From positions 8,312,676 through 8,376,675 of the forward strand of contig NC_049997.1 in NCBI RefSeq assembly GCF_000003815.2: a stretch of DNA of 64,000 nt, given 5' to 3'. The DNA is from Branchiostoma floridae. Its lineage: Eukaryota > Chordata > Leptocardii > Amphioxiformes > Branchiostomatidae. Shown one piece after another: positions 1 to 64,000 of the stretch (the first letter of the stretch is position 1; each line of letters begins with the position of its first letter). The notes under the pieces are model-generated. The model did no database searches. It was not told where the DNA came from and saw only the letters and a list, made by a program, of their open reading frames with translations. The position numbers and the translations under genes were made by a program.

Positions 1-1399
1 TGGAGCCAGAACGCTAGCTTTGTGTCCTTACTTCGAAGTTGAGTTTTATGCATAGCCGTCTGACTACAGACATTCATGTTGCGTTTAGTTTATGGTGGGG
101 AGTATAATAAATTTCGTCGTAATTTCTTTCGTTGATAAAAATCTGGTGAATTTTGCGTATCAGTGACGCATATCATAATCCCTCTGTAAACGTAGGCCCG
201 TAAACGTGTAGATCCCAAATCATGTGAATGTTTGCTTCGATTCGTACATGTATCGGCTGATTTTGGGGGAAAATGGAGTTGTTCCAATGGTTTCAAAGTT
301 GTCCACGTAATGTGCGTGAGTGACTTGCAAGTTTTTATCCTAGCCGCCTTTAGTCCCCGTCTATCCTTGTGTATTTGTACTTGTGCGCAATGGTGCGGTG
401 GGTGGGTCTAGTTTGCCTTTGTTCGTTTTTTTTTCGTCGGGACAACTACATCTAAAGAACAGCACATAAAGGGGCTTTCTGTGTGTATTGAATACTATAG
501 ACTGCACTTGAGAGTTAGTTTAGGAATTTTCGCTTAGTTTAGTAAAAGCTTAAGTGAGTGGTACGTTTCACCCCTTTTCTAAGTGTCAACTCTGCGTTGT
601 TCGCCTATTTTTTAATGGATAGGCGATGTCGGCGGTGTCAATTGTAGTAAGATATACCGCTTTTCTCTTAGCTGTGTCATCCGACAAGGATATACTAGGT
701 CAGACTACGGCGTGTATAAAGGTGTGAATTAGAGCGAGTCTCGAGAATGCCTTACATAGGGCCCTCTTGTTTACTTAAAGGCTATTACAAGAGCGTCTTT
801 CTTCAAGATTTAATGATTTAACTCACTTGGAATGGCTGCAATTGATCATGAATCCCTTCAAGTAGATGTATGATATAGTTTTTCGATGGTTAATGGTTTA
901 TGGTTGGTTCTATGAGTATGGAACCGACCGTCGTCTAGTTTCGGTAGCGGGCGTGGTCCGATGGTTGGTGACCGACAGATCATCTTGCGGCCATTGTTAG
1001 TTACTCACCCGCCTGGCATGTTACCCACAGAGGGAGGGGTGGAGTCCGTGGGGTGATTTAACCGATGACCTACAGGTTATTCTGGTCTTTCACAAAAGAG
1101 CTAGAGAGTTTGCCCATACTATACAACGTTAAACATCTTGAAAAAGAACTGAAGACATTTCGTTTCCGCAGTGAACCTATACGTAGAAAGTTTGCTCTTG
1201 CTACGATTTGGGCCTATCTTACTAGACGGTGACCGTACAGAGACGAGCATTGAATTAGTGTGATGCTTGTTCATAATTGGAATGGGGTACAAAATGTAAA
1301 GATATAATTCAAAAGACAAAAAAAAAACTCATAAAACTTTTTAAGAAATCGTTGTTTATCTTTGAAAGGATGTGTTCGATCATATGTCGCTTAGCCAAA

Positions 1400-2090
1400 G
1401 GACTTTTAAGCCATGAAAGGTTTGTCGTGTAAGGCATTGCTCCTGACGTGGTAGTAATTGGAAGAACTTTACGTTTTAGTAACCCTCTTCTGTGCCCTTG
1501 CGCTTTGACAAGTGCCCTAGCGAGCGAAGTTTGTTTTCCGAATAACTTGTTTTTCTTTGCTATGGGTAGTTGGAGAATGACTTATTGCAAGCTATGAAGG
1601 TATTCATGTTTCACGCATTGCTTTTGAAGTGATGGCAGTATGGAGAATATGGCGTTTTAGACACCCTCTCTAGATCCCTTGTGCTTGACTTGTGTTCTAG
1701 CGAGTGAAGTTTTTGTTTATTTCTGGACAGCTTGTTTTTTTCTTGCTATGTGTAGTTGGAGAATGTCTAGGTATGAATGTATTCAATATTTACGCATTGC
1801 TTCTGAAGTGATAACAGAATGAAGAGTACATTTTTTTGTATGTAGTTTTAGACACCTTCTATTTAAAATGCCCTTGTGGCTTGACTGGTGCCCTAGCGAG
1901 CGAATTTTTTTGTTTGTTTATGAACAGCCTGTTTTTTCTTGCTATGGATAGTTGGAGAAGTTGTCTAGGTATAAAGGTTATTCAATTTTCACGCATTGAT
2001 TTTGAAGTTACAACAGCATGGAGAGTACGGCGTTTAGACACCCTTTAAAACGACTGTGTGACTTGACTTGTGCCCTAGCGAGCGAAGGCA
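1400..2090. repeat. Four-copy tandem array, unit about 185 bp
   Basis: Four diverged head-to-tail copies are recognisable by the landmark CCCTAGCGAGCGAAG or close variants. It falls at about 1515, 1695, 1891 and 2073, giving spacings of 180, 196 and 182 bases. Each copy also has a conserved stretch ending in GACACCCT and another reading TTCACGCATTG. Copies differ by many substitutions and small indels, so the array is old. No reading frame is kept open across it. Confidence 0.8.
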
Positions 2091-2694
2091 AGGGGTGTGG
2101 TCCAACCTATCAGGCGTGTCACGTTGTCATGGCGACCAGGGGAGTGGAACAGGCAGGTGTTCTCAGGTGTTCGCTCCTTGTTGTGCCAGGCGCTACTTGT
2201 CGGGCGGCCATGCGCGGTTCATTCAGCGCTGAGGAATTTTCTAGTCGGGTGTGACGATAGCGGTGAATGTGGCTAGCTTATATATCATTATCGTTGGTGT
2301 TATTAGAGTGATTTTGACGGCCCGGGTCAATATTTAGAGACTAATATTTAGGCACTATATGGATTATTCCATGAAAAATGTACTAATGTACTAATGTACT
2401 TATCTGAATATAAACCGCTTAAATGATCGTAATCACACGCAGTCCCAAAGTTTACTTTTGGTGTTAAAAACGTCTGCAAAAGCCTAATCCCGTTTAGCAC
2501 CCGATCATATATTACGTTCTATATTCATTGTAGGATTAATCGCATCTGAGTGCATATTGGGATAGTCGAGCTACAAAATTCAACCGTCTTGTTAAAAATC
2601 CATCCATCCATCCATCCGGTCGTGCTAACTTGCACATGCATTAGATCCTTCGGTTTGTCACAGCCTACGACAAAAGAGACCACACCGCTACGTT

Positions 2695-3012
2695 AACGAT
2701 GACTTGCGTGACTTGTTTCAAACAGTTTTCAGCTATTTTTAAACTCCCAGTGCCAGGCACGGTTGTGGTGGTCTTTGTCGATGTGACGAAGGCATTTGAG
2801 TTTCTGGTTGACAGGCAGCTAGGCAGGTACCGACAGTACCCCTGAAAGTGCAGACGTGGCTTGCGTGACTTAGCTTGTTTCATACAGTTTTTCATTTTTG
2901 TAAAACTCACAGTGCCAGGCACGGTTGTGGTGGTCTTTGTAGATATGACGCAAGGGATTTGAGTTTCTGGTTGACAGGTGAGCAGGTACCGATAGTACCC
3001 ATGTAGGTGCAG
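2695..3012. repeat. Two-copy tandem duplication, unit about 160 bp
   Basis: Two adjacent copies share GTGCCAGGCACGGTTGTGG (about 2750 and 2911), the phrase TTGAGTTTCTGGTTGACAGG, and an end reading AGTACCC followed by GTGCAGAC. An open frame runs through part of both copies on the minus strand, but only because it repeats the same unit. I see no domain or splice context and do not call it coding. Confidence 0.8.
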
Positions 3013-4915
3013 ACACACCCGGACCGCAAACACGCCTTCTCACACCAACCCAACCGTACCGCCAGTGTAAAGACAGTCAGACTCTGTACATATGTGCCGG
3101 CCGTCTTAGCTTGTCTTATTGTTTAATCATCCACTCCTTTAAGACTTGTTTGCGATTAATCAGGTATTAGTTAGATAAGAAAACATACTTCTTTGTTTGG
3201 TATTAAAGACCCGATCACACAATTGTAAGTTCTGCGATCATCGCAAGATCGCAAACTGAAGGCATTCTTGGGATAGTTAGCTTTGAATGTGTCGTGATGC
3301 GAAACTCTAAGGCTTTCCACCTTGTTGGTGGTTGGTTCTGTCACGTACAACATACTTGAAAAATTTGCGACACAAAATCGTCTGACGGTCTACGACGAAT
3401 ATTAGCACACCGAAAGTTTTGACGTATATCTCCCAAAGTATTCGTTAATTAGAACAAAATATCTTTAAATTTTGTACATTTACATCACAGTACTAAGTGT
3501 TAGAATAAGTGATGATTTGAACAAATATTGGCTTAATAAATAGAAAAGTGTAACTGTCGATCGTAGCTTGATGTTAAGTACTTGTGTCATCATTGTTCTT
3601 TCAGCTGTTTGTTTTCTAAAGCACAAGATGTTTTTCTGATCTATCGAGGGTGTGATGTGGGATTTACTGTACACCGATTCATTCTTTTTGATATTTGATA
3701 TTTGGTAACATTCAAGACTACAGATTGTACTAGTTGTTTAGATTTATAGGTAATTGTAGTAGGTTTCCGTTACCGTTCTCTCATTTACTGTCGCCCGGAC
3801 TGAGGTAACACCAAAAATAAAATGGCGAAAAATCCAAATAAATTAAATAAATAAATAAACACGTAAAAGAGACAATGTTTTGTTGGGTGGTTTGTTGTGA
3901 ATATGGACCACGAAAACTAGTCTTCGAAATGGATTCCGTCTTTGAATTCAAAGAACAAAAATATCACTCTAGAGCACTTAAATACAGATCTGAATGTTTG
4001 GATGGATATTTTTCACATTTATGGAAAGTTTGAATTGGAACATCACAGCAACGGATAATATAAATCGTAGGATATTTACCACGTTCCCATGGATTTCGTC
4101 TTCTTAATATTGCTTGGAAAAAGTTAAATCACATTTTTAGCGTACCTGATTTTCAAGATATATGCACTATCCCTCAACCTGTTTAGTCAGGCGTCCAGTC
4201 TGTAAACATGTTTACACAATCGTCCTCATTCTAACAAGAGCTTGCCAAAGAGGGACAAAGGTATCGAACACTGTCCGCCTGTCCGTGTCAGGATCTGGGC
4301 AAAAACAAAGGTCAATGACCGACGAAGTTCCCAGTGTAAGATCAGCAAAGTTAACTAGAGCGCGTCCATTACAAAACCGACCCAGTCGTTCTAGCCGAAT
4401 GGCTACAGAGTTGTGTATTTGGAAATGGGAAGAGGGGTCATTGGCCTTAATCAGCGAACAACGGATCTTTTTTTCGTTATGCTCGGCTGCACTCTTTTTG
4501 GATTTTGGATGAAAATGGACAGCATTGCAATGTGTCTGTTTATGCCTTGTGGGGACCACAATTCTAGGACCATTTGATGTGGTTTTTTTTACTCGTTTTA
4601 TCCGGGGACTTGTCAAACTAGCTTGTATCAGTCACAGCACATCTTTGATACAATTTTATCTTTGATAAAAACATGGTGATTTCGTGCGTCGATCGGCCGC
4701 ATAGTAGTATTTTCAAGAACAGTAGAATAACAGACCGACACCCCATTTTGCATAACATCTGTGATGGCTAGGGCTATTGTATTAAGAATTAAGAAATACT
4801 CTAACTATTTCACAGAAACGTAAGATCCATGATTGCGTGTATGTAAATTTGTAGTCTTTTTAATAAAAAATGACAAGAAAACCTTAACAGTTTTTTTGTC
4901 GCTCTTTTACAGGAG

Positions 4916-7900
4916 ATGGTCCGGTCCGCCACACTGCTAGTGGCGTTCGCGCTGCTGGTGTCCACTGCACATGCGCAGTTTGATTTCGGTAACATCGACC
5001 TCGATGGGACCGGTGATCCCTTCATCATCCTCACTCGGCCTCCTACCCAAGCGCCTGTAGCAAACCCCGTCGTTGTCCAACTTCTCGGGCAGGTTTCCGA
5101 CTTAATTAGGCAATCGGGCGACCCAGATGGAGCCTTCTTCGCACAGTACTTGGTCGGGGAGCTGGCCACGGCAGGCATCACCGTAGACGGCCTCACTCAG
5201 GGTATAATCACCTCCTGGTCGGCCGCGCTAGCCGCGGAGGAAAGCAACTACGAAAGTCTTGCCTTGCAGTTTGAGTCAGTCGGTACGCAGCTCGGGTTCG
5301 ATGCGACGCAAGTGGCCGCGAAAGCATTGACCGATTATAACGAGTGGCTGAATGTCACGGCCATCTTGCGTGCGCTGTCTGCTCGACTCCAGGGCATCTC
5401 TCCCGACAACGTCGGCGGGGTGGCGTGGCAGATCTCCACCGCACTCTCCTCCTACGGTTATCCCAGCGACAACGCCTCTATTGAAGGCATCTACAACTGG
5501 ACCGTCGCACTCGTTGCCGCAGGGAACAACACGGACGGTGTCGCCATGGACTTCTACGGCGTCGCCGCAGCCGTTGGCGTGTCTCCGGGAAGCCTGGCAC
5601 AGGATCTTCAGCAACTACTGACAGCGGCTTTGGACGAAGGCGAGTTGGTGTACTTCTACCTGATGGAAGTGAAGCAAGTCATGAGCAACTTCAACACCTC
5701 CTACATCCGGCAGTTTAGCATCTTGATCGCCCAGGAACTCAACACCCTCGGTTTTCCGCTAACCCCTGAGAACAGCGAGACGATCTACATGTGGACATTG
5801 GGCCTGTACAATAACAACGACGGCGACATCGGCGTATACATCAATCAGTTCTACGAGGTGGCCGCCAGTGTAAACAAGTCGGCATCGGAGCTCGCCAAAA
5901 TCGTCTGGGAAGACCTGACCTCCCAGCTGCAGGGAGGCGCAGCAGTCACCGCGCACCTGATCGAGGTGAGAAACCTGCTGAGACTGGTGGAGTTCAGCTA
6001 CATCAGAGGTCTGAGCGAGTTCATCGCGTACCAGCTGGTACCTCTCGGCTACCCCGTGCAAAACGACACCTTTGAAGTCATGTACACCTGGACCGTTGGC
6101 ATGTTCGGCAACGACGACATCACTCCTTTAATCCAGCAGTTCTACGACGTGGCAAGCCTGGTGAACGTATCGGCGGCAGATCTAGCTCTGGGACTGAAAG
6201 ACGCGCTGACTGCACAGCTGACGGGTGGAATGAGCGTTGTCACAGACCTGATCGAGGTCAAGAGGCTACTGAAGACAAGCGACTTCAAGTACATCGAGGA
6301 CTTGAGTCTCCTCATCGCAAACGCCCTTGTTCCTTACGGTCTCGAGTTAAACAACCAATCTATCGCCGCGATGTACAACTGGACCGCCGGTCTCTACCTG
6401 GACGACGACATCCAACTTTACGTTGAGCAGTTCTACACAGTGGCCTCCATGCTGAATACGTCTGCTCCTGACTTGGCCGCGGGTCTGCGTCAACTCCTGA
6501 CTGACCATTTTGCTGAAGTCGAACAAGTGGTGATGGATCTGATAGAAGTCAAGCGCCTGCTCAACACCGTTGAGTTCAAGTATGTCTTCGGTTTGAGCCA
6601 GCTGATCACAGGAGCCCTAGGCCAGTACGGCCTCGAGTACAACAACGAGACCGAAGCTTTTGTGTACCAGTGGACCGCAGATCTCTACAATGCCCAAGAT
6701 GACTTCGGCCCGCAAGTCGAACAGTTCTACCAAGTAGCATACATGCTCAACGTGTCGGTCAGCTATCTGTCCAACGGTCTGAAGCAGCTCCTGACCAACC
6801 ATTTCGCAGAAGTCAATCAAGTCGTGACCGATCTACTGGAAGTCAAGAGGCTGCTCGGCACAGTGGAGTTCCAGTATGTCTACGACCTGAGCCTCCTCAT
6901 CACAGCAAACCTCATGCCCTACGGACTTGAATACAACAACGAATCCATCGCAATGGTGTACGGTTGGACCGCAGGTCTATACTTTGCACAAAACGACATC
7001 GGCCCACAAGTCGAGCAGTTTTACCAACTAGCCTACATGCTGAACACGTCGGTGGTAGACCTCGCGGCCGGCCTGAAACAGATCTTGACCGAGCATTTCG
7101 ACAAAGTCAACGCCGTTGTAGACAACCTCCTACAAGTCCAAACCTTGCTGTTGACACTGGATGAAGCTTTTCTTCCCGGCTTAGGCCAGTATGTAACCGG
7201 TCAGCTCGCCACTCTTGGTTTCCCCTACAATGACGAAACAGTTGCACAGTTGACCCAGTGGCTGAACGACATTCGCAACGGTCTTGACTTTGGAGCCTAC
7301 GTTCGCCAGTTCTACGAGGTCGCTGCTGTTGTGGGCGTGCCAGAGGTGGAGCTCTCCGGAAATCTCCTCGCTGGTCTGCGGGAACAGATCGCTCTGGGCG
7401 AGGCAGTCTACTACGACATCTTTGAAGCGAACCAGGTCCTCCCGCAACTAAGTGACATGGACGTGGCCAACACTGTCAACTTCATCATCAACTTCATTAC
7501 AGACAGAGGCGTCATGGTCCCAATGGACTTGGAGCAAGGCATCAGGAATTGGACCATCGCGCTTGCACAGCCATCAGCAGACCTCCAGCCGATAATTCAA
7601 GAGCTTTACGGAGTGGCTGAGCTTATCAACATCCCGGTGAGGGACATGTCAGGGGCCTTGGTCGACCACCTTAGGAAGGAGCACTACAGTGTACCGGATT
7701 ACATCGAAGTCGTGGCTCTCATCCTCCAAGATATTAACGTCGCGTACCTGAAGAACGTCTCCGTGGAGATCACACAAATCCTGACGGGACTCGGCATCCC
7801 GGTGCCGGCTCCTGAGCTGCAGATGACATTGTTTGAGTGGGTCGAGAACATCGCCCTCAAGCCAGAGGACCTCCCCTTATACATCGATCAGTTCAGAGAG

Positions 7901-10900
7901 GTCGCGGCACTGGTCAACGTTAACATTGACGAGCTGGCATACGGGCTACTCTCAGAAGTGGAAACGCTCGCAGAGGCATTCCCCGACGGCTTCAGTCCTT
8001 CCGTGCAGAACATCCTCGACAACCTACCGGAACTGATGCAGCTGTTCTCCACCTACTTCCCCGATTTCTACGCCAACGTCAACAACCAAGTCCAACAGTT
8101 TGGCATGGCGGCATGGGCCAACGTATCGGCAAACCTGACCAACTATTTCAACAACGCACCACCCGAGCAAGCCATGATGTTCGAAAACAAGCTTCCTGAA
8201 ATTGCCGCTCTCCTAGGCATCGACATCCCAGCTAACGTGCTCCAAGGAGACGCCAACGCAATCATTCAGTACATCCAAAGCCAGCTCCCGGACATGTACA
8301 TCCTGTCGTCGGCTATCCAGCAGGCGTTGGAAGCAATGACTCAGCAATTCCCAGCTCAACTCGTCGGAGAACTGCTGGAGGTGATTTTCGGCGTCGACAT
8401 CCCTGATGATTTCTCCTTCGATCCAACCTACATCGTTCAGCAGATCCCGGTCTTCCTCGGAAGCCTTGGCGTGCAGGTGCCTTCCAACTACTACGACATC
8501 GTGATGGCGTTTGCATCCTTCGAGCAAACCCCAGAGTGGTTCGCCAACAACGGCGCAACCATCGTCTCTCCCTTCGGAATCAGCCTCCCCGACGACTTCC
8601 AACCCACAGAGGAGTACGTTGCCGCCAACCTCGACAAGATCATCCAAACCATCGCCAACCAGGCGCCACAGATCGTCGGGGTTCTGTACAACACAACACA
8701 GCAGATCTTTATGCAAGTTCAGCAAAACATCGCCGTCAACTCCGGTGGCGACGTCGGCATGTTCATTCAGCAAATCATCCAGAAGGTTCTGGACTTGCTG
8801 CCTGGAGCCAGCGACTACTTCGGCTTCTACCTGCCGGAAGACTACAGACCTGAGTTGATCTACTTCGCCGAGTGGGGCATCAACGAGCTCTTCAACCTCA
8901 TCCCCACAAAGGAAGAATTCGTTCAAATGGCCGTGCAACCAATCGCTGCTACCCTAGCACCAAACGACACGTGGATTGCAGAGCTCTTGGAGGATCAATT
9001 CAGTCTGATATACGATCTGAACATGGTGTACATCGAGCATATGCCCGACGCTCTCAAGTGGATCGGCCGATGGCTTGGTTTCGAACTTCCCGACGACTTC
9101 AAGTTGGAGCCCGAGTGGTTCATCGCTCAGCTGCCCATGGTGCAGGCGTATGTGGAGCAGAACGCCGCCATGTGGTTCGACCAAGCGACCATGATGTTTG
9201 CCGAGTGGTCCGAACAGGCCAACATGTGGATCAGTGGCTTCATGACGGACAGCCAGGGATGGAACGACATGGTCAACGCCTGGATCAACGACCTACCTCA
9301 GACAGTGGCCGGCTTGTTCAACCTCGATACTCTCTTCATGTATTTGGATCCTGCAAATGCGCCGGAATGGATGACCATGACACCTCCTCCAATCCCATTC
9401 GATGCCTTCCTCACAGACGGATGCGTCCACGCCATCGCCTTCATCCTGGACGTCGACATCCCCGAAGACTACAAAGTTGACGATCTGAGCAAAGACTTCA
9501 ATATGCTAGTCAACAAGCTCTTCATGACGCCGCCCGACTACGAGCTCTCCTTCCTCGGCGAACTCCAATGGCAGTGGGAGACCTTCTTCGTCAAGCCCCT
9601 GAAACTGGACATCCCAGACGACTTCCAGCCCAGCCTGCAGTACCTTCCTGACGTCATGATGTACTTCGGTATCAACCCGCCAGATAACTTCGAGCCAACC
9701 CTCGACTTCTTCCTGATGTGGGGTAAAGAGTTCATGATGAAGCTTGGGTTCGTCTTCCCTGAGAGGGACATGATGGGGGCCCGAGACGACGATGCCACGG
9801 ATGCTCAAGCCGGCGATGTCATGTCTAGGTGAGAGTCTATTTTTACGAACACTTATTCTCATTTCCATGTCTTTAGTATAACTCGTTTTACTAATTTTGG
9901 TAAAGGATATGTCTATACCATTGTAATATCGATCATAGTTTTTGTCCATTTTCCTTTCCAAGATATGCCATGTGTATTTTGTTCTAACAAAACAAACTGC
10001 TGCACTACCGTAGATATGTGGGCCTTTCGATTAATCATTTGAATTTTTGTGTCGTTACAGTGACGACATGATGGCGATGGATTTCGCGTTCCTTGAGTAC
10101 ATGGCGGAGTTCTTCATCATCAACCAGAACAACTGGCCCATGATCATCAAGGAGGCCGAGACGGCGTTCCCGATGATCGCCGCCCACTTCGCCGAAGCCG
10201 GGGACAAGATCGCCATGACCTTCATGCGCGACGTGAACATCATCCTGCAGGCCTACACAGACTACAACACCAAGGTCGCCAGCAACTTCATGAACCTGTA
10301 CGAGGGTATCTACGATCACGTCACGATGCGAGCGCAGGTCCTGGTGAAGAAGATGGTGATGTACGTGTCGCACATGATGAAGCTGGGCAGGCACAACTTC
10401 CAGGCTATGGTGAGGCATCTCCGTCTGAGGCTGTCCATCGAGCTGCACTACCTGGCTCACCTCGCAGAGGAGTTCATGAACAACGGAAACAACTACCCCA
10501 TCCTGCAAGCGATCGCCCAACAATTCCAGCAGCCCAGTCATCCTATGATGAACATCCTTTCCGGCTTCCTTGACAACTACTTCCAGTCTCAGAACAAGCA
10601 CCCGATCGCGGTTCTGCACGACTACCTCCACAGCCGCCCCAGCGTGTCCACATCCCGCCCTCTCATCGACGTGATCGCCAACTACCTCGACGGCATGTCC
10701 AACCGCCCGAGCCGCCCGATCCTGCAACAGATCATGAACTACTTCTCCGGTCAGCAGCAGAGCGCTTGGGACGACGTTGCCGACTTCTTCTTCGGAATGA
10801 ACAACAACAACCAGCGCCCTCTTCTGCAACAGCTCTTCGACAATTTCTTCGGAAGCAACCAACAGCAGTACCCAGTCCTTCAGACCATCGCAGACAATTT

Positions 10901-11768
10901 CTTCGGCAATTCTCAGCAGCAGTCATCCCCCGTGCAAATGCTGATGGACTACCTCAATGGACAATCTAATAGGCCAAACATGCAGTCCATCGTCCAACAG
11001 CTCCTTGGCTCCTCTTCAGTCATCAACCAGATCTTCGGAAACAACGAGAGGCCAACGCCGCAGCAAATGCTGTACGAGCACATCTTCGGCAACGATGGCC
11101 AGCGTCCTCAGGCTAGCCTGCAGGTACTCATCCAGCAGATGTTTGGCACAAACAGACCGTCGCCCAACCAGATCATGCAGCAGGCTGTCCAAGTCATGTT
11201 CGGTGTTCAGCAACAGGGGTGGAACACAAACACGTTCTACGACGACGATAATCAAGATCCGCTCGCCTGGCTCCTTGGAGACGACTGGATGAATTGGTTC
11301 ATGCCGGAAGAGGAAGAGAATGACAACTGGTTCTCCTGGCTGTTTGAAGAAGAAGACAAGGAAGATGACAATAATGACTGGTTCTCCTGGCTTATGGGTG
11401 ATGAGGACAAGTCATCAGAGGAGGACAAGGAGGATAGCTGGCTGTCCTGGCTGTTTGGGGAAGAAGACAAAGAGGACGATAAGGAAGACGACACACAAGA
11501 TTGGTGGTCCTCGTGGTTTGGCGGCGAAGAAGAAGAAGAGGAGAAGCCGGAGATGTGGTACACGTGGTTCTTCACCCCTCCTATGGAACAGGACAAGGAC
11601 TCCTCCGAATCGATGGAGAACAACTGGCTCTCCTGGGCGCAACCTCAGAACGATGACCAGCCTGACACCTTCCTGACCTGGTGGCTGTCGGACGACTCCC
11701 AGATGTACTCCGGATTCGACCATCTCGTCAAGCCCATGCAGTTCCTTCGCGGTCGCCAGTGGGGTTAG
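4916..11768 (+). CDS. Giant secreted tandem-repeat protein of unknown family (2206 aa, two coding exons)
   Basis: Join 4916..9828 and 10061..11768. The 232-bp intron has donor AG|GTGAGA and acceptor GTTACAG. The join rebuilds one Ser codon (AG+T) and carries the frame through without a stop. The ATG follows a splice acceptor at 4909-4912, so a 5'UTR intron is likely. Residues 1-20 are a classic signal peptide ending A-H-A before Gln. The mature protein then has ten ~97-residue repeats (about residues 90-1030), a region with recurring I/L-P-D-D-F (about 1100-1600), a helical Met-rich stretch, Q/N-rich segments ending in FFG (about 1778-2023), and an acidic tail with Trp-x-x-Trp blocks (about 2036-2185). 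Many N-x-S/T sequons fit secretion and glycosylation. I count a single Cys (in D-G-C-V, near residue 1503), so disulphides cannot hold it together. There is no transmembrane anchor after the signal peptide. I do not recognise the family. A structural, adhesive or matrix role is only a guess from composition. Confidence 0.88.
5180..7975 (+). repeat. Ten coding repeats of about 97 residues in the giant secreted protein
   Basis: The landmark Q-F-Y-x-V-A (variants L-Q-F-E-S-V, D-F-Y-G-V-A, E-L-Y-G-V-A, Q-F-R-E-V-A) starts at 5267, 5549, 5846, 6137, 6428, 6722, 7016, 7307, 7601 and 7889. Spacings are 94, 99, 97, 97, 98, 98, 97, 98 and 96 residues. Each unit follows the order Q-F-Y-x-V-A, then N-V-S-x-x-x-L, an amphipathic stretch, I-E-V-K-x-L-L, F-x-Y-I/V, L-G/Y-Y-G-L, N-N-E-S and Y-x-W-T-x-G-L-Y. 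Units 5-7 are closest to each other and differ mostly at third codon positions; the outer units are more diverged. All ten lie in one exon without introns. The pattern suggests a repeated all-helical domain. Confidence 0.9.
8385..9690 (+). repeat. Second coding module with recurring (I/L)-P-(D/E)-(D/N)-(F/Y) motif
   Basis: After the ten long repeats the same exon carries at least seven segments beginning with a proline-aspartate motif: D-I-P-D-D-F, S-L-P-D-D-F, Y-L-P-E-D-Y, E-L-P-D-D-F, D-I-P-E-D-Y, D-I-P-D-D-F and N-P-P-D-N-F. An aromatic/acidic strand and a helix follow each. Spacing is irregular (about 25-110 residues), so this is a second, looser repeat family and not a continuation of the first. 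The gene's only Cys codon lies here. Confidence 0.75.
10480..11215 (+). repeat. Q/N-rich short repeats with F-F-G / M-F-G ends
   Basis: The second exon encodes about ten short units of 20-27 residues. Each has a proline near the front (R-P-x-L-Q-Q or similar), an amphipathic core such as L-F-D-N or I-A-D-N, and an end of F-F-G, I-F-G or M-F-G followed by N/Q/S. The segment is rich in Gln and Asn and has almost no Lys. This composition is typical of self-associating or low-complexity extracellular proteins in general, but I know no family with this exact unit. Confidence 0.75.
11253..11700 (+). repeat. Acidic tail with eight Trp-block repeats
   Basis: The C-terminal ~150 residues alternate hydrophobic Trp blocks (W-L-L-G-D-D-W, W-F-S-W-L-F, W-F-S-W-L-M, W-L-S-W-L-F, W-W-S-S-W-F, W-Y-T-W-F-F, W-L-S-W-A, L-T-W-W-L) with runs of Glu, Asp and Lys-Glu-Asp. 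Block spacing is roughly 16-26 residues. It is strongly negatively charged and unusually Trp-rich for an animal protein. The reading frame is certain because it is continuous with the upstream repeats and ends at a TAG at 11766-11768. Confidence 0.85.
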
Positions 11769-14596
11769 TCATCCTAAACAGCACCTTATAACTCAGGTAG
11801 ACAACTGCGTAGTGCTCTCCAAAATCAACACAATGTAACAGTGGTGGTAGAATACTTTTCAAGGCTTAGTCAAGAAAATATCAGAAGTCAGTGACTTTAT
11901 TTCTGAGAATTTGTATAGAAGCAAAGTTTGGCTCTTGCGCTAGACAGGGAAAATACCCTTCGAAGATGTAATGTCGAAAAGCATGGCAGTACTGTATCTG
12001 TAAAATCACATTCTTTCACCAGGAATGAATGTATTTTTGTAGGATTGTTTGAGCGGTGAGAAGAAAATTCACAACAAACGAAACATTTGCATTACTTGGT
12101 GGACGTCTTTCCCTTTGTAGCATTGAGTTTTCCCTGAAAAGTCCTTGGTTTTATCAATCAAATTGATTGAGTCTACTTTCAATACATAGACATTTTCCGA
12201 TTATCAAAGTCCTTAGACTGTGAATAGTCATTTTTAAACAAACATCGTAAACATTGTACTCGACTACGCTGTATCAATGCAATGTGTGAACTTTTTTTGT
12301 TAAAACAAGGAAGCATGTACAAGCAATAATGAAAATGTAAGTAATGACAACAAGATGTTTAGTGCAGACGACGTAATTGTTCTTTAATCAACACGTAATA
12401 TATGTCAGTGTTCCTTGATGGAAATACTACACAATCCTTTTCGTGTGATGTCGAAATGTTATTATTCGTTCCAAAACAAGAAAAAAAGGAATGAGCGCTT
12501 GTAACCGAAGAATCTACAATGTAAGAGTACAGAAATGTATTTTTAACAACTTTCATTCATTGATTTAATACTGTGATATGTAAGTTCTAGACTATGAGGG
12601 TTAGAGCAAACAAATTTGCTCATTGTGTGTGCATCGCAATATACACAAGTACGTACTGTTCGAAAGATTACTGAATGATACAATACAAATCATGATGCTC
12701 ATTCCACTCTTTTGTAGCTGTCGTGTTTTTCTGATACAATAGCGAAGTCAAGTCAGTCAGGTCACAGTGCCAGTGAAATGGACATTTCTCTATCATGAAC
12801 GTTAAAATTCACTCTTTGCTAATAGAAAACGTCCATGTAGTCTTAAAGTCAATTGTCTACTGTGTGCCCATTGGTGGGACAAATTAGCAACTGACGGTGA
12901 CGTCACAGAATTCTCCATTAGCTAGGAGTCCATTCCGTGACGTTATGATCCGTTACTGGTATGTCCTACCATTGGGCGTACAGTAAACAATTGATTAGGA
13001 TTGCACAGATGTTTTCATAGATCAAATTTGTACTTCAATGGTAGAGGAGCTTTCATGGTGCTGTCAATTTAGATGTAATGATAATGAATTTAGATTAGTT
13101 AGATTAGATGTCCTTTTAGGAACTGACAATGAGCCGAATGTTAAATTACAATTCAAACCATATAAGTAGATAATTTCAAACAACCAGTAAATGATCTGGA
13201 TAACATATACAACCCCCTCTAACCGACGCACAAACATAGAAAACACCGTACCTAGATCCAATAACAAGACACAAATAGGGGTCTCGCCCTTGTGTGTGCT
13301 AGACTCAATATATTATCATGCCTAAAATGCATTCAAATTATTCCTACATACATGAACCACTCTCATGAACTGCCTTATGTGCTTCTAGGTAGCAAGAAGA
13401 CAACAAAACTTTCTAGAAGAATAAAATAACCTAAACACATGGGCTCCACAATAAAAACAAAAATATGCGAGTGGAATACACCGTTAAACACAAAGTTTTG
13501 AGTCTACTGTAGTGGCGTTTAAAATGCCACTTGAAATCACCCAATATATTACAGTTGTTATGACACAACGAAACCTAATGTTTACCTGTTAGTGAGAGCT
13601 TAGCCTCTCAAAAACTGGAGGAATGGGTTTCAACTTCTGTTACACTCAATAAAGGTAAGAGGGTCAGGGGAGGCTTTTAAGGTGACAACAACACATTCTG
13701 TTTTAATACAGATTTGTTGCAACTTGTTTTTATTTATATCTATAGACGTTTGTTGTAAGATTTACTGGTCCTAGCCTCACAGACGTCATTCTGTGAGGCT
13801 CCAATATCAAATAAGCTTAAATTACCTACGTCACAAGGTAGTGTTGAACTTTGACCTCTTCACGCTAACGAACACGTTCAAAGAAAGCCCCGACACGCCG
13901 TCCACACGTTATGTATGCCTTCTTGTTGACCCCTTCAATCTTTGTCTGAAAGCAATCCACAAGTTTGTTCCGCTAAATGGTTTGTAGCCAGTGGATCATC
14001 ATTCATTATGTCGAAAACTCTTTGTTCCCTCTATGACAGATCAAATTTGGACGGATGACTCGGCAGACTAAAACTTCGCTAGTGTACAGTAAGCAAAACT
14101 ACTTTAAAAGCGTGTGACATTTGAATAGGCAACAATATCAATATTTTAACTGCCAGTGTTTTACCCTTGCTAGAGTGATGTAACCAAAACACATTTGGGA
14201 GTTGCATAACGCTTTAAAGATGTCAATAATATTTGTATTTGGAAAACACACTGATGTAATGGGGCCTTACCATTGCCTGTTCACGAGTATTTCACGTGGT
14301 ATTGTGTAAAAGCAATGTGCTAATGTTGTTAAGAAGAAAACAAAGACACAACATGCAAGCGTTCTTATGAAGTCTTATTTCCCATATCTAAAGAACGTAC
14401 AGTTTATGTACAGTGCGCAAAATAACTAAGAACTTTGTTAAACTATACAATGATCTTTCATGATATATTACAGAAGTCATACTTCAAGATAACACTGCAA
14501 CATATTTTACGTTTCACGTATAACAACATGTACTACATTAACTACAATAACTATAAACGGTCATTGGACCAATATATTTTCATAATATAAACATAT
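11769..14596. other. 3' flank of the giant gene; no further gene seen
   Basis: AT-rich DNA with stops in all frames. The 3'UTR must begin at 11769, but I could not choose its end: AATAAA hexamers occur only well downstream (near 13418 and 13647). No repeat copy, RNA gene or exon with splice signals was found before the fold-back element starting at 14597. Confidence 0.5.
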
Positions 14597-15940
14597 GTCA
14601 CAGTAGAGATAACGATCCAGTAGAATCGCCGATTCTCCTAGGAGAGATTGCGATCGGAGTTTCTCCTAGGAGAGATCTCGATCGCAATCAGTACTAGTAG
14701 AATCGCCGATGTAGGAAACATCAATAATTTTTTTGATAAAGAATGATTTTATTTAGTATTAATGCAAACCTACTAACTCATTACCAACTACACTCAAGCC
14801 TACTTGTGTCACTTCTACAATGTTAACTTCACCGAAGATTACCACACTTGAGTAACTTCTGCAACTTAACTCAAGGTGCACTATAGTATATAGCATCACC
14901 ATCATTCATGGTAAATTTAATGTAAGTATGTTTTCTGATAAACTAATTTCTGATAAAGTAATTTCTGATTAGGTAGTGGAAAAAATCTTATAATTTGTGA
15001 AAGACACCAACACGTCATCAAACAATGTCATCATCATCATCATCATCATCGGTCGGCAATGTCATTATGCAAATGTCATGGCTTTTGATGAAGAGCAGTA
15101 ACAACTGTAAAGTCGCCATACAGGTGTCAAAAGATCAAGCAGAGTTTCAAGATATTACTCACAATTTCACACCTATTGAGTACATTTCACCAGTCAGACT
15201 TGTACTGGATCATTTCACAGAAGAACAATAAGCATTGTTAAGTGATCAACAGGTGTCAAAATACAGTTGCAGAAGTGACTCTAGTGTGGTAGTCTTCGGT
15301 GAAGTTAACATTGTAGAAGTAACACAAGTAGGCTTGAGTGTAGTTGGTAATGAGTTAGTAGGTTTGCATTAATACTGCAGGGCTCGAAATTCATTTTTAG
15401 GATTAGGTGCACTGGTGCACCCAGCTTAAAAAATTGGGTGCACCAAAAAATTTTTGGGTGCACCACTAAAATTTAAATAGAATGTCAGACAAAAATGACA
15501 ACAAAACTTAGTTACAAGCTATCAAATTCTTAAACAAGTTCCATGACAGACATTTTTATCATCTTTCTAACACTTAGATTTCAAGAATATGATGTATACT
15601 AGTATACTTGATATCTTTACATACATAAACCTAAGAAAATATTTGGGTGCACCCTGTGCACCCACTGAAAAAAATTGGGTGCACAGTTCCAATTTTGGGT
15701 GCACCTGGGTGCACATGCACCCAGTATTTCGAGCCCTGATACTAAAAAAATCATTGTTTATCAAAAAAATTATTGCTGTTTCCTACATCTTAGCATCATT
15801 TGAGATTGGATCGGAGTTTCTCCTGAATCGGCGACTCTACTGGTACAGATTGCGATCGAGATCTCTCCTAGGAGAAACTCCGATCGCGATCTCTCCTAGG
15901 AGAATCGGCGATTCTACTGGATCGTGATCTCTACTGTGAC
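14597..15940. mobile_element. Fold-back (long inverted-repeat) transposable element
   Basis: The two ends are reverse complements: GTCACAGTAGAGAT at 14597 and ATCTCTACTGTGAC ending at 15940. The arms run about 270 bases each (left about 14597-14868; right about 15268-15940 once the nested insert is removed) with high identity. Each terminal region contains two copies of the palindrome CTCCTAGGAG, embedded between GATCGCAATC-like sequences. The centre (about 14870-15265) has no convincing protein-coding content; a short open frame with a serine run there comes from a CAT/ATC microsatellite. The sequence is non-autonomous, with no transposase. The flanks (ACATAT before, ACATAC after) may be an imperfect target-site duplication. 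Confidence 0.88.
15378..15738. mobile_element. Second small inverted-repeat element nested inside the fold-back element
   Basis: It begins CAGGGCTCGAAAT and ends with the exact reverse complement ATTTCGAGCCCTG. It interrupts the right arm of the outer element precisely where the left arm reads on without a break. The pentamer ATACT stands on both sides (15372-15376 and 15739-15743), with one extra G at the left boundary. That fits a short target-site duplication. Inside, GTGCAC occurs nine times, mostly as the near-palindrome GGGTGCACC. The 361-bp length and lack of an open frame make it a MITE-type non-autonomous element. The terminal CAGGG suggests a hAT-like origin, but a hAT would normally leave 8 bp, so the class is unsure. 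Confidence 0.88.
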
Positions 15941-16468
15941 ACATACATGTAAACGTACATGGACTTCAATGGCACGCCTTTACCTTATCCTTTGTAGTTT
16001 ACCGTTTAACGCAGTGGAATTTGATTATATCTGATTCTCGAAATGCAACAACTGTTATTTAATCATCACAACATTGTGCTACATCTATTTGTATGGAACC
16101 AGTGGTGAGTTCACCAGTGTACATTTCTGTTTGATATGGTTTTGAAATTATAACTAACAAAAGGTCACAACAACAGTAGCAACAACATCGTTAACTTCAG
16201 TAACAACATATAGCTGCTAGGGGTTCTGCTTGTATAGCGCTAAGTAGTCAGAATTCTCTCAGAATGTCATAGACAATAAAATTAAGTAGAATTGTGCGTA
16301 TGTTTGGTAGCCTCGTATCCAACCGTATTATAGCTCCCGAGTCTCTTCTGTCCTCTTAGCAAATACGGCTGGATACCAGGCTATCTGATTGGGGAATATT
16401 ATAACGTGCGAAGAGAACATTTTGGATTGTAAGAATGGAATGCAATTCAGAGTCTGTATTCTGTGTGT
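15941..16468. other. 3' flank of the zinc-finger gene; nothing recognised
   Basis: This AT-rich interval lies between the fold-back element and the zinc-finger stop codon. It probably includes the zinc-finger 3'UTR (minus strand). I found no clear poly(A) hexamer or repeat unit. Confidence 0.4.
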
Positions 16469-19088
16469 CTACTTAACCTCTGTAGTCAGGAGTGTACAGA
16501 GTACAGGGTAACAGTGGTTGTTATTGTTTTCTTTAGTACTGTGGTCATTTCCAAAATCCTTATCTTCAAGAGGGTTTTCTGAGTTCTTGTCGTTCAAGAA
16601 GTGTTCTGGACTCACTGGCGGTTGTGAAAGGGGTAACCGATCCAGTCTCTCTGAGGTTGCCAAGAAATCCCCATGTTGATCCTTGTAACAAAGCCAATAC
16701 GTCGGGCGACGAAGGCTATCCAAACAGCAGTTCAACAGTTTCTTTGACCAGTAGAAGTCGGAATAAGTTGGAGGACTGATATGGGGTTTTACAGGTGTCC
16801 GGACGTCGAGTTTCGTTGGAGTGCAGTACATACGCCGACGCTTCCAAAACGTGTTACATTTTCCGTTTTGGTAGGGGAAATACTGATTTCCTATGTGGCT
16901 GTGCATGTGCACTTCGTAATCGCCCTTGTTTGCCATGACGTGCGAGCAAATCTTACACAAAAAGTGGTCCGTGTTTGGCGTAGCAAAATGCACAATCATG
17001 ACGGACAACGTTGAAGACATGAAGTCGCAACACGGACATTTGTAGACGCCCTCTTGCGGATCTTCGGGGCGGTGCAGTTTGAGTCTCATGTGACGCGAAA
17101 GTTTTGCCGACTCCGCGGTCGCGTAGCAGCAGCGCGTACATCTGTAAGGTTTTTCTCCGATGTGAATTTTCATGTGAGACGCCATGTTTGACCTGTGGAT
17201 TTAAACAAATATAGTCTTCTAACAATACAAATATCATTTACTCTTTATCAATACCCATAGAGCTTCATAGCTCATAATGACCAACATGACCTACATCTAC
17301 ATACGCACATACATTGCAACATTCCATACCATACGCCCACTGTTACATGCAACAAAAACAACAACAATAACTAAACAACAACTGTAAAACGGATAAACAG
17401 GCATATTCTTATCATTGCGGCAGCGACACCTAGCTGCAATGAGAAGTAGAACAAGCGAGGATTGTCCGACAGACGACGACCGATCACCATCAAATCGGCT
17501 AGGTAGTAACTCTACCTAGTATTTATGGGCAGGTCAAACATTTTTATTTCAAATTTCTTGTTGGAGATCACTTTTTGAACCTATTTTTCTACTGGTTCCA
17601 ATGCATATACAAACATTCCCTAACATATACATAGATTAAGACAACTGTCCATTCATCTGTCGATTGTTAGCTGTAGATTACTAGTATTAGTAATGTTCTA
17701 ATTTCAACTCACATGCTCTATCGTGGTCGGCCCTATAGCTACTATAGAAGCCAAGTCAAAGCCGATAAGATACAGTTTAGCGTTAGACTTGAGTAGTTAC
17801 TACTAGTATACTGTTTACCATGGTTTGTCATTTTTTTTGTCACTTGCACTTAGACCTCCGACAAGAACTTGCAATAAACTTATTACTAGTACCTACTTGT
17901 ACGCCGCCCTGTACCCGCACTCCCCACACATGTACGGTTTTGTGTGTTTGGCCATGTGCGCTCTCAGAGCCTTACGGCGGGTAGCGGCGAACTCACAGTG
18001 ACGACATCGGTAGATTTTGATCGCCCAGACTGTGAACGAACGAAATTTTGGGTGAACTTTTCAATAAAGACTGTCCAAGACATAAGACTTAAGTTGTTAG
18101 TACAACGGGTTTATGTTGCTTGGAGATTCCTTTTCTGAAAGCCACATATGAGGAACTAGAAGGGCAACATCTCGCAAAACAAAGAAATAATTTCACGTTC
18201 AGATGGTCTGGTCTATCAAACTACTGCTCTGATTATTCTTACTCAATCAAATCCATATACAAATGTAGGTATGGGGACCAGCCCCTGTCATGTCACTTGC
18301 TACATTCAGCAATCGCAACCGAACATCACAGAATAGAAGAACTTTATTGCGCAACGATCGTACACGGTACAATGTATGGCAAAAAAAAGAAGAAACAAAC
18401 GTATCATCCTAATTACTAAAACAAGTATCAAACATAGTACATATGCAGATTATGAATATAGAATGAAATTGACATCCTAATTTCTAGAACAATAAGACCT
18501 AGCCTAAATATTGTATTACAATATCTGATACTATACCAGTAACCATGGTAACAGCCGTCTGGTCCAGGTCATTAACCTTAATAGTTATTTGTTTGGAGAA
18601 GAAGAATAGAAAGAAGAAGAAACAACGCAAAAACAACATGTTTCTCTTCTTTGAAGGTAAAAGTACACAGAAATGTTTCCATTGTATACGTTTACTAACA
18701 CATTCGACCACATGTTTTAATTTAATTCAAATGCAAAAAATAACCTTTTTTTTTGGTTCATGATAAAAGTTTTTGGTTCATTATAAAAGTTTTCTAATGT
18801 CAGTCAGATTAAGATAAACGCCTTGAAAAACAAACTTATACTTGTTTTCTGACCTTTGTGTTTAGAGCTGTGTATGTTCATCTCACACTCGAACGGCGTG
18901 GTGAACTGGCAGTGGCTGCACTTGTAAAACCTCTCGCGCGGGTGGGCCCTCTTCAGATGACGTGTGAGGTTCTTCTTGTACTGGGAGTTGAAGTCGCAGT
19001 ACGGACACTCGTTAATCACGAAGTTATCACGTGACGAGCACGTGATCTCATCCTCAGGATGGTCTGTGTCGTCCTCCATTCTTGTCAT
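16469..19088 (-). CDS. C2H2 zinc-finger protein, seven fingers (363 aa, three coding exons)
   Basis: Minus-strand join 19088..18854, 18029..17897, 17192..16469. Splice sites keep phase throughout: the middle exon has acceptor TTCACAG and donor AA|GTAGGT, and the last exon has acceptor CCACAG. The last junction rebuilds finger 4 exactly (C-x2-C-x12-H-x3-H), which confirms the model. Fingers start near residues 28, 57, 87, 113, 141, 175 and 202. Fingers 1-4 and 7 are canonical or near so; fingers 5 and 6 have long His-His spacing (x5 and about x7). The only full T/I-G-E-K-P-Y linker is between fingers 4 and 5. The protein probably acts as a nuclear DNA-binding regulator. Its poly-finger pattern with short degenerate linkers recalls the REST/ZNF group, but I cannot name an orthologue. 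The first donor is ambiguous: 18842 is also in phase and adds four residues. The ATG at 19088 may not be the true start if an upstream exon exists. Confidence 0.85.
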
Positions 19089-22000
19089 TCATGGATAGAT
19101 AGAAAGAAAGCATGAATGAATAATACGGGCGGCACAATTTAGTCTCTTATAGGTCTTTTACTTGTATAATTAATAATTAACAATTAGGGCCCAAACGCAT
19201 AACACTTAGCCTCTGCCCCAAAGTGCTGTCTACTTCTCAAAAAACACGACTACAACAAGTCCAGTACAAGAGATATCAATAACGGAAATTTCGCTGCAGC
19301 ACCTTAGATAGCCACTAGGTGGCCATTATCAACCTTGACCTTCGTTTTCCCGACCCCTACCCACCTACAAATTATCGCGAGGATCCATGCAAGGCTTCTT
19401 GAGTTAAGCTGTTCTGGTCTTATTCATGAGTTTTTATCACTCCATTGAAAGTAATACAAAAAAAAAGTTTAACGTTTTTTTACATGGGTGCGTTCATAAT
19501 GAAACTACAGGAAATCTCATTTTATTCATTCTTTGTTGAGCACATTTCCCTATATCATGAGAGAACATTGCCAATGACCAATAAACCATACGTTCTTTGT
19601 TTATAGCAATTACAAACTACTACATGTATTTGTCTTTCCTGACTGTTCCACTGCCCATGTACTGCATGTTAAGTTACACATGTAATTCGTCTAGACACAC
19701 CAGTATATGTTATCCCTCCATGTGCAATAGTACTCGACTGTACAAAAACTAGTCTTGGTGGTTGACAAATGTACCATTGTTGTTGTTGTTTTTAATAAAA
19801 AATAAATTAAAAAAGAAGTAGTAAACAAAATCTAAAAAAAGAAAACTACACTTTGTCACTCCCCGCAGGAGGCACATTTTCGCTGTTCGTGTACAACCGC
19901 ACCACTCAGAACCCAGAATTATGTACCTCCGACATTGCGCGCGGTCAACTGGTAATTTCTTCAGTTACAAACAAACTTTCACCAATCTAACTTTTGAGAA
20001 CAGTTTGACTGGCTGAAAGGGAATTTCTCGCCGCTAAAAACACACGCGTCCATGCAGCCGTTCATATATATATTCTGGCTCGGCACTCTTTTAGGAGTAC
20101 CCCCTCGGAGTAATACATGAATGAGACCTTCAAAGGCAGACAAGCTGACACACAGACACACAAACACACCCAAAACATATTAACCTTCTTGTTTAATGTA
20201 ATAAATGATATCACATATTGTCAACAACTGAACCCCAACATGTTTGTTTACGTGTTTGGTGCTTTCGTCTCCTTCTCGTACGTCTCGTATTGATTTGAAA
20301 ATATGTTGGGGTCACTTGAGTCCATTGTCCAAGACGACACTCTTCTTAAATTCTAAATTCTAGGACTTTCGGAATTATATTGACGGGGAACTAGTGTATA
20401 TGAGTAGAAAGCTTAGAAGGTTTGTCATGTACAAATACCATTATTCGGGTTTGTATGCTGTATTGTATCGTAGACTACACAAGTCACCAACAGAGAGTAT
20501 CATTGTCTTAATTACGATCTCATTTATTTTAATACAGGTAATGATCTCTGTGTTCCGGTTGAGACCTCGATGTCACAGACTACTGAATTTGCATGAGATT
20601 TCATGAAGTAAGAATATTGTCTTCTCTAACTAATACCATTGACAAAAGTCGCAAAGTACTGTCTTAAAGTGGGCTCACAGAAGCATGACATAGCAGGGGG
20701 GCATCACGAGATTTCCATGTGACTTTACAGACAGACAAGTCAGACAACTTTTTGTGTTCCAAAAACACAGACACCAGCCTCTCTCATTTCATGGACAATA
20801 CGACAATTTTTGTTACACCTCAATTTTGTTCCGATTTTTTTACAAAACACTTCTTGGTCAGCTAAAATCCTTATGCCACCGGTAGCCCTGCCAGGAGATT
20901 GAATATGAATACAGTCGCAGAGAGCGCGGCGAGAGCGCCGTCATAGTGGAAAGGGAGTAAAAAGGGGTTATGGAAAAATAGAGTTAGCCTACAGTAAGGG
21001 CCCTGGTCTTGTGCGGGCAAATAAATCCATCGAGTGGTCAAACTTCACTAGCAAAATATTCTTCAAAGTTGGCAACATTTATCTACATTTTAGCTAGCGT
21101 AGTTAGCATTGCGGACACTTAATTACTAACCCCATAATTTCGAATATTTTCCAGCAGCCTATGGGGTCATGCTTCTGTGAGTCCACTTGTAAGTTAGTAC
21201 TTTGCGACTTTTGTCAATGGCACTAGTCAGAGACGATAATATTCTTACTTTATCTAATCACTTGCATATTCGATGATCTGGGACATCGTGGCCTAAACCG
21301 GAACACAGAGATGATTACTATAATTACCTGTATTGAGATAAGTAAGATCGTAATTAAGACAATAATCTGTTGGTGACTTGTGTAGTAGTCTACGAAACAA
21401 AACAACATACAAACTCAAAGAATTGTACTTGCGCATGACAAAATCACCCTCAAAATTTGGCTAAATTTTCTACATTTTAGTTAACGTAATTAGTATGAGA
21501 GACACTAAGCCTTTGGGGAAATTTCGACTATTTTTCCAGCAGCCTAATCATGAAGTCTGGTAGATACTGTTTTCCTTCGCGGCCTTTCACGAGCGCTGAC
21601 GGATACTGTTGGGGGAAGTGCTGGTTCACGGTTTTTAGCATTTAGGAGAGGGTTTTTATGCCACTTCTACTAGCGGGCGCAGACGCGATCTCCTCCGCCC
21701 TTCAACAATAACCGACTCGGCGCCAGCGCTCGTGGAAGACTAGTCTCTACAAGACTGACTACACTGGCTATTGTTCTTTTATAGAATAATTTGCCACGAT
21801 TTTTGGCTACCAGAGGAGTTGGTGAGCTCCGGAGGGGAAGCATGAACTTTAACGTGAACTGACTCCCCTGGACAATTTCTCGGTTTTTTCCCGGAAGTCT
21901 ACGAGCCCCACAACCCCGTAGGAAGGCCTGGTGGAGGCTAGTGGAATGCCGCGAAATGAGCCTAGGGGAAGACTACTCGTGCACGAGATTTGATACAATG

Positions 22001-22095
22001 GAAGCTGTGTGGTGTAAATGCGGGCCACAGAACCGTGAAAGCACGAGACTGTCATATGACTGCACCAGACAACTTGTAAGACAACTTTGCTCCGC
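19089..22095. other. Intergenic region between divergent zinc-finger and secreted-protein genes
   Basis: The two flanking genes are transcribed away from each other, so both promoters should lie here. The stretch contains the large inverted repeat at 20424-21438 and a second direct-repeat pair next to it. A smaller inverted repeat runs from about 21587 to 21737 (CACGAGCGCTG and CAGCGCTCGTG). No other exon is supported. Confidence 0.5.
20424..21438. repeat. Large imperfect inverted repeat (arms about 265 bp)
   Basis: The left arm (about 20424-20690) reads GTCATG...AGAAGCATGAC and the right arm (about 21168-21438) is its reverse complement. Shared landmarks are GACAAAAGTCGCAAAGTACT, CACAAGTCACCAACAGA, GTCTTAATTACGATCT and TCTCTGTGTTCCGGTT. 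About 480 bases of spacer separate the arms. A segment of the spacer (about 21060-21175, ending TTCCAGCAGCCTA) is repeated directly after the right arm (about 21440-21545). This is consistent with an old fold-back element that was rearranged. There is no open frame of note. Confidence 0.82.
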
Positions 22096-22165
22096 TTTAA
22101 AAGGACTTTCCCCACACCACCGCACACTTCACTACGGCACACGGACTCAGAAGGCTTCGTTTCTG
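22096..22165 (+). promoter_or_regulatory. Probable TATA-like promoter and non-coding first exon of the secreted-protein gene
   Basis: TTTAAAAG (22096-22103) lies about 60 bases ahead of a strong splice donor, CTG|GTAAGT at 22166. A matching acceptor, CTAATACAG, ends at 22660, 43 bases before the ATG at 22704. Transcription would start about 25-30 bases after the TATA-like box, near 22128, giving a 5'UTR exon of roughly 40 bases. This is inferred from signals only. Confidence 0.5.
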
Positions 22166-22703
22166 GTAAGTATCTATTTTTCGGCGTATGCCTGCATTTT
22201 CTGTCTTTATCATTGATTGAAATTTTTAAAGAAACTGTGTTTGCTTGCTTAGAACCACTGTTATCCATATTTGAACGACAAGATGCTGATTAGTGACCAT
22301 ACGTCGTAGTAGAAAGGGGCGAAGTATCAGTAAGTACAGCTATAACAAGATAAAAGAATTGAATTTTCAGTCCTAAAAACGATCAACTAGTATTTCTGCC
22401 ATATATCTCTTTATGCTTGTTGTAAGCAATCATTGATAACAATTTGCCCTGGACGTTAGACTTAGTAAAGTGTCTTGTCAAATATTTGATTTTCCATAAT
22501 ATACAAGTGACGGCATGCAAGTATAAAGATTGTGCATAACTTGAGTCCGCTGTCCCTTTTTCTTTATCCATCCGTTTCTATTATTGTAGTTTCTTGTGTG
22601 CATTTTCGGTGATCTAGCAATTAAAAACTCTTTATTAACTGAATTGTCTTTCTAATACAGCGATCAACGCGTACCCAGAGAACCCGAAGACAATCACACA
22701 ACC

Positions 22704-25700
22704 ATGGCGCGTCACGTTACAGTACTGATGGGGATCCTCGCTGCTTTGGCTTGTTGTAATGCAGGTAAGAACATGTTCGAAATTCTTTCTTTTTTTGTCT
22801 GGCGAATTCTTTTGACTCGTCAAGGGGAGTGTATAAGAGTTAAGCACTATAAAAAGGTAGGCTTTGCTTTTCGGGAGTATTCTTTATGTCAGTTGTACAA
22901 AATGGCGATTGTTGTGGGATTTTTGTCCGTTGGATGTTATCGAATAGCGTTTATCTCATTGCTGCTTTGTCCGTTTAGACGAATTCATGGTAATACTTCT
23001 GTAATCATAATCCCAATCCTCAGTTTTTTGTCTATAGTTTCGTTCATTGTGTCTATGTTTTTCGTTAGTGTAATATATTAGATACAGTCCTAAATCTGTT
23101 CTTTTCTCTACGAAACTTAGGGATATACATGTGTATGCACAATTTATCAAGGGGGTTTCAACGAGCAAAAATTCTAATGAAATATGATAAGATAATGAGG
23201 AAGGCTTGTGAATTTTTTTTTTACCTATGTGTCATCATTGGCATTTTGATATCCTTACGGAAAGTCGCTCAATTTATTGTCTTCCAAAAGCAAAGCACGA
23301 GATGATCACGAGACTAAGATAGCGATCAGTGTGATACCTGACACCTCATGTGATGGTCACAAGACTAGAGACAATGTAGGAAGATTATTTACCTTTACAC
23401 AGGGGACAATAGACGGGGGTGTCTTTAAATAGGTTTGAACGCCCCAGGAAATCCGGAAAGACTTAATCAATCAATAACGCTCGGCAACCACAAATTATCT
23501 CCATTTGGGCTTAAGTTATGCCTATTAGGCAAACATAAAAGGCTGATTAATTGGCAGAGAGCTCTGAAAGTTTTCAGATGTGCAAGTCGGTAAGGTGCAA
23601 ATTCCAGTTCCTTTCTTGAAATACGATATGTTCTTAATGTGTGTGGAAAGCACGATCGCAACTATCTTGAATCCAAGGTTTCTGTGAAAAGAGTAGTAGA
23701 TTTTCAAAAGTCTAGAAGACTTTTCATCACCTGATGGCATTATTATCATAATTATGCTTAATGAATTCGAATTGCCGCCTTGCGGCGTTGTGGCAAGATG
23801 TGGGGCAACGATTGATGATTAGACGATTGATGGGTATCCGTCTGTGTCCAACGTTTTTTCTGTAAAATTGCACCACCAAGTGTAAATTTGTGATACGTAC
23901 TACGGGATTATTAAACAACATCCCAGAAACGTGATCCTTAACAACTTTACATCATCATCATATCGTTCCGCGCCGGTACCCCCGGTACTATAGCCAGACC
24001 ACGGCCTTCTCGTTCGCCTGTAACCATCTTAACAACTTCAAGGCCTTTCTTCTCCGCTTGTGCAACAGTTTCCAACTTTTTGGCGATCTATACTCCACTG
24101 ATCTATGTTATGATCTAACGTTTGAATTTATTGAGTTTATTACGTTTGGATGAAGGTGTTGTTGACATAGTCTGTGCAACACAAACTCTGCTGTCCATGG
24201 CTATAACTGGCCCCTAGCCTCCCTGTAGGCCAATGGATATTGGGCGGGCTGCTATAAGCCAGATTTAATCTGGCTGTTGTTGACATGAATACAAGTAAAT
24301 CGATTCATGGTTTTACTTTTCAGCTGCGATACACAAACCGCTGTCCAAACGGCCCCTGCGGCTGGTCCAGAACGAGGAGATGAGGTTCACGTACACCGCT
24401 CCGGACACGACTCTGGCCATGCCCGGACAGACGGACCTCTTCATCGCCAGCACATGTAACCACTTCATGGTACGTACACGACAATCTTGTGTTTTGAATA
24501 CATTTTTTGGTCTCTATCAAACTCTCACTTGGCAGAATAGTAATAGGGGACTTTAGCCAGGTTAGGAATAAAAGTCTAGTAGGAGTTAATTGGCCCAGGA
24601 GTGAACTGATCGGACGGCGGGATAGCTGGATAGACTTTAACAGACTGACTGAAATCCCATGGCAACTTATTTGTACCTATTTGGCCAAATTCTTCTCTTT
24701 TGTCACCCAGCCAACACGTCTGCCTGGAAACTAACTATTTACGGTTGTCTGATAAGGTTACATGATCTTTGCGCCATTGAAAATTCTGTTTACTCTCCAA
24801 GAAGAGGTTAGGCTCCGGCTGATTTTGGACGTTTTCTATGCGTTTTTAAATCGGCCTTTCTATTTTGTACTGTTTCTTGAGGTCTACCGACATAACCCCT
24901 GCTTGGAGAGTAGCTTGATGTATCCAAGGATGTATCCACACATTTATGACCTCATTTCCGTTCTCAGGGACAGGAAGCGGAAGTGACGTTGGTGCTGCTG
25001 AACAACCCAGCCTGGAACGTGCAGGACGGAGTGGTGTACTTCTACGTCACCGACAACCCTCAGAAGGTAATAACGTCATAAACACATTAAAATACTCTTA
25101 AAAATAAAGCAAGAAGTACTATCTTCTTGTGTTTCTCTGTCTGAAAGAATTTTAGTTATTTTAGTTAGATTGATTTAGACACCGATTACTTAGGTTTCAC
25201 ATGTCGTCTAGTGTAAAATAACAAGATGCTGCTTGATGCTATAGAGATCCAGATACAGTTGCGATGTATTGAGATGTTACCCACACTGAAAATCGATCCT
25301 GTAAAGTTATGGATATCATCATCATACGTTTTAAAGGACCTATCAACTTAAAGAAAGACAATGCAAATCAGAAAATAAGCTGTCATTTGTGTCAATTAAA
25401 TGAGCCACTAGCTAAACTTTTCTCTTGTACGTATTTCTGAAAGCAACTCCTTTACATAATCTTCTTTTGCAGGGTTTGAATGATTCCAACGAAGTTCTGT
25501 GCAGCAACAACGTAGAGGGGGAGGCAGTGACAGCACGGTGCATAGTCACTGACGTCAGCTGTTCTGAGCTCTACATCTACACACGGGCCGGTGACGTCTT
25601 CGGAATTGCGTACTCCGTGACTGTTGAGTTCCGTCAGCCCAACGACACCAGGAAGGTTATCAAGGTAAATAAAAAATGTAAAAACTGCTTAATCCTGGTC

Positions 25701-26934
25701 TTATATGTGAGTGCTCTTCTAGAAAATCGACCTGCTGGCCTACCAAATGTCATTACAGACAGGTATGCGCGAAAGCTAGTTCTACCACCCCTTGAACTGT
25801 ATTTCCTATGACTCCACAAGTCCGACCTTTTGGGCCATCTTTCCACGCACTTCCTGTCAACCTTCAGACTCTCTAGGTCATTTCTTGTAAGTATAACTCA
25901 TTTTACGGTCGTGCCCCGACGTGTCTAGCATTGAAATACCCATGGCGACACACATGCCTACAAACAACCAAACAAACCAACTGATTACAATACACTCACT
26001 CTTACGGAGGTAAAAATAACGCGCGTTTGTTTTTCGCAACAGGAGAAGCCAAAGAAGATCGACACCAGGCATTTCCCCATCTACGTGAAGGACGAGTGTG
26101 TCCACCATCTTATCCAGTCCGTGAGCCTTCGCGCGCCCCTGGAGCTGGTTTCGCTGACGTCCGCACAGATGACCATCCCCTTCTGTCCGAACGCCGAACA
26201 AGAAAACCTACTGTCGGTAAGTAAACAACCTGATTGTTTGTTTGTTTATATTTGTAGAGTAAAATATAGAAAAAGGACGCAAAGAGGAAATGTAATCTAT
26301 TGCTCAAAATCACGACTAATACGTCCAGGACACGAGGTATCAAAACCGAAATGTTCCACTGCGGTACCATAGAAATCCACCAGGGGGCTCATAACGTAAA
26401 CGCGTCTTTCTTTTGCCAACGCCTACCAATATCTAGCGATGTTGTTCACAAACACAGACAGGCACATACACCCAACACATTACCATCTTTGCGAAAAGAT
26501 CAAATTTCTGAAGCATAAAAACTTGTCATTAGATCAGGTAAAAAGTTTATGTTTAAAGGCAATACATATGCAAGGACTGAAATAACTTGAGGAAGGAAGA
26601 AAAAATCTAATTACATAACACCCCTCCTTTACAGGTGGAAACGTCCGTGCTGAGCGTGTCAGGACTGAGCGCCTACACCCAGTACGCATGCCTGAAGACC
26701 CCCTGCGAAGTGGACAGTCCCAACGTGATCGCCAGTAGCCCCGAACAGCGCCCTCTGAACAGCCTGCGGCTCGAGTCTATGTGCGACAAGCACACGTCCC
26801 TAACGGTGCTGGTGCACTGCTGGGGCGGCGAGCAGGAGGCTGGGGTCGGAGACTATGTGGGAAAATTCAACTTCGCCGCTGGAGTGAACCTAAAGTCTCC
26901 CACCAGTGGCGTTGCCAAAAAACCTATGTACTAA
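22704..26934 (+). CDS. Secreted cysteine-containing protein of unknown family (323 aa, six coding exons)
   Basis: Join 22704..22764, 24324..24469, 24968..25066, 25473..25664, 26043..26216, 26635..26934. All introns are GT-AG (donors GTAAGA, GTACGT, GTAATA, GTAAAT, GTAAGT). Phases agree, and every intron after the first is phase 0. The total of 972 bases ends in TAA. The first exon encodes a signal peptide (M-A-R-H-V-T-V-L-M-G-I-L-A-A-L-A-C-C-N-A). The mature part has ten Cys and predominantly beta-strand-like sequence. It may be two tandem related domains: each opens with a Cys-x-His motif (T-C-N-H, E-C-V-H-H) and closes with Cys, a strand and a Gly-Asp turn followed by alternating hydrophobics (V-T-V-E-F; G-K-F-N-F). 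Sequons are N-D-S and N-D-T. There is no transmembrane segment. I do not recognise the family; an extracellular or secretory-granule role is inferred. A poly(A) signal lies about 240 bases after the stop. Confidence 0.88.
24508..24735 (+). repeat. Dispersed repeat copy in intron 2 of the secreted-protein gene
   Basis: It matches the reverse complement of 48296-48586. Shared landmarks are GGGGACTTTRGCCARGTTAG, AATAAAAGTCTAGT, GGAGTTAATTGGCC and ACACGTCTGCC. Both copies can be read to give the same short peptide (V-I-G-D-F-x-Q-V-R-N-K-S), a shadow of shared ancestry and not a gene. It is probably the 3' part of a retroelement or SINE family. Confidence 0.75.
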
Positions 26935-27176
26935 ATGTTAGGGTAATGCCTCGAGGGTTTCTCTTCAAAATAATGATGTTTTACCATGGCTTTCATGTTA
27001 AAAACTATGTATAAGTGGGTTATGATGGTGCTTTCTTTTTACGAAGAATTTTCACGTAACAAAAATGACTCTTGTAAAAGAATCTTGATTTGTATTCTTG
27101 TAATTTGCTTTCATCTTCCAGTGGTGACGCTAATATAAGCCCTTTTGAGTTCATGTGTTTTGTACCTTTTCATTAT

Positions 27177-27182
27177 AATAAA
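27177..27182 (+). terminator. Poly(A) signal AATAAA of the secreted-protein gene
   Basis: AATAAA stands 243 bases after the TAA stop at 26932-26934, in the expected orientation and at a normal distance for a short 3'UTR. No other hexamer is closer. Confidence 0.65.
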
Positions 27183-27199
27183 TGAATAGACAAACTAAG

Positions 27200-30100
27200 A
27201 GATATATCGTTTTTATCGACGAGAATGAGATGTGATAATATGCAAGGAGAAGTTTTGAAATTGTGTCTTTAGTCGTTGGACTGAACATCATTCACGCTGC
27301 AATTACATACTGGAATCGATAGGTGGCATTGATTCATGTTTGTGTACAATGATGTACATGTATTTACGTACCGATGTAATATGTATAACGTTACAGCTGA
27401 TTTGTAACCGTATTTGAAGAATTAATCTCGTTTCAGAGAATGTTAACACGTCTAAAACCAAAGACACGTTAAGAAATTTGTAAATATGAATAATAATGCA
27501 GGATCTGTTCTGTACTAACGGTTTAAAGGGATTTGATTTGAAGTGATCAATAAAGTCAACATCAGGAAGCTGAAAACAACTAAGCGATCGCATTTTGTTA
27601 TCCACCAAAAGTCCTTTCCTTTTTTGAATATATAGATCGACGTTTTGACCATTCAACTTAAAAAAAGTAAGAAAATAAAAATAGATAAATAAACGAACTA
27701 GCATAAAGTAATTTTTCTTTATTCAGTAATCTCAGTGACCCCAATTCCACCCTCACTTGAAATAAGTGTCAATATGTAGGAATCAGTTTATTCTATCTCT
27801 ACTCAATGTCCAAAATTTCGGGACAGTTCATTCCCAATTCCCCCCTTACCTAAAATTCCGCGAGAAAATGAATTGAAAAGCTGTTGCTCTTGCTCATGTC
27901 GAAGAATCTAATGGATTTTCCCTCAACCTGATCACGCCGTCTAGGCCAAGTGCAAGTTTACCCGAGGCTTCAAAATGCATCCGGCCTTTACTAATACTAT
28001 ATTGTACAGTCAAAACATGGCGCAAAATTACCAAAGGCTTTCTTTCCATACGGGTTCAGTGTGGTTTAATCATATTTAGTAGCCACAAGAAGATATCGTT
28101 AGAAAAGGAATGTGGTATTTCTTTGGATGAAGGGTTTTCAAATAGGAAATCCGGCTTTTGTAGTGGTGGTTGACGTAAAAGGTTATTTGGGGTTACGTTA
28201 ATTTTCGTACGCAGGTCACGCACACACCCGACTTGTTTATGGCTGCGTAGCCTTCACAGGAGACTCTGACATTCACCATAAAGCACATAGAAATCATATT
28301 TTTAAAGAAAACGTAAGCTGTCCGAGAGAAACTAGACAATATCGATCAAATCACAGTTCGATTATTCCTGATTTAGTCATTATTGATTGACCCCTGCGCC
28401 GGTCACTGACCTAATTTCATACAGATAATCACGCTGCAGGGGACAAACCATTATTGATCAAAGGGGGTGCTAATCAGATATGTACAAATAATTTTTTCTG
28501 CTTTCATTCATGGTACCATAAAGTGATTGTTATCATTCTTCACACAAGTCCATTTACCCCACCTTCTGTTCATTTATTATATGAGAACGAAATGAAGTGT
28601 TTCCGACCTAAATGTATATTTTGCTGGTTTATCCATCATGTATTCATACATTTACATGCATGGCCGGTTTTGAAAGAAAAAAAAATCCACGAGAAGTTGA
28701 TGAATCACGTCGACCCCTAAACAGATAATGATTTTCCCAAGATGTCAGCAATTTTCAGTCTTTATCATAAGTCAGATTTTTTGTAAGATCACCAATTAGG
28801 CATCGTGTCCAGTGCATCAGTGACTGCTATTTGACGCGAAATCTTTCATTCAATGACACGGCACTTGACCTATATACTAACGTTACAAATCTATGGATAG
28901 GGAATGAAGGTTTCAGAAATGATTCTAAGACCGTAACCAAAATATGATGATTCTGGACAAAAATGAAAATTATACGAAAGCTACTCACCTTCCTAAAACT
29001 GCAGTCTATGTTGTGAATCCTATGAAATAGAGGAGATTATTGTGCTGTTTGTACGTATGGAAGGAGCCAGGGAAACCTGCAGCCATGGCGGGTACATCCT
29101 TGTGACATTTCATGGCGAGTTCACGACCTTTGACACGTAGTCACGGCCAAGATGATGATTCCAATATTGTTGCTAAATATGAGCAGGTACGTCACCGGCT
29201 TGGGTGTGGGTCTACAATCTTTGTCAACTGATATATTGCCTTTTGTTTCTTTTATTTACTACCGGCAGAATGACCTTATGGAAATCAGGTACTTCCTAAA
29301 TCGGTGTGCATGTTATCTATGTGCTTGTTGCGAATAATGCCACTTGGAATCAATGATTATTTCTGGCATGTGCTGTATGTTTGGGGGGCGCTGGTGCTTG
29401 GGAGATTGGGCCTACAGCAGTAGTGTGTATCCCATAAAACAATAAACATATCCACAATGTAGAAGCAAGGATTCATACAAGCATGTTGACTGGGAAGCAG
29501 TGCTGACAAGTTTGCTTTTATGGCGAAAATGACTGACATAATCCATTATTGGTCTTAACGATTGAATGTGACACGGTAACACTCAGCTGGCAACACTGAT
29601 ATGTTTGGGAAGAAGAATACTTTCTATAATACTCACGCTATGAAGCGGAGCAATGTTTCTGCCTCGTACATCAATGTCAGTAAAAGGCACAGAGATTGAG
29701 GACATTTTGAGGAATAGACAACCTGCTTTGTGCAGCATTGCCACCTAGCTGTTAATCTATACACTGCAGAAATTGATGACATGTATACAAACCGTTATTT
29801 TGTAAACAATCAACACAGCTTTGGCGCATCCGACATTGTGGTGTATCCTTTGATCTAAGTTTGAAATCTACACAGATAGTATAAGCGGGAAAACGAGGAT
29901 ATGAACGAAATAATCACATGGTGCTAACTGTGTCAAGTGTATTTTAATAACTTATGTTGGCCAACAACGAAAAGCAATTACAGAGTCAGAATTTTTTTGC
30001 TGACAAAATTCATCTTAGTTTCTCGGCCGGCCACAGTTTTGCAAGCTTTGCTCTTCTTATCAGTTTGTTCCCATTGTACGGTAAATCCGGTACACGGTTC

Positions 30101-30771
30101 GGTTTCATGTCGCCCCGCAGACGATACCATTATGCTAATGTTGACAAACAAATTGGTGATGACAGTTCGTCCGCATTCTTGGTCTGTTACGGACATATCG
30201 ATAATTTATATATTCAGACGTAAATGATATTAAACGAATAAAGTAGGACGGAATGATCATACGTCATAACAGGGATACATTTGTAAGATAATTCTTTGGT
30301 CTGTTTCATTCATACATCTGTATTGTATAGTCTCTAGTAATGGAACGAAAAATGCTAACTTCGCATTATTTTTAGAAGTAAAGCAAAATTGTGAACAGAA
30401 CTAAAAGTAAAACAAATAAAATCAACGAAAAATATACAGCATAATTTTGTTTGCCTTGCAACTTTTTCTAAAGGTGTATGATTCTAGGTCTCCACTTATT
30501 GTCAACAAAACAGGTCTAGATCTGAAACATATTGCTTTGAAACGGCATAAATAAATTCTATATAACATTAATATTAAAGACACAAGGGACTACTTTTCCC
30601 TTTCTTTTCCTCACTACACGGGAGAAGATTTCATAAACATCTTTTGACATAATCATGCCAGCTAAGCTGTTTCTTGGATGTGGTTAGTGGACGTTGCCAA
30701 GGTAACGCGTCGCAAGGAATACTGGGATTGTTTCTTCTCCACACCAATCGCCTTCTTCCTTACAGTTTCCG
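27200..30771. other. Intergenic region between two convergent genes
   Basis: The secreted-protein gene (+) and the FIGLA-like gene (-) end toward this stretch. Overlapping short open frames near 29937-30227 on both strands have no coding signature or splice signals. I see no repeat copy shared with the rest of the window and no RNA gene. Confidence 0.45.
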
Positions 30772-33700
30772 TTAAGCGGGTTGAACCTCTGCCGTTTGCC
30801 CAATGCTCAACTCGTTGTAGAAAACCGGCGTCGGTAAAGAAGTTTGGTTAACTGTAAAATAATGACAGCATTTCAGGTTAAATGTTTTAACCAACCTACT
30901 TTTTCATATCTTGTATCTTTTAAAAAATGGCAGCCAATTACATCTGCCACAGAACGTACATACTGTCGCACACAATACTAATCTCCAAGCAGATCCTACG
31001 GTAGGATACGCCATGGGTAGCGAAACACACTTTCGCCTAGTCTGCTAGCTTTTGATACTATCTTGTGCTATTGTAGGGTCTGCTTGGATATTAACACAAT
31101 ACCTCAATTTTCCATACAGAGGTAGTAATCAATATTAACGACACTGTGTAATAATGTGTTGACTTCGACAATATGCATATGCAGCGTTCACGGTCTTTCA
31201 CGAATCCTCTTTATCACCATTAAAAGTCCATACAAAGCAAGTCTCTGCCCATATGCTGCTGCTATCTTAAGTGTATCATATAAACCATATGTTTCAACAC
31301 TTCTTCTGCGGTTAGAAAAACACAGACATCGGTTGATGTCTGTATGGTCGCGCCGGTACACTGATGAACGCGGTCACATTGTTTATGGTTGGGTTTCATC
31401 CAGCACTCGACACCTTCCATCAATGGGAAACTAGGTCAAGAAAGACGTTTCCAAACAACGATTGGAATTCATCATTAATCTCTTTCAAACTTCAAATTCC
31501 TTTAGAGAATTGTTGGAAAGTTACTATACTTATTTATGACGGTTAAGATATGATGTTTTGGAACTGATGACCTCAAGTGACTGTAGGTACAACAGAGCGC
31601 ACCTGCCCAAAGGTGATGTACCTGTGCCCTTACCTGTCCGTACAGGTGTCATGATACAGTTATACCGGTAATTTTGTGTCCCACAACCAGAGAGCTATAC
31701 AATGGCCACCGGGATGGTGATATCGGTTATACCGACTTGATACCCCGACCATTTACATCTGATATTGAGCACAACAAAGGCCAGTGGAGCCGAGACGATC
31801 TAGATGGATCTCTGTCAAGCTGAACAACAACAAACAGACTGACAAAGGCAGGGGAGGATGGGGTACGGGTGACTGCTACTGTCTTGCTTGTCTTTAGTAG
31901 AAAATAGGGACAGATACGAAATTAGATCCGGATATGTGGGAATTCCTGGGACTATAGACATGATGACACAGCGTCTTTTTTGGTTGAGTCTTTCTTTAGG
32001 ACCCATTACATTAATCGTACCATCGTTGTGCGATCGTAAACATTGGGATAACCATTCATGTATTGCCCAAAATTCAGTTGTTTCGTTACAGGAAAAGCTG
32101 TCAAAGATCCTTGTCGAGTGGTTGGTTTCGTCTCAACCTGCTTGAGTATTCTAAGACGTCAAAATCGTTCGACGTCCTACAAAAATCTAGACTCCTGCGA
32201 GGCAGACTGAGCCATCATGGAAGCAAAACGTTTGTTAAGACCGCAGATCAGAGATGGCTATTCAAGTGACCCAAAGTCACTGCTAATACTAACGTTTGGT
32301 GCACCCACAACATCGATTTAAGGATTTTGGTTTGGTTAGTTGTATATTCCTTACACTCTATCTCTATTTGTTGCATCGTTAAGGTTTTCCCCCACAAATT
32401 TCTTTCTTGACTCTAACAAAGTTTTGTTGCGCGTGTATTTACTCACCTTGTCTATCCATATTCCTGAGTCCGAAGTGATCTAGGTACAACTGCTCGCCAT
32501 GCCGGTTAGAACCACCCTGGAACGACACAAGTGATCATTTTGTGACCAAACGAAACAGAAGATGTTCAGTGCAAATACAAATGCATAACGTTAACCTTAC
32601 GTATACCACTAAAAGTCTTTCGACATAATGGTGTGTCGGATCCGGAAGTGAGTGAGTGAGTGAGTGAATAAATGTTTCGGTTGATGAAATTATAAAGGGA
32701 TGGCAGAAGGGATGAAAAGAGGGAGGCTTGTGTGGGCTGATGGAATGAATGAATGAATGAATGAGAAGGGTGGATGCATTCATAGATAAAAGGGATAATG
32801 ACATCACATATAAAATCAAATCAAATAATGATGATATACCTATGTTTGACTAAAGTCATGTGCGAGATATGGTTACAAAAAGACAGTTTTAACCCCAAAA
32901 CAAACTAGTAGTGATTAGAATTTACAATCAATGTTGCTCATAAACGTTCAGATTTGTTGTGCGGAAACAAAGTTTTCGACACGGAGGTACGATTTAGGCC
33001 ACCCATGGACATTACACACTAAGCGTGTGGTCTTTTGTGGAACTTTTTTTCTTAATAATCAACACCCAAATGTATGATTTTGATAGTATTAATCGATACT
33101 CATAAGTCATTAATATTCACGGTCTTCTGTATACTTCAAATTTGTCTTCACATATCAGAGATCATCGCAAATTTGAGATCTTCTAAACAAAAGAACTTTT
33201 CTCTCTCTTTCTGATCTCTTTGATATATTTTGATCACGCGGCCGTCCACTGTTTCGTGAAGCGTTAACATCGTTCAATTCATTTCGGCTGAAACCGGCCA
33301 CCGGTTGGCAAACATCGCGACGTTTACATTTTTCCGCCCTGCACAGCCGGCATTCTCTGCGACCCGCCAAGAAAAGATACTGTTACCGGTCCTGTCTTGG
33401 CTTGACGGATCAACCACACGCGTCTTTAAGTTACTAATCTTCTCAAAAATGTGGGGATAGTAAGGTTTCAAAGAGACTTGGTCCTGGGAAGACCACAGGA
33501 TAGATTATCTGAATTAACACGTCAATCAAATAGACGGAACTGAATTTCATATCATGAAAAGTGAACTATGTAGAACCTGGTTACAATTTTAGCGTCTTGT
33601 CAATTAAGGAAACTCAGTCATTGGGATTCTGTTGTCACTTTCGACCTAAAATCATCATCCTTGCTGGCTTCTTTGTAAACTTTCAACACCATGTCAAGAC

Positions 33701-36297
33701 AGTACTTTCGAATTTTTCTTGTTTCAATGTTTTTCCGAAGAGTTGAGCATGAAAAGAAAGCATCCAAAGTTTTCAAATGTATTTTGAGACAGAAAATAGA
33801 AATAGATGATAACAAAAGTGGCCAGAACCTTAATAGAACTCTTGTAATGATTTCAAGACACAAAGTGAATGGTACGAAAACAGCACGTACCTCTGACCGG
33901 TGGTTGTGCTGAAGTAGGAAGTGTTCCATTCCGGGTACAGCTACCGCCTGGACCTGTGGTGAGATGTACATCAATTAAGTAGGGCTCAAGCACATTGATA
34001 ATTTTTAAATATCTTTAAGTAGAAACCATACAGAATTCAGTACACCATATTATGGGGCCTCTTGACTGGAATATATCTCTGAATTGTAAACAAATCATAC
34101 ACTTGAGTTATAAAAAGTCGTATAGTTTATCATATTTCAGAACTTCAGTCCAAAGATGGTTTGTTTTGTAATCGGAAGACATACTTGACTTAACAAAAAT
34201 GATAGATATTCAGATTTATGGTTTATTCTGAGAAAGGGAAATTAATTTGCTAGATTCATAGCTTAAACTGGTTGATACACAAACATATCGAAGAAATACA
34301 AACATAAAACTGAAGTTCTGTTGTAGTAACAAGGAAAGCCGCTAGGACGTCCTTGACCTCCGCCTTCCCCAACACCTACACTCATACAAAATATCATTGC
34401 AATGCATTCCTACAACATTAGCATAACGTAATCTCAAAGCAGATCCACGGTGGTGTAATATAGTATCTCCGGTGCCCGTTTGACTCCCTTTGGCCGGCTA
34501 TACTCCTTGGCCAGCTTTGATACTATCTTATGGCACCGTAGGATCTGCTTGGAGATCAAACATTACGTAAGTCCTAGGGATGGAGAAATCATGAGTAAAC
34601 TTGGGTATTGTTTCCACACACTTCAAGACACAATAGCTCAAGGACAACTCACCTGTAGAGGGGCGGGGTCCAGCGGCATGTTCACTGGTTCACCTGACGT
34701 CCCGTACACGACAGTCACGTTCTCATTGGGGACGTCAAACCCCGGAAACCTTACGGCGTGAGCCAACGGAACCACTGGGGACCTGTTCGCCTCCTGTAGT
34801 ACGTACTGTAGGGTGCGGATGTAGTCCATGGCGGCGTGCAGGGTGTCCACTTTACTCGGCTTACGGTTGGGAGGGAGGGAGGGCACCATACGCCGCAGTT
34901 TGGCGAACCCCGTGTTCAAGTTGCGTACTCTCTGGCGTTCACGGGCGTTCGCTTCACGTCTCTGTTAATTAGGTCACGAGAAAAACATTTACATATTTAC
35001 AAATAAACAAATTTGTAAACAATTCGCTATACAACATACAGTAAGAGAGATGGGGCAGTGTTCATTGAAATGATGTGCTGATTTCTGTCTTCCTTATTTT
35101 CTATCGATGATTTTGAAGCGATAAGAAAATGAAGAAATGGGCATGTATGAACAATGATGAAATGCTTCAAATTGCATCGAATTTATCACAAGAAAAACAA
35201 GGGTATTAAAGCATTTGTTCTGTTTCTATGTTGAAGAACTATAAATAATAAGAACAAAAAAAAAAGCATTTTAGCTGACTATTTGTTATGAAAGAGTATT
35301 ATTTTCAGGTGTACCTGAAGTGTAGTGCAGTGTAGTGATTACATGAGAAGAAGAGAAGGATTACCTTTGCTATAATGTCTTCTGGGTCATCATGACTTGA
35401 CAGCGAACTACTGCCGCTAGACCGTCGCCGGCGTCGCACGATTGCAACGGGCACGGGCAGAGAGCCGCCCTCCTTCCGCAAGACATCGCTGAGCAGCTCG
35501 GGCTTGGGCGTCGGATACGTGACTGCAGCGGGCGGGCCTCGGAAGACGTGACGCCCGACGAAGTCCTCACCGACGTACGGTGGAGGGTTTGGTTCTTCCG
35601 GGGACGGAGTCAAGCGAGAGTCGTCATCTTTTTCTAAGAAGCTCTCGAGGTCAACGCAAGCCGTGCTTGAAGGCGAAATGTCTTGTGTAAGATGTCCGGT
35701 TTTGTCGCCATCTTCTGGACCAAGATTCGGGATGGAAGGAACGGAGAGAAGAAACCCCTGTCCTCGGAGGTAGCCGATGTCGTCGTTTTCAGGCGGAGGG
35801 GTAGGCACGGGGACCGGCCGGGCGTGATTGCTGACGTACGGGCTCTGCAGGGAGTGAGCGGCCACGGCAGGTCGCACGGACGGGACGGTACTGCACCTGG
35901 CCCCGAGGGTCGTGAAGGAACTCACGGTATTCCCGCCGAGGAAAAACGACTGCCAAGGCACGCCGGGGTAAAATGGACGATATTGCGAGCAGTTGTCATA
36001 GTCCACTACTCCTCTTCCACAGGTAACGAAGTTACCGTGATGGTGTGTGCTCGCAGGCGGTGGCTGGACGAACCCCTCCCCGACAAACGCATGACCATGC
36101 CTCGCTGGTCCTTCCTGCGTCTTTTCCACGTTGCAGAACTCCGCTGGAAACGGTTTGGGCTGGAAGCAGACATTTTGAGCCAGCTTCTCGGGAACGCCTG
36201 ACGCAGGAGACGCAAGTTCTAAATGAGATCCCGATGTGATGTCCACAACTTGTACCGGCTCTTCTGACACGCCACCTGCGTTGCAAATTACGTCCAT
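30772..36297 (-). CDS. FIGLA: FIGLA-like bHLH transcription factor (484 aa, five exons)
   Basis: Minus-strand join 36297..35365, 34961..34653, 33953..33891, 32516..32447, 30851..30772. Donors are GTAATC, GTGAGT, GTACGT and GTGAGT; all acceptors end AG; phases agree (0, 0, 0, 1) and the last exon ends in TAA. The ATG at 36297 has a good context (A at -3, G at +4). The open frame continues upstream to 36462, but that first codon is GTG, so I do not use it. The basic region and helices lie at about residues 312-368. [10 protein letters not shown] is followed by G-F-A-K-L and [11 protein letters not shown]. The G-F-A plus R-K-P-S-K-V-D combination is the signature of FIGLA, the oocyte E-box factor of vertebrates. 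The basic-region Glu needed for CANNTG contact is present. The 311-residue Pro-rich N-terminal exon is much longer than in mammalian FIGLA. The two smallest exons (63 and 70 bases) and the last rest on splice phase alone. Confidence 0.75.
30981..31090. repeat. Fold-back MITE with CTCCAAGCAGATCC termini (copy A)
   Basis: It starts ATCTCCAAGCAGATCCTACG and ends with an imperfect reverse complement (GTAGGGTCTGCTTGGAT). The interior shares TAGCTTTTGATACTATCTT with copies B and C. It lies in the last intron of the FIGLA-like gene. Confidence 0.8.
32650..32765. repeat. Two neighbouring tetranucleotide microsatellites
   Basis: A GTGA run (about 32650-32667) and a GAAT run (about 32744-32764) lie close together inside an intron of the FIGLA-like gene. 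They produce low-complexity frames that are not coding. Confidence 0.8.
34431..34556. repeat. Fold-back MITE with CTCCAAGCAGATCC termini (copy B)
   Basis: It starts ATCTCAAAGCAGATCCACGG and ends CCGTAGGATCTGCTTGGAGAT, with the shared interior CAGCTTTGATACTATCTTATG. It sits in intron 2 of the FIGLA-like gene. Confidence 0.8.
34653..34961 (-). CDS. FIGLA: Exon 2 of the FIGLA-like gene: the complete bHLH domain
   Basis: This 309-base exon has acceptor ATTAACAG and donor CAG|GTGAGT and is phase 0 at both ends. The whole DNA-binding and dimerisation unit therefore sits in one symmetric exon. It opens with [12 protein letters not shown], has a Pro-rich loop (L-P-P-N-R-K-P-S-K) and helix 2 beginning V-D-T-L-H-A-A. 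The exon also encodes about 45 residues after the helix. Confidence 0.88.
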
Positions 36298-36492
36298 CTT
36301 CCAGCCGAGGAACTTTAGGTCAGGTTTTCTATACACATGTTCGCTTGTTCCAGAAATGCACCTAAACGACGATAGACTCAAGAATATTCCAGCCGTACGG
36401 CTGTTACCAATCTTCGTTTCAAGTATGGCGCAAAAATCCAGAAGCGCTGCTGTCCTGCGCACCTGCGCCGAGAACTACCGGCATCCAAACCA

Positions 36493-36528
36493 TGACGTCA
36501 TCATGTCGAACACCTGCACCGCTATATG
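36493..36528 (-). promoter_or_regulatory. Possible promoter elements of the FIGLA-like gene
   Basis: A perfect CRE palindrome TGACGTCA (36493-36500), an E-box CACCTG (36512-36517) and a TATA-like TCATATAG on the minus strand (36521-36528) cluster about 200-230 bases ahead of the ATG at 36297. The arrangement suits a promoter firing leftward. An E-box here would allow bHLH cross- or autoregulation. Inference only. Confidence 0.35.
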
Positions 36529-36529
36529 A

Positions 36530-39500
36530 TGCAATTACGTCATTAATCTAATTATGATACACCTGTAGCTTTTCGCGTGGCGTTCATTATCATAATCATT
36601 ATCATATCGCCCTGCTTGCTTGGATTAAGATTCTTCGTTTGTCCCGAGCGTATATCCTATTTTTTGTGTGACGATCTTCTGGATCTGTACCGCAACATAC
36701 AAATGGTATGCTTTCTATATACTTATGATGTAAGTTTATTGAGGCTGACAAAAATGTAATAATGATCATCATTAATTTTACTGTAGGACCTTCGAAGCAC
36801 TATTGTATCTTTAGCATTTCTTGTATGTAAGAAAAAGTACAGTGTCGTCTCTAGAATTGTTGCTACTTTTTGTCATGAGAGGAGTCTGGCGGAGCCCATT
36901 GTTTACGTGTGTCGGAATGGACACGACCGGTACCGTGTTGTTTACACGGTGTTGCGTGGCAGGGTACACCCCGCTACTGTTTCCCTGGTCAGATAACAGA
37001 GATTTGGATCACTGACACAGTCCCACAAACCACACCGTACAATAGGCGGCCAGGACGTGGCACGTGTCGCTGCTACATGGCAGGAAAACAGACGATAGGT
37101 ACGAAGCGTGGTCTCTATTTCAGTATTTGTGAGAAAAGTACTAACGAAACAAGGTCTCTATTTGTGAGAAAAGTACGTACGAAGCAAGGTCTCTAGCTCT
37201 ATTTGTGAGAAAAACAGACGACACTTGAAGTACGAATGCAAGCAAGGCCTCTGTGAGAAAAACAGACGACTAGAACGAAGCCAGACCTCTATTTGCGAGA
37301 ATAACAGACGACATAACGCATTACTTGAGAAAACATACGGCAAGTTCAATCTTGGTCTCTGTGAGGAAAACAGCCTACAACTTAAGTACAAGTACCGAAC
37401 AAGGTCTCTATTTGTGAATTAAAAAAAGCAGACGACAAGTACGAAGCAGGGTCTCTATATTCGTGAGCAAAATAGACAACAAGTACGAAGCAACGTCTCT
37501 ATTTGTGAGAAAAATAGATGACATCAAGTATCAGTTGAGGAAAGTTCAACCATGGTCTGTGCGAGGAAAACATTCGACAATCTTGGGCTTTGTGAGGAAA
37601 ACAAACGACAAGTACGAAGCACGATCTCAACTTGTAAGGAAAACAGACGACAAGACAAAAACCAGCTCTAAACTTACGTGAGGAAACCGGCACTCGGACG
37701 ACAAGTACGAATCGAGTCTCGAGAGGAACACAGATTACAAGGAGAGCCCTGATCTATACTTATGAAAAAAGAAACAGACAGGTACCAAACAATGTTTCTA
37801 TTAGTGAGGAAAACAGATGATAAGCGTAAACTACAGAAATAGCGTCGTCGTTATATGCTACTGACTGAACTTGTCCGAGTTTCATAACTAACATAAGATT
37901 TGTTCAAGTAGGACTACACATGTGAACGATAAGAAAAACACTAACTGATTCTAAAAAAGAAAGTTTTAATAAGAAGATTCGAAAAGAAGTAAAACTAATT
38001 GAAAAAAATCTTTTGCAAAATACACGTATTACATGACTCAAAGAGAAGACTTACTCCCTTTGAATTATAAATCGTTCTTGGACGTGCACAATGTATTTCT
38101 ATTGAGTTAGTCCCAAGAATGCTTGCTGATACTTACTTAGTCTATCCAGTTCATACATGTACAGTTACACACTACATCTGATCCGTCCCAAACCAACATA
38201 TTACACGGTGGCTGAACATGTGTAACTCCAGTCGACCCATTAGCCTTGTACCGGGAGAAACCATTGTGCAGGGGAGGAGGGACACTTGAGGTAACCAGTC
38301 ATGGCGCCAAAGAACGTGCAATAGGGCGCCACATGGAGAGGAACAGGAGAAGAAAAGTCAATGACTTGTGACAAGGAGGATTCTACTGCTTCTCATGTTG
38401 CTTAAGATGGGCCTTTATGTCACCATTTAAAATGACGAATGCAGTCCCTAATACCCCTGTCACATTATCAACGGTCTTCGGGCGTATCGATGGATGATCG
38501 GCCGTATATAGCATCGACAGAGAGGGTTGCACGTATTTTTCACCTGAAAACCGTCCCTGTCACATATAACCCATACTTTGTACCTTGTACAATTGTTGTG
38601 CAATAAAGTTATTATCATAAGCGAAACTCGGGCGATTGCCGCAGACTCGTCGTCCGATCAATTTTCGCTACATGTGAGGGGGGTATAACAATTGCAACAT
38701 GTCCGAGCCGGGGCCGACTCAGGCTAACATCCCATACTCTAGGGACTCCTCTGCAAAGAATGTACTGAAAATATTCATCAATCAGTTTCCAAATTTGGCA
38801 TCATCAAAAATCTGAAAGGCAAGTATTTCCAAATTTGAATAAACGCGTGATAGAAAAGGGCAGCTGGGACACCGTAAAGACTTTGCCTCCCAACGTCTGC
38901 TCTAACGTTACCTTAAAAAACCTTCTGTAGTATACACTTTTGTTCTAATCCGCTAGAGGCCGCTTCGTTTTGTCTGCACCAGGTGTTGCAGATGGCATGT
39001 ATCATGGCAATTGATATTTTGTACCAACTACTTGTTAGATGTTTGGATAAAGTTACAATTGTTGCTGCGAAATGTATTGATAATCGTATTTCTGCGTCTA
39101 TACGGTAATTCGACGAGTTGCTAATATTCGTAACACCAGGACGCTTGTTTTCGTGAGTTTGTATGATGACGTCATTGTCAGACGACAGGCCCACATGTTT
39201 CAAGGCAAGAAAGTCGACATTTTCTGCGTCGTTAGCGTCAGCTTGTTAGGTATACGTCATATTTGTCATCAGATTTAACGTTTAGTATGGAAAGTCTATT
39301 TACAACTAAATATGTGAGGTACTAAAATGATTAGATTTCTTTGTGGTTTATATTTTTTATACCAGGATATAACCCGACTTATTACCTGAAGGTTTTAATG
39401 AATTATCTTTAGACGTTGCGCTATTGTAGAACTCAAGTAAACATTATCTATTAAACGTCTTAGAAAATAGATGATTAATTTGTTTAGGTGGTGCTCTAGA

Positions 39501-40057
39501 TCTATTAATTGCGCTGCAAAGACATCCAAATCATTTATGATACGCTCCTTATCTTGGATATAATGTAACATTATCGTATACATTTCAATGTCACCCCAAA
39601 CTTACAGCATGTACATGTCAAATGTCATTACGAGATAAAAACCAACTGTTCTTAACAACTATTCAGTATTTGTTGCTGATTTAGCATAGTACATGGATAT
39701 ATCAATTCTTGTTTCGGTTGATTTGATTTGGAAATGTATTTGCATTTGTTTTACGTAAAACTTGACTAGTTAAACGTTTCTGTTTTAAGCTTGTATTTAT
39801 TTTGGATAAAAAAATACAGTTCTAGTAATTAACTAGCTAGTACAAATGTTTATCTGTATGATAAATCTGCCAAAGTCAATTTTTTCAAGTATATACGTGT
39901 ATCCGTAAAAAAATATGCAATTCAGCCTATGGCAGCGATGTACTTTTATAATTGAACACAATGATCAAATAGACAAGCATTATTTGTCCTTGGTGATATC
40001 GAATGTAATATTAGTGTGAAAGTTCAGAGACGAAATGTTTTTCTTCTTTCTTTTCAG
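36530..40057. other. Intergenic region with a degenerate minisatellite; no gene seen
   Basis: Apart from the minisatellite at about 37100-37830 I find no exon, RNA gene or element ends. The rest is AT-rich with stops in all frames. Confidence 0.5.
37100..37830. repeat. Degenerate minisatellite (unit about 40-60 bp)
   Basis: About fourteen diverged units share the order GGTCTCTATTTGTGAGAAAA, CAGACGAC, AAGTACGAAGCAA. Unit length varies through internal insertions and deletions. Repeated Arg/Lys-rich open frames on both strands are by-products of the repetition. Confidence 0.85.
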
Positions 40058-40158
40058 GAATGAAAGCAAAATGAGGCGAGCAGCTGTGTACAGCACGGAG
40101 CGAGCCGGCTCTTTCCGTCAAAACCCCGCTTCGTTTCCGTCAAGTCGAACCCTCACAG
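40058..40158 (+). CDS. Weak candidate coding exon upstream of the myosin-phosphatase-like exon
   Basis: A strong acceptor (TTCTTTCTTTTCAG) precedes and a donor (ACAG|GTTAAA) follows a 101-base stretch. It is open in the frame containing ATG at 40071 (M-R-R-A-A-V-Y-S-T-E-R). It is Ser/Arg-rich and more GC-rich than its surroundings. It could be a 5'UTR exon or the exon of an alternative transcript. I see no homology and cannot connect it to 40308 in frame, because that ATG has an in-frame TGA directly upstream. Confidence 0.3.
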
Positions 40159-40307
40159 GTTAAAATAAGACGCGAAAGCAAATTCTTGAAATGTCTTCGC
40201 TTACTGCCAAATGCTTGAGTTGCCTTGGCCGGCCGCCGCAGGGAAGTGTCGTCTTACATAGTGACGTTATCCAAGGCCGGTAAGTACCCGGGCTGTAGGA
40301 ATGAAAC

Positions 40308-40730
40308 ATGGCGGACGCTGACGGCCGTGCGTGCGCCCCAGGGGAGCGATGCGAAGATAAAATGGCTCGGAGGGCGAGGATAAGGGCACGGCGGGCGAGA
40401 GAGATGGAAGTAGCGGCGCGGAATGAAGCTCAGTACACCGAGACGACCGTCACTGTAACCACGGCGTCTCTGTACAAGCAGGAGGCGCGGGTATGTGGAG
40501 CCACCGCTGCCGAGACGAACTTAGGAACGCCCGAGAACTTTAAGCAACCAGAAGGAGCGAGCGCAGCTCCGAAAGAACGGGAACAGCAGCCGCAGAAGAC
40601 GTCCAGATCGAAGGAGAAGAAAGGCGGCAGGCGGCTAGTAAGCAGACATATACGGGAGAAAAGACGGAGCACCGGCATAGTCAACCTGCAGATGGTCCTT
40701 GCAGACGACATGGACGACGATCATGACCAG
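40308..40730 (+). CDS. First coding exon of a protein with a PPP1R12 (MYPT)-type inhibitory site
   Basis: ATG at 40308 has strong context (AAACATGG) and an in-frame TGA at 40302, so it is a true first codon. The exon encodes 141 residues and ends at donor CAG|GTATGG (phase 0). The protein is highly basic (A-R-R-A-R-I-R-A-R-R-A-R near residue 20), with a Ser/Thr-rich middle. Near its end is R-E-K-R-R-S-T-G-I followed by an acidic stretch (D-D-M-D-D-D-H-D). From memory, vertebrate PPP1R12A has R-E-K-R-R-S-T-G-V around its ROCK-phosphorylated Thr853, also followed by acidic residues. The GC-rich start and missing ankyrin repeats suggest an alternative-promoter short form or a separate short paralogue. 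A candidate next exon lies at 49416. An unrelated basic protein remains possible. Confidence 0.55.
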
Positions 40731-41915
40731 GTATGGTAATGTTACAGTTTACCAGGGGGAGAACCAGACATTGAAAACCGAGTAGGGTGTCCTAGTTAAA
40801 GGCTGTAAGTTGCGAACGTGTCCCAGCTCGCAGTGTATAGTATACTACATAAAAATCAGGTTTTGATACTTTTTAATATCGTGAAATATCCAGAATGTCT
40901 TTATTTCTTGTGTTATTTTTCATGTGAGCCTGAGACCCCAATCAGAGAACGAGTTGTCCCTACCCGTTCCGATACGTGAGTGCCGGTGAAGGGTTACCCC
41001 AGTTATTTCTCAAAGTGGACATAACAAGGCACAAGTGCACACGGTTGTGACGGCTGCCCGCTGTGATGGGTACATAAGGGACCAGAGCGCCTTTCTAGAA
41101 TGTCAAAACACAGCCGAAACAAGTCACAAATTTAAAACATCACTCTCACCTTTATGGTGATCTGTTACGAAACGTAGAGCTCATTTTTCCTATAACTTGG
41201 CTAACACAAGCCTTGAATTTTGCAACAGACATTCGCGAGTAATATACAACTTGACCGCCATTTGTTTACGTTATTTTGTCAACGCCATACATTGTCGCTG
41301 TACTGCACAGTTTCTAAGAAATCCGAAGTACTCGTCAAGAATCTAATTAGAATTCTTCCTACTCTATCAGTCTCCCCCGCTATGCAACATTAAAACAAGC
41401 GATTCTTTCCAATGCCTATATTTAGTGGTAATAGGTTGGGCAAGTTAAGTGTTTCAAAACACTGTACTGCTTGAGGAGATCTTGTATATTTTCTACAGCC
41501 TTATTTATATAACAGCTTGATCTTTAAGTTACACTAACACTGTGGTGACTTTAACAATAATATTTCTTAGAGTCAGACCTTACCTCTCATATCACACGTC
41601 ATTTCAAAACAATGTTTTTGCCCAATGTTAACAGAATAGGAAAAGTACTAGACACTATGTGACAGGCTACACTTCGCCAAACTTTCAATGTGTGCGGCAC
41701 ATTAGGTTTTCAAGAGAGCGAATCTGGCCACCTTCAAACTATGTACTGTTTGCAAAACAGGCCCACAGTGCTTAAGCTTGCACTTGGCAATGTTCAGATT
41801 TAGTTACAAGGAACGTGCTTCGGATTATACTGCCCCCCCCCCCCCCCTAACGTCTTGCTGATAAACGCTGGAATTTTAATCTGAAGTGAAGTCGGTGTTT
41901 CCCCAAGTGCATCGT

Positions 41916-42340
41916 TTCCTGATTGTCACTGTCACGTCCTTTTGTTGGAACCATAGATACAAATATTTTTAGATTCTTGATAGATTCTAGATTCAGTAGA
42001 TTTTCACTATCATCCGTCTTGCAGCTTTTTCTTTTGGTAGATATCACTAAATAGCTTCCTGTCTGTCACTGACTCGTCCTTATGTTGGAACATAGATAAA
42101 ACTATATTTAGATTCTTGATAGATGTCCTTTTAGATTAATAGATTTTCACCATCATCATCAGTCCTGTAGCTTTTTCTTTTGGTATATATCAAGAAAAAG
42201 CTTCCTGTTTATCACTGTCTCGTCATTCTGTTGGGGTCATAGATAAAATATATATTTAGATTCTTGATAGATGTCCTTGTAGATTGGTAGATTTTCACCC
42301 TCATCATCAGTCTTGTAGCTTTTCATTTCGGTAGATAATG
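41916..42340. repeat. Three-copy tandem array, unit about 143 bp
   Basis: Landmark TTCCTG followed by TCACTG occurs at 41916, 42056 and 42202. Each copy then has TTTAGATTCTTGATAGAT, TAGATTTTCAC and GTAGCTTTTTCTTTTGGTA. Copies are diverged and non-coding. Confidence 0.8.
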
Positions 42341-43065
42341 TTATAACCTCCAATATTTCACCATGTTTTCAGACAAAAAGAAAACTACTTTCCTTCTAAC
42401 ATCACAGAACCCACACATTATAGAAAAGGTGGGATAATTCATCTTCCACTGTCTCCAATGGAAGAAAGTCGAACCCAACAAGTTACAGTTAAGCTTTTAG
42501 ACTAATGTAGATATATTCTATATTGTTCTACACTACTTTTTTGTTTGTCCTCTTTCATGTTAAAAGAAGTCGAACCCAAGAATTTGCAATAAAACTACCT
42601 ATATCACTATGTCACTAAATCACAGTACATGTATTGTATTTTAAAAGGGTTCATTGTCTTTAGGAAGTTGACAGACGGTTCTTAGATTGTTAACCAGTTG
42701 TGGATAGAGAACCTTGTTTACCAGTGATTTTTCCAACCGGATGAAAATATTCATGGACGACTTCGGGAATGTTTTGAAAACAAAAGGAAAACCTTGGGGT
42801 AACCATTACAAAGATCAGCTTCAGATATTCTGCTTGTATTGCACGAGTCATCAGTTGCATTCCAAATGTCTTTCGTATTCAAGAAGAAAAAGCAACTTAA
42901 AGGTGGAAAAATGGTAACATTTGTCGCATTTCACAAAGAAAGATGATTGTATGCAAATGAGAGTTCATTTATGACGGTAATTAAAATTATAAAGATTTCA
43001 TAAGCACTGTTTCTTGTATACGGAAAAAAGATACAAAATCATGCTATCAGAACGGTTAGAAAATA

Positions 43066-43328
43066 ACGTATTATCGTACTCTTAGTACTCCTAGTCTTGA
43101 AATTTGTTGTCAAAACATCTCGGGTCTGATTTTAAGTCCTCAACCCCAAACTCCCAGATCACTTGTAAATGTTGATGGCACGTGCAAAACTTCACAAATA
43201 ACGTATTATCGCACTTTTAGTCTCGTCTTGAATTTTTTGGCAAAACATCTCGGGTCTGATTTTAAGTCATCAACCAAAACTCCCAGATCACTTGTAATGT
43301 TGATGGCATGTGCAGAACTTGACAAATC
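43066..43328. repeat. Two-copy tandem duplication, unit about 133 bp
   Basis: Both copies contain CGTATTATCG, AAAACATCTCGGGTCTGATT and CTCCCAGATCACTTGTAA. They differ by a few substitutions and small indels, so the duplication is fairly recent. Confidence 0.85.
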
Positions 43329-44676
43329 CGGTCCAGCCAGCACAAGTCGCTGACGGATGTGAGGCGGCGAAGAGAGAAAGCTTCAGACGATTTCCTCCCA
43401 GCCATCTGACCGAGGTTGCCCCTCAGAAATTGTTTCTGGCTCGTCAGGCGATAATAGAATACCGGGAGAACATGAGGCGGGAAGCCGGGAGATGTTTGTT
43501 TAGGAAAGGTCACTTTGTAAAAGGAGGCACCGCCTTTCTAGGCGAGCCAAGGACTTGGCATGGTCGGATACAAAGCAAGGAGACGTCTCTGTGTAGTGTC
43601 AGTCAGACCAGGCGTGACCACGGCTTTCAGTGGCCCGATGGAGGTACTAAGGTGGTGTAAGTCGAAGGCTTTCAGCAACCATTTTCAGGAAAAACACATT
43701 AAGGGCTTTAGTTTAACGTCACAAACGCCCTGCTGGTTGTCCGAGCCTGGAAAGTTTAGAATAACACATCCTTATTGTATAATGTTTATTATGTTTTTGG
43801 CTTCTGTATCTAGAGTTAAAGGTTATACCTGGGCATTTTCAGCTTTAACCATTAAATATTGTGGACATTATTACCTTACGTCACGATCACGTGTGTGCTA
43901 TAATCTTATATAACACATCAGCGTGTCCATTTTCATTTCAATTAATTAAAACATAAATGCCCATCTTAATTTCAATAAAGTGCGATAAAGGCGTAAAAAA
44001 TATAGTTAGTCTCTTTTGTGTATTCTATTCCAGTTATCCATATTCTAATTCTAACTTCTAAAAGGTATTTTCCTTGAGCTACTGACACTAGGTAGACAGC
44101 ACCGAAAGCTATCTCTAAAGTATACGAAAAGGCTCTAGCTTCGCTCGACTGAAATACAAATAAGACATCACGATGTTAGCCAATGTCAGAACGCTCTAAA
44201 CAGGACTAAAGTGGACCATTCACCAACCTGTACGGTACAGTATTGATATGCCACCAAGTTGGCAAGAGGAGTTATTTACTTATGGCAAAAAGTCAATACT
44301 CTGCGTTCAGCAACAATAAAGTTGACTGGGTCTTTTGTGTTCCTGTAAATTTATGTTGTCAGTCTCGGAAACAGCACCCTTTAGTATATTGGTAATGGCC
44401 CTCATATGGTGCCAATGACCCAGATATTGTGTACATGGGACCATATGTGCAGTGCTGATAAAGGAATAGTCTATCAGCGTGAAGGTATAAAAGGGGGTGG
44501 TGGTTTACGACGCTTAGTTCTCTCCAAGTGCAAAGGAACAAACGGTTATATGACAGGTCATTCTGTTTAGTATAGATAACTGGGTCAGTTTTATCTTTCT
44601 CTCTACTGCCAAGTCATATGAAGATACTAGTTTTAAGGAACACATAAATGGAACAGGTTTGCGTTTGTTTATAATT

Positions 44677-45000
44677 GTGTGTGTGTACAATGTGTATCTA
44701 TGTGTGTGTGTGTGTGTGTGTGTTTGTGTGCATGTGTGTGTGTCTTCATGAGTGTGTGTACGTTGTGTGCATGTGTCTGTGTATGTTTGTGTGTGTACAT
44801 TAGTGTGTGTCTGTGTGTGCATGACTGTGTGTAAGTGTGTGTGTGTGTGTGTTTGTTTGTGCATGAGTGCGTGAACGTTGTGTGTATGCGTCTTTGTGCG
44901 AGTGTGTGTGTGCCTGTGTGTGTGCACGTACGCGTGTGTGTACGTGAACGTTGTATGCATGCATGTGTCCTTGTGCGTGTGTGCATGTGTGTGTGTGTGA
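44677..45000. repeat. Long imperfect TG/CA tract
   Basis: About 320 bases of GTGTGT interrupted by short CATG, TACG and TTTG breaks. On the minus strand it gives His-Thr-rich open frames in several registers, which are artefacts of the repeat. Confidence 0.95.
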
Positions 45001-46042
45001 GGGCGTAAAACCTTGACAACTAAGCAATTGATCTCTCAGCTGGCACCGGAAAACTGCTCTCCTGTTTTTCAAGAATGTCGCACGCAAGAATGAGGAAGTG
45101 AAAACAAATACACACCATGAAGGACATGTAAAAAACGGAACAATTACTTTTCCACCAAGTGATTTCTAGAGTCAAGGCTAGTAGGGATAGTGCATTACTG
45201 TATGAGACACTGGTACCTGTGGACGACAAAATACAATTATAAAAAGTTTTTGTTGACTATAGCTGTCTATCCATTGATTTTTGAAACTCCCTATTACGGA
45301 ACATTTTTAGTCAATACGTAAAGTTGCAGGTATGTGCATTGAAACAACGTTGTACAGCATGTTGAGAAAGAATTTAAAGAACAACCTCCAATTTGTGCTG
45401 TAACTGCTGTTATATAGCCTACAATACAGGTGCCCTTTCTTACTAAAGTTTTGGACAGTTCTTAAGTCGTACTGACGCCAGCACTTAGAAAAATGACCCA
45501 GTACTTAACGGCGACGTTTGAAGCGGATCTCCCGTGTCCTTTAACGCACTGTGGCCGTGAAAGGGACCGATTACAGACCTAACCCTTTGGAATGTACAAA
45601 GGACATTTATCGAATAAGATAGAAAGGTCAATGACCGCCCTTGACCCCTTGTTCTGCCAATCATTCGAGACCAGGGCTGTTGATTTTTTAAACACTTTTT
45701 TTTACGCTTTCTTGATGATTGACGTTTATCTAGGGTTGACAACGCCTTTTTTTTCTTTTTAGACGTTTTTCTTCTTCTTTAGCCATTTGGTGTATATGAT
45801 GCATTTCAATACCTTGTTGTTATATTCAATGCTAGCATTGCAACTAAAGCCGATCCAGGTTCCATAGTTACGTTACTTGAAAGTTAAAATACTAATACTT
45901 CCTATTCGTTCATAACCTTTTAGGTGAAACAACGTCTACACTATAGCTAGGCCACTATAAGAACTGATTCTTATTTTCTTCGAATTCGTAGATAAGTCAC
46001 TACTTAGAAAAACAGCTTTATCGTTTACTTAGTGATAACATC

Positions 46043-47114
46043 CTAATTACCTCCATGAAATGTCATGGAGGTTATATTTTACCCAGCGTTTGTGTGTGTG
46101 TGTGTGTGTGTGTCTGTCTGTCTGTCTGTCTGTCTGTCAACAAGATAACTCAAGAACGGCTGAATGGATTAGTTTCATACTTGGTGTGTTGGTGGGGTGC
46201 GATAAAAGCTGAAAGTGATTAGATTTTGGGCCCCCTAGCGGCTTTCCTTGGTACTGCAGCGCAACTTCCGGTTTTGCTATCTCGTGTTCTGAACACGCTA
46301 TGGTCACGATTTTTAAGTGTTAGATAGCTCTTGTGCTCAGAAATAAGTGACATAAGTTTTGGCCCCCTACCGACTAGGTTTGGGATAGCAGGGGCATTTT
46401 TGTCAAAAACTTCTGAAGAGGATAACTCAAGAAGGGAACAATGGATTTTCATGATTTTTGGTATGTAGGTACATTAGACAATGTTGTACAAGATAAGATA
46501 CTAATTATGCAAAATAGGAGTACATTTGCATAATTAATGAGAATATTCTATCATAGCAGTTTTTTCAATGTATCTCTTGTCCCGGACATAATATAGTCTT
46601 GACGTTTGGGTGGTAGATAGCTTGCAGTGTCATGACAAAGTGGGGCAGATTTCAGCCCCCTAACATGTACTTTCAGAACTGCAGGGGCGTTTTTGTCAAG
46701 ACATTCCAAAGACGATAACTGCAGAAAGGATTGACGGATTGGCATCATTTTAGGGGTGCAGGTAGCTTAGGCAAAGGTGTTCATAATGATATACATGTTA
46801 TGCAAATGAGGACCTTATTTGCATAATTAATGAGGAAATTGTATAATACCATTATTAGCAATAACTGGACTTCAATAAATGTAACACTTATTAATTATGA
46901 TAGATGGAATATAAGCAGATACCAAATATGGTAATGAGGAACTTATTTGCATAATTTATGTCAAAATTGCAAAGCCACTTTATGTCTAATGATTGGAATT
47001 TTATACTTGTGACATGTGTACGTTAGTCAATGATGAACAACACCACGCATAAATTATGTTAATGCATTAGTCAATTGCATGAAATTTACAAAAGCTCTAA
47101 ATTTTCATGGAGGT
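46043..47114. repeat. Interspersed repeat with ACCTCCATGA / TCATGGAGGT ends
   Basis: The left end carries a hairpin ACCTCCATGA-AATG-TCATGGAGGT, and the right end reads TTTTCATGGAGGT. Inside are a TG/TGTC microsatellite (46088-46138) and degenerate internal units. The units are marked by GATAACTCAAGAA or GATAACTGCAGAA, by a CCCCCTA motif, and by three copies of ATTTGCATAATTAATGA. A related fragment with CTCCCTAGCGGCCTTCCTTG lies at about 49040-49130. No protein frame is intact. Class unknown; probably a non-autonomous element family. Confidence 0.65.
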
Positions 47115-48295
47115 ATGAGGTCGCCGAACTCTAGTTTATGTTGTGATTATTGGGGCTATACTTTATTGAAAAAGACTTTGATTATGTTATTTACTGAGCT
47201 TAAGCAATACTACCTCCGAATTATAATTTGCGCTCAAGTTCTGCCAGTGTGCGTACCTATCCTGAAGTCTCACGTCTGTCTACAACAAATCCACAACCGT
47301 CATACGAGTTAATCCCAATTTGCCGTCGTCAACCTAGTTATTCGTACGAGTTACCGAGGTTCTAGCCACGCCGTCTGCCGGTCTGTGTGTCCGGTAAACA
47401 GTCGTGTCTTTACGGCCTTGAATCTCCAGCTGATAGAGCTTAAGTGGCGAGGGTTCTCCTGTCGTCATGTTTACGTAACACCGGGCTACGTAAAGTCACA
47501 AGTAGGTGTGGGACGGTAGTGGCGAGAGGATGTACCACTTCTGAACTTGAAGGGGTGATCAGGAATCTTAAAGGATGGAAAAATGTGTTGGATATGCTAA
47601 GTGGTTTAGATAAAAAAAAAATACAGAAGAAACATTTTAGAAGATTTTCGTGAATTCGCCCTCGTCATCCCTTTCATGTTATCTAGGCAATACTAATTTA
47701 AGAAAAGGCTCTATGCAACCTTGGTCAGTGGATTTTAAAAGGTATATCAAAAGTAATGTTCATCTGAAAATGAACGTTCATCTGGAAATGTGCATATCCC
47801 TTTCGACACTCTCGATTTCCTAGTTTGTTGCAGAGAATGAGTTTTATTAGCTTATGCGAAAAGATAGATTAACATATAAAAATGTAAACCAAAGTACACA
47901 ATCAAATACACGATAACATTGATAATCTTCGTCGGACTGTTTAATTGTTTGTAAGATTAGTTAAAACTGAATTAAGAGAACCTAATATAACTTAACTACT
48001 GTTTATCTACAATTGATTAACGAGCGGGTTACCGGGTTGAAATACCAAGAATTACTCACCATTTAGCCTACTGATAACGGACGATAAATTACTCGAACAA
48101 AAATAGACGCAGTACTAAGGATCCTCATGCGTTCATTATAGAATTATCTTATCATGTTGGTAAATAACTGAGCTATCAAGTTCTTATATTGGACAGTATT
48201 ATCTACATGTAGGCAAGGATGGCAATACTTCATGTTTGAGACCGCATTTTTATTTTGCAGCAGCGACACCTAGCTGCAGTGCAATGTATAACCAT

Positions 48296-48586
48296 TCGTT
48301 GTTGCCCTGAGGAAGGTGACAGATAGTCTCCTGGCAGACGTGTCCGCTGGATAAAAAAAGAGGGACAAATAAGTTGCTATTTGCTATGGGTTTTCAGTCC
48401 TTTGCAGTCTATCCAGCTTATAATCCACCGGTCGGTTAGTTCACTTCTAGGCCAATTAACTCCAACTAGACTTTTATTCCTAACTTGGCCAAAGTCCCCT
48501 ATTACTATTCGGAGTATTCGGCCAGACGGGAGTCTGGTAGAGACAAAGTGACAGATGGTCACCAAAACATCGGTCCTTGATAACAC
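48296..48586 (-). repeat. Dispersed repeat copy, inverted relative to 24508-24735
   Basis: The minus strand matches the copy at 24508. It is preceded on the plus strand by CAGCGACACCTAGCTGCA (about 48262), also present at about 17419. The region CCCTGAGGAAGGTGACAG resembles 3' ends of retroelements in general, but I cannot name the family. Confidence 0.7.
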
Positions 48587-48924
48587 ATGGTCGTGAAAAA
48601 GGACTTTGTTTATTCATTTATGTTTATAATTGTGCTGTAAGGTTTTACTTGCTCATTTTCTTTCTGTTATATATGATTAGCTCTTTCGATCACCTTAAGA
48701 TAATAAATATGATTGATTGGAAGGGTGACATCGTCCTACAGCACATTGGCCCCTTCTACCCCCCCTCCCCTGACTGTGACGTAGAAACAGTTTGAATTAA
48801 TCCTCAAGTATTCCAGACATGGAAGACGTTATTTGAACAATGTATGACGGTAAAACAGTAATGCCTTCTAGGCTTGTTTCGATCCGGGTGAACCTGGAAG
48901 GTTATTCTTTTTGGTAAGATTAAT

Positions 48925-48972
48925 GTATGTATGTGTGTATGTATGTATGTATGTATGTATGTATGTATGCGT
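48925..48972. repeat. TATG tetranucleotide microsatellite
   Basis: About ten copies of GTAT in tandem with one or two interruptions. Confidence 0.9.
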
Positions 48973-49163
48973 TGTATGTATGTTTGCTCGTGTAAATGTT
49001 TCTATGTATCAATGTGGTTTAGCAGCATAAGCTATTGATGGATTGTCATGCGATTTGGTAGGTAACTTGTTAGGTAATGATTGAATTTTGGCCATGGGCT
49101 CCCTAGCGGCCTTCCTTGTCACTGCAGAAGAGTGTCAGGTATTGATATGGATTCTCCAGAGTA

Positions 49164-49358
49164 CTGTAAATGCATTTTTAATAGTTCGCGGGGATTTAAT
49201 TTCGCGGTAGCGGGAAAAAGGACTTTTCGCGGTAACACCATAGACTGCAGTCTAATACTATAATAGAAAAATGTTCGCGGTGGTTTTAAGTTCGCGGTGA
49301 AGTGGTCACCGCGGAAACCGCGAACATTAATCCACCGCGAACATTTCTGCATTTACAG
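49164..49358. mobile_element. Tc1/mariner-type MITE with TA target duplication
   Basis: The ends are CTGTAAATGCA and its exact reverse complement TGCATTTACAG, flanked by TA on both sides (49162-49163 and 49359-49360). The interior is a chain of TTCGCGG and CCGCGAA motifs that can fold into a long hairpin. It is 195 bp with no transposase. Its position 55 bases before the candidate exon at 49416 means it may lie just inside that intron. Confidence 0.85.
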
Positions 49359-49415
49359 TATGTTGTAAACTGTGATATGTAAGTCTGTTGTTTTATCTTC
49401 TTGTTTTCCCCATAG

Positions 49416-49477
49416 AACTCCAAATCACAAGAAGCAGTGACGACATCTGCGACACACCAGAACGACCGGAAGTACTA
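49416..49477 (+). CDS. Candidate second exon of the PPP1R12-like gene
   Basis: Acceptor TTGTTTTCCCCATAG ends at 49415 and donor ACTA|GTGAGT starts at 49478. Read in phase 0, as the 40730 donor requires, the exon gives N-S-K-S-Q-E-A-V-T-T-S-A-T-H-Q-N-D-R-K-Y. It ends two bases into a codon that begins TA. In vertebrate PPP1R12A the acidic stretch after Thr853 is likewise followed by a Ser/Thr-rich segment ending in D-R-Y. If the donor is not used, a TAG ends the protein at once after 161 residues. I found no further exon in the window. Confidence 0.4.
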
Positions 49478-50608
49478 GTGAGTCGCCACATCCGGGTCAG
49501 ACGCGCGTGGTCCTATGGGAGATTCCTGGTGGCACATGCCCTCCTGTTTTTTTATACCACAAATGTACCAAACCAGTGTAGTTGTCGGACGCTTGGCGAT
49601 AAAAAACGTTATTCTACCAGCAATCTAGCTTTAACGTTTTTTTTTATTACAGGACTATTAGTTTGATGATTAAGGGAAGCTTTAGATCAAAGGGAAACAA
49701 AGATACATATAGTATGTAGGTACCATTTTCATACTTGGTAAACTGCTGTAAGGGTTATATATAATCTTATATCACCGATGAGCTTCGTAAATTCATATCT
49801 GTTGATTTTTCTCAGTAAATTGGTCGACAACCGTTTTTGTGTGACGTCATAGCTATGATATGTCGTCACACACAGAGAGACGTACAATAACTTTTGTATC
49901 TGAAATTGCTTTGTAACATTTCCAATATCAAGTTGTTTTATATAGCCATATCTTTAATGAGAATTGGGTAAGAGGTAAGCTAGAACTGCTAAGGATGGCT
50001 TCAGATAGAGTACGAGCGCCTCCTGGCAATATGTTTGCTAACTGCATCTGAAAGCTAGTGCTGTAAAATGTTGTACATGTGGAATAAGTATAGTTTGACC
50101 AGCGCAGAGAACTTCAGCAATGATTATGATTACTAGTTGTTGCTTTCTTTGATGTTAATTACTAATTAAGTTTCCAAATGATTGTATATTAAAGAACTAG
50201 AATGTAAGATAATTATCAATAACGATAGTGGTAATAGGATTCACTTATAAATTTGCAAATCTTAATGATATATTTCATTTTGCTTCCGCCTAAGATAAAA
50301 TTAGATAATGTCGGATACACGATTCATTTTTGTTGCAGTAGAGAAAAGCATAGAAAACATATCCTGAGTTTTATGGCATTGCTTTTCATTTTATTTATAT
50401 CTGAACAAGATTTAGGGCATTATATTTGTCAATATGGCATATATAAATAAAAGCAAACTTGCCAAAGCATTCACTAATTTTACATCATTATTAGGCCTAT
50501 AGGTTAGTGCTATTTGCTACATGTATACAGTGCTACATAATAGTCTTAACAGAAATGTTCGAACATGTCTGGAGCAAAGTAGTGTCATACATTGTATCCT
50601 TAACGATT

Positions 50609-50820
50609 AACGTTAGTTCACCTTTATCCGTAGGGTAACCTTTATCCGTTCTTTTGAAGAACAACGTATTTAGCAAGTCGACAGATGATGGTTTCAAACT
50701 GCAATATTTTGAAAATAGTACAATTTGAAACTACCGTCCATCGACTTGATATCCCTGGTTACCCTGTTTAGCAACACAACGGATATAGGTTACCCCGCGG
50801 ACAAAGGTGAACTAACATTA
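50609..50820. mobile_element. Small fold-back element
   Basis: TAACGTTAGTTCACCTTTATC at the left and GACAAAGGTGAACTAACATTA at the right are imperfect reverse complements. Internal GGTAACC and GGTTACC motifs, and TTTCAAACTGCAATATT against AATTTGAAACT, extend the pairing. Length 212 bp; no coding content. Confidence 0.75.
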
Positions 50821-51187
50821 CACTTCCAACACAATCTGCTTTGTACATGAAGAAACAGTACAATATATGTATATTGAAGAATCCAACAGTGTCTTTCTTT
50901 CTGGTCATGCATTATTAGTGATCACGGGAAGTGCCATCAGAATACAAATCTTCGTTTAAAGTGATGTTTACGTTAACAGTTAACTAGGGTTCATTATCAG
51001 CTTGTACCAATATCTGTACCAAGTGTACCAGTATAGCTGTCTTTTGGAGTAAGCACCAGCTTAATAGGTACATAGCTCCAGCTAGTAACGCAACGTTACT
51101 GAGCAACTAGAAAAGGAGGAAACCATTCAATTTAGCGCGCTATCCAAATCTATTATACATGTCGAGTCCCTTCCTCCTCTTTTCTCA

Positions 51188-51366
51188 ATCTCCAAGAATA
51201 TAAGATACTAGTAGTATCAAAAGCTGACAGAGGAGTGAAGCCAGCCTAGGAGTGAGTGTGTTTCGCTTCCGGAGCATACACACTCCTAGACTAGCTTCAC
51301 TCCTCTGCCAGCTTTTGATACCAATAGCAATAGTATCTTATGCTACCGAAGGATCTGCTTGGAGAT
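51188..51366. repeat. Fold-back MITE with CTCCAAG termini and internal hairpin (copy C)
   Basis: It starts ATCTCCAAG and ends GGATCTGCTTGGAGAT, sharing CAGCTTTTGATACC...TAGTATCTTATG with copies A and B. The centre holds a further palindrome (AGAGGAGTGAAG ... CTTCACTCCTCT), so the single strand can fold into nested stems. Confidence 0.82.
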
Positions 51367-54300
51367 TACTCTTTGGAGAGACTCGGTAGCTCTAATTAAT
51401 GTGGATGGCTACCTGCGAAAGAGGACAGAGAGGCTCGACAGCTATAACAGGTTTAGCTACCAGGTTACACTGAACTAAACGTGAGCAAGTCCATACCGTG
51501 TGTCGCCTTGTAGACTGCAGATGTGGTATTAATCGCAAGGTGACGCGCTTGACACGTTGAACAAAGTTGGAGGTAAGTAATAAAAAGTACAGGTAGAAAC
51601 TTCTCTCATTTACTTGTGCTTGGGGGGAAAGTCTTAAAACTCGACAATCACGCGGATATATAGGCTAAAACTCGATATTGTGCTTGCCGGGCGAGCGATA
51701 CGCCCGCCATTAAAACACTGAACAGATGTGATGGTCTGCCGCCTGGTCGGCTTCATTTCCAAAATGCTTTAATTTTCAATAAAAAAGATAACCGGCCTTT
51801 AATACATTGCGAGATGCTAAGTTTGTCGAGAACACTAGCGGGGTGAAAGTCTCGGATGTTTTGTGGTTTAGATGAACTAGGAAGCGATTTGTCAGGTTAG
51901 CGGCCGATTCCACGGGCCGGCAGTTGTGTTTGGGGAATATCCCTTTTCCCCGATAACCGTACCATTTCCCGAGGACTGTCCCCTTATAAAGGAAGGAACG
52001 TCCCCTTTCCAAGAGGACTATCTCCTTGAAAGTCAAAGACTGTCCCCTTTTCTAGAGGAATGTGCACATTCGCGGGGAATATCACCATTCAGTTTGCCTG
52101 GGTATACCGGCGTGGGTCGACCGCAGCAGGCAAAGGGTTTGATATCGGAGATGAAAGTCAAACAGAATTCCTGTATCTCACAGTCACTTATTACTCTTTA
52201 AGGAGTTGATGCGGAATGACAACAACAGTTTACGAGACGGACAACGGAGTCGGGGTTACCTAAAGATCTGTGAACCCAAAGGAGGTGTGCTAGCAGGGTG
52301 TGTTCTACTAACGCGAACAAAGGGAACCGCCACAAGCCGACTTTCCGCGTACACAACAAGGTATTAACGTTCCATTCTACACAAGAAAGACAAATTACTC
52401 TACCCACTTGACCTGGCCGCCAAAATAAACCAAGACATGGGAGATACACCTTCCCAAAAGGAAGCAGTGAGACATCGTACACAAGACGACGGGAATGGGC
52501 CTGTTGTGTTGATATCTCCCTACAAAATGGCGCAACGGTCAGCCTGTATACACTGTAACACTACTCCTTCGTAAACTACTCTGTCAACCGTAGAAAAAAT
52601 GACTGGTTGAACACACAAGACTATCTTTTATTCAGAAAACTGTCTTTATCTTTAAAAAGAAAGATAACACTTGTCCAAAAAGATACTTTATTTTAAAATT
52701 CTATCATTGAAGTTGGGTAGGAACTTCGTACCATTGCCATACGATCGCATACTGGGGACATTCTTCAGATAGTCGTCTTGCAAAATTCTGCTGTCTTGTT
52801 ATGGAAAAATTTGTCTTTATAGATCATTGTCGGCGGTTGGTTCATGTCACAGCCTGATTAAAAGCTCTGCGACATCGTAGGACGGCTCACGAGGAAAGTG
52901 AGACCATGTAAGACTATGTAGTAAGATTAATCGCATTAGTTATGTTTACTTTCCCAGCATTGTCCTCAAATCGGATCTTGTAGAGTGGAATGAGGCAAAA
53001 TTTCCCAAGATTTCGCCTTTTTTCTACACAATGTAGAAAATTCCTTTTCCATATTCTCCCCAGAGAAAGAAAAAAGGCATGCCCTATAGATACTGTATAT
53101 TATCCCCTCCTTACTTTATCCAAACAGAGCATTAACTAAGACAACGAAACGACAGACCCACCAAGTGGTGCACAAGCCACGGCATTGTTTCACGCCAACC
53201 GGTGGCAATGGAGTGGAGAATTTTCATCCCCATGAAAATGTCGGGATGAAATGTTTTGCTGAATCCACAAAGAGTGATGTAAACAGTTTGTACAGTTTCA
53301 GTCAGTCTGATCATAAGGACGTCATATGTGTCATGGTTTATATTCTGGGTAATGATCTCATAGCGTCACAATTTAGCAGTGATTTCAAGTCGAAGCTACA
53401 TCTTTGCGATATATGATTAGTTAAAAAGGTAGAGAACGTTGGCCTGAAAGAGTGGTAAAAACAGGGATTCAATATCACAAAAAACGGTACAATTGAGTGG
53501 TCGGTACGTCGGAAATTATTACGGGATTGTCGTACGCGTTACTAAAAGATTAAAATTGTGAACGGGTAAATTTGCAGACAGATTGAAAAAAAAACCTGTT
53601 GTCAGCACTTTTATAATTATTGTCGTTTCAGTTTGTATAAAGACTAAGTGCGACTGATATTAAAACAACGAAGATATACGAATGCCAAAATTCGACTGAA
53701 GGCTAACGTTGGGAACTTGCGTATATATTGAATAAGAAGAAGGGGTAATAGGTGTAAAGTGTATGTATTTTAAAGTACATTATTACAAGTCAGTTAGAAA
53801 AATCGTCTTGTAGTAACACAATGGCATCAAGATATGACACTGCCATAGTTCAAAATTTCATATCTCTAGCTCTAGCCTGTTGATTGCATCATTGAGATTT
53901 ACCTCACTTGTAAAAGGATTGACATAAAAGGTGACTGTCACATTTAATAATGCTAACCCGGAGACCAGACTGTAAGGTTTAGGAGACACAGCACAGGAGC
54001 ATGCAGGGGATTCAAACCCAGAACCGTCCGATTCTATGTCATTGTACTTTAATGACAATGACAATGAAGTTTGTTGCAGTCAGTTTGGTACAAATGAAGT
54101 AAACAAAAAGTTATACTTAAATTATCGTTTACATGCTTCTTCTCTCTTCTTAGAAATGTGTAGACGAACTTAACGTGAAAGATTTTCCAACATATTGTAG
54201 TTAGATTATGACATAAGATATTTGAACGGATGTCCCTTCGTTAGGTGTGCATATTTCTGCTCTACATAATAATCTTTACAGCGACTTTCGTAAGGTCTAC

Positions 54301-54454
54301 AAGTATAACAGCTACTTACAGTACAACTAAACACACATATGTATATCCGTGATCTATAGGTATGAATAAGTCAACATATAGGGTCTAGCTTGTCATTTAC
54401 TCTATTGGTTCTATGGTATGTGTAGCATTAACGAATGTATTATGCAGATCTTTG

Positions 54455-54723
54455 TTAATATGCAGTGATGTTGTTTCCGTAGCCGCGGTACCGGCCCCAG
54501 TTTATCGGCTTTACTGAGACGATGTCTCCCAGACCGTTCCAAAAACACCACGGCGCCTTCACGGCCCGGACAGGCATCCCTCCCTCCTCATTAACTTGTA
54601 ATCCCCTTTCACGGTTTGATTGTAGAAACAACAATGTCAACTCATCAGCAGCCCCGGTATAGGCGTAGGTCACATTTCCAAACGGCCGGGATGTTTTAAG
54701 AAACGAAAAATCAAATTGTATAC
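54455..54723 (-). CDS. Orphan 3'-terminal coding exon, family not recognised
   Basis: On the minus strand a strong acceptor (TTTGTTTATTTTTCTAG) opens a 269-base exon that reads 89 codons to a TAA. GC content and codon use are clearly higher than in the neighbouring DNA. The peptide has G-N-V-T-Y-A-Y-T-G-A-A-D-E-L, V-K-A-P-W-C-F-W-N-G-L-G-D and N-W-G-R-Y-R-G-Y-G, a beta-rich pattern with Trp/Gly. There are two N-glycosylation sequons (N-V-T, N-I-T). Upstream exons should lie at coordinates above 54723, but I could not find one with matching phase. It may be the last exon of a secreted-protein gene with a long intron, or a gene relic. Confidence 0.5.
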
Positions 54724-55097
54724 CTAGAAAAATAAACAAATCATTCCCTTGAATCTTATTTTGACATTTTGTGAATTTTGATGTCTTTTATATTATTCTT
54801 TTTGCTCACGAAAGCTGCCCGGCCGGGCCCCTTTTTTGAAATGTGACCTGAGCCATACTGGTATTGTATAGACATAGAGGAGATTCTATTGTTTCACGTA
54901 GTACCTTTTTCAACGAAAATAATTCACAGCGTGGTCGCATCTGTCGTCCGATCATCGTACGACTGCAAACTGAGGTCAATGGGAAAGTTGCACGATGTGT
55001 CGATCGTACAAAATTTAAATGTCTTGTTACTGTCTTGAATATGTATCATTTGCGGCGACTGGCTCTACAGTCTGCTTGAAAATTAGAAGAAAAAAAA

Positions 55098-55440
55098 GCT
55101 ACGATATCAAATTCGGACGTCACAGAACTATACCCTAAATGGAAACCCAGTATAGCTATGTAGCATGGAACGCAACATTACAGACATAAAATACTAGAAC
55201 TGTTAGAAAAAATAGACTATGGAAGAGAAGCTGTCTTCGTCAACCACGAAGATAAATATCCTCCGTGTTGTGACAGCTACGATATCAAAATCGAACGTGA
55301 CAGCACCCTAAATACCCCCCCCCCTCATAGCTATGTAGCGTGAAACGCAACGTTGCAGATGTAGAATACTGTTAAAACGATAGACTATGGAAGAGAAACT
55401 GTCCCCGTCTACCACATCTCCACCGTGTTGTGACAGCTAA
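55098..55440. repeat. Two-copy tandem duplication, unit about 175 bp
   Basis: Both copies contain GCTACGATATCAAA, ATAGCTATGTAGC, AACGCAAC, ATAGACTATGGAAGAGAA and CCGTGTTGTGACAGCTA. The second copy has a poly-C run in place of AAACCCAG. Confidence 0.85.
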
Positions 55441-55978
55441 TTTCCCCCACACGAGGAAGAGATTTAGACCAGATTACATGACGTATCCGACAGGTTGTAG
55501 ACACGACATGGCTCATGAATTAACCAGGGAGGTTTGATATCACACGCTGAGTGATCGATTAAGCCTCACCAATAATGTAACGGTCAGAATTTCAAAAATT
55601 CAACAATCTTAACGGTTACCCAAAAGAAGAATAAACACGCAGAAACTACAAAGGCACTTAAATGACTACCTAAATATTAGATAATGTGCTCTGATTTGCT
55701 TTAAAGTATGTGAGCGCATCTTACTTCTTTCAATCCTAGAAGTAGTAATCTCTGTTTTCATGTATCCTATCGGTATTTTATTGTTGTTATTGTTGTTGTT
55801 GTTGTTAGTCTAATTTCAATGCAAAGACATAGATATAGACATCAAATGAAGAAGTGTCAACTTTTCCCCTCATGAAAATGAGAGAGGTCTTGAAGATGAC
55901 AAGTATTGAAAGAAAAGACCACTGCCCTACTGTATCAGTGGGGTTCAAGCACCGCTAAATTTGCCATACCATTGAACG

Positions 55979-56056
55979 GCTCTGAGCTCTTTGGCGTAAT
56001 GATTTGAGTTGCTGGGTTTGTGATCTGACGGCGTGTGTTCGAATCCCAGGATCCAT
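55979..56056 (+). repeat. tRNA-derived SINE-like segment
   Basis: A box A-like TGGCGTAATGA and a box B-like GTGTTCGAATCCC are spaced as in a tRNA. The acceptor arms do not pair properly and no clean cloverleaf forms. I read it as a degenerate SINE head, not a functional tRNA. Confidence 0.4.
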
Positions 56057-56475
56057 GATATTGTTTTTGTCTGTTTCTACTCCTTTCTTACACGACGGCA
56101 CTTTAAAATGTTTGTCAAACGTCGGTTGGTACAGTTTTTCCTGTTCCCATGCCGTACGGAGCACTTACCGGCGAGTGTGATTATTCACACGGTAGTAGAT
56201 GGGAGAGATAACGGCTTAAAAACAACAAGTGCCACCGTCTCACGTCTCCTTATCTTATCACACCGGGCAGTTCATCGGGTCGAGACCAGTTCTATGGCGG
56301 ATGAACGAGTTTTTTGCGCCGCTTGAGACAACAATAGCGCATCGTTCACACGTCCAAACTGCCTCTGGAGTGGGCATCTTTCACCGGACCCGGTGTCAAG
56401 CCAACTACTTGCCCTGATACTGCTTTGGGGTTTTCAGTATTTCTAAGTGTTGTGCGGCAATCTGCAAGCAGCTAG

Positions 56476-56697
56476 CCCTAGCCCTAGCCCTAGCCCTAGC
56501 CCTAGCCCTAGCCCTAGCCCTAGCCCTAGCCCTAGCCCTAGCCCTAGCCCTAGCCCTAGCCCTAGCCCTAGCCCTAGCCCTAGCCCTAGCCCTAGCCCTA
56601 GCCCTAGCCCTAGCCCTAGCCCTAGCCCTAGCCCTAGCCCTAGCCCTAGCCCTAGCCCTAGCCCTAGCCCTAGCCCTAGCCCTAGCCCTAGCCCTAG
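56476..56697. repeat. Exact (CCCTAG)37 array, telomere-variant-like
   Basis: The 222 bases are 37 perfect head-to-tail CCCTAG units; the other strand reads (CTAGGG)n. This differs by one base from the chordate telomere repeat TTAGGG. The open Pro-Ser frame across it is a by-product. The array runs directly into a 14-mer array with no spacer. Confidence 0.97.
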
Positions 56698-57019
56698 CCC
56701 TGGCCAGCTAGCCCTGGCCAGCTAGCCCTGGCCAGCTAGCCCTGGCCAGCTAGCCCTGGCCAGCTAGCCCTGGCCAGCTAGCCCTGGCCAGCTAGCCCTG
56801 GCCAGCTAGCCCTGGCCAGCTAGCCCTGGCCAGCTAGCCCTGGCCAGCTAGCCCTGGCCAGCTAGCCCTGGCCAGCTAGCCCTGGCCAGCTAGCCCTGGC
56901 CAGCTAGCCCTGGCCAGCTAGCCCTGGCCAGCTAGCCCTGGCCAGCTAGCCCTGGCCAGCTAGCCCTGGCCAGCTAGCCCTGGCCAGCTAGCCCTGGCCA
57001 GCTAGCCCTGGCCAGCTAG
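56698..57019. repeat. Exact 23-copy array of a 14-mer (CCCTGGCCAGCTAG)
   Basis: The 322 bases equal exactly 23 units of 14, with no mismatch seen. It is followed by a single CCCTAG and then unique DNA. The unit looks like CCCT(A)G expanded by GGCCAGCT, contains the palindrome CTGGCCAG and forms GCTAGC at each junction. It was probably seeded from the neighbouring hexamer array. Confidence 0.97.
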
Positions 57020-57416
57020 CCCTAGCCTTACGCTTACTCACTGCTTCATGAAGCAAAACTCTGGCGGGGCATAAATTCGGAGCGACACCCGGCTCTTAGA
57101 GAAGAGAACTTAGTGACAGGCCGTTTGAATGATGTCATCGCGTCCTACAGTTAAGTACCCTTCAGGAAATGAGGCATGTTTGTCAATCAAATACCGATCT
57201 TGTGACGCATGCTTTTTACTCAGGGCACATATATGTGCATGTGTAATAAACGTTAGATAAAGTATTATTCAGAACAATTCCCCCAAAAAAACATCCAATT
57301 GTATTCAAGTAAACATTGAGTTGGTTAATATTGTGATCGTTAACTTGTAACGTTATGTTTTCCTTATGTAAAATATGTAAAAACCCTGCTGGACTAGCCG
57401 TATGACTGAAGGATAT

Positions 57417-57516
57417 ACTCTCCAAGCAGAGGTTGAGTCGCGTAGATATAGCAGTAGTCGGAAAAATTACACCGGCGCTCCTCTTACGAGGTAAGACGCA
57501 ACCTCTGCTTGGAGCG
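57417..57516. repeat. Fold-back MITE with CTCCAAGCAGAGGTT termini (copy D)
   Basis: CTCTCCAAGCAGAGGTTG at the left and CAACCTCTGCTTGGAGCGAG at the right are near-perfect reverse complements. The outer CTCCAAGCAGA is shared with copies A-C elsewhere in the window, while the interior is unrelated. Confidence 0.8.
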
Positions 57517-58037
57517 AGAGTATGAAGGATATTCAACTATATCTGAAATAGACGAAAGAAATCTATGACTAGGAGGCTGTCGTACTGACGATTATACAAC
57601 ATCTCAACTGCAATGTACGTGGGATTTTGGTTAATGTCTAGTGCAGTTCAGCTGGTTCTTTTCTTTATGATATTTGATAAACAGTGAGCAGTAAACGAAA
57701 TGTTTTATTTCCTTGTACATGTGGACTGAAATAAAAATGTAGCGGTCCTTGGTGTGAATTAAAATCTTGAAAGTGAGTTTGAAGGTCAGTTGTACCTGTA
57801 CGTTTGAACCTGTGTTTTTAACTCATTCCACTGATCGCCTGATTGCGCATATATAGGGCTGCGCATACTAGTATATAGGACGGCGCCATTCTCCATTTCA
57901 GTAGCCCTGGGCCACACAACTTTGTGCAATCACTACAACAGGGGGCTAGTCCACAGGTGTGCGCGTTCAACTACGATACTCTTCCCAAATATTGAGTGCT
58001 AATCAGAGAAAGCAGCATGTACCATTTTAAAAGTCTT

Positions 58038-58114
58038 TGGTATGACTCGGCCGAGGATCGAACTCACGACCTACCGAATGCAAGGCGAACACTCTACCCA
58101 CTCAGCCTTTGTAA
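58038..58114 (-). repeat. tRNA-derived SINE-like segment
   Basis: The minus strand reads GGCTGAGTGGGTAGAGTG (box A), then TTCGCCTTGCATTCGG, and GTGAGTTCGATCCTCGGCC (box B region). The T arm pairs, and a TGC anticodon-like loop is visible, but the acceptor stem does not close. It is therefore better called a tRNA-derived SINE head or tRNA pseudogene. Confidence 0.55.
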
Positions 58115-60654
58115 CGGTGAATTGTTCTAAACTACCAGTGAAATACAAAAGTCAAGACTTATTTTACTTTCATTAGTTTTTGAATGTGTCCATTGGCTGG
58201 TCGTTGATTCGCACTATTTTCAACGCCACCTATACATGAATATGTTTGAACATATTTTAACGCTTAAGCCCAGCATTGAAGTGTTCTAAATCTGGTATAT
58301 CTCACTGTTCAAAGATGCGCCGGTACGATTTGACAGAGCTCTCACGGCGATTTCCATCGATAAAAAACGACTCTTTGCACTTTTTGTGTTTTGCTGCCTT
58401 TTTAGTCATACGTGTACGTTTTGCACGATATTCCACCCTATAAAGGATAACACAAGTTCAATTCACAACGCAGCGACGCTTGCTGTCAACTTTTCACAAG
58501 GTCAATTTTTCGTGAGGTTTGCCCCGTCCTCGCTATCACGGCAATCTCCCTTTCACAGCATACTCCCTTCCTCGGCAAACTCTCTTTCGCGGCACAAGAG
58601 AACCTAGCCAACGTTGAAAATCGCGAGCCAAACAATAAAAACCAGCCCCGTTCGAAGACTGCAACGGAGTCTACCTGAGGTACCCTCTCTTAAGCCACCA
58701 GCAAATTGATTTATCCTGCTGTCATTAGTTCCTGTGCGGCTTTAAGGAGCTGAATCGTCAGTACCCGTTCATGAAGCTAGGTTTACACTACTCCCTGGTC
58801 TCCCTCAATAAGACTGTGAGAATAGAGAGGGTGAAATTAGTGTTTTGGTGCGTTTTCATCCCCACCTGACCCTACCCGACCCGTACACACTACCACTACC
58901 AAACGCCATTCTTAGCGCCGAGTTCCCTTGTCACAAAGCCCATGTTAAACACGCGGGTTTTCCACAAGGGTGGCGATCCGACTTGTCGGTCTATTCTGTT
59001 CGGTACCTGTTGTGCCTCGGCTGAAAAAGAATACCTGGTATCCCCTGCCCTTTGTGCAGTGTGTGCGCTCAATACAAACTCCGTGTTGTCTTGTTTTGGG
59101 TGCGATTGTTGTTAGTTTGTTGTTACTGCGCGACGTGGTTCTCGACTTAGGCGTTATTTTGATCCGTGGCATTTTTCCTGTCGACCTCACGGGTTCAATC
59201 ACTACCTTGTAGACTACCTTGTAAACCTTTCTCTAGCTAATATCTATTCCCCACAATTGTGTCGTAACCGTCAGAGGATTTGTCTCTACAAACTTCCATC
59301 GTATATCCAAACATGACACAAATGATAGCGATGGCGCAGCAGTTGGCGTCCTTGGCAATTCATGGCGAAGAAAACTTACCCCAGAGCAGAACTATTGACG
59401 CTACAAACATAGTCATTGTCATGGGCGGAGGTACACCCCCCGACCAGCCGACTTTCCCACCACGGCTAGCCATTAACGCTGGACATTCTACCGTTTTAGT
59501 CGGACTTCAAGGCGTATCATGGATATAGGTATCACGGATATCACGGTATAGCTCCCCCACGTGGGTCTATGATAGCCCTGTGGTCGTTTTAACCACAGAA
59601 TATGGCTTCTGTCCGTTTATAGCGATATTCACACGTCGCTACTGGGTGGCTGTTTATACAAAAATGTTTTCTCTGAAGTTTAAGTTGGCAAAACATTTCA
59701 CAAAGTCCTGGGTTTCTGGGAGTCCACATTTATGTTATATCTAGTCGTATAACGTTTATGAAGTTTGTATGTCCTTGTTTTTATGTTAAGTCCAGAAAGA
59801 TTAGTTCAATTATTAAATAATATGTATTTGTCCTGTATGTTAGAAAATGGACGGAACAAGTATCAAAGGTAGAAATAATGAACTTTCAATAAGCAAAATG
59901 TAGGAAACTTTTTACCTGGCAATGCATGCATGTATGCATGCGTGCAGTGGTAAGATATACTTGGCAAACCTTTCTAAATATAGATAACTAGCTAAAGGAT
60001 TTGTATATTTTGAATGGATGAAATGGAAAAAACGAAACGTTTCAAGCCCCATTATGTAGAAAAAAACTGCCTTTAATTTGTAACACATCAGATTATTTAC
60101 CGTTGGCAAATGTACAAAGAGAATATGTCAGAGTATTTTGTAATCAGAATGAAACAATATTCCTACTTATTTTGATATGTCTGACAGACTGGCCCTTTTT
60201 CGAGATGTAAAATCATAATAGTTATGATAGTAATCATATCTGTTATGACCTGCAACAAATGATATGATATATGATAACGTTCAAACGAAAGGGCATTTTT
60301 GTGATTACAAAGATATGGTTTACAAACTATAGTAGAAACACAGTGACTGTAGTTAAGGTTTAGATATTCACACTACATAAATATATACAACACTAATATA
60401 TACAACTGGTATCAAAGATAATATATTTGCACTCTACTGGGATTGCTTAGATTTTTTCTAATAGTAAAGTTTAATGTACAGAAGGACAGAGGTAAGCAAA
60501 TCTGTCATGAAGCCTTCGCTACAACAGAAAAAAGAATCGTAATAAAGATTTTTCAATCTCTCTTGCTCACCGTAAACGGCACAGTATGAAGACTTCACAG
60601 AAAAATGTTTCTATAGATGGTGACATTATTTTGAGTTTTCGTTTGTAGTTCTTT

Positions 60655-61233
60655 TCATCTCGATTCTTTGCTATTTTCGGAATCGTCTGAATCCTGTTCG
60701 GGACTTCTCGGGTCAATGTCGTTAGTTTCCGGAGACGCCGAATCCTTGTCGTCGACGCTGCCGATCCTCGACCGATGATTGTTTCCTTCTTCTTCGTGCA
60801 AAACTTTTTGCAGCTTTTTTATGTATTTTATAGCCGCTCGTAAGGTCTCGACTTTGCTTAGTCTTTTGTCAGAAATGTCTGAAGGAAGGTGTTCTCGAAG
60901 TCTAGCATATCCTTCGTTCACGCATTTAACTCGTTGTCTTTCCCTCTCGTTTCTTTTTCTAATAAAAGCTGGTTCGAATCCGTAGTCGTAGAGCCCGTAT
61001 GGCGACGGAAATGGTAGATATGGGAGTCTACCGTTGAGGTAGGAGTCATGATACACGGGGTCCAGGTAGGATTCTAACATCGGCGGGATCCCCGGGACGT
61101 CGTCCGGAGGTAGGCGGGGGTCGGGGTACCCTCCGGGGAGGCCTGGCTCTGAGGCGATCGGTATTCCCAGCTGTAGACACGTCGGGGTCGAGTAGGGCAC
61201 CGGGTCGTGGTGATGGTGGTGGTCTTCGTCCAT
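60655..61233 (-). CDS. ASCL3/4/5: Achaete-scute family bHLH transcription factor, ASCL3/4/5 type (192 aa)
   Basis: The minus-strand ORF from ATG 61233 (ACAATGG, strong context) runs to a TGA at 60657-60655. It is intronless, as usual for ASCL genes. The bHLH lies at residues about 91-146. F-E-P-A-F-I-R-K-R-N-E-R-E-R-Q-R-V, C-V-N-E-G-Y-A-R-L-R and D-K-R-L-S-K-V-E-T-L-R-A-A are shared with vertebrate ASCL3/4/5, including the F-E-P-A-F lead-in of ASCL4. ASCL1/2 would read V-N-x-G-F. The N-terminus has five His in a row and a Pro/Tyr-rich stretch; the C-terminus is Ser/Asp/Glu-rich. The protein should dimerise with E proteins on E-boxes. The frame continues upstream to an ATG at 61338 (227 aa), but that start has weak context. 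A donor (CAG|GTATGA at 61304) and an acceptor (GAGACAG before 61242) suggest a short 5'UTR intron instead. Confidence 0.88.
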   Translation of the reverse strand: MDEDHHHHHDPVPYSTPTCLQLGIPIASEPGLPGGYPDPRLPPDDVPGIPPMLESYLDPVYHDSYLNGRLPYLPFPSPYGLYDYGFEPAFIRKRNERERQRVKCVNEGYARLREHLPSDISDKRLSKVETLRAAIKYIKKLQKVLHEEEGNNHRSRIGSVDDKDSASPETNDIDPRSPEQDSDDSENSKESR

Positions 61234-62484
61234 TGTCCAGAGCTGTCTCCCTTTAAAATAACACAGTATGGCACGGGTTAGATATTGCTGGGACTGACTC
61301 ATACCTGGTGGAGAGAAACGCTGTGGGTGGTGAGGCATCTACCAACCCCACAGACAAGTCAGACATACCAGGTCGAATTTACCGTGCTTGCCCGTGAGAA
61401 CGTCGTCCTTTGTCCCGGGAATATTTAGCAAACACGCCGGGATTTTTCCACGTACAGGTTCTCACCCCTACACCTTCACCTCATAATATTTTCGAGGGGG
61501 CCTTAAGAAAAGAAGGGTCGAGACTCCGCCTAAGTGGGCACGTTAGATCGTCTTTCCGGACAACATGTATCCACGGGAGGAGAGGGGAGGGGGGCACAGA
61601 GAGCTCTCTGTCCGTGATAACGACCGAGACGTACAGTTTATACCCAGGCTTCACGCCCGTGTTGAACTACACACACAAATGGGAAACGTTGTACTTGAAG
61701 GGTTATCCAAACTCTTCCTTAAGGCGGTGTTACTGTCATGAACTCATGACCCAAGGTTCTCATTGTTTCATCTCATCAGGCCAAGGACTGTGGTCACAAA
61801 ATCAGGAGGTTTTGGTTCGAGACGGCCCGTTTTATATGATTTTTAATTTGCTAATAAAACAAAACCACTGAAGGAAATCAACCCTACATCTTCACCCCTG
61901 TAGCTGTTTCTCAACGCTAAAAAACAAAATTAAGGCTCTCATTTTTCCTACATTCTTGCAAACGCCATACTTGTATTCGCCTCATACCATTGCGGTAAAC
62001 ACCTGTTGTGGCCAGTGAAGGTCTTTAGTGGCTGGGGATATCGCGGTGCATTGAGTTTCCTATGTACAAATTGGCGCCGTCAAAGTGTTGAAAGATGGGC
62101 CCTTCCTTTTCCGTTAATGTTTCTGCTTCTTTGTAAACAGTCCTAAACGTTTTGGTCAAACTGCACTCTTATACGGTTTTTAGTATACCAACACGACCTA
62201 TCATAAACGTACTGTCTTGTTGCAAGCAATCTTTGCCGTTTCTTTTTATCAAAAGAACGCACGAACGTAGTAGAGAAGAACACTTAATCTCGAATTCCAG
62301 TCTTCATGGAAAATATACCATCCTCTACGTAGGTTTACTCGACAAAGAAAGGGGCTACTTGTACGCGGGGACCATGAACGGCTCGGGCCACTTGTTGCTT
62401 TGTAAGCGATCTGGCTTCAAACCTGCGCGGCCCGGGTAGGACAGACAACGGTGGTGCACGCGGAACAATGGTCGGCTGGGGTGG

Positions 62485-62830
62485 GTGAACGGAACGGTAC
62501 ACGGCACGGGACAGAAGCTTACAGCAACGGGTATGACTGTCAAAGGGGGAGACAGCACGGCAAATAAACATGGGGACAGATAATGTTTTCATCACTTATG
62601 AGAAGATGTAGAAAATGTTCATCAAGTATGGTTACGAATTGTACTCCTACCGTGAACAAGGTACACTCACTGAACGGGACAGAAACATACAGCGATGGAT
62701 ATGACTATCAAAAAGGGGAGACTGCACGACAAATAAACAAGAAGAGAGATAATGTTTTCATCACTTATGAGAAGATATGGAAAATTTCCATAAAGGAATT
62801 GTTACGGATATTCCTCTGTGAACAGTTTAC
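62485..62830. repeat. Two-copy tandem duplication, unit 169 bp
   Basis: AATGTTTTCATCACTTATGA occurs at 62582 and 62751. The copies share ACGGGACAGAA before it, GACTRTCAAA, and CACGRCAAATAAACA. Divergence is moderate. Confidence 0.85.
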
Positions 62831-63516
62831 AAGGTACGTGTAACTAGAAGACGGATTATACGGGGCAAAGTATTTGTAAACGAATTCTTACCGCGTTTTC
62901 AAATCATGGATCATTGCATTGACAACACAATCAGTTTTCAAAGAAGTACTAGGACACATTATCCAAAAAGGTAAACCTAATTCTATTTTATATGGCTACT
63001 ACATGTCAATCATAGATTGACGGAAAAAAGTACTCATAGTAAATAAGAATGATAGAGCTTACCTAGTTAAAGACCTGTCACCGTTTCCAGCTGAAACAGG
63101 TGCACACAAAGGTATCGATGATTTTGCCACCAAAGATACTTGCAGGAAGTCGACTCTCCAAGCGACAACCTTCTTCCTTCAGCACATGACGACTCGATGT
63201 AGACTGCTGAACGATGTTTGTAATGTTGATTTCACGGGAAGAAGAAATCGGCACGAGCGTACTAGAAATCAGAGTTTGCGCATATGACTTGTACATCCGT
63301 GTGTCGTCCTCTTAACCACGCTCGGGGGGAATGAAAGTGGTTGGATACATTGATTTTTAGGAATAGCGGGTAGCCAATCCCAGGCGAGCCGCCAGTGGCT
63401 GAAGAGGACTCAGGACTAAAGCTGGCGTGGCTGATACAAATCCCGACCAAACAGCGCTTGATTGGAGCTGGGTCGGGTTACGGGTTGTGGCGTCTCGCTG
63501 TTCGCGTTCACGGCTC

Positions 63517-63965
63517 GGAGGAAGCCAAGAATGGGCTACTCCGGCGGGACTGCGCACAACCGAGCGTTTAGATAAGCAAAAATACAGCAAGGCGTGTGAA
63601 ATGTAAGCTTAACAAAAATGATACGGAGAAATGCTTAAATGTATTGTTACGAAGGTAGATTTCTTCAATTCAATGTTTAACGACCAGTTTGAATTGTTTG
63701 CCTTGCTAAATTTTCAGTTTCTTGGGTCGGCAATACAGATAGGAGGAAGCCAATAATGGGCTGCTCTATCGGGAGACAACCAAGCGTTTGGATAAGCAAA
63801 AATTCAGCTAGGCGTGTGAAACGTAAGCGGAAGAAGAAAAAATGGTACAGAAAAATGCTAAAAGTATTGTTAGGAATGTAGATGCATTTTTTCAATTCGT
63901 TTAAATAGTTTGCCTTGCTTAATTTTTTAAAATTGCTCGAGTCAGCAATACAATATTTTAGCAGA
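63517..63965. repeat. Two-copy tandem duplication, unit about 225 bp
   Basis: GGAGGAAGCCAA-AATGGGCT occurs at 63517 and 63742. The copies share AAGCGTTTGGATAAGCAAAAA-like sequence, CAGCAAGGCGTGTGAAA, and TTTGCCTTGCTTAATTTT. The second copy has several deletions. Confidence 0.85.
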
Positions 63966-64000
63966 GTGACCAGCCATGTTTCTTCTTGAGTTCGAATTAT

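Follow-up and report, generated by a model that had tools for sequence, protein, structure and literature searches.

What kind of protein is encoded by a large acidic repeat-protein gene on C19 of Branchiostoma floridae, and what might that protein do? The window, that is, the whole stretch of DNA analyzed, spans 64,000 nucleotides (C19:8312676-8376675). The original prediction described a secreted chain of 2206 residues, read from two coding exons, with several successive repeat architectures and no known domain signature. The gene itself is made up as follows:

4916..9828, forward strand: coding exon A (1637 codons and two bases)
9829..10060, forward strand: intron, GT..AG (GTGAGA...TTACAG), 232 bp in both gene copies
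10061..11768, forward strand: coding exon B with stop codon

The gene and its second copy

The two-exon model holds: open reading frames underlie both exons (4874..9832 for exon A, 10035..11768 for exon B), the intron has GT..AG borders, and the exons join in frame through a split Ser codon (AG/T) to give a product of 2206 residues. It is very improbable that the exons are parts of different genes. Such a reading could draw on the fact that the gene model is read from DNA and that the open frame of exon B starts 26 bases inside the intron; however, the GT..AG sites and the 232-bp intron are found in both copies of the gene, both exons carry in-frame constraint, and the translation of exon B has no signal-like start of its own.

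An acceptor-like TTTTACAG stands immediately 5′ of the ATG in both copies, which makes a non-coding 5′ exon upstream of the ATG likely. A scan for TATA elements returned 37 matches against 42.6 expected. Five further ORFs of at least 150 residues overlap the gene, three of them on the minus strand, and look like its shadows. The share of NNC codons is 0.83, compared with 0.74 in one Dpy19 exon (itself with one stop), 0.62–0.67 in three ORFs of the window, and 0.64 across 23 of 30 nuclear-receptor pieces (single pieces 0.14–0.96; seven were dropped for internal stops and two of those kept still contain one stop). Codon usage is thus not clearly a mark of high expression.

The second copy, detected by tblastn against the animal's own genome, lies 66,382 bp upstream and is 98–99% identical in protein. 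Two colinear blocks (C19 8235487-8303160 and 8303275-8352002) adjoin a 100-N stretch (8303175-8303274). Identity over colinear pieces of at least 400 bases is 84–98%, with one exception (77%) that falls within a tandem repeat; some 18 kb, with gaps, belongs to the first block only. Because two colinear but diverged blocks meet at the 100-N gap, a false duplication in the assembly is likely: the window's first 39 kb probably appears there in duplicate, and the two gene copies are probably two haplotypes placed end to end. A true tandem gene pair, the outcome of recent tandem duplication, appears less likely. The second block ends at about position 39327 of the window.

Elsewhere in the window, an ORF on the minus strand (60655-61338) encodes a helix-loop-helix domain (E 1.6e-18, above the Pfam cut-off) and another (16469-17200, minus strand) shows similarity to C2H2 zinc fingers (zf-H2C2_2, 38.4 bits, cut-off 40). 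An open frame at 35305-36474 on the minus strand specifies 389 residues that are partly proline-rich and have no Pfam match at E 0.01. Tandem CTAGCC-type units lie within a GC-rich stretch at 56472-57027.

Architecture and constraint of the chain

The sections of the protein are arranged in the following order:

4916..4975, forward strand: signal-peptide-like start, residues 1-20, with cleavage predicted between AHA and Q by the A-x-A rule
5261..8185, forward strand: ten units of ~97 residues each (residues 116-1090), carrying 19 N-glycosylation sequons
8186..9828, forward strand: PDDF region, residues 1091-1637, with seven P[DE][DN][FY] motifs between residues 1163 and 1589
10061..10547, forward strand: residues 1638-1800, Met-rich, amphipathic, locally basic after 1700
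10548..11177, forward strand: Q/N-rich section with FFG segments, residues 1801-2010
11178..11765, forward strand: acidic Trp tail, residues 2011-2206, with 55 D/E and 20 W in 196 residues
11286..11636, forward strand: seven WxxW motifs, residues 2047-2163, spaced 14-23 residues apart

Details of the N-terminus support secretion. The first residues read MVRSATLLVAFALLVSTAHA, followed by Q, and end in the A-x-A pattern at which signal peptides are cleaved; no 13-mer of the whole chain is more hydrophobic than their core (2.28). A hydrophobicity scan of the entire chain returned no other membrane-like segment, all 19-residue windows being below 1.6. Secretion is further supported by a threefold enrichment of N-glycosylation sequons in the units: 19 occur in residues 116-1090 against 6.3 expected, a number reached by none of 3000 shuffles, and two columns of the unit alignment hold five sequons each. 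Residues 1091-2206 contain two sequons (5.9 expected).

The ten units are defined by a period of 97/98 residues, at which the top 40-residue self-diagonal scores 167 compared with 38, 34 and 40 in three shuffles. Individual units are 23–69% identical to the reference unit, and a profile built from all ten gives 79–129 bits on each, values that are high by construction; a weak partial unit is found at residues 53-112 (6.5 bits). Hydrophobicity at the helical angle stands well above shuffles (z 8.4), whereas the strand angles do not (z −0.1 and −0.8).

Each section was also compared with itself, the best local self-match being expressed as z relative to shuffles of the same section. Residues 1-115 gave −0.7, the units 22.4, the PDDF region 5.7, residues 1638-1800 5.6, the Q/N region 11.6 and the tail 6.9. 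The ten units and the distinct repeat sections that succeed them in the original prediction (PDDF, Q/N-FFG and acidic Trp tail) are therefore each repetitive beyond shuffled controls. Helical amphipathicity extends into the PDDF region (z 5.5) and residues 1638-1800 (z 5.2), weakens in the Q/N section (z 2.6) and is absent from the tail (z −1.0); strand periodicity at 165 or 180 degrees exceeds shuffles in no section of the chain. Fourteen Met fall within residues 1601-1700.

Descent of the PDDF motifs and of the 97-residue units from one ancestral sequence is not supported. The profile of the unit's G-centred stretch scored 4.2 bits on residues 1091-1637 (best domain −0.5), compared with up to 8.7 bits (best domain 7.2) on 300 shuffles, and hhalign gave a probability of 0.5 percent.

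The tail accounts for all seven WxxW motifs; the chain's other 31 Trp form none. The motifs have a shuffle P of 0.00085, a value to be read with the fact that tandem repeats are non-independent events. The chain as a whole has a single Cys in 2206 residues, a mass of about 247 kDa before glycans and a pI of 4.05 (computed from residue 22), with 86 K+R set against 291 D+E. It is rich in Leu, Phe and Trp.

The two copies differ at 35 of 2206 residues. The protein is under coding constraint, and both exons are constrained in frame: dS is 0.053, dN 0.0084 and dN/dS 0.158 (0.105 without codons 440-520), although, if the copies are alleles, the ratio describes polymorphism and is a weaker yardstick of constraint. 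Values of dN/dS are 0.48 in residues 1-115, 0.25 in the ten units (116-1090), 0.034 in the PDDF region (1091-1637) and 0.15 in residues 1638-1990. Residues 1991-2206 carry nine synonymous changes and no nonsynonymous change, a pattern with a probability near 1e-7 under neutrality. Codons 453-512 (window 6272-6451) form a divergent tract that holds 26 of the 116 nucleotide differences between the copies. Several of its changes resemble neighbouring units, which is suggestive, but only suggestive, of gene conversion; a direct donor unit was not found among the units, the best non-self match being 58 percent.

Relatives and comparable systems

That the chain bears no known domain signature was borne out by family libraries and by PDB sequences. 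Pfam-A gave no model above its curated cut-off, and no enzyme or receptor domain: the best row is DUF4535 (E 0.00051, 20.1 bits, cut-off 28.3, over 17 residues), the next NLRC4_HD2 (E 0.0032, 18.4 bits, cut-off 33.1), then four weaker rows. Scanned singly, the ten units drew five Pfam families, each in one unit, all below cut-off (best E 0.025). NCBIfam, enzyme and receptor domains included, returned one row at 12.2 bits against a cut-off of 246. Among PDB sequences the best match by sequence and profile search has E 0.23, and the unit profile produced 31 chance-like rows.

Nor does the genome hold a further paralogue by tblastn (513.4 Mb, 431 contigs; queries were exon B, exon A, the PDDF region and three units): only the two copies were found, plus one chance match (E 1.57) with a stop inside. 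Across the 64-kb window the unit profile hit nothing else better than E 2. A search of GTDB and IMG/VR with six peptide patterns, which reaches close relatives only, returned no relative of exon A, and within that reach a horizontal or viral origin was rejected. Word matching in the open-access literature, a method that cannot match this gene, found no description of such a protein.

Comparison with known systems is by kind. The gel-forming mucins assemble through Cys-rich VWD domains and carry P/T/S-rich domains. Like them the repeat protein is large, secreted, polyanionic, predicted to be glycosylated and a possible gel former; unlike them it has one Cys, no VWD-type Pfam model and no richness in P/T/S (S 5.2, T 4.5, P 4.9 percent). 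Silks are built of long low-complexity G/A/S repeats, and the N-terminal domains of spidroins are helical, Met-containing, soluble and nearly Cys-free. The repeat protein shares a nearly Cys-free chain and a helical, Met-containing, putatively soluble part with these, but its composition (G 5.6, A 8.1, S 5.2 percent) shows no such G/A/S-rich repeats and no PDB sequence matches it better than E 0.23. Thrombospondin type 1 repeats and other C-mannosylated proteins likewise have WxxW motifs in a secreted chain; the repeat protein, with its one Cys, lacks the disulfides of such repeats, and six of its seven motifs have a bulky residue at +1.

A likeness in kind is to the oikosins, the house proteins of Oikopleura, which are secreted as components of a chordate extracellular matrix. 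In the part of the oikosin study consulted, 35 of 80 oikosins have no similarity to known proteins, and those with domains carry Cys-type modules such as EGF, CCP and TSP1 (PMC3390340), in contrast to the one Cys seen here. The repeat protein for its part has a signal-like start and enrichment in sequons; a location in matrix is putative. There is, then, chordate-branch precedent for a protein of this kind; what distinguishes the repeat protein is a block design with almost no Cys and an acidic Trp tail that is fully conserved.

A possible extracellular gel polymer

Given its build, we think there is about an even chance that the protein is a secreted, almost Cys-free, strongly acidic glycoprotein serving as scaffold for a gel or mucus outside the cell or for a surface coat. 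The glycosylated helical units would form an elongated soluble rod, and the PDDF and Q/N-FFG sections would supply association surfaces. In the tail, aromatic WxxW clusters between acidic spacers may form a sticker-and-spacer block through which chains are cross-linked with no need of disulfides, a process that Ca2+ or pH could adjust. Constraint, the signal-like start, helical periodicity, the sequon-rich N-terminal half, the distinct sections, the excess of acidic residues with a single Cys, the confinement of WxxW motifs to the tail and the lack of an enzyme or receptor domain above cut-off all count in favour of a scaffold; against it count the tail without helical periodicity and the weak periodicity of the Q/N section (z −1.0 and 2.6), a composition unlike the low-complexity G/A/S or P/T/S type typical of the silks and mucins that are best known, and codon usage with no clear mark of high expression.

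The motifs of the tail could instead be an array of C-mannosylation sites, WxxW being the sequon of DPY19 enzymes, and not bare aromatic stickers. All seven lie in the tail, and matches to the Dpy19 family above cut-off occur on C1 and C12 of the genome. However, the sections consulted of two reports on DPY19 enzymes describe a small +1 residue as preferred or required (PMC10154233, PMC12990085), whereas the +1 residues here are M, F, F, L, S, Y and L. Because six of seven are bulky and one is small, we regard such an array as improbable and have mostly rejected it.

Other roles for the whole chain deserve consideration. Amphipathic helical periodicity, N-glycosylation sequons, large size and abundant Leu, Phe and Trp would suit a soluble store or carrier of egg, coelom or plasma with helical units as binding sites for lipid or other hydrophobic ligands; this we consider unlikely, since the Pfam listing contains no vitellogenin or apolipoprotein model and the sticker-like acidic tail and Q/N section would be left unexplained. 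A silk-like fibre or adhesive protein, stored in soluble form and solidifying outside the cell, would fit with the near-absence of Cys, the Met-rich helical sections, the acidic soluble N-terminal part and the repeated polar blocks. Yet the chain has no long low-complexity repeat of crystalline type, and strand periodicity fails to exceed shuffles, which makes a fibre decidedly doubtful. Multivalent secreted repeats and the locally divergent tract at codons 453-512 are what might be seen in a protein of recognition or defence, attaching to microbes or microbial sugars at its many repeated sites; the strong constraint across most of the chain and the lack of a lectin-like model in the Pfam listing render this a slim prospect.

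Returning to the gel or coat scaffold, the houses, tunics, mucus and coats of the chordate branch are often made from proteins without known relatives. Should the gel reading fail, there would still be a constrained protein, nameless in the family libraries searched, in an apparently widely used model genome. As a constrained, well-bounded product of a single locus with clear blocks, it would offer a tractable test of a disulfide-free extracellular gel. We tentatively suggest, as a possibility below even odds, that it represents a lancelet-specific class of polymer, in extracellular matrix or mucus, whose gelling needs no disulfides and which combines glycosylated helical rods with a strictly conserved acidic WxxW sticker-and-spacer tail. 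If this is true, synthetic thickeners that associate hydrophobically would have a natural counterpart in the lancelet gel polymer.
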